Assembly (NCBI RefSeq): GCF_003362725.1
Contig: NZ_QKTV01000007.1
Coordinates: 124,001 to 188,000, forward strand
DNA length: 64,000 nt
From: Winogradskyella aurantiaca
GTDB taxonomy: Bacteria; Bacteroidota; Bacteroidia; Flavobacteriales; Flavobacteriaceae
Direction of reading: 5' to 3'
In this document: in pieces, positions 1 through 64,000 of the stretch
How the letters are laid out: each line of letters begins with the position of its first letter
Numbering within the stretch: position 1 is the first letter of the stretch
Program-made: the position numbers and the translations under genes
Notes under the pieces: generated by a model
What the model saw: the letters and a program-made list of their open reading frames with translations, nothing else
What the model was told of the DNA's origin: nothing
The model's database searches: none

Positions 1-766
1 TGGCAAAAGCAAAATTAGCACGCACTGGGGCAGGTGCAGGTACGGTTCTAAACCCATCAACAGGAATATCCAAAGTAGGGTTATTACCTGCCACACTTAT
101 GGCACTAAAACCATCAAAACTTGTTATGGACTTTCCTGGTAAAGTTGGATCTTCAAAGACAATGAACAAAGACCATCCCGCTGATTCACCAGTTCCATTA
201 TAAGGATCATAGGTAGCTGATTCACCCTGAGCAGAGGACACATTAGCTACTGTATAGGTACCAAGATCATTATTAAATCCTGTAACAATGTTAGTCACAT
301 CAGCAAAACAGGCATATGAAAAACTATTTCCCCCATCGACCGAAGATCCATTAGCATCATAAATAACTGTTCCCTGTATGTCAACATAACCTCCCTCAGG
401 CCCTTTAAATTTGATGTCTGTAATAGGTTCATCACCAGGGTTGACGGCACCCCAATATAGTCCGGCATAAATAATCCGATAACAATTTGGATTAGGAATG
501 GTCAAGTCTGCGCTGGACGAACTAAATGTTGAGGCGTCAGTGTCTATATCAATGTATTGCATATCTACATTGTGATTATAAACAGAGAGGTCATTAAAGG
601 CATTATTATCTGGTCCTAAAATGTTGTTACCAATTAAGATAATATCACCTTTTACATCCTGATTAAATCGAGGAGTAAATGGCTCGTAGTTTTGTCCTTT
701 GGCCTGAAAGACAGTTACGAGTAATATTACGAGGCTAATAATAGCCTTAAAAGTAGGTTTGTTCAT
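1..766 (-). CDS. Large secreted surface protein, N-terminal part (cut by window edge)
   Basis: The reading frame is open from an ATG at 766 down to base 1, about 255 codons, and continues outside the window. It starts with a signal peptide (MNKPTFKAIISLVILLVTVFQAKGQ). The mature part carries motifs such as CYRIIYAGLYWGA and GWSLFIVFEDP, which I recognise from the N-terminal region of large flavobacterial T9SS-exported surface proteins that usually end in a gliding-type C-terminal domain. That C-terminus is not visible here. It lies 62 bases downstream of the PorP/SprF-type gene on the same strand, the usual pairing of T9SS cargo and partner, so co-transcription is likely. The family assignment is inference; the secreted nature is well supported. 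Confidence 0.75.
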   Translation of the reverse strand, partial: MNKPTFKAIISLVILLVTVFQAKGQNYEPFTPRFNQDVKGDIILIGNNILGPDNNAFNDLSVYNHNVDMQYIDIDTDASTFSSSSADLTIPNPNCYRIIYAGLYWGAVNPGDEPITDIKFKGPEGGYVDIQGTVIYDANGSSVDGGNSFSYACFADVTNIVTGFNNDLGTYTVANVSSAQGESATYDPYNGTGESAGWSLFIVFEDPTLPGKSITSFDGFSAISVAGNNPTLDIPVDGFRTVPAPAPVRANFAFA

Positions 767-828
767 GGTCGATTTGTTTTTACAATAACAGTTCATTCGG
801 GGCAGAATTACTACGTCATTTGCTTAAC

Positions 829-3423
829 TTATTTCATTGATTTATTTTCAATTTTTATCATTGATAAATTCTTATTTAAACTCGTCTCATTATTACCTGC
901 CATTGCTTCATTCGCATCCTTAAGATTTGAAAACTTCTTACTGTATATATAGTACTTACTGGTGTTTACATCATAAAAGAAACTAATATTCTTTTCTCCG
1001 CTTTTAATAGCAGCCCTTAGAAATTCGTCTCGTTTGTTCTTATCTGAGTGAACAGCCATAACCAAATAATACCCATCTTCATTGTGCTTGACATCCTTCA
1101 ATATTTTTATAGTTCCACCGTTGGTTTCACCATAATCCAACGGATCGTTACTATTCGCTTCTAAGTCAATTCTTGTACTCTCTTTAATACGTCTTAGGTC
1201 CGCCATATCCTTAGCATAGCGATCCTCTTGATTATCAAAGGCCGCACGCTTAATGCGTCTTTTGCGTTCTATTTCGGTAGCTTGCTTAATTGAATCCAAT
1301 TCAAACATCAAGGCCTTTTTGACTTCTTCGGCTTTCCTTTTCGATTTTTGAACGATTAAAATTTCATCCAGATAAATCATATTCATCTCATCATCATCTG
1401 ATGAATATTCCTTCTTGCGCTCATCGTACAATTTTTGAAGCTCGACCAATCGCTGTTCTTGAGCAGCGATGGTTTTATCGATTTCAAATGTTAGCGACTC
1501 TAGTTGAGCATTTTGTTCAGAAGTACTTTTAAATGGTTTTGGAGCTTTATATATTCCTTGCTCACTTAAATCGTTTTCTTCTTTTAAATCTGCCAGATCT
1601 TGTTTTCTATTATCAACTGTAGCTTCTAATTGAGATAAAAGATTTTCCTGTTCATCTGATATTTGCTTGCTAACAGTTTCCACCTCATTTTTCATTTCAT
1701 CCGGAGTCATGCCCGGAGCCAAATCAGATTTGGTCTTGCTTTCTTCTGCTTCAGCGGCTAATAGGGCAGCCATGGCTTTTTGCTGACGTTCTACTCTTTC
1801 TGCTTTTAACCTTTCTAACCTCTTGGCTTCTTCTGCTTTGGCTATTGCCGCTAAGTCTTGTGCCTCCTGCTCTGCTCTTTGTCTTTCTAGTTCAGCTATT
1901 CTTTCCTCCTCTTGTCTTCTTTCTTCGGCCTCAGCAGCAGCAAGAATTGCTAAAGCTTCTTTACGACGCTTTTCTTCATTCTCTTTTAAGCGTGCTAGTC
2001 TGGCCGCTTCCTGCGCTGATTCTTCCTCAGCTCTAATTCTGGCCTGTTCTTCGGCCAATCGACGTGCTTCGTCTTTGCGCTTTTCTTCTCTTAATCTGTT
2101 TTCCTCAGCTTCCGCTGCTGCTAATGCAGCCAGAGCCTCCTGACGACGTTGTTCTTCAGTAGCTTTCAACTGAGCCAAACGTTGTTCCTCTTCCTCCTTA
2201 AGTTGTTTGGCTTTAAGTTTGGCAAGAGCTTCTGCCTCAGCCTTTTCCTTTGCCAGCTCTTCTGCTTTTTGTTTAGCAGCTTCTATTTCCAATTGACGCT
2301 GGTTAATAGTGTTTTCTTCAATAGAATCAGTAGTACTGATGGCTGTTGTCGTTAATTCGGTAGTTTCAGTTAAAGCCGCCTCACGTTGTTGTTGGCGTGC
2401 TTTAGCCCTTGCCGCTATTCTTGCCCTAGTGGCCTCGTCCGTCTTATGATATTTAACCCGTTTTCGTTCCGGGATAATAGAAGACATTTGCATGTCATCA
2501 CTGTATGAATAACGATTTTTATTTTTAAAACGATAGGCCAAAGTGATCTCATGAGAACTACCGAGATTTATTGAATTGGTAATTCCATTTTCATAATTAT
2601 ATTCAATAGCAATACCTTTTAAAAGATTTGCACCAATACCAACAGAAATACCATTTTGAGAATGATAACCTAATTGACCCCAGATTCCTTTTGGAACCGT
2701 AAGCATCACCAACCCTGAAAGAACTACGTCTGAATTCTTAAATTCGGACCTTACTAGTCCTGAGAATCTTGAGTTGTCAAAGAAGCCTCCACTCTGCAAA
2801 AATCCAGTATACATTAAGTGAGCCTGGAGTCCCTGCTCAGGGTCGTCCTCAACTAAGTTTGAATTAGTGAAATTATATAAGGTGTAATTTCTTAAGGTAA
2901 GACCCACATCAAGAAATCGAGTACCATAATTAATCGATGGATTAAATGTCATTAGAAAATTGGAGGGAACATTGTTCAATGAAGGATCAGGCAATGTTGA
3001 AATAACGTTACCTGTATTAATTCCACTTTGATAAAACGCAAGATTGGCACCAAAGGTCAAATTATTATCATATGACAGTGGAACATTGTATGCGTAATTT
3101 AATACACCACCAAATGTTGTTAAAATCCCATAATTTCTTTGGAACAGTGAGATGCCAGCAGCAGATCGTTCATTAATTCGACCGCTGTAACCAAATACAT
3201 ATGAAACTGGTACATTCTCAAACTGCACCCATTCACGCTTATTTGTAAAGCTAAGGGTTTTGTTTTCTTCTCTAACGAACGTAAAAGTTGGACTTAAAGC
3301 AAATCTGTTAAAAGTCAAGGAATTTCGTACTGGTAAACTATAAGACACAACACCATCACCTTGGGACCATACAATCCCTGGAATAAATAAAATTATGATG
3401 ATATGTAATAGCTGTGTTCGCAT
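829..3423 (-). CDS. PorP/SprF-family T9SS membrane protein with long coiled-coil extension
   Basis: 864 residues. Residues 1-20 are a signal peptide. Residues ~25-300 match the PorP/SprF family of outer-membrane beta-barrel proteins that partner T9SS cargo adhesins (strand-like segments, barrel ending near ITLAYRFKNKN). PorP/SprF proteins are normally ~300-350 residues. This one continues with an Ala/Glu/Lys/Arg-rich coiled coil at ~375-570, a second charged helical region to ~760, and a C-terminal segment (~790-864, containing GYYLVMAVHSDKNKRDEF and KYYIYSKKFSNLKDANEA) that looks like a SPOR-type fold. The ATG directly abuts the TAG stop of the upstream cargo gene, so the two are translated from one mRNA. 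A barrel plus periplasmic rod reaching peptidoglycan is my inference. Confidence 0.85.
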   Translation of the reverse strand: MRTQLLHIIIILFIPGIVWSQGDGVVSYSLPVRNSLTFNRFALSPTFTFVREENKTLSFTNKREWVQFENVPVSYVFGYSGRINERSAAGISLFQRNYGILTTFGGVLNYAYNVPLSYDNNLTFGANLAFYQSGINTGNVISTLPDPSLNNVPSNFLMTFNPSINYGTRFLDVGLTLRNYTLYNFTNSNLVEDDPEQGLQAHLMYTGFLQSGGFFDNSRFSGLVRSEFKNSDVVLSGLVMLTVPKGIWGQLGYHSQNGISVGIGANLLKGIAIEYNYENGITNSINLGSSHEITLAYRFKNKNRYSYSDDMQMSSIIPERKRVKYHKTDEATRARIAARAKARQQQREAALTETTELTTTAISTTDSIEENTINQRQLEIEAAKQKAEELAKEKAEAEALAKLKAKQLKEEEEQRLAQLKATEEQRRQEALAALAAAEAEENRLREEKRKDEARRLAEEQARIRAEEESAQEAARLARLKENEEKRRKEALAILAAAEAEERRQEEERIAELERQRAEQEAQDLAAIAKAEEAKRLERLKAERVERQQKAMAALLAAEAEESKTKSDLAPGMTPDEMKNEVETVSKQISDEQENLLSQLEATVDNRKQDLADLKEENDLSEQGIYKAPKPFKSTSEQNAQLESLTFEIDKTIAAQEQRLVELQKLYDERKKEYSSDDDEMNMIYLDEILIVQKSKRKAEEVKKALMFELDSIKQATEIERKRRIKRAAFDNQEDRYAKDMADLRRIKESTRIDLEANSNDPLDYGETNGGTIKILKDVKHNEDGYYLVMAVHSDKNKRDEFLRAAIKSGEKNISFFYDVNTSKYYIYSKKFSNLKDANEAMAGNNETSLNKNLSMIKIENKSMK
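1741..2190 (-). repeat. Three 180-nt in-frame repeats coding a 60-residue coiled-coil unit
   Basis: Inside the PorP/SprF-type gene a segment coding R-L-x-x-L-K...(K/E)A(L/M)AALxAAEAEE occurs three times. The copies end at 2101, 1921 and 1741, exactly 180 bases apart, at about residues 412-441, 472-501 and 532-561. The conserved core of each unit is about 85-90 bases and the linkers are diverged Glu/Arg-rich sequence. This is a clear internal triplication. Confidence 0.85.
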
Positions 3424-4863
3424 CTATTTTATAATCGTAATAGTCCCTTTTCTGGACGATTGACCTGTTGGTGTAATAATATAATAATAGACAGGGTTGA
3501 CCTCTTTAAATTCAATGGGTTCTAAGGGCCAATTATTCTGATAATCATTAGTCTCAAACACAAGTTTTCCCACAGGGTCAAGAATCTGAACCAGTGTATT
3601 TGTGCCAGTTGTATATTGCAGAGGAATTATCCAGGTATCATTAACACCGTCACTATTGGGACTAATTAGATTAGGAATGGCATCTACATCTGGAAAGGCC
3701 TCCATCACCGTAAATTGAAATTGTTTTGTAGCATTACAATTTTGAGTTTGAGTAATCTCTACGGAATACACCCCTGTTTGGCTTATTTCTATAAATTCTG
3801 AAACTTCGTCTAAAATTGGCTCCCCATTTAAAGTCCATTTGAATTCGGGATTAAGAGCATCTGTTGTTACGGTTACCCATATATTCTCATCTTCCTCGAG
3901 AACAACAAATTCTTCTGTATCGATTGTAGCATTGAACCCAGAGGCTTCGAGTTCAATTGTAGCATCAGCACTACACTCCCCTAGATTAACATTCACAGAA
4001 TAGGTGCCTGATCCATCGGTTTCAAAAGTCTGATTTGTTGCATTTGGAATTAAAACTCCATCCTTAAACCATTGGTATTGTTCACCGTTTATGGCGCTAA
4101 GAGTAGTCATACCATCAGATGCACAAAATGGGTTACCAAGGCTGGAACTTATTTCAAACTCATTAGAGTTACTGGCTTCGGAAATAGTGACTCGATTTGA
4201 GAACGAATCGGAGGTACAAGAACCATAATTAGTTTCAACGAAATAGGTACCTTCCTCTTCAACCAATAATGATTCGCCACTAGCAACAAATACCGCTGAC
4301 GTATTACTTGTTTCTTTATACCAATTAAACGTAAGGTTTGGATAGTTGAGCGGAGAGTCATTTAAGGGACCACCTGGATTGTCAATTGTTAACAGATAAC
4401 TTCCATTAGGGCAAAAAACCCCTGTATCTATTAAATTATTGATACTAAAAGGTGAGTCCTGACTCTTATAATAAGCTGCAAATTCTTGAGAATTTGAACT
4501 CGTTGCTGCCGGTGAAGTCGACTTAACTCTTACTTTATAATTTTCTCCACCAACATCCTGTGGCAAGGCAAAACTAATATTAGCCGGAGAAGACACAATG
4601 GATCCTGGGCTAGAACTGTAAACTTCAATGGCATTATCAAATGATCCTGAGGCATCTGATAATTCCAAAATAAACCGATTGGATGATGAAAGAGCGTTTT
4701 CAGGACTAAAGGAAAAGCTAACATTATAGGTATTAAAGTCTGTACTTGCGCAGGCCTGTGTAAAACCAAGTGTCGGTGTACTAATGACCACCTGGGCATT
4801 AATGTTAACTATTTCACAAGTAAAAACTAAAAGTACGAGTACAATTTTTATAGCTTTTATCAT
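3424..4863 (-). CDS. T9SS type B (gliding-type) sorting-domain protein with Ig-like repeats
   Basis: 479 residues. The N-terminal signal peptide ends near INAQ. The body holds several Ig/PKD-like beta domains with paired cysteines and repeated G-x-Y-x-V endings (GTYFVETNYGSC, GTYSVNVNLGEC, GVYSVEITQTQNC). The last ~85 residues, from IPNLISPNSDGVNDTWIIP to KGTITIIK, are the gliding-motility-associated C-terminal domain (type B CTD) used by the type IX secretion system. The following gene is its likely PorP/SprF-type partner, with ATG abutting this stop. At 479 residues it is very small compared with SprB-type adhesins. It probably ends up on the cell surface or outside; the ligand is unknown. 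Confidence 0.88.
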   Translation of the reverse strand: MIKAIKIVLVLLVFTCEIVNINAQVVISTPTLGFTQACASTDFNTYNVSFSFSPENALSSSNRFILELSDASGSFDNAIEVYSSSPGSIVSSPANISFALPQDVGGENYKVRVKSTSPAATSSNSQEFAAYYKSQDSPFSINNLIDTGVFCPNGSYLLTIDNPGGPLNDSPLNYPNLTFNWYKETSNTSAVFVASGESLLVEEEGTYFVETNYGSCTSDSFSNRVTISEASNSNEFEISSSLGNPFCASDGMTTLSAINGEQYQWFKDGVLIPNATNQTFETDGSGTYSVNVNLGECSADATIELEASGFNATIDTEEFVVLEEDENIWVTVTTDALNPEFKWTLNGEPILDEVSEFIEISQTGVYSVEITQTQNCNATKQFQFTVMEAFPDVDAIPNLISPNSDGVNDTWIIPLQYTTGTNTLVQILDPVGKLVFETNDYQNNWPLEPIEFKEVNPVYYYIITPTGQSSRKGTITIIK

Positions 4864-5042
4864 CTTTCCATTCTTAAAATTTCGACAAGCAGTACCAGCA
4901 CTTCAACAAATTACTATTGTGAGTGGGCGCTCTGAGCTGCACAAAATCGTTTAATTATCGAGATTCAACAATTCAAAACCTGAAGAGGGCTTAACCAGTT
5001 TTGAATATCAGTGTCTGACACTAAATTTGATCTATTAGAAGT

Positions 5043-6353
5043 TTAATCTCCTATATCGTTTGTTGCCATAATTTGATTGATTCGTAATCTAAAATCTGGA
5101 CGTTTTCTATTAAATATGTCAATAAAGGTTTCGGTGTCTAATCCTTTGGAATACACATTAAAAAAAGAGGGGTTTCCATACCAGTTTTCCAAATCGTCGT
5201 TATTAGCAAAATTTTCTACGAAAATATTTCCGTTGCAATTATTAAAATACATTTCTGAGAACTTTATACGATCCAAACTCTCCTGATTCACTTTCACTTT
5301 CTGGTCGAACATAACAGCAGGACTAAATCCTGAAATTACAGTTCTAGTCATATCTAATCCAGCGTTTGAACCAATAAAAATAGCCTCCTTTATAAGGCCC
5401 TTTTCAATATCGCCACTTAAATCTTCAGTCTTATTTATAATGGTCAGGTTTGAAGCAACAACATTAGTTCCGGGTTTAGAAAAATCAATTTCAGATTCAT
5501 TGTCATAGGATATAATACGCATAGATCTTGAGCCACTACTATGTGAAGCATATGGTGATCTAACTGCTAAAGTATTAGACATATCAATCTGGGCACCATA
5601 GTTAAAAGCAAAATCTAACTCAGATGATTTATGAGCAACGACATTGTTCATTTCAAACTCACCACCCCATACTTCAAATGCTGTTCCCCCAGAAAAGCTA
5701 ATCATAACATGATTAACAAGGGTTGTTTTTCCTAGTCCTGCAGCTGTAAAAGAAGGTCTATACAGACCGCGATTTATCCGTGTTCCGGCATATTCAATTC
5801 TAACAAATCGGATTATTCCTGAATGACTATATGCATTGGTACCACCAAAGTTTAGGTTAGAGTAATAATCTGGTGATAATTGAGGAAAGAGACCAGCAGC
5901 CGACCCATTTCCAAATTTATTGGTTGGAGCATCGCCGAGTATTACTAAACCGCCCCAGTCACCTGGTTTTTTTCGGTTCCTATTTGATGTAAACACAATT
6001 GGATCAGTCTCTAATCCATCAGCAACAAGCGTTGCTCCCTTTGCAATGATAAGCGTTCCTTTGGTTTCAAAGTCACCAAGAACCACAGTTCCTGGTTCAA
6101 TGGATAAAGTAGCATTATTTGTAACAAATACATTACCTACCAATAAATACACATTACGCTTAAAGAGTTTTGTGTCTTTATTAATGGTACCTGTTAGAAT
6201 TTCAGTGGCCTCTCCATAGTCATTGAGTTTCGGTTGAAATTCAGTCCAATTATTCAACCAATTATTTACTCCAAAGATCCCCTTCTCTTGTTGAGAAAAG
6301 GCTGTGGCCATACATAAGCAGTAAATAAGAAAAAAATGAGTAATTGTTTTCAT
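5043..6353 (-). CDS. Secreted beta-helix-like protein of unknown function
   Basis: 436 residues, starting with a signal peptide (MKTITHFFLIYCLCMATAFSQ). The middle resembles a family of secreted Bacteroidota proteins with motifs such as LSIEPGTVVLGD, TLIIAKGATLVADG and KKPGDWGGLVILGDAP, followed by stretches of short beta strands with many Asn and Gly residues, as in right-handed parallel beta-helices. I see no type A or B sorting domain at the C-terminus, and the protein ends at NQIMATNDIGD, so its export route beyond the periplasm is unclear. A TAnnTTTG box lies 50 bases upstream. No enzyme activity can be assigned. Confidence 0.75.
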   Translation of the reverse strand: MKTITHFFLIYCLCMATAFSQQEKGIFGVNNWLNNWTEFQPKLNDYGEATEILTGTINKDTKLFKRNVYLLVGNVFVTNNATLSIEPGTVVLGDFETKGTLIIAKGATLVADGLETDPIVFTSNRNRKKPGDWGGLVILGDAPTNKFGNGSAAGLFPQLSPDYYSNLNFGGTNAYSHSGIIRFVRIEYAGTRINRGLYRPSFTAAGLGKTTLVNHVMISFSGGTAFEVWGGEFEMNNVVAHKSSELDFAFNYGAQIDMSNTLAVRSPYASHSSGSRSMRIISYDNESEIDFSKPGTNVVASNLTIINKTEDLSGDIEKGLIKEAIFIGSNAGLDMTRTVISGFSPAVMFDQKVKVNQESLDRIKFSEMYFNNCNGNIFVENFANNDDLENWYGNPSFFNVYSKGLDTETFIDIFNRKRPDFRLRINQIMATNDIGD

Positions 6354-6402
6354 AAGTAGTAATTATAGTTTTAAGAATTGGGGTTCCTGTTAACATTCAG
6401 AT

Positions 6403-6410
6403 CAAATATA
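6403..6410 (-). promoter_or_regulatory. -7 promoter box (TATATTTG) for the beta-helix-like gene
   Basis: Read on the minus strand this is TATATTTG, a perfect match to the Bacteroidota TAnnTTTG box. It lies 49 bases before the ATG at 6353. No clear -33 TTG is visible 19-21 bases further upstream. Confidence 0.5.
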
Positions 6411-6545
6411 GGCATAAAAACCTCTAATCGGTATATTTTTTCGTTGTAAGGGATAATTATGTAAGAATAAGAGCACTTATAAAAAATTGATCAAAATTGA
6501 CCTTTAAGTTATCACTTGTATTTCAAATAGTTAGGATTACAAACT

Positions 6546-6571
6546 AAAAAAGCCAGGTTTTACCCTGGCTT
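6546..6571 (-). terminator. Intrinsic terminator after the small secreted protein gene
   Basis: On the minus strand an 8-bp perfect stem (AAGCCAGG/CCTGGCTT, 6-base loop) is followed by a run of Ts. It lies 24 bases after the stop of the 6595-7044 gene. Confidence 0.8.
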
Positions 6572-6594
6572 CAACTTAACCTGAATCACTTTGC

Positions 6595-7044
6595 TTAATT
6601 AGCAAATTGATCATACTCGTGAAGCGCTTTCAAAGTTTCCTCATAGAACAAAATGGCCGCTATCAATTTATTAGTATCAGAATATGGTAATATGATATCT
6701 TGAAATTCTGAAGTTGCTTCTATATAACTTTCAGTTTCTTCGTGTTGCTTGTCTAAAGCTTTTCTATTATCACTATCCTTGGGTATACCTAAACTCTCCA
6801 TGGTCACACCTGGCTTTGTGGCAAAGGCAATATTTGGAAGGATTTTGATCAGACTTGAAATACGTTCTTTATACAAAGTCAAAAGTTCCCCTTTAGGCAT
6901 CCGTTCAAGATCGTCTATGTTGTGATATTTTTTAATCTCAATAGCATCCATAATGATGCTTTTAGGTTCTTTCCGTTTCTGAGAAAAACAACTATTACCT
7001 ACTAGTAATAAGCCGAAACACAGAATACATACTTTCAGTTTCAT
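6595..7044 (-). CDS. Small secreted protein of unknown function
   Basis: 149 residues when started at the ATG at 7044. The frame is open further upstream to 7101, but the 7044 start gives a proper signal peptide (MKLKVCILCFGLLLVGNSCFSQ), so I chose it. The mature part is mostly helical and charged, with DDLERMPKGELLTLYKERI and a C-terminal helix around ILFYEETLKALHEYDQF. I do not recognise the family. It has its own terminator and sits alone between the beta-helix gene and a divergently transcribed small secreted protein. Confidence 0.65.
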   Translation of the reverse strand: MKLKVCILCFGLLLVGNSCFSQKRKEPKSIIMDAIEIKKYHNIDDLERMPKGELLTLYKERISSLIKILPNIAFATKPGVTMESLGIPKDSDNRKALDKQHEETESYIEATSEFQDIILPYSDTNKLIAAILFYEETLKALHEYDQFAN

Positions 7045-7248
7045 GGTTATAAATTTGGGGTTACGGATCAAATCTATGTAATTTGACGTAATAATCCGCA
7101 TTTAATCGATAAAATGCATACTTTTTCTAATTTTCAAGGATTTTTCCTACGCGATGACATAACTAGTATTATAATTACTGTTAACTTCTGAATATATAGC
7201 TGAATCCACTTGTTTTAAGTATTTTAGAAACTCCATTGAACTCATACA

Positions 7249-7860
7249 ATGAAAAGACTCCTTTTTCTATTAGGTTTTTGTTACAGCTTTAGTCTTCTTG
7301 GTCAAGAAAATCCAAATAAAGAGGAGAAACTCCCACCCTACCAGGATTCTATTTATTCGTTTCAGAGTCGATTAAATATGCTGGACTCCAAAAAAGCAAT
7401 TGTCATTAATACTGATCCCATAACCGAAACCAAAACTATAACCAAGACACCCGTCATAGACCAACCGAATACCAAAGGAAAAACCATAGCCTTTTTAAAA
7501 AAATATACCTCTGCCTCCGTATATAAATACTTTAATGGTGGGTATTGGCTCATATCATCTGATACTATTCAAGGATATGTTACTAAAGAAAATTTAAATG
7601 AGGATGGCGTTATGGAGTCGACCATTTACAATTTTCGATTGAAGAAGCTGACTGAAGAGTTTGGTAAAAAAAACGCCATAAAAATACTCGACAATCGCAT
7701 TTGGTATGGAATGACCAAGGAAATGACTCGTGAAAGTATCGGCGAACCATTAACCATAACTAAGGTTACCGGTTATTATGGATTGAGGGAACGATGGAAT
7801 TATAAAGACCAATATCTTATATTCGAAAATAATTTTCTGTTGACATGGAATTACCTTTAA
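7249..7860 (+). CDS. Secreted protein of unknown function
   Basis: 203 residues with a signal peptide (MKRLLFLLGFCYSFSLLGQ). The middle includes KTIAFLKKYTSASVYKYFNGGYWLISSD. The last ~60 residues, containing IWYGMTKEMTRESIGEPLTI and GLRERWNYKDQYLIFENNFL, resemble the SmpA/OmlA-like pattern 'G-M-T-x-x-x-V-x-x-x-x-G-x-P' followed by a W-x-Y strand, but this is only a pattern match. It is transcribed divergently from the 6595-7044 gene. Function unknown. Confidence 0.65.
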   Translation: MKRLLFLLGFCYSFSLLGQENPNKEEKLPPYQDSIYSFQSRLNMLDSKKAIVINTDPITETKTITKTPVIDQPNTKGKTIAFLKKYTSASVYKYFNGGYWLISSDTIQGYVTKENLNEDGVMESTIYNFRLKKLTEEFGKKNAIKILDNRIWYGMTKEMTRESIGEPLTITKVTGYYGLRERWNYKDQYLIFENNFLLTWNYL

Positions 7861-8163
7861 GAACCATTCTGTCATTTACCTATTTACTTAATTATGGAAA
7901 TATATTTAAAGATACATTTTCAAAAGAACGAACCCATGTTGGCTAATTCACTGTCAATTTAGGAGGTCGTAAAATTGAACTGCACATTTTTATTTATACA
8001 TATTATGCCGTAATCTTATAGATAATCAACCAGTTATAACTCCATATTCAGTAATTTCATTATAAATTGATATTTAAATTTTATAAACTGTAATTACACT
8101 GCGCCAAGTGATTAACATTGTATTTGTTGCTCGGTGACGATCGAACCATTAATTATTAAAAAA
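7861..8163. other. Intergenic region without a recognisable feature
   Basis: This AT-rich stretch of about 300 bases holds no convincing ORF, hairpin or perfect TAnnTTTG box. It must contain the promoter of the DUF4136 lipoprotein gene, but I cannot place it. Confidence 0.5.
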
Positions 8164-8742
8164 ATGAAAAAGATTCTATCTAAACTTATAATTCTCTCCA
8201 GCCTTATCATATTCAACTGTTCATCTGTTGTTAAATCCAAAAAGTTTACAGATAACAACATGAATGATTATAAGACCTATGCCTATTTACCAGATACCGA
8301 TATGAGCAGTTCAGAATTTAACCGGGCTGATGATGCACCAGCCAACGAATCAGCGGTTGCAACATTAAAAAAGCGTTTGAATGAACGAGGCTACACCATG
8401 ACAACTAATAATCCAGATTTGGTTATCATCATCTCTGAATCAATAGGAATTGATAGTAATCAAAAACTGGAAGGCAGAAGTAATACTGCGGCAGCCAGTT
8501 CATCGAGTAATGTCCCTTACAGCGGTTCTTCAGCTTCAACTAGTAGTACCAGATCCTCTAGCAATACTGCGAATAGCAGTAGACCTTATCAAACTGGGAA
8601 TATGGCAATTGAAGTGTTCGACAACAAAACCAAAGAATTGGTATGGATTGGTTTGGTTAAAGACTATAAAACAGATATAGCCACTACTAATTTACCAGAA
8701 AGTATGGTCAATGCTATTTTTGATAAACTTCCGAATAACTAA
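8164..8742 (+). CDS. DUF4136-family lipoprotein
   Basis: 192 residues from the ATG at 8164. The frame extends upstream to 8134, but only the 8164 start gives a lipoprotein signal (MKKILSKLIILSSLIIFNC, lipobox Cys at 19). The pattern after it (KKFTDNNMNDYKTYAYLPDT, then LKKRLNERGYTMTTNNPDLVI) fits the DUF4136 family of small envelope lipoproteins. Residues ~108-145 are an unusual Ser-rich low-complexity insert. The C-terminal part, MAIEVFDNKTKELVWIGLV, is the conserved final strand pair. It is convergent with mnmE. The molecular role of the family is unknown. Confidence 0.8.
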   Translation: MKKILSKLIILSSLIIFNCSSVVKSKKFTDNNMNDYKTYAYLPDTDMSSSEFNRADDAPANESAVATLKKRLNERGYTMTTNNPDLVIIISESIGIDSNQKLEGRSNTAAASSSSNVPYSGSSASTSSTRSSSNTANSSRPYQTGNMAIEVFDNKTKELVWIGLVKDYKTDIATTNLPESMVNAIFDKLPNN

Positions 8743-8743
8743 C

Positions 8744-8768
8744 AGTATTTGACGTTATGTCAAATACT
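8744..8768. terminator. Hairpin between convergent genes, overlapping the mnmE stop
   Basis: A perfect 10-bp inverted repeat (AGTATTTGAC / GTCAAATACT) with a 5-base loop fills the space between the two stop codons and covers part of the mnmE TAG. There is no strong T-run on either side, so a bidirectional terminator is likely but not certain. Confidence 0.5.
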
Positions 8769-10155
8769 ACTTACCAATACAGAAGTTAGCAAATATATTC
8801 CCAAGCAAATCATCATTTGAAATTTCACCTGTAATTTCGCCAAAGTGGTATAGCGCTTGTCTTATATCTATTGCTATAAGGTCACCAGACAACCCGCTTT
8901 CAAGACCAAATTTCACCTTTTGGATTTCCTCGAGCGCTTTCAACAACGCATCGTAATGACGCGTATTTGTGACGATTGTTTCATTATTTCTTAAAGCACC
9001 TGTGTTAATAAGCCTCAATAATGACTGGGTTAACAGTTCAACCCCATAACCTCTTTTTGCTGAAATAAGAATCATATCATTAATCGCATTCTTAATTTGC
9101 AAAACTTCAATATCTGTGAGGCTATCAACCTTATTACCAATAATTAACAAAGGTTTTTGAGGGTATTTATTCTTTATCTTTTCTATCTCAACGTTAATAT
9201 ATTTTGAGTCTCTTACCGCTTGCTGTACTTCAAATAAATAAACAATTACTTGAGCCTGATCAATTTTCTCAAAGGTCTTTCTTATCCCTATAGACTCTAC
9301 AACATCGTGAGTTTCTCTTATTCCTGCTGTATCAATGAACCTAAAACTCACTCCACCAATTGAAATTTCGTCTTCAATTGTATCTCTTGTTGTACCAGCG
9401 ATATCCGAAACTATAGCACGTTCTTCATTTAACAGAGCATTCAATAAGGTTGACTTACCTACATTAGGTTCTCCAACTATAGCAACAGGCACACCGTTTT
9501 TAATAACGTTGCCTACGGCAAATGAATCAATTAAACGTTTAAGCACGAATATGATTCGATCTAGTAATTCCTTAAATTGGGACCGATCAGCAAACTCCAC
9601 ATCTTCCTCAGAGAAGTCCAATTCCAGCTCAATAAGACTCGCAAAATTCATTAATTCCTGTCGTAAAGAAGAAATTTCAGAAGAGAACCCACCTCGCATT
9701 TGTTGCATAGCCACCTGATGCGATGCAGCACTGTCACTTGCTATTAGATCTGCTACGGCTTCTGCTTGACTCAGATCCAATTTACCATTTAAGAAGGCCC
9801 TTAGTGTAAATTCACCAGGATTAGCCATGCGACAACCTCGCCTCAAAAACAACTGAATAATTTCCTGCTGAATAAATGTGGAACCATGGCAGCTGATTTC
9901 AACCACGTCTTCACCTGTATACGAATTAGGGTTTTTAAAAACTGACACCAATACCTCATCCAATTCCCTTTCATTATCTATTATATGTCCAAGATGTATG
10001 GTATGTGTGGATTGTTGACTTAATTTCTTCTTTGATACGGATCTAAAATGATCATCTACGAAAGTTATTGCTAAGTTCCCCGACAATCTAATAACAGCAA
10101 TCGCACCAGAACCAGAAGCTGTTGCTAGGGCTACAATTGTATCGGAATGTTGCAT
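8767..10155 (-). CDS. mnmE: tRNA uridine-5-carboxymethylaminomethyl(34) synthesis GTPase MnmE
   Basis: 462 residues, the normal size. MnmE works with MnmG to modify the wobble uridine of certain tRNAs. The N-terminal folate-binding domain starts MQHSDTIVALATASGSGAIAVIRLSG. The G domain sits inside a helical domain, with G1 GEPNVGKST at ~228, the switch region DIAGTTRD, G3 DTAG and NKVDS. The C-terminus is the conserved CIGK. All catalytic features are present. A perfect TATTTTTG box lies 14 bases upstream of the ATG. Confidence 0.97.
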   Translation of the reverse strand: MQHSDTIVALATASGSGAIAVIRLSGNLAITFVDDHFRSVSKKKLSQQSTHTIHLGHIIDNERELDEVLVSVFKNPNSYTGEDVVEISCHGSTFIQQEIIQLFLRRGCRMANPGEFTLRAFLNGKLDLSQAEAVADLIASDSAASHQVAMQQMRGGFSSEISSLRQELMNFASLIELELDFSEEDVEFADRSQFKELLDRIIFVLKRLIDSFAVGNVIKNGVPVAIVGEPNVGKSTLLNALLNEERAIVSDIAGTTRDTIEDEISIGGVSFRFIDTAGIRETHDVVESIGIRKTFEKIDQAQVIVYLFEVQQAVRDSKYINVEIEKIKNKYPQKPLLIIGNKVDSLTDIEVLQIKNAINDMILISAKRGYGVELLTQSLLRLINTGALRNNETIVTNTRHYDALLKALEEIQKVKFGLESGLSGDLIAIDIRQALYHFGEITGEISNDDLLGNIFANFCIGK

Positions 10156-10169
10156 AAGACTTGTTTATG

Positions 10170-10177
10170 CAAAAATA
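10170..10177 (-). promoter_or_regulatory. -7 promoter box (TATTTTTG) for mnmE
   Basis: On the minus strand this reads TATTTTTG, a perfect TAnnTTTG match, 14 bases before the mnmE ATG. It implies a very short leader. Confidence 0.5.
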
Positions 10178-10253
10178 TGCGAAATCTTTGTACGCTAAAG
10201 CACCAAAATTTTTGAATTTAAGATAAGTTTTACATGATTTTACTACCTCTTCC

Positions 10254-10261
10254 TATATTTG
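10254..10261 (+). promoter_or_regulatory. -7 promoter box (TATATTTG) for the thioredoxin-fold lipoprotein
   Basis: TATATTTG, a perfect match to TAnnTTTG, lies 26 bases before the ATG at 10288. The -33 element is not obvious. Confidence 0.55.
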
Positions 10262-10287
10262 CAATTCAAATTAAAAATTAGCCTGCT

Positions 10288-11448
10288 ATGAAGTTTATTA
10301 AATGGTTGATCCCTTTCGCATTAATTGTTTTGGTCTCTTGCCAAGACCAACAAAACACGGGTTACTCAATTGCAGTTGAATCCATTAAATTACACAATGG
10401 ACTTCGTTCCTATATAAAGGAATTTGATGAAAGAGGTCGTGAGGTTGTAAGAGATACGGCTGTTGCCATGAACAATAGTCTTGAGTTTAAGGGAGAAGTA
10501 GAATATCCAAAAATCGTCTTCCTAAGTATTGATGGCACTGTTGGTCAGTTGATGCTTTTTTTAGAGAATACGGATATGTCTATCGAATTAGACACTCTAA
10601 ATATTGCTAAATCTAAAATAAGCGGATCTCAATTAAATGAAGAGCTAGCAACATTCAACCAGGAAATTGTTGAGTTGCGCATGTCTTTACAACCTTATGT
10701 CGTTGCATTTAGACAAGCGAGACGCGATGGGGATCAAGTAAAAGCGGATTCACTTCAGACCATTATGGAAGATATCAGCTTAAAATCATTATATTTTCCA
10801 TTAGAATACGCCAAATCTAATCCTAGTAGCTATGTAAGCATGTATGTAGTTGATTCTCAAATAGGGTCAAATGCTCAACTAAATTACGAGGATTACAGTG
10901 CTGCATATGAGGCCTTAGACAGTAGCCTTAAGTCTACCGTTGTGGGTAAGCGCATACAGAAAAAGCTAGACATAGAACGTCAAAAATTTGAAAGAGAAAA
11001 GATAACTTCTATCGGGGCAACTGCACCTGAATTTAAAGGTCCAACTCCTGAAGGTGGTGAACTGGCCCTATCTGAGGTATATAGTAAAGGGAAGTATACG
11101 ATTATTGATTTTTGGGCTGCCTGGTGCGGACCTTGTCGACGAGAAAATCCTAATGTGGTAAGAATCTATGAAAAATATCATGACAAAGGTCTGGAAATAA
11201 TTGGGGTATCCCTTGATGGAAACAGAAATCAAAAAGATCCAAAAGACGCATGGATAAAAGCGATTGAAGCTGACAGATTAAATTGGAATCACGTTTCTAA
11301 TTTACAGTATTTTGGCCCTATTGCCCGTCAATATAATGTTAATGCTATTCCAGCCATGTTTATCGTGGACAATACAGGAAAAATTGTCGCTAAAAATCTT
11401 AGAGGCCGCGCACTTGAGAATAAAATTGAAGAGTTGTTAGGTTCCTAA
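10288..11448 (+). CDS. TlpA/ResA-like thioredoxin-fold lipoprotein with DUF4369-type N-terminus
   Basis: 386 residues. The start is a lipoprotein signal (MKFIKWLIPFALIVLVSC, Cys at 18). Residues ~25-240 are a DUF4369-like beta and helical domain typical of Bacteroidota. Residues ~245-386 are a thioredoxin fold, with active site WAAWCGPCRRENP (Cys280 and Cys283) and the cis-Pro loop in VNAIPAMFIVD. It is predicted to be an envelope-anchored disulfide reductase or thiol oxidoreductase. Its substrate is unknown. It ends in a 4-base stop overlap with the convergent rhomboid gene. Confidence 0.92.
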   Translation: MKFIKWLIPFALIVLVSCQDQQNTGYSIAVESIKLHNGLRSYIKEFDERGREVVRDTAVAMNNSLEFKGEVEYPKIVFLSIDGTVGQLMLFLENTDMSIELDTLNIAKSKISGSQLNEELATFNQEIVELRMSLQPYVVAFRQARRDGDQVKADSLQTIMEDISLKSLYFPLEYAKSNPSSYVSMYVVDSQIGSNAQLNYEDYSAAYEALDSSLKSTVVGKRIQKKLDIERQKFEREKITSIGATAPEFKGPTPEGGELALSEVYSKGKYTIIDFWAAWCGPCRRENPNVVRIYEKYHDKGLEIIGVSLDGNRNQKDPKDAWIKAIEADRLNWNHVSNLQYFGPIARQYNVNAIPAMFIVDNTGKIVAKNLRGRALENKIEELLGS

Positions 11449-12098
11449 GACAATTTACCAGTTTTATGTAAAAAGTATAACACCACTATTGGCACAGCCA
11501 ATAAAAGTGCATAAGTCAAATGCGTCTCAAGAATTTGAGGTTTCATAACTAAAGTTAAAAAATAACCTCCAACAGCCCCACCAAAGTGGGCGTCATGCCC
11601 AATGTTTCCACTCCTGCTTTTCATGCCATAAATAGAGTATAACAGGTAGGCTACACCAAAAATGTATCCCGGAATTGGTATGGGAATAAAGAACAAGTAC
11701 AAACTCATTTCTGGACGTATAAGAATAGCGGCATATAAAATGCCTGTAACAGCCCCACTAGCGCCTATGGCGCTGTACCAATACTCATCTTTATGAAAGA
11801 AAAAAGAAAGAAGGTTCCCAACGATGAGGCTTCCTAGGTAAATAAGTATAAAATTAAAATTTCCAAGCCCCTGTAATACTACATCAGCAAAGAAATACAG
11901 CGTAATCATATTAAAAAGTAAATGGGTAGTATCAGCATGCAAAAAGCCAGAACTGACCATACGCACCTGCTCTCCCCGTCTAATTGCGCCAATATTAAAT
12001 TTAAACTTTTCAAAAAAAAGTCTATCGTTAAAACCTTTAAAAGACACCAAAACATTGGCAGCAATAATGATAATAGTAACCAATCCTACATTATACAT
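11445..12098 (-). CDS. Rhomboid-family intramembrane serine protease
   Basis: 217 residues with about six membrane segments. It carries the rhomboid marks: HLLFNMITLYFF in TM2, the catalytic serine in GASGAVTG (Ser114) and the catalytic histidine in HDAHFGGAVGGY (His171). It would cut membrane proteins within the bilayer; the substrate is not known. The last 4 bases overlap the stop of the convergent lipoprotein gene. Confidence 0.93.
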   Translation of the reverse strand: MYNVGLVTIIIIAANVLVSFKGFNDRLFFEKFKFNIGAIRRGEQVRMVSSGFLHADTTHLLFNMITLYFFADVVLQGLGNFNFILIYLGSLIVGNLLSFFFHKDEYWYSAIGASGAVTGILYAAILIRPEMSLYLFFIPIPIPGYIFGVAYLLYSIYGMKSRSGNIGHDAHFGGAVGGYFLTLVMKPQILETHLTYALLLAVPIVVLYFLHKTGKLS

Positions 12099-12125
12099 TT
12101 ACTATACTGTATTTATTATTAGAGT

Positions 12126-12133
12126 TATATTTG
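12126..12133 (+). promoter_or_regulatory. -7 promoter box (TATATTTG) for the acyltransferase gene
   Basis: TATATTTG, a perfect TAnnTTTG match, lies 24 bases before the ATG at 12158, in the gap between divergent genes. Confidence 0.55.
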
Positions 12134-12157
12134 TGCCTGCAAAATTAACATAGTTTA

Positions 12158-13054
12158 ATGCAACTTATTGTTTATATACTTGTTTATCCTATTCTTTGGT
12201 GTATTTCCATACTCCCCTTCAGGTTGCTGTACATCATTTCAGATTTCTTATACCTCGTAATCTATAGGATTGGTAACTACCGAGTTTCTACTGTAAAAGC
12301 AAATTTAAAGATGGTATTTCCAGACAAGTCTGAACAAGAAATAAATAGCATTATCCGCAAGTTTTATCATTTTTTATGTGATATGATTATGGAAACCATC
12401 AAATCCATGACCATATCTAAGGAAGAATTGAAGAAGCGATTTTCCTATGAAAATTTAGAACTCATAAAGGACCTGGAAACCAAAAACAGAAGCATTGTAC
12501 TACTTTGTGGCCACTATGCAAGCTGGGAATGGATCTTTTCGTTACAATTACATGTTAAGTACTCCGGTTACGCCGTTTATAAGCAGCTTAGTAATAAATA
12601 CTTTGATCGATTAGTCAAGCGTATTAGAGCTCGTCATAATAGTTACTTAATGACCATGAATGATACCTATAAGGTAATGAGTGGTGTGCAAAAACAAAAT
12701 GAGAAAGCCATCTATGGATTTGCAGCAGACCAATCGCCAATGATGGGGAAAAATCTTTACTGGAACACATTTTTGGGTATTAATGTACCCATGTATACAG
12801 GTGCTGAAACACTAGCCAAGCGTTTTGACCTTGCTGTTGTATTTATGAACGTAAACCGTTTTAAACGTGGATTTTATAAAGCGTCATTTAAAGTGTTAAC
12901 GGAACACCCGAAAGAAGTTGATAATTACAAGATTACGGACAGTTACTTCGATTTACTTGAAGATCAAATTAATAAACAACCCGAATATTATTTGTGGACG
13001 CACAAACGCTGGAAACACCGAGATAAAGCTCCCAAAAAGTTGGTAAACAATTAA
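12158..13054 (+). CDS. LpxL/HtrB-like lipid A biosynthesis acyltransferase
   Basis: 298 residues, the normal size for this family. One hydrophobic N-terminal anchor (residues 1-35) is followed by the catalytic HX4E motif (GHYASWEW, His119 and Glu124) and the conserved FAADQSPM block (~190). It ends with EYYLWTHKRWKHR, the W-x-H-(K/R)-R-W motif of LpxL/LpxM enzymes. It should add a secondary acyl chain to lipid A at the inner membrane. The stop overlaps the stop of the convergent aminotransferase-fold gene by 4 bases. Confidence 0.92.
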   Translation: MQLIVYILVYPILWCISILPFRLLYIISDFLYLVIYRIGNYRVSTVKANLKMVFPDKSEQEINSIIRKFYHFLCDMIMETIKSMTISKEELKKRFSYENLELIKDLETKNRSIVLLCGHYASWEWIFSLQLHVKYSGYAVYKQLSNKYFDRLVKRIRARHNSYLMTMNDTYKVMSGVQKQNEKAIYGFAADQSPMMGKNLYWNTFLGINVPMYTGAETLAKRFDLAVVFMNVNRFKRGFYKASFKVLTEHPKEVDNYKITDSYFDLLEDQINKQPEYYLWTHKRWKHRDKAPKKLVNN

Positions 13055-14547
13055 AACTCAAACCAAGAATCCACCAACTTATTTTCCTCAACTAGTTCAG
13101 TGGTCTGATAGATGAACTCATTTGATTTAGGATCGTACTGATAATCCTCAGCCCAAAGTTTGTGGTGTTGGGCCAACTCAATTAAACTATCGCAAACGAA
13201 CTTAATTTCTTCATCTGTTGTGGTGGGATGAATAGACATACGAATCCAACCTGGTTTTCTAACAAGATCTCCTATCGAAATTTCTTTTGTTAACTCATGG
13301 GATGTTTCATAATCCACATGAAGCAAGTAGTGTCCATACGTACCAGCACAACTGCAGCCTCCACGCGTTTGAATACCAAAACGATCATTAAGTAGTTTTA
13401 CTGCTAAATTGTAATGAAGATCGTCTATATAAAAAGAAATAACTCCAAGTCGATCTTTGTGTTGTTTAGCAAGAATATGAAGATTTTCTACAGTTTCTAA
13501 TCTGCTAAAAATGTAATGAACCAATTCATGTTCGCGCTCCAGAATATTGTCGACACCCATTTGCTCTTTAAGCTTGATGGCAAGAGCAGTCTTAATGGTT
13601 TGAAGAAAACCTGGTGTACCCCCATCCTCACGTTCCTCAATATTGTCAATGTACTTATGTTCTCCCCAGGGATTAGTCCAACTAACGGTACCACCACCTG
13701 GACAATCAGGAATCATATTGTTGTAAAGCTTCTTGTTAAACACAAGCACTCCAGACGTTCCTGGTCCACCTAAAAATTTATGTGGCGAAAAGAATATAGC
13801 ATCCAAATAAGCCTCTGGATCTTCAGGATGCATGTTGATGTTGACATAAGGCGCAGAACAAGCAAAATCCACAAAACACACGCCACCATGTTGATGCATT
13901 AGTTTGGCGATATCATGATATGGAGTTTGAATTCCAGTTACATTAGATCCCCCAATTACCGACGCAATTTTTAGCGGCCGCTCTTTGTAGGTCTCTAGAA
14001 GCGTTTCCAATTGATCTAAAGAGAACAATCCTTCTTTCCCAGGAGGAATGACTTCTACTGTGGCAATCGTTTCTAACCAGGATGTTTGATTGGAATGATG
14101 CTCCATATGTGTCACAAACACCACAGGCCTTAGGTCATCAGGGATATTAGTGTATTGGCGTAAATTCTCTGGAACTTTAAGACCTAGTATACGCTGGAAC
14201 TTATTAACAACGCCAGTCATACCGTTTCCGGAGACGATTAAAACATCATCCTCATTACAGTTGACATGATTTTTAATAATATCTTTTGCCCTATGATAAG
14301 CTTTGGTCATTGCCGTACCTGATACTGTAGTCTCAGTATGTGTATTAGCTACAAACGGTCCAAAATCCTTCAATAATTTTTCCTCAATAGGACCATATAA
14401 ACGACCAGACGCTGTCCAGTCTGTGTAAATAATACGCTTATTGCCGTAGGGCGATTGAAATTCCTGTTCCTGACCGATAATATTTCTGCGGAATTTATCA
14501 AAATACTGCTCCAAACTAACAGTTCCTGTATGGTCTTTCTTGGGCAT
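13051..14547 (-). CDS. Class V aminotransferase-fold PLP enzyme (cysteine desulfurase-like)
   Basis: 498 residues from the ATG at 14547; the frame also allows a TTG one codon earlier. The PLP lysine lies in SPHKFLGGPGTSGVL (Lys257). THMEHHSNQTSW and the cofactor-binding FVDFACSAPY are typical of the SufS/CsdA-like branch. GGCSCAGTYGHYLL near residue 390 places a cysteine where the desulfurase active-site loop lies, but an extra CSCAG pattern and the long C-terminus set it apart from SufS/IscS. No SUF genes are nearby, so the substrate is uncertain. A TATCTTTG promoter box lies just upstream. Confidence 0.88.
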   Translation of the reverse strand: MPKKDHTGTVSLEQYFDKFRRNIIGQEQEFQSPYGNKRIIYTDWTASGRLYGPIEEKLLKDFGPFVANTHTETTVSGTAMTKAYHRAKDIIKNHVNCNEDDVLIVSGNGMTGVVNKFQRILGLKVPENLRQYTNIPDDLRPVVFVTHMEHHSNQTSWLETIATVEVIPPGKEGLFSLDQLETLLETYKERPLKIASVIGGSNVTGIQTPYHDIAKLMHQHGGVCFVDFACSAPYVNINMHPEDPEAYLDAIFFSPHKFLGGPGTSGVLVFNKKLYNNMIPDCPGGGTVSWTNPWGEHKYIDNIEEREDGGTPGFLQTIKTALAIKLKEQMGVDNILEREHELVHYIFSRLETVENLHILAKQHKDRLGVISFYIDDLHYNLAVKLLNDRFGIQTRGGCSCAGTYGHYLLHVDYETSHELTKEISIGDLVRKPGWIRMSIHPTTTDEEIKFVCDSLIELAQHHKLWAEDYQYDPKSNEFIYQTTELVEENKLVDSWFEF

Positions 14548-14573
14548 CAAACTTTATAGATTTTGTTGCTTGG

Positions 14574-14581
14574 CAAAGATA
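14574..14581 (-). promoter_or_regulatory. -7 promoter box (TATCTTTG) for the class V enzyme
   Basis: On the minus strand this reads TATCTTTG, a perfect TAnnTTTG match, 26 bases before the ATG and directly after the glmM stop. The aminotransferase-fold gene can therefore be transcribed separately from glmM. Confidence 0.5.
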
Positions 14582-15970
14582 CTAATTCTCAGATACCGCC
14601 TTGATTTCAGAAATAATTTTATCTGCTAAGGTATCTGCTTCCATCTGGCTTCCTGCCTCCGTATATATACGAATAATGGGTTCAGTATTGCTTTTTCTTA
14701 AATGCACCCAAGAGTCTTCAAAATCAATCTTAACCCCATCAATTGTTGAAGGATTAGACGATTCATAGGCTTTAGCCATTTCTTTTAAAATAGCATCAAC
14801 ATCTAGGTTTGGAATCAGCTGAATCTTTTTCTTGCTCATAAAGTACAAGGGATAAGAAGCTTTAAGCTCGCTAACAGACATTTTCTTTTCAGCTAGTAAA
14901 CTCAAAAACAAAGCTATACCCACTAAGGCATCTCTTCCATAATGTAAATCCGGATAAATAATACCTCCATTACCCTCACCACCTATAACAGCGTTAGTAT
15001 CCTTCATCATTTTAACCACGTTGACTTCCCCTACAGCACTTGCTGTATAAGAACCACCGTGAGACTCGGTCACATCCTTCAACGCTCGTGTTGAACTCAT
15101 ATTCGAAACCGTATTTCCTGGAATTTTACTCAATACATAATCAGCACATGCTACCAGTGTATACTCTTCCCCAAACATGTCGCCCTTTTCATCCATAAAT
15201 GCCAATCGATCCACGTCAGGGTCCACTACAATACCAAAATCTGCTCCTTCTTTTATAACGGCTTCTGACAAATCGCCAAGATGTTCTTTTAAGGGTTCTG
15301 GATTGTGTGGAAAATCACCCGTAGGGTTACAATACAATTTAACACAATGCACTCCTAACCGATCTAGTAACAAAGGCACTGCAATCCCACCAGTAGAATT
15401 AACACCGTCAAAAACTACTTTTAAATTGGCCTTATCGATGGCTTTAGCGTTTACTAAAGGTAGTTTCAATACCTCATCTATATGCATATCTATGTAAGCT
15501 GCATTTGTCGTAATCTTACCTAAATTATCCACTTCTGAAAACTCCGAAGCATCTTGTTCAGCTATCTTTAGAATGGCCTCACCTGCCTTACCATCAAGAA
15601 ATTCCCCCTTTTCATTTAATAGCTTCAATGCATTCCATTGTTTTGGATTATGACTGGCAGTTAGAATAATACCACCGTCAGCATGCTCCATTGGAACAGC
15701 AACTTCAACTGTTGGGGTTGTTGATAAGCCAAGGTCAACCACGTGAATTCCCATTCCAACTAAGGTATTCATTACCAAATTTTGAATCATTTCACCAGAA
15801 ATCCTGGCATCACGACCAACTACAACTCTGTAATTATCCTTTTGCCTGTATTGCTTTAGCCATGTACCATAGGCAGCTGCAAACTTAACCGCATCAATGG
15901 GTGTTAAATTATCCCCCACTGAACCACCGATTGTACCTCGAATCCCAGATATAGATTTGATTAAAGTCAT
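14582..15970 (-). CDS. glmM: Phosphoglucosamine mutase
   Basis: 462 residues from the ATG at 15970 (MTLIKSISGIRGTIGG). The frame extends 6 codons further, but that region is the promoter box. It converts glucosamine-6-phosphate to glucosamine-1-phosphate for UDP-GlcNAc, feeding peptidoglycan and LPS. The phosphoserine lies in TASHNP (Ser106), the metal loop is DPDVDRL, and the sugar-binding loop is GGEGNGG. The C-terminal phosphate-binding RKSNTEPIIRIY is intact. GlmM is favoured over phosphomannomutase because of the N-terminal SGIRGTIG sequence. Confidence 0.93.
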   Translation of the reverse strand: MTLIKSISGIRGTIGGSVGDNLTPIDAVKFAAAYGTWLKQYRQKDNYRVVVGRDARISGEMIQNLVMNTLVGMGIHVVDLGLSTTPTVEVAVPMEHADGGIILTASHNPKQWNALKLLNEKGEFLDGKAGEAILKIAEQDASEFSEVDNLGKITTNAAYIDMHIDEVLKLPLVNAKAIDKANLKVVFDGVNSTGGIAVPLLLDRLGVHCVKLYCNPTGDFPHNPEPLKEHLGDLSEAVIKEGADFGIVVDPDVDRLAFMDEKGDMFGEEYTLVACADYVLSKIPGNTVSNMSSTRALKDVTESHGGSYTASAVGEVNVVKMMKDTNAVIGGEGNGGIIYPDLHYGRDALVGIALFLSLLAEKKMSVSELKASYPLYFMSKKKIQLIPNLDVDAILKEMAKAYESSNPSTIDGVKIDFEDSWVHLRKSNTEPIIRIYTEAGSQMEADTLADKIISEIKAVSEN

Positions 15971-15985
15971 AAAAATCAATTTTGG

Positions 15986-15993
15986 CAAATATA
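15986..15993 (-). promoter_or_regulatory. -7 promoter box (TATATTTG) for glmM
   Basis: On the minus strand this reads TATATTTG, a perfect TAnnTTTG match, 15 bases before the glmM ATG at 15970. It overlaps the longer possible start at 15988 and so argues for the shorter one. Confidence 0.6.
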
Positions 15994-16018
15994 ATTAGTT
16001 CGTCCTGTATTGTGATTA

Positions 16019-16034
16019 CGAATTTGTAAATTCG
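16019..16034. promoter_or_regulatory. 16-bp palindrome in the glmM/acpH divergent region
   Basis: The sequence CGAATTTGTAAATTCG is a 7-bp inverted repeat around a GT centre. It ends 4 bases before the ATG at 16039 and lies between divergent genes. It could be an operator or a leader hairpin; no regulator can be named. Confidence 0.35.
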
Positions 16035-16038
16035 ACCT

Positions 16039-16638
16039 ATGAATTTTCTGGCTCATATCTACTTGTCTGGTTCCAGAGACCTTGTTAAACTTGGAAATTT
16101 TTCTGCAGATGGCGTGAGAGGAAAAGATTATCTAAACTACCCTCTTGAAATGCAGGTTGGTATTTTACTGCACAGAGCCATTGATACCTTTACAGATGAA
16201 CATCCACTTTTCAAGAAAAGTAGCAGAAGGCTATACAGTAAATACAGTCATTACGCCAGAGTCATCGTTGATATTTTTTACGATCATTTTCTAGCCAAAA
16301 ACTGGACGGATTATTCAAAGGAACCTCTTAATAGCTTCGTACAAGATTTTTACAATTTAGTCAATGCAAATCTGTCCTTATTACCTCCTAAGTTTCAAAA
16401 CTTGACCCCTTACATGATTTCAGGAAATTGGCTAGAAGGTTATGCCGAATTGGAAGGTATAGCCTCTGTTTTGGGAGGCATGGACCGCAGAACGCAAATG
16501 AAATCTAAAATGTCCTTGGCAGCAGAGGATTTAGTAGAATACTATTCAGAATTCCAAAAGGACTTCACCCCTTTTTTTAAAGAACTAGAAATATTTTCAA
16601 ATAACCATCTTAAAGAATTAGAAGCACACTACTTATGA
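16039..16638 (+). CDS. Acyl carrier protein phosphodiesterase-like protein (AcpH/DUF479)
   Basis: 199 residues, the family's normal length. It begins MNFLAHIYLSG and has GNFSADGVRGKDY, then LHRAIDTFTDEHP, the His/Asp-rich metal-binding signature of AcpH, and a conserved VIVDIFYDHFLAKNW. AcpH removes the phosphopantetheine arm from acyl carrier protein. The stop overlaps the start of the next gene (ATGA at 16635), so the two are translationally coupled. Activity is known for E. coli AcpH and is inferred here. Confidence 0.88.
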   Translation: MNFLAHIYLSGSRDLVKLGNFSADGVRGKDYLNYPLEMQVGILLHRAIDTFTDEHPLFKKSSRRLYSKYSHYARVIVDIFYDHFLAKNWTDYSKEPLNSFVQDFYNLVNANLSLLPPKFQNLTPYMISGNWLEGYAELEGIASVLGGMDRRTQMKSKMSLAAEDLVEYYSEFQKDFTPFFKELEIFSNNHLKELEAHYL

Positions 16639-18329
16639 GAACAACAATTTTAAAACTCTTCCTCTGTACAATCTTATTAACGATTTTCAATTGTGACAGC
16701 CGGTCCAAAGATGATTTCGGGGTTATAGCAGAAAGTGCCATGGTGGTCAGTGCCAGAGAAGAGGCCTCAAAGATTGGAGTTGAGATTATGAAAAAGGGAG
16801 GAAACGCCTTTGACGCAATGATGGCAACAGAATTAGCTTTGGCGGTAGTACATCCCTCAGCTGGTAATATTGGTGGTGGAGGTTTCCTTGTTTTTAGAAT
16901 GGCCAATGGTGAAACAGGAGCATTGGACTATAGAGAGAAAGCACCGAGAGCAGCTGAAAAAGACATGTATTTAGATTCACTTGGACAAATCATTAAAGGA
17001 AAAAGCACTATTGGAGCTTATGCCATTGGCGTACCAGGAACAATTGCTGGAATTTTTAAAGCGCATAAGCGCTATGGTAAGCTAAGTGTCGAGGAGGTCA
17101 TAACACCTGTGATTGCGCTTGCCGAGAACGGTTTTTCAATTACTGAAAAACAACAAGCACGATTCAATTCTTATGATAGTATTTTTAAAGTAGTTAATGG
17201 CAAAGACATCCTATTTGGCTCTCAAACAAAAGCTGGAGATGTATTAGCAAACCCTGATCTTGCAGAAGCATTAAAATTGTTAATTAGTGAAGGTGCTGAT
17301 GCCTTCTATTCAGGTACTATTGGGGAGGCCATTGTAGATCGAGTTCAATCGAATGGAGGTATTATAACCCTGGAAGATCTTATGGAATATGATGCCGTTT
17401 GGCGAGATCCTGTTGAATTTGAGTATGACAATCTGAAAGTCATTTCCATGTCTCCACCTTCATCGGGTGGCATATGCCTTCAGCAACTGATGGGTATGAT
17501 TGAACCCTTTGACCTCGATAAGTATGACCATAATTCTTTGAAGGCCGTACAGGTCATCACGGAAGCTGAAAAACGTACTTATGCCGATAGAAATTTTTTC
17601 CTTGGAGATCCTGATTTTATTGATATTCCAGTTAAAGAAATGACTAGTGCGTCTTACCTACAAAAACGTATGGAAGATTTTTCATTCGAGCAGGCTACTC
17701 CCGTAAATGACATAGCACATGGTGCCATAGCAGGTTATGAAAGTGAGGAGACTACCCACTACTCTATCGTTGATCCCTATGGCAATGCCCTAGCAGTAAC
17801 CACTACCTTAAATGGAAGTTATGGCTCCAAACTCTTTGTAGATGAGTTTGGGTTTTTCCTCAATAATCAAATGGACGACTTTAGCAGTAAACCTGGAGAA
17901 CCTAATTATTATGGCCTCATTGGTGCCGAAGCTAATAGCATTGAAGGCGAAAAACGCATGTTATCCTCAATGACACCGACCATTATTGAGCGCGAAGGTG
18001 AGTTTTGGATGAGTGTGGGCACACCTGGAGGTTCGACCATCATCACATCGGTATTACAAACTATCTTAAATGTGCATGAGTACAACATGACCATGCAGCA
18101 GGCAGTATCCGCTCCGAGGTTCCACAACCAATGGTTACCCGATGAAATAAGAATAGAAACTACTACCTTTTCTAAGGCTATGATTGATAGTCTTAGAGCC
18201 AAAGGATACCCCATTGATCTTAATCGTATCAGGGATCTTGGACGTGTGGATGGCATCCTTAAATTGGACGACGGTGCTTATGAGGGAGGTGCTGACCCAA
18301 GAGGTGATGATACCGCTGTGGGCTTTTAA
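16635..18329 (+). CDS. ggt: Gamma-glutamyltransferase
   Basis: 564 residues, a typical full-length precursor. It begins with a lipoprotein-like signal (LCTILLTIFNC, Cys at 15). It cleaves glutathione and other gamma-glutamyl compounds, and matures by self-cleavage before the nucleophile threonine in ETTHYSIVDPYGNALAVT (Thr373). HPSAGNIGGGGFLVF and the C-terminal SMTPTIIEREGEFWMSVGTPGGS are family hallmarks. The start overlaps the stop of the AcpH-like gene. It probably acts in the periplasm, attached to a membrane by its lipid. Confidence 0.95.
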   Translation: MRTTILKLFLCTILLTIFNCDSRSKDDFGVIAESAMVVSAREEASKIGVEIMKKGGNAFDAMMATELALAVVHPSAGNIGGGGFLVFRMANGETGALDYREKAPRAAEKDMYLDSLGQIIKGKSTIGAYAIGVPGTIAGIFKAHKRYGKLSVEEVITPVIALAENGFSITEKQQARFNSYDSIFKVVNGKDILFGSQTKAGDVLANPDLAEALKLLISEGADAFYSGTIGEAIVDRVQSNGGIITLEDLMEYDAVWRDPVEFEYDNLKVISMSPPSSGGICLQQLMGMIEPFDLDKYDHNSLKAVQVITEAEKRTYADRNFFLGDPDFIDIPVKEMTSASYLQKRMEDFSFEQATPVNDIAHGAIAGYESEETTHYSIVDPYGNALAVTTTLNGSYGSKLFVDEFGFFLNNQMDDFSSKPGEPNYYGLIGAEANSIEGEKRMLSSMTPTIIEREGEFWMSVGTPGGSTIITSVLQTILNVHEYNMTMQQAVSAPRFHNQWLPDEIRIETTTFSKAMIDSLRAKGYPIDLNRIRDLGRVDGILKLDDGAYEGGADPRGDDTAVGF

Positions 18330-18383
18330 CTTATTCGTATATTTAATGTTCGATTTAATAATCGACCAAATTTTTTAAATCTC

Positions 18384-21300
18384 ATGAAATACTTGTTCTC
18401 CCTGGGTGCAATGTTTGTTACCCTTTTATCCTTGAGTCAAGGTACTCAACTTCTAAGACAACCAACACTGCATGGTAATGACGTTGTTTTTGTTTATGCC
18501 AATGATCTTTGGAAAGCTTCGGTATCTAGAGGAACCGCCATTAGACTAACCAGTGATGATGGTTATGAATCAAGTCCTCATTTCTCTCATGATGGGAAAA
18601 TGATAGCGTTTACTGCGCAATACGATGGCAACGTTGATGTTTACGTCATGCCTTCTGAAGGTGGAGAACCCAAGCGATTAACCTACCATCCAGGTGGAGA
18701 TTTTGTTCAGGGTTGGACGCCCGATGGGAAGGTTTTATTTCGCTCTGGTCGCGAGAGCAGACCCACCCAAACCAATAAGTTCTATACAGTTTCTGTAGAT
18801 GGAGGTCTTCCAGTTTCCTTGGGTATCCCAAGAGCTGCTTATGGGGAACTCTCCAAAGACGGGTCTCATGTAGCTTACACCCCCATTACTGGTTGGGATG
18901 AAGAATGGAGAAACTATAGAGGTGGTCAAGCCATGCCAATTTGGATCGTGAATATGAAAACCAAAGACCTGATTAGAACCAATCAAGCTGATGGGGAGCG
19001 TCATATGGACCCTGTTTGGCTAAATGGGGTGGTGTATTACCTATCTGAACGAGATTACACTATGAATATCTGGTCATTTGATCCCGAATCAAAGGCTGAA
19101 AAACAAATCACCTTTCATAAAAAATTCGATGTTAAAAGTCTTGATGCTAGCGCCGATCAAATAGTATATGAACAAGGCGGTTATTTGCATGTATATAACC
19201 CATCAAACAACGCAACTAAGCAACTTAATATCACCGTAAAAGGGGATCTTAGTTTTTACAGAAACCGTTGGGAAGATGTTTCTGCTAGACAATTGAGCAA
19301 CCCCAATGTTTCACCAAATGGCAAGCGAGCCATTTTTGAACATAGAGGGGAAATATTCACCATTCCAAAAGAAAACGGTACTTGGATGAATTTAACCAAT
19401 ACACCAGGTGTAGCAGACCGAAGTCCCATTTGGTCTCCTAAGGGTGATAAGGTAGCCTGGTTTTCAGATAAAAGTGGAGAATACCAATTGGTGATTGCCA
19501 ACCAGGACGGAAGTAATCAGCAATACATAGCACTACCAGAGCCTACGTTTTACTTTCAACCAGATTGGTCACCTGACGGTACTCATATCGCCTACACTGA
19601 TACGCATTACAACATCTGGGTGGTTAACTTAAGTGTAAAATCCGCCAAAATAGTAGCCACAGATCGTTATGCCCACCCTAATCGATCAATGAATCCTGAA
19701 TGGTCACCAGATAGTAAATGGATAGCCTACGCCAAACAGCAAGAGAGTCATTTTAAATCCATTTTTGCATACAATATAGATAGCGGTAAGACGCTTCAGC
19801 TCACGGATCCTATTGCCGATGCCATTACACCCGTATGGGATGAATCTGGGAAATATCTATACACACTTGCAAGCACCAATTATGGCCTGCAAACGGGATG
19901 GTTAGACATGAGTTCTTATGATCCTCAAGTAACTCGAAGCCTGTACGCCATTGTCTTAAATTCTTCAGATAAGGCACCGAATCTTCCTAAGAATGATATG
20001 GAAGAAATAAAGAAAGACACTAAGGATGATAAGAAAGATGATAAAAAAGAAGGTTCAGGCGTAAGTGTAACCATAGATGAAAACGGCATTTTTGATCGAG
20101 CCGTAGCTTTAGATTTACCAAGTAGAAACTATGCCGCCTTACTAAAAGGTCCAAAGCATAAAGTTTTTATTGCAGAAGCCATTCCGAATGAAAACGGATT
20201 TAAGGTTCACCTTTACGACGTTGAAAAAGAAAAACCATCTGACTTCGCTAGAAGTGTCTCGCAAATGGTGGCTTCTAGCGATAGAAAAACAGTCCTTCTA
20301 AATCAAGGTGGTAAATGGGTTATGACCGGGACCAAAGCTGGCCCAAAACCTGGTAAGGATATTTTAAAGGTTAATGCCAAGATAAAACTAGATCAAAAAG
20401 CAGAAGCACATCAAATTTTTAAAGAAGGATGGCGATACATGCGCGACTTCTTATATGTAGACAACGTACACGGAGCACCGTGGGATGAGGTGTATTCCTG
20501 GTATGCACCTTGGATTGATCATGTGAGACATAGAACCGATCTCAATTATGTTGTAGATATTATGAGCGGAGAAGTTGCTGTAGGGCATTCCTATGTCTCT
20601 GGCGGAGATTTTCCAGATGTAGACTTTGTGCCAGTTGGTTTGTTAGGCGCAGATTTAGAGACTTCCAATGGAAGATATAAAATCACAAAAATATATTCTG
20701 GTGAACGCTGGAATCCTGGTGTGGATGCCCCTTTGGCTATGCCTGGTTTAAACATTAATGAGGGTGACTATTTGGTTGCCATAAATGGTGTTGAATTAAC
20801 AGACGAAACCAATCCTTATGAACTACTGGAACAAACAGCTGGACGTGAGATTACAGTTTCTGTTAATTCAAAAGCTTCCATGTCTGGAGGAAGGGATGTT
20901 TTAATTAAACCTGTACGAAGCGAGCGTCAACTCAGGAGTATTGACTGGGTGGAAGGAAATCGCAGAAAAGTGGACGAATTATCTAATGGTAAACTAGCCT
21001 ATGTGTATGTACCTAACACGGGAGGTGGTGGCTTTACTTCCTTTAACCGATACTATTTTTCACAGCAAGAGAAGAAAGGTGCAGTTATAGACGAACGAAA
21101 CAATGGTGGGGGTTCAGCTGCCGATTATATGATTGATATTATGTCCAGAGAATTATTTGGCTATTTCAATTCCAAGGCTAATGACAACAGACCCTGGACA
21201 ACGCCAATGGCTGGAATTTGGGGACCTAAGGTGATGATCATTAATGAACGTGCTGGATCTGGTGGTGACCTCCTACCCTATATGTTTAAAATGAAAGGGA

Positions 21301-21623
21301 TTGGACCACTTGTTGGCACCAAAACTTGGGGAGGATTAGTAGGGACCTGGGACACTCCGCGATTTATAGATGGTGGTCGCATGGTAGCGCCAAGAGGTGG
21401 TTTTTATGATGTAGATGGTAAGTGGGCTGTTGAAGGCGAGGGTGTAGCCCCAGACATTGAAGTTATTCAAGATCCTAAATCCGTCATTCAGGGCAAGGAT
21501 CCTCAATTGGAGAAAGCGGTCAATGAAGCCTTACGATTACTTAATGGTAATGAGTTTGAGTTGCAACCAGAGCCAGCAGCACCAATTCGATGGAAACGCC
21601 CTGAAGGGTATAAAAACGATTAA
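18384..21623 (+). CDS. Tricorn-like S41 protease
   Basis: 1079 residues with a signal peptide. The N-terminal half holds PD40/WD40-like propeller repeats (SSPHFSHDGKMIAFTA, DRSPIWSPKGDKVAWFS, PEWSPDSKWIAYAK). A Lys/Asp-rich linker lies at ~540-560. Next come the tricorn C1 helical domain (~660-740), a PDZ-like domain (~745-850) and the S41 catalytic domain (~855-1050) with IDERNNGGGSAADYM and the nucleophile in NERAGSGGDLLP (Ser959). Unlike archaeal tricorn it is exported, so it probably degrades peptides in the periplasm. A strong terminator follows. Confidence 0.93.
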   Translation: MKYLFSLGAMFVTLLSLSQGTQLLRQPTLHGNDVVFVYANDLWKASVSRGTAIRLTSDDGYESSPHFSHDGKMIAFTAQYDGNVDVYVMPSEGGEPKRLTYHPGGDFVQGWTPDGKVLFRSGRESRPTQTNKFYTVSVDGGLPVSLGIPRAAYGELSKDGSHVAYTPITGWDEEWRNYRGGQAMPIWIVNMKTKDLIRTNQADGERHMDPVWLNGVVYYLSERDYTMNIWSFDPESKAEKQITFHKKFDVKSLDASADQIVYEQGGYLHVYNPSNNATKQLNITVKGDLSFYRNRWEDVSARQLSNPNVSPNGKRAIFEHRGEIFTIPKENGTWMNLTNTPGVADRSPIWSPKGDKVAWFSDKSGEYQLVIANQDGSNQQYIALPEPTFYFQPDWSPDGTHIAYTDTHYNIWVVNLSVKSAKIVATDRYAHPNRSMNPEWSPDSKWIAYAKQQESHFKSIFAYNIDSGKTLQLTDPIADAITPVWDESGKYLYTLASTNYGLQTGWLDMSSYDPQVTRSLYAIVLNSSDKAPNLPKNDMEEIKKDTKDDKKDDKKEGSGVSVTIDENGIFDRAVALDLPSRNYAALLKGPKHKVFIAEAIPNENGFKVHLYDVEKEKPSDFARSVSQMVASSDRKTVLLNQGGKWVMTGTKAGPKPGKDILKVNAKIKLDQKAEAHQIFKEGWRYMRDFLYVDNVHGAPWDEVYSWYAPWIDHVRHRTDLNYVVDIMSGEVAVGHSYVSGGDFPDVDFVPVGLLGADLETSNGRYKITKIYSGERWNPGVDAPLAMPGLNINEGDYLVAINGVELTDETNPYELLEQTAGREITVSVNSKASMSGGRDVLIKPVRSERQLRSIDWVEGNRRKVDELSNGKLAYVYVPNTGGGGFTSFNRYYFSQQEKKGAVIDERNNGGGSAADYMIDIMSRELFGYFNSKANDNRPWTTPMAGIWGPKVMIINERAGSGGDLLPYMFKMKGIGPLVGTKTWGGLVGTWDTPRFIDGGRMVAPRGGFYDVDGKWAVEGEGVAPDIEVIQDPKSVIQGKDPQLEKAVNEALRLLNGNEFELQPEPAAPIRWKRPEGYKND

Positions 21624-21628
21624 CAGTT

Positions 21629-21660
21629 TAACCCTGAATATAACTTCAGGGTTATTTTTT
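21629..21660 (+). terminator. Intrinsic terminator after the tricorn-like gene
   Basis: A 10-bp perfect stem (TAACCCTGAA / TTCAGGGTTA, 6-base loop) is followed by a T-run to 21660. It ends only 3 bases before the ATG of the next gene. Confidence 0.88.
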
Positions 21661-21663
21661 GAG

Positions 21664-22332
21664 ATGGACTTTTTACAAGAATTACAAATACAACTCCCAT
21701 CTGCCGCTAATCCCAAGAATGCAGAGCCAATAAAGGCTTATATGAAACATAAGTTTCAATTTCTAGGAATTAAATCTCCGGATCGTAAATTGATCTTAAA
21801 ACCACTGGTCAATTCTCACAAAACTGAATTAATTAACCATATTGATCCCATAACTAAATCGCTCTACTCATTGACTGAACGGGAGTTCCACTACTGTGCC
21901 ATGGAAGTGTATTCCCGATTTAAGAAAAAGCATTATCAAGTCACAGATATTAACACCATCAGCTTTTTGATTACAACGCATTCCCACTGGGATTCTGTTG
22001 ATTTTATAGCCAAGCACATCTATGGTCAGTATTTGTTAGAACACCCCAAAGAAACGCTACCAACAATTCAGGAATATGCCAACAGTACCAATATGTGGCT
22101 TAATAGATCGGCTATTTTGTTTCAATTGGGATATAAGAATCAAACAAATGCTGACTTGCTGTTCGCCCTTTGTGAACAGCATAAAGAATCAAAGGAGTTT
22201 TTTATTCAAAAAGCTATTGGTTGGGCTTTAAGAGAATATGCCAAGGTCAATCCTACTGCGGTATTAGACTTTGTTGACAAGACTCCACTTAAACCACTAA
22301 GTAAAAAAGAAGCCATTAGAAGACTTATATGA
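21664..22332 (+). CDS. AlkD-like DNA alkylation repair protein
   Basis: 222 residues from the ATG at 21664. The frame is open further upstream, but that would run through the tricorn gene and its terminator. The opening MDFLQELQIQLPSAANPKNA and the helical-pair pattern fit the DNA alkylation repair family built of HEAT-like repeats. THSHWDSVDFIAKHIYG carries the conserved W-x-x-x-D that lines the base-excision site in AlkD, and IGWALREYAKVNP is the conserved later helix. It should remove bulky or positively charged alkylated bases. The stop overlaps the next start by 4 bases. Confidence 0.9.
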   Translation: MDFLQELQIQLPSAANPKNAEPIKAYMKHKFQFLGIKSPDRKLILKPLVNSHKTELINHIDPITKSLYSLTEREFHYCAMEVYSRFKKKHYQVTDINTISFLITTHSHWDSVDFIAKHIYGQYLLEHPKETLPTIQEYANSTNMWLNRSAILFQLGYKNQTNADLLFALCEQHKESKEFFIQKAIGWALREYAKVNPTAVLDFVDKTPLKPLSKKEAIRRLI

Positions 22333-23228
22333 CCTACGACCTTATCATACTAACGGACCATCGCTATTTAGAGGACAGCAACGACCCCTACAAGCACAAT
22401 GTATTTTACGAAGATGAGCTTGTATTAAAAGCTAGTCAGAAATTGGGCCTTCAGGTTACCAGAAGAGCTTGGGATGATGAAACAGTGGACTGGTCTCAGA
22501 CCAAGTGTATTCTGTTTAGAAGTACCTGGGATTATTTTGATCGCTTTAAAGAATTCTCAGGCTGGCTGAATAAGGTCAAGACTCAAACCAAACTTATCAA
22601 CTCAAGAGAACTGATTCATTGGAACATAGACAAGCATTATCTAAATGATTTATCGGCTAAAGGAGTGCATATTCCAGATACCATTTTCATCAAAAAGGGC
22701 GATACCCGAACTCTTCATGAAATTCATTTAGATCAAAAATGGAATAAGACGGTACTAAAACCATGCGTTTCTGGTGCAGGAAGACACACCTACCTCTTGA
22801 ACTCAGATAACCTAGTAAAGCACGAAGCTATCTACAAGTCGTTGATCTCAGATGAAGATATGATGATTCAGGTTTTTCAGCAAAACATTGTGGATCAGGG
22901 AGAACTTTCCTTGATGTTATTTAATGGAGAATTCACTCATGCCGTACTTAAAAAAGTTAAGTCTGGTGATTTTAGGGTACAAGATGACTTTGGAGGTACT
23001 GTTCACCAATACACCCCATCCCAACAAGAAGTAGAATTTGCACAGAATACTATAACTCAATGTCCTGAGCTTCCAGTTTACGCTCGAGTTGATATCTTTT
23101 ACGACAATAATCATAATTTAGCATTGGGAGAACTGGAACTTATTGAACCTGAATTATGGTTCCGATTAATGCCTTCAGCAGCCGAAGTTTTGGCCAAACA
23201 CTTAAAAAACTTGATTGATGAAACTTAA
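22329..23228 (+). CDS. ATP-grasp family protein (RimK/DcsG-like)
   Basis: 299 residues. The fold and motifs match small ATP-grasp ligases: an N-terminal Rossmann-like part (LIILTDHRYLE...), RSTWDYFDRF, the ATP-binding lysine region KTVLKPCVSGAGRHTYLL, and QVFQQNIVDQGELSLMLFNG. The metal-binding end is ALGELELIEPELWFRL. The DcsG-type branch includes a ligase-like enzyme of cycloserine synthesis, but no other such genes are here and most relatives are uncharacterised. It overlaps its upstream neighbour by 4 bases and the next gene by 11, so all three are one operon. Confidence 0.85.
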   Translation: MTYDLIILTDHRYLEDSNDPYKHNVFYEDELVLKASQKLGLQVTRRAWDDETVDWSQTKCILFRSTWDYFDRFKEFSGWLNKVKTQTKLINSRELIHWNIDKHYLNDLSAKGVHIPDTIFIKKGDTRTLHEIHLDQKWNKTVLKPCVSGAGRHTYLLNSDNLVKHEAIYKSLISDEDMMIQVFQQNIVDQGELSLMLFNGEFTHAVLKKVKSGDFRVQDDFGGTVHQYTPSQQEVEFAQNTITQCPELPVYARVDIFYDNNHNLALGELELIEPELWFRLMPSAAEVLAKHLKNLIDET

Positions 23229-23937
23229 ACGTATCCTTAAAATAATTGGAGGACTTATTGTATTCTTTACGCTACCAACCTTACTCCTTTTTGGTTTTAT
23301 GTATTTGAAGTACAACACCCCTTTGCCTGAAGGAAAACAAGGTCCAGAAGCGGATCAATTAGCTACCAAGATGCTAAAATCGCTTAATGAAACTGCCTAT
23401 CTCAACACCGATTATTTAGAATGGACCTTTAAAGGTATTCACAATTACAAATGGTATAAGTCTGAGGCTAGCTGTGAGGTTTCCTGGGATGATTTTACCG
23501 TCATCCTGGATTTAAAGGACCATGATGACTCAAAAGTATTTGTTGCGGGCACAGAGTATAATGGGATTGAAAAGCACGATTATATTCATAAGGCAGAAGC
23601 GTACTTTAACAATGATTCTTTTTGGTTGGTAGCCCCCTATAAGGTGTTTGATTCAGGTGTGGAACGACGCCTGGTTATCACTGAAGAAGGCCAAGAGGCG
23701 CTTTTAGTCACCTATACCAGCGGTGGTACAACACCTGGCGACTCTTACCTTTGGCATTTAGATACAGATGGCAAGCCTAAAAGCTACCAGATGTGGGTAA
23801 GTATACTGCCTATTGATGGTTTAGAGGCCTCATGGGAAGGTTGGATTACTTCCGAAAGTGGGGCGCAATTACCCACCTTCCATAAATTACTTTTTCTCGG
23901 TCTTGACATGGGTGACGTAAAAGGGCTAAACTTATAG
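23218..23937 (+). CDS. Single-pass membrane protein of unknown function
   Basis: 239 residues from the ATG at 23218; a TTG one codon earlier is possible. One membrane anchor (ILKIIGGLIVFFTLPTLLLF) precedes a ~205-residue soluble domain with many tryptophans (YLEWTFKGIHNYKWYKSEA, SLKNDSF-like strands, TPGDSYLWHLDTDGKPKSY). The pattern suggests a beta-rich extracytoplasmic domain. I do not recognise the family. It overlaps the ATP-grasp gene by 11 bases, and its stop overlaps the end of the convergent small protein gene by 6 bases. Confidence 0.75.
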   Translation: MKLKRILKIIGGLIVFFTLPTLLLFGFMYLKYNTPLPEGKQGPEADQLATKMLKSLNETAYLNTDYLEWTFKGIHNYKWYKSEASCEVSWDDFTVILDLKDHDDSKVFVAGTEYNGIEKHDYIHKAEAYFNNDSFWLVAPYKVFDSGVERRLVITEEGQEALLVTYTSGGTTPGDSYLWHLDTDGKPKSYQMWVSILPIDGLEASWEGWITSESGAQLPTFHKLLFLGLDMGDVKGLNL

Positions 23938-24114
23938 ACTGATGGTGTCATCTTCGTTTAGATCAGAATCAGAATATTCTTCCTGATACTCAATTTTAAG
24001 CCTTGTATCATGAACCATTCGGTCCTCTTCTAAAACTACATTGGAAACACCGAGCATCCAGGCAACTAGTATGAGCTTTAACAGGTTAAGGAATCGTTTA
24101 ATAAATAACTTCAC
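23932..24114 (-). CDS. Small membrane protein (60 residues) of unknown function
   Basis: 60 residues: a basic start (MKLFIKRFLN), one membrane segment (LLKLILVAWMLGVSNVVL), then a strongly acidic tail (EYQEEYSDSDLNEDDTISL). The amphipathic plan of basic start, membrane helix and acidic tail looks like a real protein rather than a chance frame. Base 24114 lies 53 bases after the end of the next minus-strand gene, so it may be co-transcribed with it. Function unknown. Confidence 0.6.
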   Translation of the reverse strand: MKLFIKRFLNLLKLILVAWMLGVSNVVLEEDRMVHDTRLKIEYQEEYSDSDLNEDDTISL

Positions 24115-24167
24115 ATATAATATCTATCAAACATGGCTCCATATAGTAATATATGACTGATTGTCTG

Positions 24168-24692
24168 CTATTTACTTCGCTGACCGACGAATTGTTGCGT
24201 TTTCAACTTAAACAGAATATTAAAGCTAGTTAAGCTCCCGTAACTTCTAGTGATGTATTGCTGGAGGTCAATCTTTGATTGTTCATCAAGATCACTAGAA
24301 TTAATTTTCTGCTCCATAACCCTTAGGCGATCTCTAACCATAGTTATCTTGTGGAAAAAGGTGTCTATGGGCATTTCCTTATTCTGAAGATTGGGGTCGC
24401 CAGGTTCCAGAATTATCTTTCCACCCTTCCATTTATCCGCAATGGAAATAACTTCACTAACGTCTGACCATTTTTTCAAAATATCGCGTAAGCTCTTTTC
24501 AACCTCATAAAAGCTAACTGTGTCTACTTCGTCTTCTGCAGCTTCAATAACTTCAAAAGTATCATCAAGTTCCAGTGTCTCTAATCCGCCATCAATAAAG
24601 GTGACCCAATAATGTCTTGAAGTAACGTTTGTGACGACGCCTTTGCCATATTCCTTATGATTAATTCGTGATCCTATTCCTAATAATTTCAT
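24168..24692 (-). CDS. Protein with SH3-like CarD/UvrD-type N-terminal motif
   Basis: 174 residues. The first ~50 residues (GIGSRINHKEYGKGVVTNV, then YWVTFIDGG) follow the G-x-R-V-x-H-x-x-Y/F-G-x-G-x-V pattern of small SH3-like domains seen at the ends of UvrD helicases and in CarD. The rest is helical (VEKSLRDILKKWSDVSEVI; VRDRLRVMEQKINSSDLDE). I do not know a named family for the whole. No signal peptide, so it is cytoplasmic. Possible nucleic acid or RNA polymerase binding is speculation. Confidence 0.7.
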   Translation of the reverse strand: MKLLGIGSRINHKEYGKGVVTNVTSRHYWVTFIDGGLETLELDDTFEVIEAAEDEVDTVSFYEVEKSLRDILKKWSDVSEVISIADKWKGGKIILEPGDPNLQNKEMPIDTFFHKITMVRDRLRVMEQKINSSDLDEQSKIDLQQYITRSYGSLTSFNILFKLKTQQFVGQRSK

Positions 24693-25014
24693 TGTATTCT
24701 TTTTTGGTTGTTCTAAAATAAAGATTAATAAAAATTAGCCATACATATTTTACCAAATTCTATCTTAAAACTCTCTTGTTGAATTAAAATGTTTTTATAA
24801 CATTAACAACACTTTAAATGATATACTAGTAATTGGATGTTGGCTTAATTCAATTATTAAGATGTGCTAAATTGAGATTCAATTTATAAAAGTAAAAAAC
24901 TAAATCTCTTCAGTAATAAGAGGTTTATTCTGCTCTAAAAAAATCAAAACAACTTATAATAATTCTATTATTTTCAATAATTTTACAGTATTCTCATTTT
25001 AAGTTTTATAAATT
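24693..25014. other. AT-rich intergenic region with one hairpin
   Basis: A 322-base gap between divergent genes, with no ORF I can support. It holds a 10-bp inverted repeat at 24901-24927 (TAAATCTCTT / AAGAGGTTTA, one U-G pair, 7-base loop), without a T-run, 88 bases before the next ATG. Promoters of both flanking genes must lie here, but I see no perfect TAnnTTTG box. Confidence 0.5.
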
Positions 25015-25362
25015 ATGAAAAATGTAATTTTAACTCTAATAATTTTTATATTCTCAATTAATGTTAGTTCTGGTCAAAATCCAACTGTGGGCCAAGAATT
25101 GATTATTAACAATCCAAATTCTACACAATATCGCTATATTGATTTTCCAAAACTTAATACATTAGTAAAACGAGGTAAATTGGCCAATTACAAAAGCGTC
25201 TATGGCAATGAAGTCATAATCGACGAAGTTGTAACTGAAGATTCAGGAGATGTTTATGTGATATTAAAGAAAAAAGATGGCTCAAAATTCTTCGGTTATT
25301 TAACATCTGTTAAAGCAAATTATTCTAAGGCTTTAGATTCTGAGGAGCTTATGGGTAAGTAA
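25015..25362 (+). CDS. Small secreted protein of unknown function
   Basis: 115 residues with a signal peptide (MKNVILTLIIFIFSINVSSGQ). The mature ~95 residues are Lys/Asp-rich with strand-like segments (YRYIDFPKLNTLVKRGKLAN, DVYVILKKKDGSKFFGYL), suggesting a small beta-barrel or SH3-like fold. I do not recognise the family. It has its own strong terminator just downstream, so it is a single-gene unit. Confidence 0.65.
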   Translation: MKNVILTLIIFIFSINVSSGQNPTVGQELIINNPNSTQYRYIDFPKLNTLVKRGKLANYKSVYGNEVIIDEVVTEDSGDVYVILKKKDGSKFFGYLTSVKANYSKALDSEELMGK

Positions 25363-25389
25363 ATATTCTTGAATTTTTAATAGTTTTAT

Positions 25390-25423
25390 AATGCTCAGCT
25401 TTTGCTGAGCATTATTTTTTATT
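25390..25423 (+). terminator. Intrinsic terminator after the small secreted protein gene
   Basis: A perfect 10-bp stem (AATGCTCAGC / GCTGAGCATT) with a TTTT loop is followed by ATTTTTTATT, 27 bases after the stop codon at 25362. Confidence 0.92.
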
Positions 25424-25505
25424 CAGCTGGTTGCGAGTCAACTTTGTTCTTTAAAATCGTACCTTTACAGCTTTGCAAAATTGTTCCATCAGCTGATAAA
25501 TTGTT

Positions 25506-28334
25506 ATGATTTCACATGATGAATCTATTGAGGTAAAGGGTGCTCGAGTGCACAATCTCAAAGACATTGATGTTTCCATTCCCAGAGATAAATTGGTTGT
25601 TATTACTGGTTTGTCAGGAAGTGGTAAATCCTCTTTAGCTTTCGATACCATATACGCCGAAGGACAACGGCGCTATATTGAAACTTTTTCGGCCTATGCC
25701 CGTCAATTTCTTGGAAATCTAGAACGACCTGATGTGGATAAGATTGATGGTCTTTCTCCAGTTATTGCTATTGAGCAGAAAACAACAAGCAGGTCTCCAC
25801 GATCCACTGTTGGTACCATTACCGAGATCTATGATTTTTTCAGACTACTTTACGCGAGAGCCAGTGATGCCTATAGCTATAATACAGGGGAGAAAATGGT
25901 TAGTTATTCAGATGACCAGATTAAGGATTTAATCCTTAGAGATTTTGAAGGTCAACGGATCAACATCCTGGCACCCGTTGTGCGTTCTAGAAAAGGTCAT
26001 TACCGCGAATTGTTTGAGCAAATTGCAAAGCAAGGGTTTGTTAAAGTTAGAACAGATGGGGTTACGGTTGATCTTGAAAAAGGGATGAAACTGGACCGGT
26101 ACAAAACACATGATATTGAAATAGTTATTGATCGCCTAGTTGTTGAAAATTCTGAGAATACAACAAAACGCTTACTAGAATCCATTAATACGGCCATGTA
26201 TCATGGAAACGATATCTTAATGGTATTAGACCAAGACACGCAAAAAGTTCGCTTTTTTAGTCGGAATCTGATGTGCCCGTCCTCAGGGATCTCCTACCCT
26301 AATCCAGAACCTAATAACTTCTCTTTTAATTCACCAAAGGGAGCCTGCCCTAAGTGTAATGGAATTGGCGAGGTATATGAAGTGAATGTTGATAAAATAA
26401 TTCCAGATACAAACCTCTCAATTGCAAATGGCGCCATAGCTCCTCATGGAGCTCAAAAGAAGAGCTGGATTTTTAAGCAGTTTGAAACAGTTGCACAGCG
26501 CTATGACTTTAGCCTTAATGATCCATGGAAAAAAATTCCAAAAGACGCTCAGCACGTCATCCTGTATGGAGGAAAGGATAAGTTTTCTGTCGAGAGTAAG
26601 TTATTAGGGGTTACGCGAGATTATCAAATAGATTTTGAAGGCGTGGCAAACTTCATTAAAAATCAACAAAAATCGGATTCTACATCCTTGGTCAGATGGG
26701 CAAGAGAATACATGGACAAGGTAGCTTGTAATGAGTGCGGCGGATCCAGATTAAAAAAAGAATCTTTACATTTTAAAGTCGCTGGTAAAACCATTGCAGA
26801 TGTCATCAATTTTGATATTTCAGAATTATATGATTGGGTCTTAGGCTTAGATAAAGAGCTTAGTGACAAACAATTGCAGATTTCATTAGAGGTATTAAAA
26901 GAAATAAAAAGTAGGATCCAATTTTTATTAGATGTTGGCCTCAATTACCTAACACTGAATCGAAGTTCTAAATCCCTATCTGGAGGTGAGGCACAGCGGA
27001 TACGATTGGCTACTCAAATTGGATCTCAATTAGTAGGGGTACTATACATTCTTGATGAACCTAGTATTGGATTACACCAAAGAGACAACGAAAAGCTAAT
27101 CAACTCCCTCATTTCCCTGAGAGATGTTGGCAATTCAATAATTGTTGTGGAACACGATAAAGATATGATTGAACGCTCAGATCATGTTATTGATATTGGC
27201 CCACTAGCAGGAAACCACGGTGGCGAAATAATAAGTGAAGGTCCGCCAAAAAAGTTGTTAGAGCACGATACGCTAACTGCGGATTATTTAAATGGAAAAA
27301 AAGAGATTGCGATTCCTAAGTCCAGAAGAAAAGGAAATGGTAAGTTCCTTGAATTAAAAGGTTGCACCGGAAACAACTTAAAAAATGTCTCGGTAAAATT
27401 TCCTCTTGGGAAAATGATAGGTGTAACTGGCGTTTCGGGGAGTGGTAAATCTACATTAATTAACGAAACCCTCTACCCCATTCTTAATGCACATTATTTC
27501 AATGGTGTTAAAAAACCAATGCCCTATAAAAGCATTAAAGGATTAGAACATATAGACAAGGTCATTGATATTAATCAATCTCCCATTGGACGGACACCAA
27601 GAAGTAATCCTGCTACGTATACAGGTGTATTTAGTGAGATTAGAAGCTTATTTTCTAAAATACCGGAAGCCATGATTAGAGGCTACAAACCCGGTAGGTT
27701 TAGCTTTAATGTCGCTGGAGGGCGATGTGAAACCTGTCAAGGTGGTGGGCTAAAAGTCATTGAAATGAACTTTTTACCAGACGTTTACGTAGAATGCGAA
27801 ACCTGTCAAGGAAAACGTTTTAACAGAGAAACTCTGGAAATACGCTATAAAGGAAAGTCCATAAGTGACGTCCTGAATATGACCATTGAAGAGGCCGTTG
27901 TATTTTTTGAACACATTCCTAAAATTTATCGAAAGTTGAAAACCATAGAAGATGTTGGTTTAGGCTACATTACCCTAGGCCAGCAAAGCACCACACTTTC
28001 TGGTGGTGAGGCGCAACGAATTAAGCTTGCCACAGAGCTAAGCAAGCGTGATACGGGAAATACTTTCTATATTTTAGACGAGCCAACTACAGGTCTCCAT
28101 TTTGAAGACATTAATGTTCTAATGAAAGTACTTAATAAATTAGCAGACAAAGGCAATACCGTATTAATTATCGAGCATAACCTTGATGTAATAAAAATGG
28201 TAGATTATATAATTGATATAGGATACGAAGGTGGCAAAGGTGGTGGCGAAATAGTTGCTAAGGGAACACCTGAGCAGCTCATCAAGGATAAAAAAAGTTA
28301 TACTGCCAAATTTCTAAATAAAGAACTGAACTAA
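25506..28334 (+). CDS. uvrA: Excinuclease ABC subunit UvrA
   Basis: 942 residues, a normal UvrA. It recognises DNA damage with UvrB in nucleotide excision repair. Both ATPase halves are intact: Walker A GLSGSGKSSL near 35 and GVSGSGKSTL near 640, signature motifs LSGGEAQRIRLATQ and LSGGEAQRIKLATE, and Walker B ILDEPSIGLH and ILDEPTTGLH. Zinc cysteines are present in CPKCNG/CNECGG and CETCQGGG/CETCQGKRF. A near-match TACCTTTA box lies ~40 bases upstream. The next gene follows after 4 bases. Confidence 0.98.
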   Translation: MISHDESIEVKGARVHNLKDIDVSIPRDKLVVITGLSGSGKSSLAFDTIYAEGQRRYIETFSAYARQFLGNLERPDVDKIDGLSPVIAIEQKTTSRSPRSTVGTITEIYDFFRLLYARASDAYSYNTGEKMVSYSDDQIKDLILRDFEGQRINILAPVVRSRKGHYRELFEQIAKQGFVKVRTDGVTVDLEKGMKLDRYKTHDIEIVIDRLVVENSENTTKRLLESINTAMYHGNDILMVLDQDTQKVRFFSRNLMCPSSGISYPNPEPNNFSFNSPKGACPKCNGIGEVYEVNVDKIIPDTNLSIANGAIAPHGAQKKSWIFKQFETVAQRYDFSLNDPWKKIPKDAQHVILYGGKDKFSVESKLLGVTRDYQIDFEGVANFIKNQQKSDSTSLVRWAREYMDKVACNECGGSRLKKESLHFKVAGKTIADVINFDISELYDWVLGLDKELSDKQLQISLEVLKEIKSRIQFLLDVGLNYLTLNRSSKSLSGGEAQRIRLATQIGSQLVGVLYILDEPSIGLHQRDNEKLINSLISLRDVGNSIIVVEHDKDMIERSDHVIDIGPLAGNHGGEIISEGPPKKLLEHDTLTADYLNGKKEIAIPKSRRKGNGKFLELKGCTGNNLKNVSVKFPLGKMIGVTGVSGSGKSTLINETLYPILNAHYFNGVKKPMPYKSIKGLEHIDKVIDINQSPIGRTPRSNPATYTGVFSEIRSLFSKIPEAMIRGYKPGRFSFNVAGGRCETCQGGGLKVIEMNFLPDVYVECETCQGKRFNRETLEIRYKGKSISDVLNMTIEEAVVFFEHIPKIYRKLKTIEDVGLGYITLGQQSTTLSGGEAQRIKLATELSKRDTGNTFYILDEPTTGLHFEDINVLMKVLNKLADKGNTVLIIEHNLDVIKMVDYIIDIGYEGGKGGGEIVAKGTPEQLIKDKKSYTAKFLNKELN

Positions 28335-28338
28335 AGTC

Positions 28339-29025
28339 ATGAGAAAGCAATCAAAATTAAAAAGCTGGAATGAGATAAAAACCAATGATTCCTGGGCCAT
28401 ATTTAAAATCATGGGAGAATTTGTAAATGGCTTTGAGTCCATGAGTAAAATTGGCCCTTGTGTTTCCATATTTGGTTCTGCCAGGACAAAGCCTGATCAT
28501 CCATATTACCAGTTAGCTGTAGATGTAGCAGAAAAAATTGTGGATCATGGCTACGGGGTCATTACTGGAGGTGGACCAGGAATCATGGAGGCCGGAAATA
28601 AGGGTGCTCATAATGCAGGAGGAACTTCGGTTGGGCTCAATATTGAATTGCCTTTTGAACAACACGATAATCCATATATTGACCCAGACAAGGTGCTTGA
28701 TTTTGATTACTTTTTTGTTCGTAAGGTAATGTTTGTCAAGTATAGTCAAGGGTTTGTGGTCATGCCAGGTGGTTTCGGGACTTTAGATGAACTGTTTGAG
28801 GCACTAACATTAATTCAGACCCACAAAATTGAAACCTTCCCAATTATATTAGTGGGAAGCAAATTCTGGGGTGGCATGATTGATTGGATTAAATCTACCT
28901 TGGTTGATGAAGGCAATATAAGTCCAAAGGACTTAGATCTCATTCATCTGGTTGATACTGCTGATGAAGTTATTAAGATATTGGACGGTTTCTATACCCA
29001 ATATGCCCTTAGCCCAAATTTCTAA
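28339..29025 (+). CDS. LOG-family (TIGR00730) nucleotide phosphoribohydrolase-like protein
   Basis: 228 residues. The GGGPGIMEAGNKGA and PGGFGTLDELFEAL motifs are the two signatures of the LOG/lysine-decarboxylase-like family; the known activity is hydrolysis of nucleoside 5'-monophosphates at the N-glycosidic bond. It belongs to the longer branch (extra N-terminal helix, residues 1-45). It starts 4 bases after uvrA, so they are one transcription unit. Its true substrate here is unproven. Confidence 0.9.
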   Translation: MRKQSKLKSWNEIKTNDSWAIFKIMGEFVNGFESMSKIGPCVSIFGSARTKPDHPYYQLAVDVAEKIVDHGYGVITGGGPGIMEAGNKGAHNAGGTSVGLNIELPFEQHDNPYIDPDKVLDFDYFFVRKVMFVKYSQGFVVMPGGFGTLDELFEALTLIQTHKIETFPIILVGSKFWGGMIDWIKSTLVDEGNISPKDLDLIHLVDTADEVIKILDGFYTQYALSPNF

Positions 29026-29029
29026 AATC

Positions 29030-30307
29030 ATGCGATTACCTTTGCTTAAGAACTTTGCTATACTTATTTGGATTTGTTTTTTTCCTTTATTGCTCTCAGG
29101 ACAAACGGAGTTTAAAGTAATGTTTTACAACTTACTTAATTATCCTGAGGAGGATGCAGTTGAAAACAGGGAACAAGATCTGCAATTAATCCTAAGCGAT
29201 TACCTCCCCGATTTATTTTTAGCATGTGAGCTTAACAATGAATCCGGAGCTAATACCGTACTTGATTTATTACAAAATTCGGTCTCAGACAAGTTTGCCA
29301 TGGCCAACTATGTCAATAATACATCAGATGATCTTTCGGGCAATGAAAATGAACTCCAAAATCAATTGTATTATAACTCCACGAAATTTGTTTTAATAGA
29401 TCAGGATGAAATTCCCACTAACATACGCGATTTCAATGTTTACAGACTACAATTGAATACCATAGACAGAGACACCAACCCTGTAGAATTTTTAGTGGTG
29501 GTGTGCCATCTTAAGGCCTCTAGCGGTAGTACAAATGCTCAGATTAGGTTTGAAATGGTTCAAGAATTAGACAACTATTTAAATACAATTCCTTCAGATA
29601 CGATGGTGCTTTTAGGAGGAGATTTAAATTTGTATACAGCTTCGGAATCGGCGTTTCAGGAGTTGCTTGATGGCTCAAATAATATTGTATTTGCAGACCC
29701 ACCGAACCGCATTGGGAGTTGGAACAATAACACCAATTTTATTGATGTATTTACGCAATCTACCAGAACACAAACCGGACTTGGAGGCGCAACAGGCGGT
29801 TTTGATGACCGTTTTGATTTTATATTGCTTTCTGAAAATATGATGAATTCTGCAGAGGTGACCTATAAAGCTGATTCCTACCAGGTATATGGCAATAATG
29901 GTGTTGTATCCTGTTATAACAGGCGTATCAATTCTTCTGATTGCGCTGGGGATTTGTACTCATCTGAAATTAGAAATGCACTTCATAATTTTAGTGATCA
30001 CCTTCCGGTTACATTAACATTAAATTCCGATGCTGAGTTATTGTCTAGCAGCGACATAGCAATGCAAGAGGAACTAAAATTAGAAAAGACCATAGTTAAC
30101 GAAGAACTGGTAATCTTCAATCAGTTGCCAGAACTTCTTTCCGAGACATTTACAATTTCAAATACCTTAGGACAAAACGTTATTTTAGAGTTAAAACTCA
30201 AATTAGGCGCAACCATCGTCCCTACAGAGAATCTTACTAATGGAATATATTTTCTAACATTGGATTCTAATCCATCGGTTTCCAGAAAATTCGTTGTGGT
30301 ACATTGA
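29030..30307 (+). CDS. Secreted endonuclease/exonuclease/phosphatase-fold protein with T9SS type A sorting domain
   Basis: 425 residues from the ATG at 29030. The frame extends upstream into the previous gene, but only 29030 gives a signal peptide (MRLPLLKNFAILIWICFFPLLLSGQ). The EEP fold shows FKVMFYNLLNY, VVCHLKASSG, LLGGDLNLY and the terminal FSDHLPVTLTL with the catalytic His. The last ~70 residues (SETFTISNTLGQNV...GIYFLTLDSN...RKFVVVH) are a type A sorting domain. It is likely exported by T9SS, as a nuclease or phosphodiesterase. The next gene overlaps its stop. Confidence 0.88.
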   Translation: MRLPLLKNFAILIWICFFPLLLSGQTEFKVMFYNLLNYPEEDAVENREQDLQLILSDYLPDLFLACELNNESGANTVLDLLQNSVSDKFAMANYVNNTSDDLSGNENELQNQLYYNSTKFVLIDQDEIPTNIRDFNVYRLQLNTIDRDTNPVEFLVVVCHLKASSGSTNAQIRFEMVQELDNYLNTIPSDTMVLLGGDLNLYTASESAFQELLDGSNNIVFADPPNRIGSWNNNTNFIDVFTQSTRTQTGLGGATGGFDDRFDFILLSENMMNSAEVTYKADSYQVYGNNGVVSCYNRRINSSDCAGDLYSSEIRNALHNFSDHLPVTLTLNSDAELLSSSDIAMQEELKLEKTIVNEELVIFNQLPELLSETFTISNTLGQNVILELKLKLGATIVPTENLTNGIYFLTLDSNPSVSRKFVVVH

Positions 30308-33135
30308 AAAGATTTCTGCTTATCCTTTTATTGATAGTTTCTTTTGGTTCAGTTTGGACTCAAAACCTGATTGATATAAAAGCAGAACTCATTCCAGATT
30401 CTTTAACTATAAGAATCAAACAGCGTATAAAATATCAAAATACCACCTCAGACACACTTAAAACTATTTATTTAAGTGACTGGAACAATAGCTACAGTAC
30501 TAAAACCACCCCTCTAGCCAAAAGGTTTGAAGAAGAGTTTAGCACACGTTTTCATCTGGCAAAAAATAGAGAACGTGGATTTACGGTCATCACCTCACTT
30601 AAAAATCAGAAACAAGATGATCTTGACTTCCATTATTTAAAAGATCATCCCGATGTTTTGAAAGTTGAGCTCAAAACTCACTTATTACCTGGACAATCAT
30701 ATGATATTAGCTTGCAATATATTCTTCGAATCCCTAGTTCACGATTTACGGGTTATGGTGTTAATCTTAACAAAGACTTTAACCTCAAGGATTGGTACAT
30801 TACCCCTGTAGTTTATAATGGAAAGTGGAATTATTATAGCAACAAAAATCTAGCTGATTTGTATGTTCCAATGCATGACATCAAACTAGAACTCACCCAT
30901 CCAAGCAGTTACCAAATCATTACTGAGCTAGACCTTATAGATAATGAATCTAAAGGCGGCTCCCGAACAAGCATATTTGAAGGTAAAAACAGAGTAGATA
31001 ACTTCATGGCCATTACTAAAGTGCCAAGGTACCGTTTTGTTGGTACTGACGACTTTATAATTATATCAGACATTTATGAACAGAATTTATCACCTCAAAA
31101 CAAGGTTCTACTTACCGATAATATCACCCGATTTCTAACTAAAAACCTTGGTGATTATCCCCATAAAAAATTAGTGGTGACCGAGTTGGATTACGAACGT
31201 AACCCCTTGTATGGGTTGAACCAACTACCTAACTTTCTACAACCTTTCCCAAATCAATTACAGTATGAGTTAAAACTACTAAAAACGGCATTAGAGAAGT
31301 ACTTGGACAACGTTCTACTTCTAAACCCTAGAAAGGACTATTGGTTAAGTGAAGGTATTCAGATTTATTTTATGATCAAATACGTAGAAGAATACCACCC
31401 AGATTCAAAATTCCTAGGCAATTTATCCAATGCTTTTATAATAAGGTCTTCTCATGCCGCCGATCTTGGTTTCAATTTCCAATACTTCCTGTATTTCATG
31501 GAAATTGCACGAAGGAATAATGATCAACCCTTAACTACATCAAAAGATTCACTCATTAAGTTCAATTCCAATATTGCTGGGAAATATAAAGCTGGTTTGG
31601 GATTGAAGTATTTAGAAGGGTATATGGAAACCATAGATTTTGATATCCTTCTCAAAACTTTTATTCAAGAGTATCAACTGAAAGCGTTAAATTCTGAGGA
31701 CTTTGAGACTTACGTCAAAAAGCAAACTCCCAAAAACATTGATTGGTTTTTTGATGAATATGTGGACTCAAGGGTAAAATTTGACTTCAGGATAAAGGAC
31801 CTTGAGGTTTCCGAAGATTCGATTAAAATTACCATAAAAAACAAGCGGAACAATACAGTGCCTGTTCAACTTTACACGTTGCGTAATGACTCAGTAATAA
31901 GTAAAACATGGGTTGATGGTTTTAAGGGATTAAAAACCCTCACGATACCTAATGACAGTATAGAGCGAGTGGCTCTAGATCATGAACGAATTATCCCAGA
32001 ATTTAATCAACGCGATAATTACAGATCTACAAAAGGATTCTTCTTCAACAGAAAACCTGTACAACTGCGTTTGTTTAAGGATATTGAAGATCCATATTAC
32101 AACCAAATGTTTATTATGCCCTTGGTTGAGTTTAACAACATTTATGACGGTTTAACCTTAGGTGCCAGATTCTACAATAAAAGTATCTTAAAAAAACGGC
32201 TTAATTACAGTATTGCCCCGCAGTATGCCTTCAATTCAAAAACTATAACTGGCGGAGGTTCTGTGTTTTACACCCACAATATTGAGGATAGTAATTTATT
32301 TGATATCACCTATGGAATTGGCGGAGGTTATAGGTCTTTCGCACAAGATGCATTTGTTACGTCAATCCAACCTAGAATTCGTTTTATTTTTAGGGATAAC
32401 GATGATTTCAGATCAGACAAAAGAGATATACTTCAATTGCGTCTCGTCAGTATCAAAAGAGACTTGGGGCCTGATGCCGTTATAAAATTGACAGATCCTG
32501 ATTATGATGTTTTAAACCTTCGCTATGTAAAGTCCAATCCGGGGATAATAAATTATTCCAGATTTTTTACAGATTTTCAAGTTGCAAAGGAATTTAGCAA
32601 ACTTTCATTCAATTATGAGTACCGCCATCTTTCAAAGAACAATCGTAATTACGGTATTAGATTTTTCGCTGGTGTCTTCTTAAATAATGACACCGATCCC
32701 AACTCCGACTATTTTAGTTTTGCCTTAGATAGACCCACCGATTACTTATTCGATTTGAACTATTTAGGAAGATCAGAAGCGTCAGGATTTTTTAGTCAGC
32801 AGATTATCATAGCAGAAGGTGGTTTCAAATCTCAGTTAGAACCAGCCTTTGCCAATGAGTGGATTACAACTGTCAATGGTACCACCTCCATTTGGAGGTA
32901 CATTCAAGCTTATGGTGACCTGGGACTTGTTAAGAATCGAGGTGTTAGGCCTAAAGTTGTTTATGGTACAGGTATAAGAGTCGTTTTAGTCGAAGACTTT
33001 TTTGAGGTATTTTTTCCTGTGTATTCTAACTTGGGTTGGGAAATTGCACAGCCTAATTATGGCCAAATGATACGTTTTATGTTTACCCTGGAACCCAAAG
33101 TTTTACTACGCTTGTTCACTCGAAAGTGGTATTAA
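30304..33135 (+). CDS. Degenerate M1-type peptidase fused to an outer-membrane beta-barrel
   Basis: 943 residues, starting at a TTG that overlaps the previous TGA stop (TTGA). Signal peptide at 1-19. Residues ~25-500 follow the M1 aminopeptidase layout: an N-terminal beta domain (ITPVVYNGKWNYYSNKN; ELTHPSSYQIITELDL), then YWLSEGIQIYFMIKYVEEY at ~346, which corresponds to the W-L-x-E-G helix. The zinc motif HExxH is absent anywhere in the protein, so peptidase activity is doubtful. Residues ~600-943 are outer-membrane strands, ending in the barrel-like MFTLEPKVLLRLFTRKWY. Probably an outer-membrane pseudoenzyme. Confidence 0.85.
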   Translation: MKRFLLILLLIVSFGSVWTQNLIDIKAELIPDSLTIRIKQRIKYQNTTSDTLKTIYLSDWNNSYSTKTTPLAKRFEEEFSTRFHLAKNRERGFTVITSLKNQKQDDLDFHYLKDHPDVLKVELKTHLLPGQSYDISLQYILRIPSSRFTGYGVNLNKDFNLKDWYITPVVYNGKWNYYSNKNLADLYVPMHDIKLELTHPSSYQIITELDLIDNESKGGSRTSIFEGKNRVDNFMAITKVPRYRFVGTDDFIIISDIYEQNLSPQNKVLLTDNITRFLTKNLGDYPHKKLVVTELDYERNPLYGLNQLPNFLQPFPNQLQYELKLLKTALEKYLDNVLLLNPRKDYWLSEGIQIYFMIKYVEEYHPDSKFLGNLSNAFIIRSSHAADLGFNFQYFLYFMEIARRNNDQPLTTSKDSLIKFNSNIAGKYKAGLGLKYLEGYMETIDFDILLKTFIQEYQLKALNSEDFETYVKKQTPKNIDWFFDEYVDSRVKFDFRIKDLEVSEDSIKITIKNKRNNTVPVQLYTLRNDSVISKTWVDGFKGLKTLTIPNDSIERVALDHERIIPEFNQRDNYRSTKGFFFNRKPVQLRLFKDIEDPYYNQMFIMPLVEFNNIYDGLTLGARFYNKSILKKRLNYSIAPQYAFNSKTITGGGSVFYTHNIEDSNLFDITYGIGGGYRSFAQDAFVTSIQPRIRFIFRDNDDFRSDKRDILQLRLVSIKRDLGPDAVIKLTDPDYDVLNLRYVKSNPGIINYSRFFTDFQVAKEFSKLSFNYEYRHLSKNNRNYGIRFFAGVFLNNDTDPNSDYFSFALDRPTDYLFDLNYLGRSEASGFFSQQIIIAEGGFKSQLEPAFANEWITTVNGTTSIWRYIQAYGDLGLVKNRGVRPKVVYGTGIRVVLVEDFFEVFFPVYSNLGWEIAQPNYGQMIRFMFTLEPKVLLRLFTRKWY

Positions 33136-33162
33136 CATATTCGTACTGAAATGTTAATTTTT
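33131..33162 (+). terminator. Probable terminator after the M1-like gene
   Basis: An 8-bp perfect stem (ATTAACAT / ATGTTAAT, 12-base loop) starts within the stop codon and is followed by a T-run (ATTTTTAAC). AT-rich stem, so of moderate strength. Confidence 0.55.
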
Positions 33163-33237
33163 AACTTTAAATTATATTTTATTTAATTATTCGCCTTCTT
33201 TTTTAAGATATATTCAATTTTATAACATACTCCACTC

Positions 33238-33268
33238 TTGTAAATCCCCTTCATGTTCCGTAATTTTG
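33238..33268 (+). promoter_or_regulatory. Promoter with -33 TTG and -7 TAATTTTG for the E1 dehydrogenase gene
   Basis: TTG at 33238-33240 and TAATTTTG at 33261-33268 are 20 bases apart, within the known 19-21 base spacing of Bacteroidota promoters. The start of transcription would be near 33275. The box lies inside the longer possible reading frame (33253 start), so translation should begin at 33286. Confidence 0.65.
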
Positions 33269-33285
33269 CAACACAAGAGCGGCAC

Positions 33286-35697
33286 ATGAAAACGAATTCC
33301 AATACCAAATCAGAAATTACATTCCAAGACTTTAAAAAAGAAGTACTCCAGGACTACAAAGTAGCGGTAACCAGTCGCGAGTGTAGTTTGCTTGGAAGAC
33401 GCGAGGTCTTAACTGGGAAGGCTAAGTTTGGAATTTTTGGAGATGGAAAAGAAGTACCGCAAATTGCCTGGGCCAAAGCCTTTAAAAATGGTGATTTTAG
33501 ATCCGGGTACTACAGAGATCAAACTTTTATGATGGCTATTGGTGAATTAACAATCGAGCAATTCTTTGCCGGCTTGTATGCCAACACCGAACTATCAGAA
33601 GAACCAATGTCTGCCGGAAGGCAAATGGGTGGTCATTTTGCCACACATAGTTTAGATGAAAATGGGGATTGGAAAGATTTAACCGCTCAAAAAAATTCCA
33701 GTGCCGACATATCTCCAACAGCTGGACAAATGCCAAGACTCCTTGGTTTGGCCCAAGCTTCAAAGATTTACAGAAATGTAACTAGCACAAATTCTAAAAA
33801 ATTCTCTAAAGAAGGTAATGAGGTGGCCTGGGGTACTATTGGAAATGCTAGTACTAGTGAAGGATTATTTTTTGAGACTATTAATGCAGCAGGAGTACTT
33901 CAAGTTCCAATGGTTATTAGCATTTGGGATGATGAATATGGAATTTCTGTGCACGCCAGACACCAAACCACAAAAGAAAATATATCTGAAATTCTAAAAG
34001 GATTTCAAAGAGACAAAGATACTAATGGGTATGAGATCTTTAGAGTAAACGGATGGAATTATCCAGAGCTCATCGATGTGTATCAAAGAGCTGGGAAAAT
34101 TGCCAGAAAAGAACACGTGCCCGTCATGATACATGTTCAGGAGCTCACGCAACCTCAGGGTCATTCTACCTCTGGTTCTCATGAACGTTACAAGGATAAG
34201 AATCGTTTAGCCTGGGAAATAGAATATGATTGTAATGCTCAAATGAGACAATGGATTATTGACAATAATATTGCTGCGGAAGACGAATTAAAAATTCTTG
34301 AAAAGGACATTAAGAAAGCGGTTAGAGATGGTAAAAAGGCAGCTTGGTCAACTTTTATCAATCCTATTCTTTCTGAACGTACTGAAGCCGTTGCAATACT
34401 GGAAGCTTTAGTAGCAAGTAGTCCTAATGGTATATTTATTGGAAAGCTCATTACCGACTTAAAGGCATTGGAAGAACCTCTGAGACGCGACATCATATCA
34501 ATGTGTAGAAAAGCTTTACGTTATGTTCTGGGGGAGACAACACAAGAAAAAGCTAATCTTCAGAATTGGATAAATAACTATTTCTCTAAGATTCAACCCA
34601 AATACAGCTCTCATTTATTTAGTGAAGGCCCTCAATCTGCTTTAAATCAGGACGAGGTTAAGCCAACCTATAATGAAGACTCACCCATGGTAGATGGCCG
34701 TGTCGTGCTAAGAGATAACTTTGAAACTATCTTTAACAATCACCCAAATGCTTTGGTATTCGGTGAGGATTCTGGTCATATAGGTGATGTTAATCAGGGT
34801 CTAGAAGGTCTACAAGAAAAATTTGGAGAGCTGCGCATATCGGATGCTGGTATTCGTGAAGCTACCATTCTGGGGCAAGGTATTGGAATGGCCATGCGCG
34901 GTTTACGCCCAATTGCTGAAATTCAGTACCTGGATTACTTGCTGTATGCGCTTCAAATCATGAGTGATGATTTAGCCACAGTGCAATATAGAACACGTGG
35001 TCGCCAGAAATCTCCGGTAATAGTCAGAACAAGAGGACATCGCCTAGAAGGCATTTGGCACTCTGGATCTCAAATGGGAGGAATATTAAATCTAATACGA
35101 GGTATCCATGTACTAGTACCTAGAGACATGACAAAAGCTGCTGGTTTTTATAACACGCTTTTAGAAAGTGATGAACCGGCACTTATCGTTGAATGTTTAA
35201 ATGGTTACAGGCTAAAAGAACAACTACCTTCTAATCTAGGAGAGTTTAAAACCCCAATAGGAGTTGTTGAAACAATTAGGGAAGGTGAAGATATTACACT
35301 TGTATCTTATGGTTCTACTCTACGCCTAGTTATGGAAGCTGCCAAAGAATTGCAAGCTGTTGGCATTGATGCTGAAGTTATTGACGCGCAATCCTTACTA
35401 CCATTTGATTTAAACCATGATATTGCTTCAAGCATTTCCAAAACCAATAGGTTAATGGTAATTGATGAGGATGTCAAAGGTGGTGCCTCAGCATATATTT
35501 TGGATCAAATATTAAATGTACAGAACGCTTATCAGTATCTTGATAGTCAACCTAGGACATTGACTGCTAAGGCCCATAGACCAGCTTATGGTACAGATGG
35601 TGATTATTTTTCTAAGCCTTCTTTAGAGGATATTTTTGAGGAAGTTTATAACCTCATATCAGAAAGCAATCCCGAGGATTTTCCAATTCTCAGATAA
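33286..35697 (+). CDS. Fused alpha/beta E1 2-oxoacid dehydrogenase (transketolase-like)
   Basis: 803 residues from the ATG at 33286. The N-terminal half is the E1-alpha fold; the C-terminal half is E1-beta (FGEDSGHIGDVNQGL, then RLMVIDEDVKGGASAYIL). The enzyme decarboxylates 2-oxoacids with thiamine diphosphate, probably branched-chain acids. The metal-binding motif departs from the usual GDG...NN: here it is GNAST (Asn187) and WDDEYG (Asp216, Tyr218). Such fused E1 proteins are common in Bacteroidota, and I believe relatives share this variant. No E2 or E3 gene is next to it. Confidence 0.9.
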   Translation: MKTNSNTKSEITFQDFKKEVLQDYKVAVTSRECSLLGRREVLTGKAKFGIFGDGKEVPQIAWAKAFKNGDFRSGYYRDQTFMMAIGELTIEQFFAGLYANTELSEEPMSAGRQMGGHFATHSLDENGDWKDLTAQKNSSADISPTAGQMPRLLGLAQASKIYRNVTSTNSKKFSKEGNEVAWGTIGNASTSEGLFFETINAAGVLQVPMVISIWDDEYGISVHARHQTTKENISEILKGFQRDKDTNGYEIFRVNGWNYPELIDVYQRAGKIARKEHVPVMIHVQELTQPQGHSTSGSHERYKDKNRLAWEIEYDCNAQMRQWIIDNNIAAEDELKILEKDIKKAVRDGKKAAWSTFINPILSERTEAVAILEALVASSPNGIFIGKLITDLKALEEPLRRDIISMCRKALRYVLGETTQEKANLQNWINNYFSKIQPKYSSHLFSEGPQSALNQDEVKPTYNEDSPMVDGRVVLRDNFETIFNNHPNALVFGEDSGHIGDVNQGLEGLQEKFGELRISDAGIREATILGQGIGMAMRGLRPIAEIQYLDYLLYALQIMSDDLATVQYRTRGRQKSPVIVRTRGHRLEGIWHSGSQMGGILNLIRGIHVLVPRDMTKAAGFYNTLLESDEPALIVECLNGYRLKEQLPSNLGEFKTPIGVVETIREGEDITLVSYGSTLRLVMEAAKELQAVGIDAEVIDAQSLLPFDLNHDIASSISKTNRLMVIDEDVKGGASAYILDQILNVQNAYQYLDSQPRTLTAKAHRPAYGTDGDYFSKPSLEDIFEEVYNLISESNPEDFPILR

Positions 35698-35773
35698 TTA
35701 GAAAAAACAGGTCATGTGCCTTGTTCATTCTTTTTAGACTGACCAATGTCATATGTTTTAGCTAATACTTAGC

Positions 35774-35802
35774 CTAACTTTAACTCTTCAGTTCTAAGTT
35801 AG
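35774..35802 (+). promoter_or_regulatory. Leader hairpin just before the first ppk2 gene
   Basis: Two nested stems, 7 bp (CTAACTT / AAGTTAG) and 4 bp (AACT / AGTT) around a CTTC loop, end 4 bases before the ATG at 35807. It would mask the ribosome landing site if folded. Confidence 0.4.
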
Positions 35803-35806
35803 TCCT

Positions 35807-36661
35807 ATGATTACAGAAGAGTTATTAAGTACTTTCAGAAAGAAGTCAGATTTTGTCAATTATCTGAAGCTACACCAACAAGAGTACCCATCATTTAAAG
35901 CTGCACTTACTAAAAATATCTATGAGAATGAGCTTCTACCGCTTCAAGCCGAACTAGTAGAATTTCAGCGTTGGGTGCAAAAAGAAAACAAAAAAATTGC
36001 TATTATTTTTGAAGGACGTGATGCCTCTGGTAAAGGTGGTACAATTAAACGGTTTAAGGAGCATTTAAACCCAAGAGCAATGCGGGTTGTGGCTCTTAAC
36101 AAACCCACCGAGATTGAGAAGAGTCAATGGTATTTCAATCGCTATATAAAAGAACTACCAAATGCTGGTGAAATAGTCTTCTTTGACAGAAGCTGGTATA
36201 ACAGAGCGGTGGTTGAGCCAGTCATGGGCTTTTGTACACCAGAGCAATACCAAACTTTTATTATTCAGGTACCTGAATTTGAGCACATGCTTTACGAGGC
36301 TGGTACCATTCTTATAAAGTTCTGGTTTTCGGTTTCAAAGGAAGAGCAACAACGACGATTTGAGAAACGACTTAATAACCCCTTAAAGAAATGGAAGTTT
36401 AGTCCGGTAGATGAAAAAGGACAGGAATTGTGGGACGATTTCACTACCTACAAAAACCAGATGTTTTCTCGAACTCATAATGCTTTTAGCCCATGGGTAG
36501 TGATAAAAGCCAATGATAAAAAGCAAGCACGGCTGGAAAGTATCAAGTATGTTCTAAGCCTTTTTGATTACGAAAACAAAGGAAACAACTACAAATCCAT
36601 CCTCCCCGATCCTAATGTTGTGCAACGCTATTTTAGAAACACCATACAACTCGATAGATGA
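35807..36661 (+). CDS. ppk2: Polyphosphate kinase 2 family protein (first of a tandem pair)
   Basis: 284 residues, the usual PPK2 size. PPK2 enzymes move phosphate between polyphosphate and nucleotides. Walker A is EGRDASGKGG (residues 69-78), Walker B VFFDRSWYNRAVVEPVMGF, and the lid has HLNPRAMRVVAL. KPTEIEKSQWYFNRYI and LKKWKFSPVDEKG are conserved. The stop overlaps the start of the second copy (ATGA), so both are made from one mRNA. Whether it makes or uses polyphosphate cannot be told from sequence. Confidence 0.93.
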   Translation: MITEELLSTFRKKSDFVNYLKLHQQEYPSFKAALTKNIYENELLPLQAELVEFQRWVQKENKKIAIIFEGRDASGKGGTIKRFKEHLNPRAMRVVALNKPTEIEKSQWYFNRYIKELPNAGEIVFFDRSWYNRAVVEPVMGFCTPEQYQTFIIQVPEFEHMLYEAGTILIKFWFSVSKEEQQRRFEKRLNNPLKKWKFSPVDEKGQELWDDFTTYKNQMFSRTHNAFSPWVVIKANDKKQARLESIKYVLSLFDYENKGNNYKSILPDPNVVQRYFRNTIQLDR

Positions 36662-37494
36662 TGAATAGTGATTTAAACCTTTCGACAAAAGACCTACAAA
36701 TACTCAATTCCAAAAAGGGACTTGAAGCCCTATTAAGACTTAAGCGATTCGACATAAGAAAGGGTGTCAAGAATGTCAAATACGAAAAACGTCTTGAGAA
36801 ATTACAGGAGGAGATGCTGAAGCTTCAGCAATGGGTTTCTACCAACAACAAGAAAATAGTGATCTTATTTGAAGGCCGAGACGCAGCAGGAAAAGGTGGT
36901 GCCATTAGAAGAATTATTCAACACCTGCCACCAAGAGCAATAAAAGTTGTTGCCCTTCCAAAGCCCAATGAAACAGAGATTGGGCAATGGTATTTTCAAC
37001 GCTATATAAACCAGCTACCAAATAATGGTGAAATTGTGTTTTTCGACAGAAGTTGGTACAACCGAGCTGTTGTTGAACCTGTAAATGGCTTCTGTTCAAA
37101 ATTGGAATACGATGTATTCATGGGCCAAGTTAATGAGTTTGAAAAAATGATTCAGGATTCGGGAATCATACTATTAAAACTTTACTTTTCTATTACCAAA
37201 AAAGAACAGGAAAGACGTTTTAAGGACATTGTACAATCACCTACTAAAAAATGGAAATATAGTGCTGTTGATAGGAAAGCCTTATTACTTTGGGATGATT
37301 ACACAAGTTTTAAAGAACTGATGTTCACCCATACCCAAAAATCAGCACCATGGAAAATTATAAAAGCCAATAAAAAAACCACTGCCAGGATACGCGCCTT
37401 AGAATATATTTTAAAGCAAATCCCCTACGAGGTAAAAGATCTGGAACGAATTAAACATCATACTTTCAAGTCTATTTTAGAAGGTAGAAATTAA
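36658..37494 (+). CDS. ppk2: Polyphosphate kinase 2 family protein (second of a tandem pair)
   Basis: 278 residues; translation may also start one codon later at 36661. The same motifs as its neighbour: Walker A EGRDAAGKGG near residue 72, HLPPRAIKVVAL in the lid and VFFDRSWYNRAVVEPVNGF. It differs from the first copy in the lid (LPPR versus LNPR) and in the acidic/basic surface residues, so the two may differ in nucleotide choice. The 4-base overlap shows they are co-translated. This is a duplicated pair, not a broken gene. Confidence 0.93.
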   Translation: MMNSDLNLSTKDLQILNSKKGLEALLRLKRFDIRKGVKNVKYEKRLEKLQEEMLKLQQWVSTNNKKIVILFEGRDAAGKGGAIRRIIQHLPPRAIKVVALPKPNETEIGQWYFQRYINQLPNNGEIVFFDRSWYNRAVVEPVNGFCSKLEYDVFMGQVNEFEKMIQDSGIILLKLYFSITKKEQERRFKDIVQSPTKKWKYSAVDRKALLLWDDYTSFKELMFTHTQKSAPWKIIKANKKTTARIRALEYILKQIPYEVKDLERIKHHTFKSILEGRN

Positions 37495-37552
37495 GCTTTC
37501 ATTCATATTGGTATTTAGCTCTCGAATAATTTTATAACTTGGGCTATGTACA

Positions 37553-38725
37553 ATGTTTCCCGATTTTAACCAACATAGTTTACCACTTTTAATTCTTGTT
37601 GTTCAAGGTTTAGTTTTTGCAACCTTATTATTAAGTCATTATATCCGAAAAAAGAACCATTCCGATTTATTTCTGGGCCTCATTCTAGTGTTAACCTGTT
37701 ATTTTCAAACGTGTTATACCATTGGTTTCATGGGGTGGTATAATGCATTTAGAACAACCAAAATCAATTATTTTTTAATAAATATCGGGATAGCTCTTGC
37801 CCCATTGATTTATCTCTATGTGAAGTCTATCACTCAAAGTAATTTTAGTTTTAAAAAGAAATATTTCTGGTTTTTTGTACCAACCTTTCTGGTTGTACTT
37901 TATCGGCTGTCTATTTTTACGTACGACGCGTTGCAGCCAGGGTTTCATGAAACTCAGAATGGGGTACTTAAAATTGATTTAGACGAGCGTTATGCGCAAT
38001 CCATAATGTGGTATTTTGAAACTCCATGGATGTTGTTGTTTCTTGCATTTACCTTTCAATTATTTTTTGATTATAGAAAAAAGATCAAGAATTATTTTTC
38101 AAACACTTACAAATTAGAATTAAATTGGATCTTATCATTTCTTATTCTTTTTGCCTTGTCATTTGTTTATGGGACAGTTCAGGACATCATTAGTGAACTG
38201 TATACAGAATTGCACTACGTACAACGATGGTGGCTCAATTTATTTATGGCATTAATAACCCTATATGTTGGAATTAGGGGGTATTTTACAGACACCACCA
38301 AGCTCAACAAACTTGACTTTTCTTTTTCGCCTAATGCAAATGCTATTCCTGATACTGACAATACAATTAATAATAATCCTGTAAATGTTTCAGATATTAA
38401 TACGGTCCGTTCTTTAATGGAAGACGACAAAGCCTACCTGAATCCAGAATTAAACCTTCAGGATTTGGCTAAAATGGCCCAAATGACCCGCGCACAATTA
38501 TCTGGAGTCATCAATTCTGGATTTCATCAAAACTTCAATGATTTTGTCAACTCATATCGTGTTAATGCCTTTAAAGAAATGCTTAAAAACAACAAACAAG
38601 AACAGCTATCATTGGTTGGTATTGCTCATGAATGCGGGTTTAATAGCAAGGCTACTTTTAACCGAGTGTTTAAAAAAATAACCAACTATTCACCTAGCGA
38701 ATATTTAAAGTCTCAGCTAAATTGA
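37553..38725 (+). CDS. Membrane-anchored AraC-family transcriptional regulator
   Basis: 390 residues. The N-terminal ~250 residues hold seven or so membrane helices (PLLILVVQGLVFATLLLSHY; YFLINIGIALAPLIYLYVKS and others), an arrangement common in Bacteroidota regulators. The C-terminal ~100 residues are an AraC helix-turn-helix pair (LNLQDLAKMAQMTRAQLSGV; IAHECGFNSKATFNRVFKK). It presumably senses a membrane or external signal and binds DNA. A TAATTTTA near-box with TTG 16 bases upstream (37508) precedes the ATG. DoxX and two lipid/beta proteins lie directly downstream and are candidate targets. Confidence 0.9.
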   Translation: MFPDFNQHSLPLLILVVQGLVFATLLLSHYIRKKNHSDLFLGLILVLTCYFQTCYTIGFMGWYNAFRTTKINYFLINIGIALAPLIYLYVKSITQSNFSFKKKYFWFFVPTFLVVLYRLSIFTYDALQPGFHETQNGVLKIDLDERYAQSIMWYFETPWMLLFLAFTFQLFFDYRKKIKNYFSNTYKLELNWILSFLILFALSFVYGTVQDIISELYTELHYVQRWWLNLFMALITLYVGIRGYFTDTTKLNKLDFSFSPNANAIPDTDNTINNNPVNVSDINTVRSLMEDDKAYLNPELNLQDLAKMAQMTRAQLSGVINSGFHQNFNDFVNSYRVNAFKEMLKNNKQEQLSLVGIAHECGFNSKATFNRVFKKITNYSPSEYLKSQLN

Positions 38726-38825
38726 GACGTCTCAAATCGTATTTAAGACCTCCAAATACAATATAAGTCGTTCACCGAGCGGTTGATCCGCAATTTTGTG
38801 TCATCAAATTAAAACTCACAGAACG

Positions 38826-39323
38826 ATGACACGATTAAAAACTTTATCACTACTCATTTTAAAACCAGTTGAGCTATCCAATTGGTTATCTGAAATTATT
38901 ACCGCCTTACCAAGAATCATTTGCGGGTTTGTCCTTACCTCTAGTTTTGGATCCGACAAGTTTGGTATGCCCTGGACCGCAGACAGCCAAAACTTAAGTT
39001 TATTTGAAGTATCTGCCTGGTTTCCTGGAGATGTTGCCGCATACGGTGGGTTATTTGCAATGTTCCCTGTATTCTTTGCTTGGATGGGAGCTTTTAGTGA
39101 AGCTGTAGGTGGTCTTTTTGTCATGTTTGGATTTAAAACGCGAATCTTTTCATTCTTAATCATGTGCACCATGCTCGTGGCCATTTTTATGCAAAAATGG
39201 GGTCAACCTCTATGGTCCATGCTTCCTGCACTAGGTTTCCTTTGGGTATCACTTTATAGCTTAGCACTTGGTTCTGGGCGTCTTGGATTGGATTACATTA
39301 TTTCTAAAAAACTTAAATCATAA
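38826..39323 (+). CDS. DoxX-family membrane protein
   Basis: 165 residues from the ATG at 38826; an upstream GTG is in frame but lies outside any sensible start. Four membrane helices (LPRIICGFVLTSSFGSDKFG; FPVFFAWMGAFSEAVGGLFVM; IFSFLIMCTMLVAIFM; LPALGFLWVSLYSLALG) and the conserved F-x-x-G-x-x-K-F pattern fit DoxX, a widely found family of uncertain role linked to thiol or oxidative stress. The genes at 39328 and 39721 follow within 4 bases of each other, so these three are an operon. Confidence 0.85.
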   Translation: MTRLKTLSLLILKPVELSNWLSEIITALPRIICGFVLTSSFGSDKFGMPWTADSQNLSLFEVSAWFPGDVAAYGGLFAMFPVFFAWMGAFSEAVGGLFVMFGFKTRIFSFLIMCTMLVAIFMQKWGQPLWSMLPALGFLWVSLYSLALGSGRLGLDYIISKKLKS

Positions 39324-39327
39324 ACTC

Positions 39328-39717
39328 ATGAAATCAATAACACACATTTTAATTATAATTCTCGCGTTGTCCTTCACTAATTGCGTTCAGGAAACACATC
39401 TAAAAACAGTCACCTTTAAAGTGGACATGCGCCAAGTTGATAATCCGTCTCAAGTTGGAGTTAGAGGTAATTTTACAGAGAACTCTTGGAACGACACCCT
39501 TCTGATGAAGGATAACGATGCGGATGGTGTAAATGAACTAACCATCGAAAAGAAGACAGCTATCAACGGAATAGAATTCAAGTTCGTTAATGCACATGAT
39601 CAGTTTGAACTTAAGGATCAAAACAACAGAAGTATTCAATTTGAATACAAGCCTGAAATGATCGTCTATGAGGCCGTATTTAACAAATCAAAAGGAACAC
39701 AAACATCAATTAAATAA
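39328..39717 (+). CDS. Lipoprotein with starch-binding (CBM20/CBM48-like) fold
   Basis: 129 residues from the ATG at 39328, 4 bases after DoxX's stop. The frame extends upstream but that region is DoxX. A lipobox lies in LSFTNC (Cys at 15). The mature domain follows VTFKVDMRQVDNPSQVGVRG, then DNDADGVNELTIEKK and IEFKFVNA, a starch-binding-like beta-sandwich as found in small Bacteroidota lipoproteins. It may bind a glycan, but the aromatic binding residues are few, so the ligand is unknown. Confidence 0.72.
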   Translation: MKSITHILIIILALSFTNCVQETHLKTVTFKVDMRQVDNPSQVGVRGNFTENSWNDTLLMKDNDADGVNELTIEKKTAINGIEFKFVNAHDQFELKDQNNRSIQFEYKPEMIVYEAVFNKSKGTQTSIK

Positions 39718-39720
39718 ACA

Positions 39721-40617
39721 ATGAAAAAACTATTCTATTTGCTTGTACTTGTTGGAACAACCAGTCTTGCTCAAATCAAAGGAAACAAAAACATTGAAAC
39801 CAAAAATTATGAAGTCTCCAACCTTGAAGTTGTAAAAGTCAACATTTACGCCAAGGTAATTATAGATCAATCCGCCCCTGAAGGAATTACAATAACCACA
39901 GATTCTAATTTATTTGAATACTTTGATACAGAGGTTATAGATGGGGTTCTTAATCTCGATCAGATCAAATGGATTTCACCTTCACAGGATGCAAAGATTG
40001 TTATTGGAGCACCAAATCTTAAACGGGTAGAACATAGCACCCATGATTCCACGAAAATTGTCAATATTAATAATGATGCCTTAAGTATTCTTGCTACCGT
40101 CGGAAATATTGAGTTAGAAGGAACCACTAAAGAGTTAAGAATTGGATGCGAACTGGCGACAGTAGACGCTTCGAATATAGTGGCTCAAGAAGTTTATGTC
40201 AACTTATGGAAATGGGGAACTGTCAAAGTAGGACCTGTTAATAAACTATCGGGCGAGGTGTCCAACGATGGAAAACTATTATATACTCAAAAACCATCAA
40301 TAATGGATGTTAAAACCAAATCTTCAGGAGTTGTTTTACCTTTAGAAGAATCCTATTCCCTTAAAAATCCAGAGGCTGTCTATATTAGATTTAAAATCAA
40401 AAATAATAGCGATGATCGACATAATTTTAAAGTAGTAGGACCCAAACCTGAAGGAGGGAAATTTGGTTATGGATTTCCAATGAACCCCAATGCAATTAGA
40501 AAAGAAAACTGGACAGTAGGCACAAAAATTTATAAGGTTAACGGACTGGGGTTCAAAAAGCTCATTAGGGCTATTGAACTTGAAGACGAAGGCAAAACGG
40601 TGTCATTATTCAATTGA
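39721..40617 (+). CDS. Secreted GIN-domain (DUF2807) protein
   Basis: 298 residues with a signal peptide (MKKLFYLLVLVGTTSLAQ). The body has the repeated short-strand pattern of the 'putative auto-transporter adhesin head GIN' domain (DUF2807): VVKVNIYAKVIIDQSAPEG, TDSNLFEYFDTEVIDG, GTTKELRIGCELATVDAS. That family is a beta-helix-like envelope domain of unknown binding. The C-terminal ~90 residues (YIRFKIKNNSDDRHNFKVV) seem to be a separate beta domain. It ends the DoxX operon, with a strong terminator 21 bases later. Confidence 0.8.
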   Translation: MKKLFYLLVLVGTTSLAQIKGNKNIETKNYEVSNLEVVKVNIYAKVIIDQSAPEGITITTDSNLFEYFDTEVIDGVLNLDQIKWISPSQDAKIVIGAPNLKRVEHSTHDSTKIVNINNDALSILATVGNIELEGTTKELRIGCELATVDASNIVAQEVYVNLWKWGTVKVGPVNKLSGEVSNDGKLLYTQKPSIMDVKTKSSGVVLPLEESYSLKNPEAVYIRFKIKNNSDDRHNFKVVGPKPEGGKFGYGFPMNPNAIRKENWTVGTKIYKVNGLGFKKLIRAIELEDEGKTVSLFN

Positions 40618-40637
40618 ATCAACCGTTACTCTGAAGA

Positions 40638-40670
40638 AACCATCATTTATCCATGATGGTTTTTTATTTT
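40638..40670 (+). terminator. Intrinsic terminator after the GIN-domain gene
   Basis: A perfect 9-bp stem (AACCATCAT / ATGATGGTT, 6-base loop) followed by TTTTATTTT. It separates the DoxX operon from the next one. Confidence 0.85.
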
Positions 40671-40782
40671 TATGCCAAAACACAATGATAAGTGTACGTC
40701 ATGAGTTGCCTTGTGTTTGTCGAAAAAACTTTAAAGAGATTGCCAATTGAATGACTTTAGCTAAGAATTTAAATCACAAATC

Positions 40783-41439
40783 ATGAAAGCAAAATTGTTC
40801 ATTCCTTTATTAGCCATTTTTTTACTTAGCTCCTGCATCGTTAAATCTTTGCATCCGTTTTATCCTAAAAATAAAGTTTCATTTAATGAAAAACTCGTTG
40901 GAACCTGGCAGGATTCTAAAAAAGGTAAATGGGAAATTGTATCCTTTAAGACAGAATGGCTAAAAGAAACCAAACCTTCTACCAAGCTTACTAAGGAGGA
41001 TAAAGAAGAGTATGAAAATTATAAAGATGGTTATATAATAAACTATATCAAAAAAGAAAAAGAAGGGCTCTTCATAGCCATGCCCTTCGAGGTTGATGGA
41101 GACTTATTTCTGGACTTAACCCCATTTTATTATGAGTCTGACGACCTCAATGGCTTAGTGGCTCAACATTTATTTAAAACCCACTCTGCGGCCAAAATTG
41201 AATTTCAAGACAATGGAGGAGTTCATATAAAATTTCTAAGTGAAGAAAAAGTAAAACCCTTATTCACCAACAATCAAATTCGACTTAAACATGAACAATC
41301 TGGTGTTGATGATGACCTACTTTTAACTTCTAAAACGGAGGAATTATATGAATTCTTAAAAAAATTCAATAGTTCTGATATTGAAGGTCGATGGGACGAA
41401 GATGTATATAAACTTAGTAAGCTAGATGCAAAACCTTAA
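40783..41439 (+). CDS. Lipoprotein of unknown function, first gene of a LytS/LytTR operon
   Basis: 218 residues with a lipoprotein signal (MKAKLFIPLLAIFLLSSC, Cys at 18). The mature part begins IVKSLHPFYPKNKVSFNEKLVGTWQDSKK, a start I have seen in uncharacterised Bacteroidota lipoproteins, then alternates strand and charged helix. No known domain. It overlaps the sensor kinase gene by 14 bases, so the two are linked in expression. It may be the envelope partner of the kinase. Confidence 0.75.
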   Translation: MKAKLFIPLLAIFLLSSCIVKSLHPFYPKNKVSFNEKLVGTWQDSKKGKWEIVSFKTEWLKETKPSTKLTKEDKEEYENYKDGYIINYIKKEKEGLFIAMPFEVDGDLFLDLTPFYYESDDLNGLVAQHLFKTHSAAKIEFQDNGGVHIKFLSEEKVKPLFTNNQIRLKHEQSGVDDDLLLTSKTEELYEFLKKFNSSDIEGRWDEDVYKLSKLDAKP

Positions 41440-42493
41440 GTTGAATCAATATCTAAAAGTTAAGAACAATCACAGTCCACTGTTATTTAACAGTGTACTG
41501 TGGTTTTTGATTTATATTATATTACTGTTTGTATTTACCAAAGGAACGCGCCCTATCAAGGTGGATTTTGTTTACACAGCCTTGTTCCTATTATTTTTGA
41601 TGCTACCTGTTCTTGCTAATTTTTATATTCTCATTCCAAAGTTCTTAAAGACCGAACGTTACTTGGCATTCACCCCGCTGTTTATTGCTAACTGGCTGTT
41701 TTTCTCACTTTTAACAGTTATGTGGCTCAATCCAGTACTCAACCTCTTTTTTTCAAATTTGTTTTTTATCTCCTACCCCACAGGGATAAATATTTTTATT
41801 ATATCATTAGTGGTTCTAGTTGCTACTACTCTCATTAAACTTGCGGAGGATTGGTTTTACTTTAATACTAATGAAAACGAACTTCTAAAATTAAAAAACA
41901 GACAGGTCGAAACTCAATTGTCGACTCTTAAAGCTCAAATCAATCCACATTTTCTATTCAACTCATTGAATGTTATCTATGCCTTGGCCCTAGAGAAAAA
42001 CGAAAAAATTTCCAATAGCATCATTCAACTCTCTGATATTCTTAGATATGTCCTTTATGATACAAATGTGGACCGCATTTCTATAAGTAAAGAAATTGAA
42101 CTGTTAAAGAATTATATTGAGTTCCAAAAGGTACGCCAGCACGATCAGCACAAGGTTGAATTATCAATTGATTTAAAAAATCTTGATTATCAAATTTACC
42201 CAATGCTGCTGTTACCTTTAGTTGAAAATGCCTATAAGCATGGTGATTTAGACAATCTACAAAACCCAGGTTATATAGCCATTTCAATTCACCAAAATAA
42301 CAAACAATTTAAGTTTGAAATAACAAACAGTTATTCGGACCATAAGAATCATAACATGTCCGAATCTTCAGGAATAGGACTAGAGAATATTAAATCCAAT
42401 TTGCAGCTCATTTATCCAGGCTTACATGAATTTATTATTCAAGAAACAAAAGATACTTTCACAGTTAAGATGATCATAGCAAGCACATTATGA
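41426..42493 (+). CDS. LytS/YehU-type sensor histidine kinase
   Basis: 355 residues. Four N-terminal membrane segments (SVLWFLIYIILLFVF; LFLLFLMLPVLANFYILIP; FIANWLFFSLLTVMW; INIFIISLVVLVATTL), a coiled linker and the His-kinase domain: LKAQINPHFLFNSLN (phosphorylated His175), then LLPLVENAYKHG and a C-terminal GIGLENIKSNL ATP-binding loop. It pairs with the LytTR regulator that overlaps its stop by 4 bases. The signal it senses is not known; the upstream lipoprotein is a candidate. Confidence 0.94.
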   Translation: MQNLKLNQYLKVKNNHSPLLFNSVLWFLIYIILLFVFTKGTRPIKVDFVYTALFLLFLMLPVLANFYILIPKFLKTERYLAFTPLFIANWLFFSLLTVMWLNPVLNLFFSNLFFISYPTGINIFIISLVVLVATTLIKLAEDWFYFNTNENELLKLKNRQVETQLSTLKAQINPHFLFNSLNVIYALALEKNEKISNSIIQLSDILRYVLYDTNVDRISISKEIELLKNYIEFQKVRQHDQHKVELSIDLKNLDYQIYPMLLLPLVENAYKHGDLDNLQNPGYIAISIHQNNKQFKFEITNSYSDHKNHNMSESSGIGLENIKSNLQLIYPGLHEFIIQETKDTFTVKMIIASTL

Positions 42494-43182
42494 ATCAACC
42501 GACCTTAAAATGTATTGTTATTGATGATGAAATCGCATCTCAAAAAGTAATTGAGCATTTTATTTCTGAAACAGAGGTATTAATCCATTGTAAGTCTTTT
42601 TTAAACCCTAAGGAAGCTTATAAATATCTGCAATTAAATAACTCCATAGATCTTATTTTTCTCGATATTAATATGCCTGAACAGCATGGTCTAGAATTTT
42701 ACAAAAGTTTAAGTTCAGCACCACCAGTTATTTTTACAACAGCATATCCTCAATATGCCGTTGAAGGCTTCAATGTAAATGCCATAGATTATTTGCTAAA
42801 ACCAATTCCTTACGAACGATTTTTAAAGGCTATTAAGAAAGTACTTGACCAGAGGTCGAATAAAAAACGGGAAAAAACATTTCTAACTATTAAAGAGAAT
42901 AAAACCATCCATAAGGTACATCCGGATGCCATAATTTACGTTGAAGCAGCCAGTGATTATGTTAAAGTCTTCACTGCTGACAGGTTCATTTTAACGCATA
43001 GTACATTTTCAAGTTTCATTGAATCATTGCCCGATTCTTTTTTAAGAATACACAAATCTTATTGCGTCAATACTGAGTTTATTTCAAAACTTTCTGGTAA
43101 CAGAATTGAAGTCTCAAATCATATTTTGCCCATTGGGCAAACATATAAATCAAAAGTTCTTAACTTTCTAAATATAGAGTAA
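42490..43182 (+). CDS. LytTR-family response regulator
   Basis: 230 residues. An N-terminal receiver domain (MNQPTLKCIVIDDEIASQK; phosphorylated Asp59 in DLIFLDINMPEQHG; KPIPYERFLKAI) is followed by a LytTR DNA-binding domain (IKENKTIHKVHPDAIIYVEA, then LPDSFLRIHKSYCVN). It is the partner of the LytS-type kinase just upstream, and ends with TAATG coupling to the next gene. Likely targets: this operon and its neighbours. Confidence 0.95.
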   Translation: MNQPTLKCIVIDDEIASQKVIEHFISETEVLIHCKSFLNPKEAYKYLQLNNSIDLIFLDINMPEQHGLEFYKSLSSAPPVIFTTAYPQYAVEGFNVNAIDYLLKPIPYERFLKAIKKVLDQRSNKKREKTFLTIKENKTIHKVHPDAIIYVEAASDYVKVFTADRFILTHSTFSSFIESLPDSFLRIHKSYCVNTEFISKLSGNRIEVSNHILPIGQTYKSKVLNFLNIE

Positions 43183-43670
43183 TGCCCACAACATCCCTTT
43201 CCGATATTAAAAAAGAGATCAAACATCTCAATTCAAACGAGCTCAATGAGCTCTGTTTAAGACTTGGTAGGTTTAAGAATGAGAATAAAGCCCTAATTAC
43301 TTATGAACTCTTTTACAAAGGAGATGAAATCTCATTTATTGAAGATATCAAGGAAGAATTATTAGGGTATTTAGCGGTAATTAATACCGATAGCTATTTC
43401 TATATGAAGAAGACCATTAGAAAGGTTTTAAAACAAATTCGCCTCTTCGCACGTTTATCAAGAGAGAAAACAACTGAACTTGAACTTTTGATATTTTTCT
43501 GTGAAGAATTGAATAAACTTGAACCGTCCATCCATAAGAATAAATTGCTTTCCAATTTATACCGAAGACAGGTTATTAGTATTGAAAAGAAACTAACGGG
43601 GGTGCATGAAGACCTTCAGTTTGATTACATGCAACAATTACAACCGCTTAAAATGAAAATCAACGAATGA
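43182..43670 (+). CDS. DUF6155-like cytoplasmic protein
   Basis: 162 residues, all helical and charged, no signal. The opening (SDIKKEIKHLNSNELNELCLRLGRFKNENKALITYELF) resembles the DUF6155 group in Bacteroidota, but I am not certain. It is coupled to the regulator upstream (1-base overlap) and to the barrel gene downstream (4-base overlap), so it belongs to the operon. Function unknown. Confidence 0.7.
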   Translation: MPTTSLSDIKKEIKHLNSNELNELCLRLGRFKNENKALITYELFYKGDEISFIEDIKEELLGYLAVINTDSYFYMKKTIRKVLKQIRLFARLSREKTTELELLIFFCEELNKLEPSIHKNKLLSNLYRRQVISIEKKLTGVHEDLQFDYMQQLQPLKMKINE

Positions 43671-44251
43671 AACTTTTGCGCCTGACAGTTTTTACTCTGG
43701 TCTTATCCTTAAATCTTTGTGCTCAAAACTATAAATGGTTTGTTAACCTCAACTACCCTATTACCATTGACAAGAACTTTATTGGCGAGAATTATACAGG
43801 ATTTATTGATTTAGGACTTAGGTATTACTTGGCAGAGTTTGAATATTTATCTTTAGGAGCCTCATTTAATACCAGTATTCTAGCTAATAATGACAATCTA
43901 GATATTACTTCATTAGGAAACTACAAGGCCATTGCCTTTGGGTTACAACCTAAAATCACCATCCTAGGAAAAATTCCAACATTAGAAGTTTTGCATCCTT
44001 TTCTTGGCGTCGGTTATTCATTCTATTTGTTTAGTATCACGGGGGTTAATCCAGGGTTAGGCATTGTGGAAAACGGTGAGACATTAAGTGGCCTCTCCTT
44101 TAATGGTGGTTTTGACATTGATATCTCCGATCATGTTATTATCCACCTTGAATATTACTTTACCAGACTGCAGCGAAGTAACTTAGTACCAGATACCAGA
44201 TACAACAAGAACATTAATTTGGTTAAATTAGGTGCTGGATACAGATTCTAA
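43667..44251 (+). CDS. Outer-membrane beta-barrel protein
   Basis: 194 residues with a signal peptide (MKLLRLTVFTLVLSLNLCAQ). The mature part alternates amphipathic strands (YLAEFEYLSLGASFNTSI; GLQPKITILGKIP; FLGVGYSFYLFSITG; IIHLEYYFTRLQRSN) and ends in GYRF, the terminal aromatic of an outer-membrane barrel. An 8-strand porin-like barrel is likely. Start and stop overlap both neighbours. Confidence 0.82.
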   Translation: MKLLRLTVFTLVLSLNLCAQNYKWFVNLNYPITIDKNFIGENYTGFIDLGLRYYLAEFEYLSLGASFNTSILANNDNLDITSLGNYKAIAFGLQPKITILGKIPTLEVLHPFLGVGYSFYLFSITGVNPGLGIVENGETLSGLSFNGGFDIDISDHVIIHLEYYFTRLQRSNLVPDTRYNKNINLVKLGAGYRF

Positions 44252-44718
44252 TGGACAATATCATACATAAGTTTTATACGGCTTTCAATAATCTAGACGC
44301 TGAAGGCATGGTAGCCTGTTATCATGATGACGTCTATTTTAAAGATCCGGCGTTTGGTGTCTTGACGGGTATCAAAGCTAAAAACATGTGGAGAATGCTA
44401 GTGGAATCTCAGAAAAACAAAGACTTTAGCGTATATTTTGACAGTATCAAATTAGATAACGAAAAAGGCTCTGCTCATTGGGAGGCCAAATACACCTTTT
44501 CGCAAACGGGAAGGCCAGTTCATAATATAATGGAGGCCAATTTTGAAATTAAAGAGGGCCAAATCATAAAACATGTAGATCATTTTAATTTACATCGATG
44601 GGCAAAACAAGCTTTTGGTTTCAAAGGGGCTTTAATTGGTGGAACAGGTTATTTTAAAAACAAACTTCAGCAGCGCACTAATAAACTTTTGGCTCAGTAT
44701 GAAAAAAAGCTGAAATAA
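44251..44718 (+). CDS. NTF2-like (SnoaL-type) protein
   Basis: 155 residues, small cone-shaped NTF2 fold: an N-terminal helix (MDNIIHKFYTAFNNLDAEGMVACYHDDVYFKDP), then strands and DHFNLHRW. Such proteins bind small hydrophobic molecules or act as isomerases. No signal peptide, so it is cytoplasmic. It is the last gene of the LytS/LytTR operon, with its ATG sharing a base with the previous stop (TAATG). A weak hairpin overlaps its end. Confidence 0.85.
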   Translation: MDNIIHKFYTAFNNLDAEGMVACYHDDVYFKDPAFGVLTGIKAKNMWRMLVESQKNKDFSVYFDSIKLDNEKGSAHWEAKYTFSQTGRPVHNIMEANFEIKEGQIIKHVDHFNLHRWAKQAFGFKGALIGGTGYFKNKLQQRTNKLLAQYEKKLK

Positions 44719-44820
44719 TAACAAATCAGCTTTCTCTAATCTATGTTTCTTTTTAGGGACCTCAATGGTTTACTTTATGTTTCATAGCATTAATTAAATA
44801 TCAAATGCCATGCCAAAATT

Positions 44821-45369
44821 CTACGAATATTCAGGTACTTTTCCTTTAACCCCCCTGAAAAAACTGTAAATAGTTTTGAAATCAGCTTCCATATCATCGG
44901 TCGGATAAAAAGGTTCAGATACAAGGTTGCGCTTATTTTCAAAATCCAGAGTGAACATAATTATTGGAACACCCGCAGCCTTGGCGATATAGTAAAAACC
45001 TGTTTTCCATTCCTCAACTTTTTTACGAGTTCCTTCTGGAGCAAGAGTAAGCCTAAACTCTTCTTCGTTTTCAAATAGCTTCACTATCTGATCCACCATA
45101 TTTCCTTTAGTGCCTCTGTCTACCGGTTTGCCCCCAATAGATCTAAAATAATAACCAAATGGCCAGATAAATAGTTCTTTCTTTCCTATAAAATTAGTTT
45201 TTACACCTGTGATTTTTCGCAATAGCAAGCCAATATAGAAATCGTGCCAACTGGTATGGGGAGCCGCTATTAATACAGCTTTTTTTACAATATCTTTGGA
45301 AAAATTAGAATTCCCCTCAATATTCCAACCTAATAATTTAAAATAAATCCATCTGGCTAATGCACGCAT
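44821..45369 (-). CDS. PlsC-like 1-acyl-glycerol-3-phosphate acyltransferase
   Basis: 182 residues. The HX4D motif in APHTSWHDFYIGLLLRK and EGTRKK (from LAPEGTRKKVEEW) are the PlsC-family catalytic and substrate signatures. The family adds acyl chains to lysophosphatidate or related lipids at the inner membrane. It follows the KdnB-like gene with a 1-base gap, so it belongs to the LPS/lipid cluster. The exact acceptor is unknown; the protein is short (family ~230), but both motifs are complete. Confidence 0.88.
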   Translation of the reverse strand: MRALARWIYFKLLGWNIEGNSNFSKDIVKKAVLIAAPHTSWHDFYIGLLLRKITGVKTNFIGKKELFIWPFGYYFRSIGGKPVDRGTKGNMVDQIVKLFENEEEFRLTLAPEGTRKKVEEWKTGFYYIAKAAGVPIIMFTLDFENKRNLVSEPFYPTDDMEADFKTIYSFFRGVKGKVPEYS

Positions 45370-45370
45370 A

Positions 45371-46453
45371 TTACATTCTTCGATATAATTGATGTAGGTC
45401 CGTTCTTGATACCTTACGTTTCCAATTGGGTCCTAAAGCATTTTCCCATAATGGTTCTAATCCTAAAGACACGTCAATCATTGTGTTTATTTCCTCGTCA
45501 ATTAAGTCCTTACAAATATTTTTTGGAAGTTCAATACCATGTTTGGTCTTCATCTCTCTAAAAATCTTCAAATCCTCTTTATAAAAATCATCTAATTGAT
45601 CAAAGACTATACAATTGCCGATACCGTGTTTGGTACCAAGCACATAAGAAAGACCATAGCTAAGTGCATGTACAACACCAACCTGTGAATAAGCTATACT
45701 CATTCCTCCGTGCCAAGAAGCCATCATTAACATCTCATCTGATAGCTTTTTGTCAACGGTATCAGAAAGAAAGACCTCTTTGCAGAGCTCGTAAGCCTTT
45801 TCACCGTAGCTTTTACTAAATGTATTTAAATATGTGCCATTTAGAGACTCTACGCAATGAATAAAACAATCCATGCCAGTATAAAACCATTGCTGTTTTG
45901 GTACATCTTTTATAAGTTCGGGATCCAGAATCACCTGGTCAAACGGTGTAAAATCACTATTGATTCCCAATTTTTTATCTGGTCCTGTAAGCACAGTCGT
46001 CCGTGACACCTCTGCACCTGTTCCTGAAATTGTAGGGATACCAACATGGTAAATGGCTGGGTTCTTAACCAAGTCCCAACCCTGATAATCCTTAGCTTCA
46101 CCTTTATTAGTGAGCATAATAGAAACAGCCTTAGCTATATCCAAAACACTACCACCGCCTATTCCTATAATTCCTGATGGTCTATCTTTATGAGTTAAAA
46201 TAATCTTCTCAACTAACTCATCCACCTGAGACGTCTTTGGTTCTTCATCAGTTGAAACATATACCATCTCATCGGAATAAGCTAGGGGAATACGCCCTGT
46301 AATCCAGGCGTTACCCTTAAATACATCATCTACTATAAAAATAAATGGAGCTTTATCACTAATGCGCTTAACTTCTAATAGCTCCGAAAGCTGATTGAAA
46401 CATCCACGTCCAAATACGACTCTGGAAACCATTGGATAATTTTTATAACTCAT
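45371..46453 (-). CDS. kdnB: KdnB-like iron-containing alcohol dehydrogenase (Kdo 8-oxidase)
   Basis: 360 residues. SGIIGIGGGSVLDIAKAVS is the NAD-binding loop and VGIPTISGTGAEVSRTTVLT the substrate/metal loop; iron ligands are in GMDCFIHCVESLNG and VVHALSYGLSYVLGTKHGIG. These details match KdnB, the Shewanella enzyme that oxidises Kdo at C8 before transamination to 8-amino-Kdo. It lies in one cluster with kdsB. The aminotransferase partner KdnA is not in this window. A related substrate is possible. Confidence 0.85.
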   Translation of the reverse strand: MSYKNYPMVSRVVFGRGCFNQLSELLEVKRISDKAPFIFIVDDVFKGNAWITGRIPLAYSDEMVYVSTDEEPKTSQVDELVEKIILTHKDRPSGIIGIGGGSVLDIAKAVSIMLTNKGEAKDYQGWDLVKNPAIYHVGIPTISGTGAEVSRTTVLTGPDKKLGINSDFTPFDQVILDPELIKDVPKQQWFYTGMDCFIHCVESLNGTYLNTFSKSYGEKAYELCKEVFLSDTVDKKLSDEMLMMASWHGGMSIAYSQVGVVHALSYGLSYVLGTKHGIGNCIVFDQLDDFYKEDLKIFREMKTKHGIELPKNICKDLIDEEINTMIDVSLGLEPLWENALGPNWKRKVSRTDLHQLYRRM

Positions 46454-46530
46454 GTATGATAATTCTTATGCTAAAATAGGGACTTACTCCCATTAATTAC
46501 CTTTCAATTTATTTTAATTACAGGATGCCA

Positions 46531-47235
46531 TCACATTAAAAATTCTAAAATTTCGTCTGCAGATGACACCGTTTTATAATTGTGGTCTTTTAAATCCTGA
46601 TCTCTTACCTTCTCATGTTCCCACGTAGTATGAAATGGTATGTGAATGGCTTGTGCTCCAAGTTCTATAAGAGGTAAAATATCTGATTTTAAAGAATTTC
46701 CAACCATTAAAAAAGAACGTGGTGTTATATCTAGATGATCAAGTAATCTGGCATAATTCTCGGGCTGTTTTTCACTGAGAACCTCAATATGATGAAAGTA
46801 TCCTGATAATCCGGATTTCTCCAGTTTTCGTTCTTGATCCAAGAGATCCCCTTTGGTGGCCAGAATTAATCGGTACTTTTGAGATAACTCTTTTAATACC
46901 AGTTCAATACCAGGAAGCAACTCTACAGGTTTATTGAGCATCTCCTTGCCAATATTAATGATAGCCTCAATTAGTTTAGGTTCTACCTTGTAATTGGTGA
47001 GTTCAAGACCCATTTCAATCATAGAGAGCATAAACCCTTTGACACCATATCCATAAATAGGTAAGTTTTGAAGTTCTTTTTTGAACAACTCCTGATCAAT
47101 TTTATTAGGAGTCTCATATGATCTGAATAATTCTGCAAACTGTTCTTCAGCCTCACGAAAGTAAGTTTCATTGACCCAGAGCGTATCGTCTGCATCAAAC
47201 CCAATTACCGATATATCTGAATAGTCTATTTCCAA
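46531..47235 (-). CDS. HAD-family hydrolase
   Basis: 234 residues. Motif I is GFDADDTLW (nucleophile Asp15, acid Asp17), motif II LILATKG, and motifs III/IV are covered by [19 protein letters not shown] and [11 protein letters not shown]. The cap is helical, as in the YjjG-like subclass, which hydrolyses small phosphates. It overlaps kdsB by 10 bases and precedes the KdnB-like gene, so it may be a sugar or nucleotide phosphatase of the same pathway. It is not the usual KdsC type, which lacks a cap. Confidence 0.88.
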
Positions 47236-47954
47236 AGTCTACGTGCTTTTTCTAAATCTTCAGGTGTATCAATCTCAACACCTTGTACAGTGGTTTCTAC
47301 CATTTTAATTCTCCTGTTATATTCTAAATACCTAATACATTCAATCTTTTCTGTGGCTTCTAGCATTTTCATAGGCAAAACGGCAAAATCCAAAATAGCC
47401 TGTTTCCTAAATGCATAAACTCCTTTATGTTTAAAATATCTGGTATTATCATCTTTGGCCCTTGGATAAGGTATAGGGCTTCTAGAAAAATATAACGCAA
47501 AATTGTCTTCGTTGACAATGACCTTAACCGTATTTGGATTTATTATCTCATCCTCATCGGTTATTTCTACCATCAAGGAAGCCAGGTCAATATTGTGGTC
47601 GTGGTCATCTTCAAAAACCAAAAGCAATTTGGCAAGACTTGCTTTTTCAGTAAACGGCTCATCACCTTGAACATTTACAACCACATCACAAGGAACATTA
47701 GCCACAGCCTCAGCGATACGATCACTGCCTGACTCATGCTCTTCCTTACTCATAATACATTTACCACCGTTTGAAGTAATTTCGTTAAAGATAATCTCGC
47801 TATCGGTCACTACATAAACCTCACTAAATAACTGGGTCTTTACCGTAGCCTCGTAGGTTCTTAAAATAACTGTTTTTCCGGCTAAATCTTGCATTAGTTT
47901 CCCTGGAAATCTTGAGGCTGCATAGCGTGCCGGGATCATTGCAATACAATTCAT
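47226..47954 (-). CDS. kdsB: 3-deoxy-manno-octulosonate cytidylyltransferase
   Basis: 242 residues, the usual KdsB size. It makes CMP-Kdo for the LPS inner core. [16 protein letters not shown] is the nucleotide-binding P-loop-like start, [10 protein letters not shown] the substrate loop, and [10 protein letters not shown] the metal-binding Asp. [14 protein letters not shown] and the terminal [14 protein letters not shown] are typical. A TATTTTTG box lies 20 bases upstream. It overlaps the HAD gene by 10 bases. Confidence 0.95.
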
Positions 47955-47974
47955 AATTTGTGTAATGTATTAAT

Positions 47975-47982
47975 CAAAAATA
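47975..47982 (-). promoter_or_regulatory. -7 promoter box (TATTTTTG) for the kdsB cluster
   Basis: On the minus strand this reads TATTTTTG, a perfect TAnnTTTG match, 20 bases before the kdsB ATG. It lies just after the helicase stop, so the kdsB cluster can be transcribed on its own. Confidence 0.5.
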
Positions 47983-47986
47983 ATCT

Positions 47987-49417
47987 TTATTCCATAAAAA
48001 CATCATCTGAAAATCCAATGAGGTACAGTTTAGCCTGAGCCCTTGTAACGGCGGTATACAACCAACGCATATAATCTCGGTCAAATCCATTTGGTAGGTA
48101 GGGCTGTTCTACAAAAACAGTATTCCATTGACCTCCTTGGGACTTATGGCAAGTAATGGCATAAGAAAACTTAACCTGTAATGCATTAAAAAATCGGTTG
48201 TTTTTTATACTTAAAAACCGTTTGTAATTAGATTTCACATCCTGGTAGTCTTCTGCAACACTTTGATACAGTCTATTAGATTCTTCATAAGACAATGAAG
48301 GCGATTCAGATTCAATGGTATCAAGAAGCAAAACGGTCTCAATTGGTTTCATTCTGGGGTAATCCACCATACGTATCTTGACCTCGGCGAATTTAAAACC
48401 ATATAGATCTTTGATACCAAAAATCTCAAGTACTTCTATAATATCGCCATTGGCAATAAATCCTGCCTCAGAGGTTGGTTTAACCCAAAAGTAGTTATTC
48501 TTAACAACCATTAAGTAATCGCCAGCAGAGAGATAGTTATCTCTAAATAATATACGTTCTCGAATTTGTTTATTATACAGGTTTGCCCTTTTGTTACTTC
48601 TAACAATAATTGCCGTATGCTCATGCCCATGATTGGAATAGGCTTCATTGATAGCATCCATAATTTCATACCCATCTACCAATCGTACGATATCGGCAAA
48701 TGGGTTTAGATCAAATTTGAAGCTCTCATAAAATTCATTATTTAGGGTGTCTCTTATTAGTGTAGCATTAGCCAGAATACCAGAAGACTCTGTCTGTCTT
48801 ACTACTTCGGTAAGTGCCATTTTTTGAACTGTCTTATTATAATTGAGCTCTAACAAAGAGGGATTAAGAGCTGGACTAACATCCAACCTCACTGGAGGTA
48901 ACTGGGCTGTGTCTCCAATTAATAAAAGCCTGCATCTAAAGCCGGAATAAACATATTGCAACAAATCGTTTAACAAAGAACCATTTTGATACAATGTACT
49001 TTGTGATTCAGAATCTGGTATCATTGATGCCTCATCCACCACGAACAAGGTGTTTCTATGTTTATTCGGTTGAAGGACAAATTTAACACCACCCCCTTTG
49101 TCCTTTTTTGGAAAGTATATCTTTTTATGAATGGTAAAAGCCTCTTGATTAGAATAGCCCGATATCACCTTTGCAGCCCGTCCTGTTGGTGCTAATAGCA
49201 CTGCACTTTTTTTTATTTGCCATAGATTTGAGACTAAGGTTCCAATAATAGTTGTTTTACCAGTTCCAGCATAACCTGTAAGCATATAGAGCTCATTAGG
49301 CTCAGAATGCAACACAAAATCTGAGAGCTGCATCAAAACAAGGTTTTGAAACTCAGTTGGTTCAAACTGAAACTTCGATTTTAAAAGCTCGTAAAACTCT
49401 CTTGAAGACTGATCCAT
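47987..49417 (-). CDS. RecD-like superfamily 1 DNA helicase
   Basis: 476 residues from the ATG at 49417 (MDQSSREFYELLKSKF). The frame extends 21 codons upstream, but that part looks like untranslated sequence (MPKIVVFKCFNVSILPFIFA). Walker A is LTGYAGTGKTTIIG (Lys54), Walker B FVVDEASMI, motif III GDTAQLPPV, and the last motifs are TCHKSQGGQW and LYTAVTRAQ. It matches the stand-alone RecD/exonuclease V alpha-like ATPases. It may function in DNA repair or replication. Stop lies 4 bases before the kdsB promoter box. Confidence 0.9.
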   Translation of the reverse strand: MDQSSREFYELLKSKFQFEPTEFQNLVLMQLSDFVLHSEPNELYMLTGYAGTGKTTIIGTLVSNLWQIKKSAVLLAPTGRAAKVISGYSNQEAFTIHKKIYFPKKDKGGGVKFVLQPNKHRNTLFVVDEASMIPDSESQSTLYQNGSLLNDLLQYVYSGFRCRLLLIGDTAQLPPVRLDVSPALNPSLLELNYNKTVQKMALTEVVRQTESSGILANATLIRDTLNNEFYESFKFDLNPFADIVRLVDGYEIMDAINEAYSNHGHEHTAIIVRSNKRANLYNKQIRERILFRDNYLSAGDYLMVVKNNYFWVKPTSEAGFIANGDIIEVLEIFGIKDLYGFKFAEVKIRMVDYPRMKPIETVLLLDTIESESPSLSYEESNRLYQSVAEDYQDVKSNYKRFLSIKNNRFFNALQVKFSYAITCHKSQGGQWNTVFVEQPYLPNGFDRDYMRWLYTAVTRAQAKLYLIGFSDDVFME

Positions 49418-49536
49418 TAAGGCAAAAATGAATGGCAAGATACTAACATTAAAGCATTTGAAAACTACAATTTTCGGCAAGATTTTTGATGATAGTATTT
49501 TTACATTCTAGGGTTTTTACGAACAAAAAAAAATTG

Positions 49537-49544
49537 TAGATTTG
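49537..49544 (+). promoter_or_regulatory. -7 promoter box (TAGATTTG) for the 49572 gene
   Basis: TAGATTTG, a perfect TAnnTTTG match, 27 bases before the ATG at 49572. A run TTTT sits where the -33 TTG is expected. Confidence 0.5.
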
Positions 49545-49571
49545 TCACTGACCTAATTTAATAAACTAACT

Positions 49572-50300
49572 ATGTTAACAGTTATCATTGCAGTTGTTGC
49601 TATTATTTTATTAACCATAGGAATTGTATGGTTGATAGATAAATTTGTACCTAAAAAAATAAAGCCATTAATTAATATTGGTCTTTGGGGGTTGATTATT
49701 TATCTAGCCTACATAACATTCTGGTCTGTCTACGGGGAGATTCAGTTTAACCAACTTAAAAAAGAGCGTTACCAAGTTGTTATTGAAAGATTAATTGATG
49801 TTAGAGATGCTCAACTTGCACACAAGGAAGTAACTGGGCGATATGCTGGCACCTTCGATAGTCTTGTGCGTTTTATTGATACCGCTCAAGTTGCCATAAC
49901 ACAGCGTCGCGATTCAACTTACATTGATGAGGAATTAACCAAACGTTATGGTGGAGTTGAAACTGAAGCCACCATGGTGGTTATTGACACCTTAGGTTAT
50001 TATTCTGTAAAGGATTCTTTATTTGGCACCAGAGATTATAAAAATATGAGTAAAGTAGGCATTGGTAAAGCCGGGGCTGAATTTGAATTAAAGGCGGGTT
50101 CCTTAGATGATATTCCTGTATTTGAAGCCAGTGTAGATAAAGCTGTTGTATTAGAAGGTGAGGATCCAAATCTTATTGCCAATGAAAAGCAGGTGGTTTC
50201 TGTAGATGGTGTTAATGGCCCAAATCTGAAGGTTGGTTCTATGGAAGAAATTAAAACAGTTGGAAACTGGCCTAAAAACTATACCACTAAAAAAGACTAA
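49572..50300 (+). CDS. Bacteroidota membrane protein of unknown function
   Basis: 242 residues. Two N-terminal membrane segments (MLTVIIAVVAIILLTIGIVW; IKPLINIGLWGLIIYLAY) are followed by a soluble domain with AQLAHKEVTGRYAGTFDSL, which resembles the early part of pilin-like folds, then a Gly/Asp-rich C-terminus (ELKAGSLDDIPVFEASVD). I recognise no family name. It is transcribed with DUF3822, rsmD in a conserved order I associate with Bacteroidota. Confidence 0.72.
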   Translation: MLTVIIAVVAIILLTIGIVWLIDKFVPKKIKPLINIGLWGLIIYLAYITFWSVYGEIQFNQLKKERYQVVIERLIDVRDAQLAHKEVTGRYAGTFDSLVRFIDTAQVAITQRRDSTYIDEELTKRYGGVETEATMVVIDTLGYYSVKDSLFGTRDYKNMSKVGIGKAGAEFELKAGSLDDIPVFEASVDKAVVLEGEDPNLIANEKQVVSVDGVNGPNLKVGSMEEIKTVGNWPKNYTTKKD

Positions 50301-50305
50301 CTAGT

Positions 50306-51106
50306 TTGAAACAAAATAATAAAGTATTGTCCATTCAAATAAATTTGAATGGACTTTCTTTTTGTATCAAAGACTATCAAGCCAATACGGTTGATCACCT
50401 ACATGATATAGATTTTAATAAAACTCTATCGCCTCATGAAATTCTACCCTATTTAAAAGAAGAGCTCAGCTCCAAAGCAGTTTTCTCTCAAGATTTCCAA
50501 GAGGTTATAGTAATTCACCAGAACGAACTAAGCACCTTAGTTCCCAATATACTTTTCAACGAGAATTCTAGTGCAGACTATCTGAAATTCAATTCTAAAA
50601 TACTTAAGTCCGACTATATTTCACATGACGTACTAGACACTCTTGGAATTACTAATGTTTATGTACCCTTCGTAAATATTAATAATTACATCTTTGACAC
50701 CTTTGGGCAGTTTACATACAAGCATACAACTACTGCGTTTATTGAGTCTATTTTTCAATCAGAGCTATCTTATGACGAGCCGACGTTCTATATTAATCTG
50801 AGTCAAGATTCTTTTGAAATTCTGGTTTTAAAAAAAAACACATTCCTGTTAAGCAATGTTCACGAATACTATTCCAAAGATGATTTTTTGTATTATGTCC
50901 TCTTCACCTTCGAACAATTAAATCTTGACCCAGAGATCAATCGAGTATTCTTGTCTGGGAGGATTGATACAAAGGACGAGAATTTCGAGCATTTGTATTC
51001 TTACGTTCGAAATATTGAATTTCTTTCAGATCATTTAGATTTAAAACAATTTCAAGTTTCCAATGAAGACCTGAACAAATATTTTGTTCTTCTAAACTGC
51101 CACTAA
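50306..51106 (+). CDS. DUF3822-family protein
   Basis: 266 residues beginning at a TTG (no ATG nearby); the first residues are MKQNNKVLSIQINLNGLSF. The DUF3822 family is common in Bacteroidota next to rsmD, as here. The pattern of SIQINLNGLSFCIKD, then FINLSQDSFEILVL and VFLSGRI, fits two related halves, as in actin-like folds; this is inference. Role unknown. The rsmD ATG directly follows its stop. Confidence 0.85.
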   Translation: MKQNNKVLSIQINLNGLSFCIKDYQANTVDHLHDIDFNKTLSPHEILPYLKEELSSKAVFSQDFQEVIVIHQNELSTLVPNILFNENSSADYLKFNSKILKSDYISHDVLDTLGITNVYVPFVNINNYIFDTFGQFTYKHTTTAFIESIFQSELSYDEPTFYINLSQDSFEILVLKKNTFLLSNVHEYYSKDDFLYYVLFTFEQLNLDPEINRVFLSGRIDTKDENFEHLYSYVRNIEFLSDHLDLKQFQVSNEDLNKYFVLLNCH

Positions 51107-51643
51107 ATGCGTATTATTTCAGGAAAACTTAAAGGAAGACGTTTAATGGCGCCCAAGAACTTACCGGTAAGACCTACCACCGATATGGCTAAGGAGGCTT
51201 TGTTTAATATCCTTGAAAACCGCTACTATCTAGACGAATTAGAGGTTCTTGATCTTTTCTCTGGCACTGGTAATATAGCCTTTGAATTTGCCTCAAGAGG
51301 TTGCACTGATATTACTGCTGTTGATAGGCATTATCCTTGTATCAAATTTATCAACGAAGTAAGCTTGGAATTTGATCTAGGTATTAAAACAATTAAAGCT
51401 GACGTGTTTGCTTTTTTAGATGCTCTTAATAAACAACGCTATGATATCATATTTGCTGATCCCCCATACGATATAGATTTGTCTCATTTTGAAAGATTAG
51501 TAACATCTATAAGAGATAAACAGCTATTGTCTGAGGAAGGTCTCTGTATTGTAGAGCACTCTAAACACACCTCCTTATCGCATGTAGAAGGCTTCCAAAT
51601 GCAAAAGAAATACGGAGGTAACTGTTTCAGCTTTTTTAAATAA
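51107..51643 (+). CDS. rsmD: 16S rRNA (guanine-N2)-methyltransferase RsmD
   Basis: 178 residues, normal size. It methylates G966 of 16S rRNA. MRIISGKLKGRRLMAPKN, RPTTDMAKEALFNIL, the SAM loop VLDLFSGTGNIAFEFASRG and the catalytic IIFADPPYD are all present. It starts directly after DUF3822. Its stop lies within 4 bases of the end of rnpB, which is read from the other strand. Confidence 0.96.
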   Translation: MRIISGKLKGRRLMAPKNLPVRPTTDMAKEALFNILENRYYLDELEVLDLFSGTGNIAFEFASRGCTDITAVDRHYPCIKFINEVSLEFDLGIKTIKADVFAFLDALNKQRYDIIFADPPYDIDLSHFERLVTSIRDKQLLSEEGLCIVEHSKHTSLSHVEGFQMQKKYGGNCFSFFK

Positions 51644-51644
51644 A

Positions 51645-51949
51645 AAGAGCAGACCTATAAGCCGAATTCTGTAATGGGAGTTCCCATGTCTATCATTTAT
51701 CTGAACTATTTATTACTAAATAGCTTTAGCTGCCTACCCTCCAGCATGGCACGTGCCGCACTCATACGCTGGTATACATGACATTGCACCACATAGAGTT
51801 TACCTGATTTCACTACAGCATTACCTGTACATTCTTTCTGTTGCACTTTTCCTAACCTCACGGCTGGTGGCCATTAACCACTATGCTGCACTTTGGTGTC
51901 CGGACTTTCCTCTCTGTTTTAAAAACAAAGCGATAGACCAGTCTGCTCC
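51645..51949 (-). ncRNA. rnpB: RNase P RNA (class A)
   Basis: Read on the minus strand, it begins GGAGCAGACTGGTCTATCGC and has the conserved P4-side block GAGGAAAGTCCGGACACC (51912-51895) and, near the 3' end, CAGAATTCGGCTTATAGG. The terminal arms GAGCAGAC (51948-51941 on minus) and GTCTGCTC (51654-51647) pair as helix P1. About 305 bases long. A T-run follows at 51646-51641, abutting the rsmD stop. RNase P matures the 5' ends of tRNAs. Boundaries are good to a few bases. Confidence 0.95.
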
Positions 51950-51952
51950 ATG

Positions 51953-51960
51953 CAAAAATA
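51953..51960 (-). promoter_or_regulatory. -7 promoter box (TATTTTTG) for rnpB
   Basis: On the minus strand this reads TATTTTTG, a perfect TAnnTTTG match, 3-4 bases before the first base of rnpB. The distance to a known RNA start makes this the best-anchored box in the window. Confidence 0.75.
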
Positions 51961-52064
51961 GAAAAATAAGTACGGCTGGTATAGGGCATCGCTATTAATA
52001 AACATTCTTGGTTTTCTTGTTAATAAAAAGACTGCATTTAATAAAGCTTTTGGTTTCAACTTTT

Positions 52065-52072
52065 TAAATTTG
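52065..52072 (+). promoter_or_regulatory. -7 promoter box (TAAATTTG) for dnaX
   Basis: TAAATTTG, a perfect TAnnTTTG match, 31 bases before the TTG start of dnaX. Confidence 0.5.
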
Positions 52073-52103
52073 TAGAAGTCATATCTCAAGATTAGCCAAG
52101 GCC

Positions 52104-53831
52104 TTGGAGCACTTTATAGTATCAGCTAGAAAATACAGACCTCAAACTTTTAAAGATGTTGTTGGACAACAGGCAATAACCAACACACTCATTAATGCTA
52201 TTGATAACAATCATCTAGCGCAAGCTCTGCTATTTACCGGGCCTAGAGGCGTTGGTAAAACTACCTGCGCAAGGATTTTGGCCAAAATGATTAATAGTGA
52301 TGATTCAACAGCACCGGATGAAGATTTTGCGTTTAATATTTTTGAATTGGATGCTGCTTCAAACAATTCGGTCGATGATATCAGGAATCTGACAGATCAG
52401 GTGCGCATTCCTCCTCAGGTTGGAAAGTTTAAAGTCTATATTATTGATGAGGTACACATGCTCTCAACAGCAGCTTTTAATGCTTTTTTAAAGACTTTAG
52501 AAGAGCCGCCAAAACATTGTATTTTTATTCTTGCCACTACAGAGAAACACAAAATTATTCCAACGATTTTATCGCGTTGTCAGATATTTGATTTTAAACG
52601 AATTACTGTTAAAGATGCTAAGGAGTATTTAAAATATATAGCCGAAAATCAAGGTGTAAAAGCAGAAGATGATGCTTTACACATCATAGCCCAAAAGGCT
52701 GATGGTGCCATGCGAGATGCCTTATCTATATTTGACAGAGTCGTGAGTTTCTCAGGTAGTCAATTGACCAGACAAGCCGTTACAGAGAATTTGAACGTAT
52801 TGGATTATGAAACCTTTTTTAAGAGTACAGACCTAATTATAGATCGTAATATTCCCGAATTATTAATTCAATTCAATGATGTTCTGTCCAAAGGATTTGA
52901 TGGGCATCACTACATTACTGGGCTGACCGCTCACTTCAGAGACCTTCTGGTATGTAAAGACAGTTCCACCATACCACTACTGGAGGTTGGAGAAGACACT
53001 AAAGCAACCTACCAAATACAAGCTCAAAAAATTAGTATACCTCTGTTGCTGGAATATATTAGATTATCTAATGAGTGTGATCTTAATTATAAGTCTACTA
53101 AAAACCAAAGACTTCTAGTTGAATTAGCTTTAATGCAATTAGCCTCCATTGACGTCAATGGAGAAAAAAAAAATGACCAACGGTATATAATCCCACCCCA
53201 GTTTGTCAATCAAACACCAAAGACGATTGAATCTGAGTCAATTGATGAAAGTCCACCAATTGTGGCTACAAACGAGTTGGTTTCTACAAATAGCATTCAA
53301 GCACCAGTTAAGGACACTGTTGTTCATGAGGTTGATGAGCCAGCACCAGTAGTAAACATTAAAAAGCCAGCAGCTGCAGTTTCTGGTTTATCTCTAAAAA
53401 GTATTAGAAAAAAGAAGCAACATCAAATTAAACAGATGGATGTTGTTATTGATGAAGATAGCCTTCCAAAAAAGCCAGTTTCACAAGAAGCTTTAGTTAA
53501 AGAATGGAATAATTATTCCAATAAATTACAAGATAAGGGTGAGCGTATTCTGGCTTCTATTATGGGTATGGAGACACCAGTGCTCGATGAATCAAATATT
53601 AAGCTAACCTATTCCAACAGCACCAATAAAATTGAATTAGAGAAGGCACAATATTCTTTATTAGGTTATCTACGAAAGGCCCTTGAAAACTATGACCTAA
53701 ACCTGGATATTTCGGTAAATGAAGAAGTTGCAACTAAGTACGCCTTTACCCCCCAAGAGAAATATGAAAAATTAAAAGAAAAAAACCCTAATATTGAACT
53801 ATTAAAAAAAACATTTGGATTGGATGTATAA
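52104..53831 (+). CDS. dnaX: DNA polymerase III subunit gamma/tau
   Basis: 575 residues from a TTG start that yields the typical MEHFIVSARKYRPQTFKDVVGQQ. It is the clamp-loader ATPase. Walker A is FTGPRGVGKTT, Walker B IIDEVHML, and sensor motifs ATTEKHKIIPTILSRC and GAMRDALSIFDR. Between Walker A and LDAASNNSVDDIR, where many DnaX proteins hold four zinc cysteines, there is only a short run (KMINSDDSTAPDEDFAFNIF) without cysteines. The C-terminal ~200 residues are the tau part. Its end overlaps the next gene by 8 bases. Confidence 0.96.
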   Translation: MEHFIVSARKYRPQTFKDVVGQQAITNTLINAIDNNHLAQALLFTGPRGVGKTTCARILAKMINSDDSTAPDEDFAFNIFELDAASNNSVDDIRNLTDQVRIPPQVGKFKVYIIDEVHMLSTAAFNAFLKTLEEPPKHCIFILATTEKHKIIPTILSRCQIFDFKRITVKDAKEYLKYIAENQGVKAEDDALHIIAQKADGAMRDALSIFDRVVSFSGSQLTRQAVTENLNVLDYETFFKSTDLIIDRNIPELLIQFNDVLSKGFDGHHYITGLTAHFRDLLVCKDSSTIPLLEVGEDTKATYQIQAQKISIPLLLEYIRLSNECDLNYKSTKNQRLLVELALMQLASIDVNGEKKNDQRYIIPPQFVNQTPKTIESESIDESPPIVATNELVSTNSIQAPVKDTVVHEVDEPAPVVNIKKPAAAVSGLSLKSIRKKKQHQIKQMDVVIDEDSLPKKPVSQEALVKEWNNYSNKLQDKGERILASIMGMETPVLDESNIKLTYSNSTNKIELEKAQYSLLGYLRKALENYDLNLDISVNEEVATKYAFTPQEKYEKLKEKNPNIELLKKTFGLDV

Positions 53832-54408
53832 ATTTTGGGTTTCAATAAGGTTATTTCTCCTGCCAATTACAATTATGATGGTAATTAGCAGTTGCGATGG
53901 ACGTAAATCCAGTCAACAAGCGCTGAAAGAAGCCATTGTAGAATTTCAACAAGAAGTTCCCATTGAGGTTGATGAATACTTCCCAAGTGAATATTTTGAG
54001 AGTTATAATGATACAATTTTAGATAATGGTTATCGCATACTTATAAAGACAGTTCCAGATTTGGAAAATGATGTTACCCTTACTAAAATCAAGGATACTG
54101 TTAACTTTCAAAAGCATTACAGAAATTTTAAGATTGAGATCAAACTCGAAACGGACACAGGTGAGTTTATAAAAGAGCATTTTACTAAAGAGCGTATTAA
54201 TTATTTGGTACGGGAATCTCATACAAATTATAGGTTGTTTTCAAATGAGATGGTCTTGAAGGCTTTGAATGTCAACTACTTAGAATCCACATCTGAAGCA
54301 GTGATTTTTGATTTACTTTATCACCTTCCCGAAACAGATAAAACTTCTGAATTGCGACTAAGCTTATCACGAAAAGCGATAATCATTACAGAGTCTAATA
54401 ACCTTTAA
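53824..54408 (+). CDS. Lipoprotein of unknown function
   Basis: 194 residues from the ATG at 53824, inside the last codons of dnaX. A lipobox is at VISSC (Cys near 24), after a hydrophobic start (FLLPITIMMVISSC). The mature region holds VDEYFPSEYFESYNDTILDN and VNFQKHYRNFKIEIKLETD, alternating strands and helices. I do not recognise the family. It is co-transcribed with dnaX upstream and miaE downstream (3 bases apart). Confidence 0.72.
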   Translation: MYKFWVSIRLFLLPITIMMVISSCDGRKSSQQALKEAIVEFQQEVPIEVDEYFPSEYFESYNDTILDNGYRILIKTVPDLENDVTLTKIKDTVNFQKHYRNFKIEIKLETDTGEFIKEHFTKERINYLVRESHTNYRLFSNEMVLKALNVNYLESTSEAVIFDLLYHLPETDKTSELRLSLSRKAIIITESNNL

Positions 54409-54410
54409 TC

Positions 54411-54992
54411 ATGTTAGGATTAAAACTTCCAACAGACCCACGATGGGTCAATATCGTTGAAAAAAACATAGAAGACATACTAACTGACCATGCATTTTGT
54501 GAACAAAAAGCCGCCAGTACTGCTATTTCCTTAATTGTTAGCTTTCCTGAATATACAGAGCTGGTAGACGAAATGAATGATTTGGTTCAAGAAGAAATGA
54601 GTCACTTTAAAATGGTGCATGACTTAATCAAAGAGCGTGGTTGGGTTTTAGGTAGAGACAGAAAAGACGACTATGTTATAGATCTTCTTAAGTTCTTTCC
54701 TAAAGGAGGAAGCAGGACAACCCAATTAGTTCACCGATTACTTTACGCAGCTTTAATAGAGGCACGTAGTTGTGAACGGTTTAGACTGTTATCGGAGAAC
54801 CTTGAAGACAAAAAATTGGCCAAATTCTACAGAAAATTGATGATTAGTGAAGCAGGGCACTATACCATGTTTTTGAGATTTGCTAGAAAATATGGAAATG
54901 AAGAAGAGGTCAACACCAAGTGGCAGGCTCTTTTAAACTATGAGGCTGAGATAATGCAAAAATTAAGCCGTAAACAAACTGTTCACGGCTAA
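54411..54992 (+). CDS. miaE: tRNA-(ms2io6A37)-hydroxylase MiaE-like di-iron protein
   Basis: 193 residues. The ferritin-like four-helix bundle shows the iron ligands: EQKAAS, then EEMSHF, EARSCERF and SEAGHYTMF. It matches MiaE, which hydroxylates the isopentenyl group on A37 of some tRNAs. It would use the miaA/miaB products made elsewhere. Substrate specificity is assumed from the family. Confidence 0.88.
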   Translation: MLGLKLPTDPRWVNIVEKNIEDILTDHAFCEQKAASTAISLIVSFPEYTELVDEMNDLVQEEMSHFKMVHDLIKERGWVLGRDRKDDYVIDLLKFFPKGGSRTTQLVHRLLYAALIEARSCERFRLLSENLEDKKLAKFYRKLMISEAGHYTMFLRFARKYGNEEEVNTKWQALLNYEAEIMQKLSRKQTVHG

Positions 54993-55020
54993 TTCAAAGG
55001 TTTCTATATCTACGTTAAAC

Positions 55021-55551
55021 CTAGAGTTTCAGGCCAATTCCGAGTTGAAAACTGCGGTTATAAGCCTCATTATCCATAATCTCTGATTTTAAAATATTTG
55101 TAATGCCATGGTTGTATCTGGCATCTAAAAATATCATGTCAGTTAACATAACTTCTACACTTCCTAGAGCAGAGATCATATACCGTGTAAAGGCATCCTG
55201 ATTAGTCCAGGTTACAAAAGAGAACTCAGGACCTGCACCAATTTTGATGATTTCACCAATTTGATACCTTAATTGGACTGGTAGTTGAATAAACCCAAGT
55301 CTATAAGGTTTATCTTTGGCTCCTTCTGCCGAAAATTGGGCTTCTGTCATGATTGAGAAACTGTCTGATACGCGCCAATCGACAAAACCACCAAAAAAAG
55401 CACCAACTCTTCCATCATTCTCAAAGTTGACCGCATTGTCAAAACTAAGACTGGAAAAAACCGCTCCGCCACGCACACCATACATTGTTTCCTGAGCTTG
55501 TGTTATTAAAAACACAAGGCCAATAACCATAAATAGTACTATTTTTTTCAT
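55021..55551 (-). CDS. Outer-membrane beta-barrel (porin-like) protein
   Basis: 176 residues with a signal peptide ending at LITQAQ. Strands alternate through MYGVRGGAVFSSLSFDNAVN, SFSIMTEAQFSAEGAKDKP, FIQLPVQLRYQIGEIIKIGAG and a C-terminal FQLGIGLKL, the pattern of an eight-strand outer-membrane barrel (the PorT-like/OmpW-like group in Bacteroidota). Convergent with miaE, 28 bases from its stop. Function unknown. Confidence 0.82.
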   Translation of the reverse strand: MKKIVLFMVIGLVFLITQAQETMYGVRGGAVFSSLSFDNAVNFENDGRVGAFFGGFVDWRVSDSFSIMTEAQFSAEGAKDKPYRLGFIQLPVQLRYQIGEIIKIGAGPEFSFVTWTNQDAFTRYMISALGSVEVMLTDMIFLDARYNHGITNILKSEIMDNEAYNRSFQLGIGLKL

Positions 55552-55648
55552 AATTCATTGATTTGAGTACTCGAATATATGTTTTCTAGAATATTACCTG
55601 CCAAATAATAGATTTGGGTAAGATTTTTTAGGATAAACGGCATAAAAC

Positions 55649-56554
55649 CTAGAGTTTATTACTATCAACCTTGTTAAAGAATATACTTTTAATGATGCCG
55701 TCTGATAAGCCAATTTTGGGAACAAAGATATGCTTTGCCCCACTCCATTTCATGGCAGATAAATAAATTCTGGTTGCCGGAATAATCACATCGGCCCGAT
55801 CCTGGTTTAAATTAAGCTTTGTAATTCGCTCTTCATAAGTATATTCCTGAAGTTGCTGGTAATAGCTTATCAAATAAAAATAAGTTAATGGTTTACCGAG
55901 ATCCTTACCAGAAATTTTAAAGATCTTATTAATGTTTCCTCCAGACCCTATAAGCTCAATTTTGTCATACTGCTCAGTATGTTCTTGAATCCATTGATGA
56001 AGAGAATTCCAAATATCGTCACTCACCATATTATTCAATAAACGAACTGTTCCGATTTTAAAGGATCTGGATACTATTTTATTAGCATTATGTATCACAG
56101 TAAATTCTGTACTCCCACCTCCAACATCAACATATAGATAAGATTTATTTGGATCAATAAAAGTGTGGAGATCCGTTTCAGCAATAATAGTAGCTTCGAC
56201 ATCACCATCAATAATATCAATACTCAAGCCTGCCTTTTCTTTTACTTCCAAAACTAGCTCAGATCCATTAGCGGCCTCTCGCATAGCCGAAGTGGCACAC
56301 GCCTTGTATTGTTCAACGCCATGAGCAGACATTAACAACTTAAATGCTGTCATGGTATCTATCATACGTTTTTTATTATAATTTGAAATAGTGCCTGTAG
56401 TAAATACATCAGCACCTAGTCTGATTGGCACTCTAACTAATGCGTTTTTTTTAAAAATAACATCCTGACCGTGTTCTTCAATAATGTTACTTACTAACAA
56501 TCTAACTGCGTTAGAACCTATATCAATTGCTGCAAATTTTCGAATGTTTAACAT
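55649..56554 (-). CDS. ppx: Exopolyphosphatase (Ppx/GppA family)
   Basis: 301 residues. FAAIDIGSNAVRLLV and YLYVDVGGGSTEFTV are the two phosphate-binding loops of the actin-like fold. The full-length E. coli enzyme has an extra C-terminal HD-like region; this short form of two domains is usual in Bacteroidota, so the gene is not truncated. It hydrolyses polyphosphate or pppGpp. Its ATG overlaps the ppk1 stop by 1 base, so the two enzymes are made together. Confidence 0.92.
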   Translation of the reverse strand: MLNIRKFAAIDIGSNAVRLLVSNIIEEHGQDVIFKKNALVRVPIRLGADVFTTGTISNYNKKRMIDTMTAFKLLMSAHGVEQYKACATSAMREAANGSELVLEVKEKAGLSIDIIDGDVEATIIAETDLHTFIDPNKSYLYVDVGGGSTEFTVIHNANKIVSRSFKIGTVRLLNNMVSDDIWNSLHQWIQEHTEQYDKIELIGSGGNINKIFKISGKDLGKPLTYFYLISYYQQLQEYTYEERITKLNLNQDRADVIIPATRIYLSAMKWSGAKHIFVPKIGLSDGIIKSIFFNKVDSNKL

Positions 56555-58614
56555 TAATCTGATGAATTCAATTGTTGAAGATAATAGTTGTACATTGCAA
56601 ATTGAGATCGTGATGCTTTTTGATCATTAGTTTTATATAAATTCTCAGTTTGAGAATTGACAAATCTCGCCTTAGTATTGTCATTCCAACTAATCTCAAA
56701 TATATCCTGCAACTCTCTTTTAATGTCTTCATCATAAATGGGGCAGGTAACCTCTACTCTATTATCTATGTTTCTAGTCATCCAATCTGCACTAGAAATA
56801 AATACCTTGGGATTATTATTATTTCCAAAAATAAATAAACGGGTATGCTCTAAAAACTTATCGACAATACTTATTACCTCGATATTTTCGCTCATACCCT
56901 GAATTCCCGGTATCAAACAACATATACCACGTACAATCATCTGTATTTTAACACCTGCCCTACTTGCCTCATAGAGTTTATCAACCATAGCATAATTGCT
57001 AATACTATTCATTTTAATTTTTAAAAATGCTGGTAATCCTGCCTTGGCATTCTCTATTTCCTGATCAATTAACTTATAGATCTTACTACGAGTGTAATGA
57101 GGAGATACTATCAAATGTTTATACCTATTGATAACATAATTAACATTAAAAAAGTTAAAAACCTTATCGACATCCTTTAGAATCTTTTGATTTGAAGTCA
57201 GTAACGTAAAATCAGTATATATTTTTGCTGTAGACTCATTAAAATTTCCCGTGCTCACAAAACCATAACGCACCATTTTACCTTGTTCCTCTCGTTCTAC
57301 AAGGCACATTTTACAATGTACCTTTAAACCGGGAACTCCAAACAGCATTTCAACACCTTCATCTTGCATTTGCTGAGCATACTTAATATTTGCCTCCTCA
57401 TCAAATCTAGCTTGCAATTCTATTGATACAGTTACTCGTTTACCATTTTTCGCTGCATTAATCAAGGAACTTGCTACATGTGAAATCTCCGCTAAACGAT
57501 AGATTGTAATTTTTATAGTTTTAATCGAAGGATCAATAGCCGCTTCACGCAAGAACTTAACAACATAAGCAAAGGTTTGATAAGGGGTATGCACTAAAAA
57601 GTCCTTTTCACCAATGGCCTCAAAAATACTGCTCTTCAAACTCAACCCTTTAACTTCTAATGGGGTTATCTTATTGTATAACAAATCGGTTCGACCAAGA
57701 CTGGGAAACTTCATATAATCTCTCCTATTATGGTACCGCCCACCAGGAATCACACTATCTGTAGAATCAATCCCCATTTTATCCATCAAGTAGCTCAAGG
57801 TATCTTCAGCTATGGTTTTATCATAGACAAAACGCACTGGTTCACCAATTTGACGATCCTTAACACTATCCGATATTTTACTGAGAAAACTTTTACTCAA
57901 GTCACTGTCAAAATCAAGCTCTCCATCTCTAGTGATCTTGATCATATGAGCCGTTATATTGGTGAAATCGAAAATATTGAAAATGTCTTTCAGACAATAG
58001 CGAAGTAGATCATCAATCATTATAATGTAGTTCTTTTCACCTTCACTCGGCAGAACAACAAACCGGTTCATTGATTTTGAAATCTCTATTAATGCAAATT
58101 GCTTTAATCCAGTACTTAGATTCATCTTAACGGCAAGATAAGCTGCACTATCTTTTAATAAGGGAAGGTCTACTTCATCACTCAAAACTATAGTTACCAA
58201 GGCCGGACTGACCTCACTATAAAAATAATCTCTAATAAATTTTTTCTGTCCCTCACTGATTTGATGTTCTTTAAGTACAAAAATGTTTTCAGATTCCAAT
58301 TCTGCCTCAATTTGTCCAAGAATCTTTAAACTCTCACTTTGTTGCTTAATTACAATTTCTGTAATAGCTTCAAGTAACTCATTAGCTCTAATACCACCAA
58401 GCTGACTTCTTCCCCCTTTTCCGGCCTGGATAATGCGTTTTATTGTTGCATAACGTACCTTGAAAAATTCATCAAGGTTATTTGAGAAAATACCCAGAAA
58501 TCGCAATCTCTCGATCAAAGGCACGGAATCGTCAGCTGCCTCTTGCAGAACACGAGCATTGAATTGCAACCAACTCAACTCCCTATTCACATAGGTGTTT
58601 TTATCTTTTGTCAT
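56554..58614 (-). CDS. ppk1: Polyphosphate kinase 1
   Basis: 686 residues, normal size. It makes polyphosphate from ATP. The start NRELSWLQFNARVLQEAAD and FFKVRYATIKR mark the N-terminal domain, and the catalytic histidine lies in GLKVHCKMCLV (His433). GFVSTGNFNESTAKIYTDFTLLT and HTRLFIFGNN are conserved active-site blocks. It is preceded by sixA (start overlaps sixA's stop by 14 bases) and followed by ppx, so it is the middle gene of an operon. Confidence 0.96.
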   Translation of the reverse strand: MTKDKNTYVNRELSWLQFNARVLQEAADDSVPLIERLRFLGIFSNNLDEFFKVRYATIKRIIQAGKGGRSQLGGIRANELLEAITEIVIKQQSESLKILGQIEAELESENIFVLKEHQISEGQKKFIRDYFYSEVSPALVTIVLSDEVDLPLLKDSAAYLAVKMNLSTGLKQFALIEISKSMNRFVVLPSEGEKNYIIMIDDLLRYCLKDIFNIFDFTNITAHMIKITRDGELDFDSDLSKSFLSKISDSVKDRQIGEPVRFVYDKTIAEDTLSYLMDKMGIDSTDSVIPGGRYHNRRDYMKFPSLGRTDLLYNKITPLEVKGLSLKSSIFEAIGEKDFLVHTPYQTFAYVVKFLREAAIDPSIKTIKITIYRLAEISHVASSLINAAKNGKRVTVSIELQARFDEEANIKYAQQMQDEGVEMLFGVPGLKVHCKMCLVEREEQGKMVRYGFVSTGNFNESTAKIYTDFTLLTSNQKILKDVDKVFNFFNVNYVINRYKHLIVSPHYTRSKIYKLIDQEIENAKAGLPAFLKIKMNSISNYAMVDKLYEASRAGVKIQMIVRGICCLIPGIQGMSENIEVISIVDKFLEHTRLFIFGNNNNPKVFISSADWMTRNIDNRVEVTCPIYDEDIKRELQDIFEISWNDNTKARFVNSQTENLYKTNDQKASRSQFAMYNYYLQQLNSSD

Positions 58615-59098
58615 TCTTTAAATCTCTTGGGAAAATAGTCAATATTGTTTCACCTTTTCGCAGATTACTCCATTTAGATATGTCAAATTTAATATGAACC
58701 AATCCTGCTGTAGGCAAGTTTTTTATATAAGCACTCCCAAAGATATTTGAAATTGAAGTAAAGGCATGGTTATGTCCAAAAATTATCACCTTTTCATGAT
58801 TATTTGATAACGATTTAACAAAATTCACCACATTTCCTCCTGAAAAATCATATAACTCATCCACTATTTTAATCTTGGAATCACCTGTTATTCCTTGATT
58901 TACAAATATTTCAGCAGTTTGTCGAGTGCGCTTAGCAGGACTACAAGCAATTAAATCTGGCTGATAATTAGTGGACTTAAAAGATTCTGAAACAAGATGA
59001 ATATCCTTGTAACCTCTTGATTTAATGGGCCTATCAATATCGGGAACATCAAATTCCCAGGAGGATTTAGCGTGTCTAATTAAAATAAGTTCTCTCAT
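58601..59098 (-). CDS. sixA: SixA-like phosphohistidine phosphatase
   Basis: 165 residues of the histidine phosphatase superfamily. MRELILIRHAKSSW carries the RHG-type motif with catalytic His9 (RHA here), SPAKRTRQTAEIF is the second arginine motif, and IIFGHNHAF has the second histidine. SixA removes phosphate from phosphohistidine, as in phosphorelays. It shares a transcript with ppk1, whose start lies inside this gene's end. A link between the two is suggested by position only. Confidence 0.9.
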   Translation of the reverse strand: MRELILIRHAKSSWEFDVPDIDRPIKSRGYKDIHLVSESFKSTNYQPDLIACSPAKRTRQTAEIFVNQGITGDSKIKIVDELYDFSGGNVVNFVKSLSNNHEKVIIFGHNHAFTSISNIFGSAYIKNLPTAGLVHIKFDISKWSNLRKGETILTIFPRDLKNDKR

Positions 59099-59414
59099 GA
59101 ATCATCGATAAAAAGCAAATTAATTCGATAAAATGTTGCATATGTCCGTTTTAACGATTATTTTCGCCCATGAACATTAAAATTTGCCCACAGAACACTT
59201 ATAAACGTGATTTGTTGGTAAAGTTATGGAAATGACCCCAAGTCTAAAATATATTAATCAATCCTTTGACGGCTTAATACATGAGCCAACCTCCCTCCTG
59301 TTTTTTAGTATGATTGAATCTTGTATTCAATTGAATTTTAACATTTTTACACAAAGCACAACATAGTATAAGAGGAAAATCCTTCGATCTACTTTGTTTT
59401 AAATTATTGGTTCT
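59099..59414. other. Intergenic region between sixA and the giant surface-protein gene
   Basis: A 316-base gap between divergent genes. It holds an inverted repeat at 59313-59331 (ATTGAAT / ATTCAAT, 5-base loop) that overlaps a 12-base palindrome (ATTCAATTGAAT, 59325-59336), and nothing else I can name. No perfect TAnnTTTG box is visible; the weak TACTTTG at ~59389 is one base short. Confidence 0.5.
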
Positions 59415-62400
59415 ATGAAAGACATTTCAAATACTAGAACACAAAAATTAGGGCTAGCAATATTATTAAGCTTGTTCTTTTCTTTTGCTTGGGCACAGTC
59501 CCCAGATGAGCTGGTTGAATGCGACCTTGGTGCGTATTACCAAACGGTTAAATTAAAAAGTAATAGACCTGGTGAAGGATCCAGAAATGATTTCATTCTT
59601 TATAGAATAAATCCAATATCAGGGCAGTTTACTTTCATAGCCAATCTGTCAGTATCGGACGGACCAGATGATATTGCAGTTCCAAGATCTGTTAATGTTA
59701 ATTCACTCGGAGTCAACCCTATCGATAGACAATTCTACTTTATAAATGCCAAATCCCCTTATCAGCTATATAAAATGACTGCTACTGGGAAGGTTTCATA
59801 TTTAGGAAATATTACTGGTGATATCAGTGGTAATAATCAGGCAGGTGTATTTAATTACGATGGACGCTACTATGTTTCAGGTGGGTCCAAGAAAATCTTT
59901 GAGATTGACATTAATAATCTTACATCTACACGTTTGATGAACGTTAACTTCGTAGCCTCTGATTTAGCAATAAATCCAAATAATGGGAGGCTTTACGGAT
60001 GGGATCAAAATAGAAGACAACTAAATATTGCTGATACTGCTAATCAAACTACGACAACAGTTGGCCCGGCAGCAAATACTAGTGACTTCAGTATTTTTGG
60101 TGCTCTGTATTTTCTACCCACCGGACAACTCATTGGTTATGGTGATAATACTACCATAGGACCTCAAGGTAATTCTCAAGAGTCTTTAGTTGATATTAAT
60201 TTAGACACTGGTGGGGTTACACCAATTACTACAAGTTTAAGTGTTTCTACTAATGATGGTGCATCCTGCCCCTTCACCATTGCATTGGATAAAGCAGGCC
60301 CTTCAGAAATTTCACTGAACAGCACAATTACTTATACTTTTACTGTATATAACAGGACAGGACGTCTCATCAACGACGTTGTTTTTCAAGATATTCTTCC
60401 CTCTGGTTTAGTTTTTTCATCGGAGCCATACGACATAACCAATAATATTGTTATTACAGGATCTACAGATCAACAGAATGCTGCGAACTTGAATATTGAT
60501 AATATAGCTCTTGGCTCTGCAAGTTTTAAAATTGATGTTTTTATTGGTTGCGACTATTCAGAAACAACACTGTCAAATCAAGCATTAATTGGGTTAACTA
60601 ATTTGGATGATGCCGTTTCTTCCAACGATCCAAATACAGCTCAAATAAACGACCCAACAAATACAGACATTAATCAACCTACTATCGATGTACCAGCCGA
60701 GATAACTATTGAAGGTTGTGATACTTCAGATATCACATCTGATGTAGCAGTTTTTGATTTCTCGGAAATAGCGTCTAGGGATATCAAAAATGTATTCGAT
60801 TCAAATCCTGATTACAACTATGCTCCTGATGATATTGTTAGTATCACATATGTCGATTTTGAATCATCAACAGATGCTTGTGGCACTGAAGTTTTAAGAA
60901 CATTCACATTGACAGATAACTGCGGAAATCAAGTGTCTGCAAGACAGACTATCAAAGTTGTTGATACAATAGCACCTGTTATTGATGATGGTTTTGTTCC
61001 CATTATTACTGTTGAATGTGATCAAGATATTACTCTAAGTTATACAGCAACTGATAACTGCGACGGCGAAGTACTAGGACAATTTGAGGACACCATAGTT
61101 CCTGGAACTTGTCCTAACGATTATGTGATTAGCAGATCCTGGAGTTTCACTGATTCGTGTGGTAATGCTTCCAGATATGAACAAACAATTGTAGTAAAGG
61201 ATGAAACGGCACCTGAATTTGTTTTATCAGATACAGACTGTGGAGTCAATTTAACTAATAAGGACTTTGAGGACAATACATTTAATAATTCTTCTCTACT
61301 TATTCTTCAAGAACAAGTACCTGGGTGGTCTAACGCGTCAAATAAGTTTATAAGAGTCGTAAGGACAAATGCAGACATTCAGGCGCAAAGTGGTACTTAT
61401 TGTATTGGGTTAAACACTACCATTGCTAGTGATATTTATCAAGTTATTGAAACCGAACCTGGTTCGAATATTACAATTGATTTCTTTCATAGAAAAGGAC
61501 CTAATACAACTGCTCAAGAAAATAAATTAGAGGTTTTTATAGGTAAGGACTTGAACAATTTAACTAGTTTGGGAGAATTTACGCCTTCTGAACTCGATTC
61601 ATGGACTAAGAACTCTGTGAACTATGCTGTTCCAGCCGACCAGACATCGTCAGTTTTAATGTTTAAATCTCTATCGAGTAGAAATTCTTCTAGTGGAAAT
61701 TATCTAGATAACATAAGTATATCATCTGATTCAGATTCAACCTGTCTGCCTCAAGATATCGTAGTTGAATGTAATGAAGTACCTGAAGCACCACTTCTTC
61801 AAGCTACCGATAATTGTAGTGATGTAGTTATTGACTACGAAGAAACAACTATTGAAGGAGATTGTCCAAATAACTACACAATTGTTAGAACATGGACTGC
61901 AACCGATGCTTGTGGAAACACAGCTAGTCATACACAAAATGTAACAGTACAAGACACAAAAGCACCAGTCGTAGACGGTGAGATACCAAATATAATCACC
62001 TTAGAATGTGATGAAACAGTTGAATTATACTATACAGCCATAGATAACTGTGACGGTGAAATTCAAGGGGAATTTGAAGATACTATTGTACCTGGTGAAT
62101 GTGAAAATGACTATGTTATAAGCAGAACCTGGAGTTTTACTGATTCTTGTGGTAATGCTTCCAGATATGAGCAAACCATAGTAATTAAAGATGAGGAGGC
62201 ACCTGAGTTTATTGGTGATCTTCCACAAGATATAACAGTAGAATGTGATAATATACCTGATCCTTCAGTAATTGAAGCAATTGATAATTGCGGTGATGCA
62301 ACTGTCACCCTCGTTGAATCAAAAGTAGATGGTGATTGCCCTAATAACTATACACTTGTTCGCCGATGGACGGCAACGGATGCTTGTGGTAACACCAATA

Positions 62401-64000
62401 CTCACTCACAAACCATTGCGGTTCAGGATACAACATCACCCGTTATGGAAGATATTCCAGCAATTGTTACTGTCAGCTGTGACGAAGAATTGAATTTATC
62501 GTATTCAGCAGTTGATAATTGTGATGGTGAAATTCAAGGAGATTATACTGAGGTTGTAACCCCTGGAGAATGTGCCAATGAAGCTGTTATTGCAAGAACA
62601 TGGAGTTTTACAGATTCTTGTGGGAATTCTTCAACATTCGACCAGACCATAATAATTGAAGATAATGAAGCGCCAATATTTGAAGGAGAACTACCTGGGG
62701 ATGAAACAGCTGAGTGTGATGCCGTACCTGACGCCCCTACTCTAACTGCAATTGATAATTGCGGAGAGGCGACAGTAGAATTTGAAGAAACAACAGAAGC
62801 TGGTGCTTGTGACGGTGAAGAGGTGATTACAAGAACTTGGATAGCAAGTGACGATTGTGGTAACACAACGACTCATACACAGACAATAACTGTAATTGAT
62901 ACAACTCCACCGGTATTTGAAGGTATTGAAGATGCAACTTGTACTAACCTAGTCATTAACGGTGAATTTGAATCTAATCCGTTCTCTCAAGGCTTTCAAC
63001 AATTACCTCAAGATCAAGTTGAAGGATGGAGTACCACTAAAAATCATGGTACAATTGAGATACAAAGATCTGGTCAGATTAACGGAGTGGAGTCCCATAG
63101 CGGTAATTATCATTTTGAATTGAATGGTAAAAACCTTGATGATTTGTACCAATCATTTGCAACTGAGCCAGGTAGTAACCTTACAATTACCTTTTATCAT
63201 AAGAAAAGACCCGGATCAAGCGTCACTGATGACATGCGCTTAATGATGGGAGCTAGTTTATCTGAACTTGTTATGATTAGTGATTATTCCGTTAGCACGG
63301 AAGATGGATGGAAACAGAATGTTGTCAATTATTCGGTCCCAGAAGGACAGACTAACACAGTTATCTTATTCCAGGCATTATCAGGATCATCAAATTCAGT
63401 AGGGAATCTAATGGATACAATAAGTATTGTGTCTGATACTGATGATGGTGTTGTTTGTTTACCAAATGACATTACAGTCGAATGTGATATGGTTCCAGAA
63501 CCGATTGAATTAACCGCTACAGACGACTGTAGTGAAGCTACCGTTAGTTTTAGCGAAGAGCGTATTGATGGAGATTGCGATAATAATTACACCTTAATAC
63601 GAACATGGACCGCCACTGACGCTTGTGGTAATACTACTTCCATCAGTCAAAATGTGGAAGTAAGAGATACAACAAGTCCTGAATTTGTAGAAGCTTTACC
63701 TCAGGATATTGAAGTGGAATGCGAAATGATTCCTGAACCAGAAGTCCTAACAGCGACAGATAATTGTGGAGATGCTCAAGTAACCTTCGAGGAGGAAATA
63801 GTTTATGAAGACGAGGATTCTGAATCCAGCGACGAATGTACCTATAGATCCTACTATGTTAAATCAGGTAGCACCTCTCAGTTCTACAAATTCGTTGTGG
63901 AGAATGGAGTGGCCAATTTAGAATTAGTGACATCCCGAAATTATAACGCCCATTTGGCTTATGATGGTGAGAACAACATCTTATATGGTTTAGTGAGTAA
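59415..64000 (+). CDS. Giant secreted HYR-repeat surface protein, N-terminal part (cut by window edge)
   Basis: At least 1,528 codons, open to the window end. Signal peptide at 1-27 (LAILLSLFFSFAWAQ). Residues ~33-285 look like a DUF6923-like propeller (GVNPIDRQFYFINA; AINPNNGRLYGWDQ). Residues ~290-410 are DUF11-like (ITYTFTVYNRTGR, FQDILPSGLVF). From ~425 on there are cysteine-rich HYR-like repeats (WTATDACGNT, DITVECD) interrupted by two jelly-roll-like modules. It is probably a T9SS-exported adhesin, since large HYR proteins in this phylum usually are; the C-terminus that would prove it is not visible. Confidence 0.85.
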   Translation, partial: MKDISNTRTQKLGLAILLSLFFSFAWAQSPDELVECDLGAYYQTVKLKSNRPGEGSRNDFILYRINPISGQFTFIANLSVSDGPDDIAVPRSVNVNSLGVNPIDRQFYFINAKSPYQLYKMTATGKVSYLGNITGDISGNNQAGVFNYDGRYYVSGGSKKIFEIDINNLTSTRLMNVNFVASDLAINPNNGRLYGWDQNRRQLNIADTANQTTTTVGPAANTSDFSIFGALYFLPTGQLIGYGDNTTIGPQGNSQESLVDINLDTGGVTPITTSLSVSTNDGASCPFTIALDKAGPSEISLNSTITYTFTVYNRTGRLINDVVFQDILPSGLVFSSEPYDITNNIVITGSTDQQNAANLNIDNIALGSASFKIDVFIGCDYSETTLSNQALIGLTNLDDAVSSNDPNTAQINDPTNTDINQPTIDVPAEITIEGCDTSDITSDVAVFDFSEIASRDIKNVFDSNPDYNYAPDDIVSITYVDFESSTDACGTEVLRTFTLTDNCGNQVSARQTIKVVDTIAPVIDDGFVPIITVECDQDITLSYTATDNCDGEVLGQFEDTIVPGTCPNDYVISRSWSFTDSCGNASRYEQTIVVKDETAPEFVLSDTDCGVNLTNKDFEDNTFNNSSLLILQEQVPGWSNASNKFIRVVRTNADIQAQSGTYCIGLNTTIASDIYQVIETEPGSNITIDFFHRKGPNTTAQENKLEVFIGKDLNNLTSLGEFTPSELDSWTKNSVNYAVPADQTSSVLMFKSLSSRNSSSGNYLDNISISSDSDSTCLPQDIVVECNEVPEAPLLQATDNCSDVVIDYEETTIEGDCPNNYTIVRTWTATDACGNTASHTQNVTVQDTKAPVVDGEIPNIITLECDETVELYYTAIDNCDGEIQGEFEDTIVPGECENDYVISRTWSFTDSCGNASRYEQTIVIKDEEAPEFIGDLPQDITVECDNIPDPSVIEAIDNCGDATVTLVESKVDGDCPNNYTLVRRWTATDACGNTNTHSQTIAVQDTTSPVMEDIPAIVTVSCDEELNLSYSAVDNCDGEIQGDYTEVVTPGECANEAVIARTWSFTDSCGNSSTFDQTIIIEDNEAPIFEGELPGDETAECDAVPDAPTLTAIDNCGEATVEFEETTEAGACDGEEVITRTWIASDDCGNTTTHTQTITVIDTTPPVFEGIEDATCTNLVINGEFESNPFSQGFQQLPQDQVEGWSTTKNHGTIEIQRSGQINGVESHSGNYHFELNGKNLDDLYQSFATEPGSNLTITFYHKKRPGSSVTDDMRLMMGASLSELVMISDYSVSTEDGWKQNVVNYSVPEGQTNTVILFQALSGSSNSVGNLMDTISIVSDTDDGVVCLPNDITVECDMVPEPIELTATDDCSEATVSFSEERIDGDCDNNYTLIRTWTATDACGNTTSISQNVEVRDTTSPEFVEALPQDIEVECEMIPEPEVLTATDNCGDAQVTFEEEIVYEDEDSESSDECTYRSYYVKSGSTSQFYKFVVENGVANLELVTSRNYNAHLAYDGENNILYGLVS
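61228..61737 (+). repeat. Jelly-roll-like module, copy 1, inside the HYR protein
   Basis: Codes a ~165-residue module starting at DCGVNLTNKDFEDN and holding YQVIETEPGSNITIDFFHRK and SGNYLDNISI. The pattern of a labelled N-terminal 'NLxxNxxFE' and a final 'NxxDNISI' strand resembles the DUF642/galactose-binding-like beta-sandwich. It is homologous to the copy at 62932. Confidence 0.7.
62932..63459 (+). repeat. Jelly-roll-like module, copy 2, inside the HYR protein
   Basis: A second ~170-residue module (ATCTNLVINGEFESN; YQSFATEPGSNLTITFYHKK; VGNLMDTISI), clearly homologous to the one at 61228. Both occur after a repeat where the next HYR unit's 'APxF' strand would lead into 'LPQDITVECD'. Confidence 0.7.

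Follow-up and report, generated by a model that had tools for sequence, protein, structure and literature searches.

Exchanged order of the Asn/Asp pair at the predicted metal site of a fused thiamine diphosphate-dependent E1 of Bacteroidota

The window considered here is a stretch of 64,000 nucleotides of the genome of Winogradskyella aurantiaca (contig NZ_QKTV01000007.1, positions 124,001 to 188,000 of the forward strand), and all coordinates refer to it. On the plus strand, positions 33253-35697 form an open reading frame of 814 amino acids for a fused E1, in which the alpha and beta parts lie in a single chain. Met12 (ATG at 33286, with a product of 803 residues) appears to be the likelier start, since an in-frame stop precedes it in several relatives. 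Residues are nevertheless numbered here from 33253, so that Asn187, Asp216 and Tyr218 of the original prediction, which had been counted from Met12, become residues 198, 227 and 229. Three Pfam domains are recognized well above their cut-offs: PF00676, the E1 alpha domain E1_dh (85.7 bits, against a curated cut-off of 22), PF02779 (63.6 bits, cut-off 27) and PF02780 (78.3 bits, cut-off 25.9). With the NCBIfam profiles, the protein falls far under every cut-off among the 15 matches listed.

Pfam identifies the neighbours of the gene as uvrA, a PF03641 protein of LOG type, a pair of PPK2 and an AraC regulator; no E2 gene is among them, and this context was discarded as a clue to the substrate. 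Elsewhere in the genome there are four E2-type matches, three of which lie near other E1 genes (PdhA, SucA and a fused E1 of 684 residues). The fourth (C17:245004-245687, L292) sits in a locus of 3.7 kb whose three open reading frames of at least 150 amino acids include no E1, and it may be the partner of the fused E1 of the window. Directly upstream of the latter, on the same strand, a protein of 943 amino acids (30304-33135) has no Pfam match; tblastn finds it in 73 of the 80 named loci of relatives, and it adjoins the E1 gene in 21 of the 22 loci listed, which suggests that the two may be functionally linked. After the E1 gene come the two adjacent PPK2 (polyphosphate kinase 2) genes (35807-37494), a pair that tblastn recovers complete in only two of the 80 named loci (L013 and L016).

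Two short motifs of the alpha part are the subject of this work. Motif 1, Gly197-Asn198-Ala199 (33841-33849), replaces the usual GDG, and its Asn198 (codon AAT, 33844-33846) stands at the position of the metal-ligand Asp. Motif 2, Trp225-Asp226-Asp227-Glu228-Tyr229-Gly230 (33925-33942), has Asp227 (codon GAT, 33931-33933) at the position of the metal-ligand Asn, with Asp226 (GAT from 33928) before it and Tyr229 (TAT from 33937) behind. Alignment to E1-alpha chains is gapless over both motifs. With the T. thermophilus chain, phmmer sets tignastseg against tfgdgatseg and wddeyg against ennfya; with 1w85_A, the E1p-alpha of G. stearothermophilus, it sets residues 191-246 against 166-221, 56 against 56, pairing residues 198, 225, 227 and 231 of the fused E1 with positions 173, 200, 202 and 206. 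In the latter enzyme D173-alpha and N202-alpha sit at the Mg2+ site, and Q200-alpha belongs to a hydrated metal network (PMC2663715, available in part). The original prediction had it that an Asn and an Asp occupy the positions of the E1 metal pair in exchanged order. The gapless alignment agrees with this, and the alignment check that had been proposed places the same two residues at the metal site, with a spacing of 29. At the level of sequence we can therefore take as confirmed that residues 198 and 227 are homologous to the two metal-site residues of E1, with Asn and Asp in exchanged order.

Writing such pairs as site 198/site 227, we found N/D in 80 of 80 named loci of relatives from the genome collection, a set for which one of the six peptide search keys, IWDDEYGI, selects Asp227 but not Asn198. 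G197, N198, W225, D226, D227 and Y229 are all invariant across 37 aligned close relatives. In the larger clade described below, the position of Trp225, which faces Q200-alpha, is Trp in 240 of 244 members, while residue 229 is Phe, Trp or His instead of Tyr in 34 of them. In E1 structures, the motif-2 Tyr serves as a ligand through its backbone carbonyl only, and such replacements are what would be expected if the carbonyl alone is used.

The motif GDX25-30N is described as conserved in ThDP enzymes (PMC2831816, in the part available). Matched to this signature of the PP domain, the fused E1 departs from it in residue identity, Asp at motif 1 and Asn at motif 2, and follows it in spacing and in the strand-loop placement of both motifs. 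Natural variation at motif 1 has been recorded elsewhere: in the accessible portions of the sources, 7% of a decarboxylase superfamily has Glu at D444 of the GDGX motif (PMC3534367), and the motif 1 of the ThDP decarboxylase JanthE reads CDG (PMC12247030). The clade shares such variation at motif 1 with these decarboxylases, in which an acid remains at motif 1 and, as far as these excerpts go, a carboxylate shifted to motif 2 is not reported. In the literature that was searched, which comprised few subscription journals, we found no description of Asp at motif 2 together with Asn at motif 1.

An AlphaFold2 model built with 37 close sequences reached a mean pLDDT of 62.3 and a pTM of 0.56, with residues 198-205 and 229-246 below 50; neither the metal loops nor the beta pyrimidine domain can be relied on in it. 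The modelled alpha part finds 2bff_A as its best match with Foldseek (E 2.9e-14) and 1ni4_A in VIA with a Z of 27.7 (rmsd 3.1, 312 aligned), and the alpha part, as modelled, has the E1-alpha fold. The predicted strands 192-196 and 220-225 stop before the motifs, with a helix at 203-216 between them, the loops themselves being of low confidence.

Eight positions, Y87, R88, E208, I231, H304, E536, Q558 and H603, are invariant in all 244 clade members and speak for a working enzyme. Three of these are the residues looked for in an alpha2beta2-type E1: the outer-loop His304 (34162-34164, plus strand), which lines up with HSTS in human BCKDH alpha; Glu536 of the PYR domain (34858-34860), positioned by alignment of the beta part; and His603 of the beta part (35059-35061), which alignment to 3duf_B identifies as homologous to H128-beta in G. 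stearothermophilus E1p. We take Glu536 to be the Glu that activates N1' of ThDP, and Y87, R88, E208, E536 and Q558 presumably serve the cofactor, catalysis or the lining of the site. Glu505 had been a candidate for the N1' glutamate and was set aside, the alignment giving Glu536 and position 505 being Gln in three of the 244 proteins. An invariant glutamate of E1 is mentioned, and roles for H128-beta, H271-alpha and I206-alpha are given, in the available part of a study of the G. stearothermophilus enzyme (PMC2663715). A separate observation concerns residues 205-208 (33865-33876): in the gapless alignment, residue 205 lies opposite D180-alpha and residue 208 opposite E183-alpha. At 205 no member has an acid (it is L, M, V, H, I, P or A) and 208 is Glu in all 244 members, so that half of this acid pair is missing clade-wide. 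D180-alpha and E183-alpha, the pair mutated in 1w88, are the acidic residues that make up the proton wire of E1p.

Of 296 Bacteroidota genomes sampled, 129 encode the fused E1; in two further orders of the phylum nearly all genomes have it (78 of 79 in one, 76 of 80 in the other). The 244 members studied come from 242 Bacteroidota genomes spanning 46 family and 143 genus codes, a non-random draw made of all the matches in the 129 genomes, all 78 genomes of one order and 46 of the 76 of the other. Among them the pair is D/D in 122 proteins, N/D in 118, D/N in four and N/N in none. Site 198 is thus Asn (118) or Asp (126) and nothing else, which fits a residue whose short side chain continues to supply an oxygen, and site 227 is Asp in 240 and Asn in four. 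The absence of N/N is expected, yet by counts it is a weak indication, about two such proteins being due by chance given four Asn at site 2. The four D/N proteins belong to two family codes and lie amid D/D relatives; N/D or D/D is fixed inside most family codes, f57 and f68 alone being mixed. Two genomes of family f5, G158 (L120, L121) and G064 (L122, L123), carry two diverged fused E1 copies each, all four of them D/D.

Outside the clade, the second site looks different. Among 71 distinct E1-type paralogues of the same phylum, which are part of all the E1-type matches listed and include one transketolase and two SucA, 48 are D/N and 23 E/N, with Asn at site 2 in every case. These include further fused E1s that the same genomes encode (about 660-730 residues), likewise alpha-beta fused and with the same domains, which are D/N or E/N in all examined and fall outside the clade on the tree; the fused E1 of Parabacteroides is annotated 'alpha-ketoacid dehydrogenase subunit alpha/beta'. 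Among plasmid records, 705 matched the fused E1 and 23 the stretch of the motifs by itself; the twelve E1s examined from these, which belong to other lineages, among them Parabacteroides and Saprospira, gave ten D/N and two E/N. The best places of all 705 matches stay below 60% identity to the fused E1, and viral contigs gave no match to it. A plasmid of Shewanella aestuarii (L422 57-2345) encodes a fused E1-like protein of 762 residues with the pair D/N; its gene adjoins one for an ACP S-malonyltransferase and is perhaps part of a biosynthetic cluster. The heterotetrameric E1s used for comparison (T. thermophilus 1umd/1umb, G. stearothermophilus 1w85, human PDH 1ni4 and BCKDH 1u5b) share with the fused E1 the domains PF00676, PF02779 and PF02780, the E1-alpha fold, the YYRD and HSTS stretches and the catalytic Glu and His. 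Unlike them, the clade has alpha and beta in one chain, a pair that reads N/D or D/D where theirs is D/N (or, in human BCKDH alpha, E/N), and Trp instead of Gln or Glu two residues ahead of site 2.

Trees from which the motif columns had been removed, rooted with an outgroup, have D/D on the deepest branches of the clade. The N/D family of the window sits among D/D families, and its join with the D/D family f2 is supported at 93/90 on the careful tree. Forcing the 23 N/D rows of this tree of 45 rows into a single clade makes the likelihood worse by 105 lnL units (p-AU 2.5e-6); together with the D/D and D/N members, this rules out a single exchange inherited by descent. The original prediction therefore stands in part: the order is exchanged in this protein, and the exchange is common to many Bacteroidota relatives, but it is not one exchange, since 122 of the 244 proteins are D/D and four D/N, and the N/D proteins, which had been taken as a possible lineage trait, do not form one clade. 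The trait of the clade appears instead to be Asn to Asp at site 2, with site 1 toggling between Asp and Asn. The fewest changes needed at site 198 are four on the careful tree (42-45 rows) and ten on a FastTree of 244 rows, where only four of the ten contrasts rest on well-supported branches; site 227 needs two on the latter. Every step is a matter of one base, GAT or GAC against AAT or AAC, at both sites. The order of events was likely N227D on the stem, followed by repeated D198N and some reversals; it is likely and not proven, as the root branch is very long, and counts of this kind do not separate gain from loss.

Two residues of the nearby loop may follow the state of site 198. Ala235 (33955-33957, plus strand) faces position 210 of G. 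stearothermophilus E1p-alpha, in the inner active-site loop (203-212), which touches the diphosphate and Mg2+ according to the available part of PMC2663715. Residue 235 has the least letter overlap between N198 and D198 rows of 782 columns (0.15, the next being 0.30): A, N or Q occurs in 104 of 118 N198 rows against four of 126 D198 rows, K or R in 13 of 118 against 99 of 126. When 718 columns are ranked by independent pairs, residue 228 comes first and residue 235 fifth. With A/N/Q coding, 235 changes in the same direction in 2.7 of four independent pairs and never in the opposite one, which is below significance; with just four supported pairs no column can reach it, and columns 495, 774 and 448, distant from the site, score as high as 235. 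The coupling of residue 235 to the state of 198 is thus no more than suggestive. Charge compensation by Lys or Arg at 235, an idea raised by an early count (45 of 60 D198 rows against two of 70 N198 rows), was dropped for want of support from the independent-pair test: under K/R coding, the four pairs split into 0.6 in the expected sense, 0.1 against it and 3.3 unchanged.

From all this we think it quite probable that the protein is an active ThDP-dependent 2-oxoacid dehydrogenase E1 in which the metal carboxylate has moved from motif 1 to motif 2 by way of a D/D form. In a first step, the motif-2 Asn would have become Asp in the clade (N227D). Two carboxylates would then have been present, so that the Asp of motif 1 was no longer the sole acid, and its change to Asn (D198N) would have restored one Asp and one Asn, in exchanged order. 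Residues 198 and 227, the predicted ligands, would each continue to give Mg2+ one side-chain oxygen, with residue 229 giving its backbone carbonyl, and we infer that loop residues 228 and 235 may adjust to the state of the site. An experiment on another ThDP enzyme, MaKGD, fits this scheme: in the part of PMC10418658 available, changing Asp435 of GDG to Asn leaves no detectable activity, and changing it to Glu gives 120% activity. Asn at motif 1 should therefore need compensation, which the N/D proteins, always with Asp at site 2, would have, and which the E/N paralogues do not need. A bolder reading, speculative and rather unlikely in our opinion, is that the metal site was rewired and partly reversed many times, passing from D/N through D/D to N/D and in the reverse direction, that the inner active-site loop (228, 235) was re-tuned at each switch, and that N/D and D/D enzymes hence differ in metal affinity, metal preference or the protonation coupling of the two active sites.

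The strongest competitor of a compensated exchange is neutral drift, and we give it a substantial chance, if somewhat short of even. Once Asp227 is in place, Asp and Asn at 198 would be equivalent and the exchanged order would have no function of its own. This would account for a site that switches often (at least four to ten times), for D/D and N/D being about equally common, for switches that each take one transition and for the two forms having the same catalytic residues. It sits less well with the fixation of one state in most family codes and with residues 228 and 235, ranked first and fifth, which tend to switch along with 198, albeit not significantly.

An altered metal site, holding another ion (Ca2+ or Mn2+) or another geometry with Asp226 or Asp227 bidentate, is improbable. 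The D/D form does bring an extra negative charge, the counterpart of Q200-alpha is nearly always Trp and the two loop residues go with the state; yet an Asp before site 2 is common in canonical paralogues too (QDN, EDN), and Asp226 is hence not specific to the clade. Much less credible still is a degenerate or non-ThDP enzyme, a pseudo-enzyme or scaffold whose metal site has decayed: it could invoke the broken textbook motif and the MaKGD mutant (PMC2831816 and PMC10418658, both as far as available), but Y87, R88, H304, E536, Q558 and H603 are kept throughout, site 198 is confined to Asp and Asn, and the gene is found in nearly every genome of two orders. Misalignment or sequencing error, with the true motif elsewhere or the codons wrong, has in its favour only that overall identity to E1-alpha chains of solved structure is low, and it is refuted by the gapless match, the spacing and the identical letters in all 80 named loci.

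We are left with the probable move of the carboxylate, in a protein that, judged by its domains and catalytic residues, would work like an E1 while failing the literal GDX25-30N motif. The GD...N pair serves to recognize ThDP enzymes and is taught as fixed, and a screen based on it would miss the whole clade. The D/N, D/D and N/D forms make up a natural series within one orthologous family, that is, wild-type proteins instead of damaged mutants, with which one may ask whether one acid anywhere in the pair is enough, and what a second acid costs. The case illustrates a route by which an almost universal cofactor site may come to be rewired, probably by single-base steps through a form with two acids.
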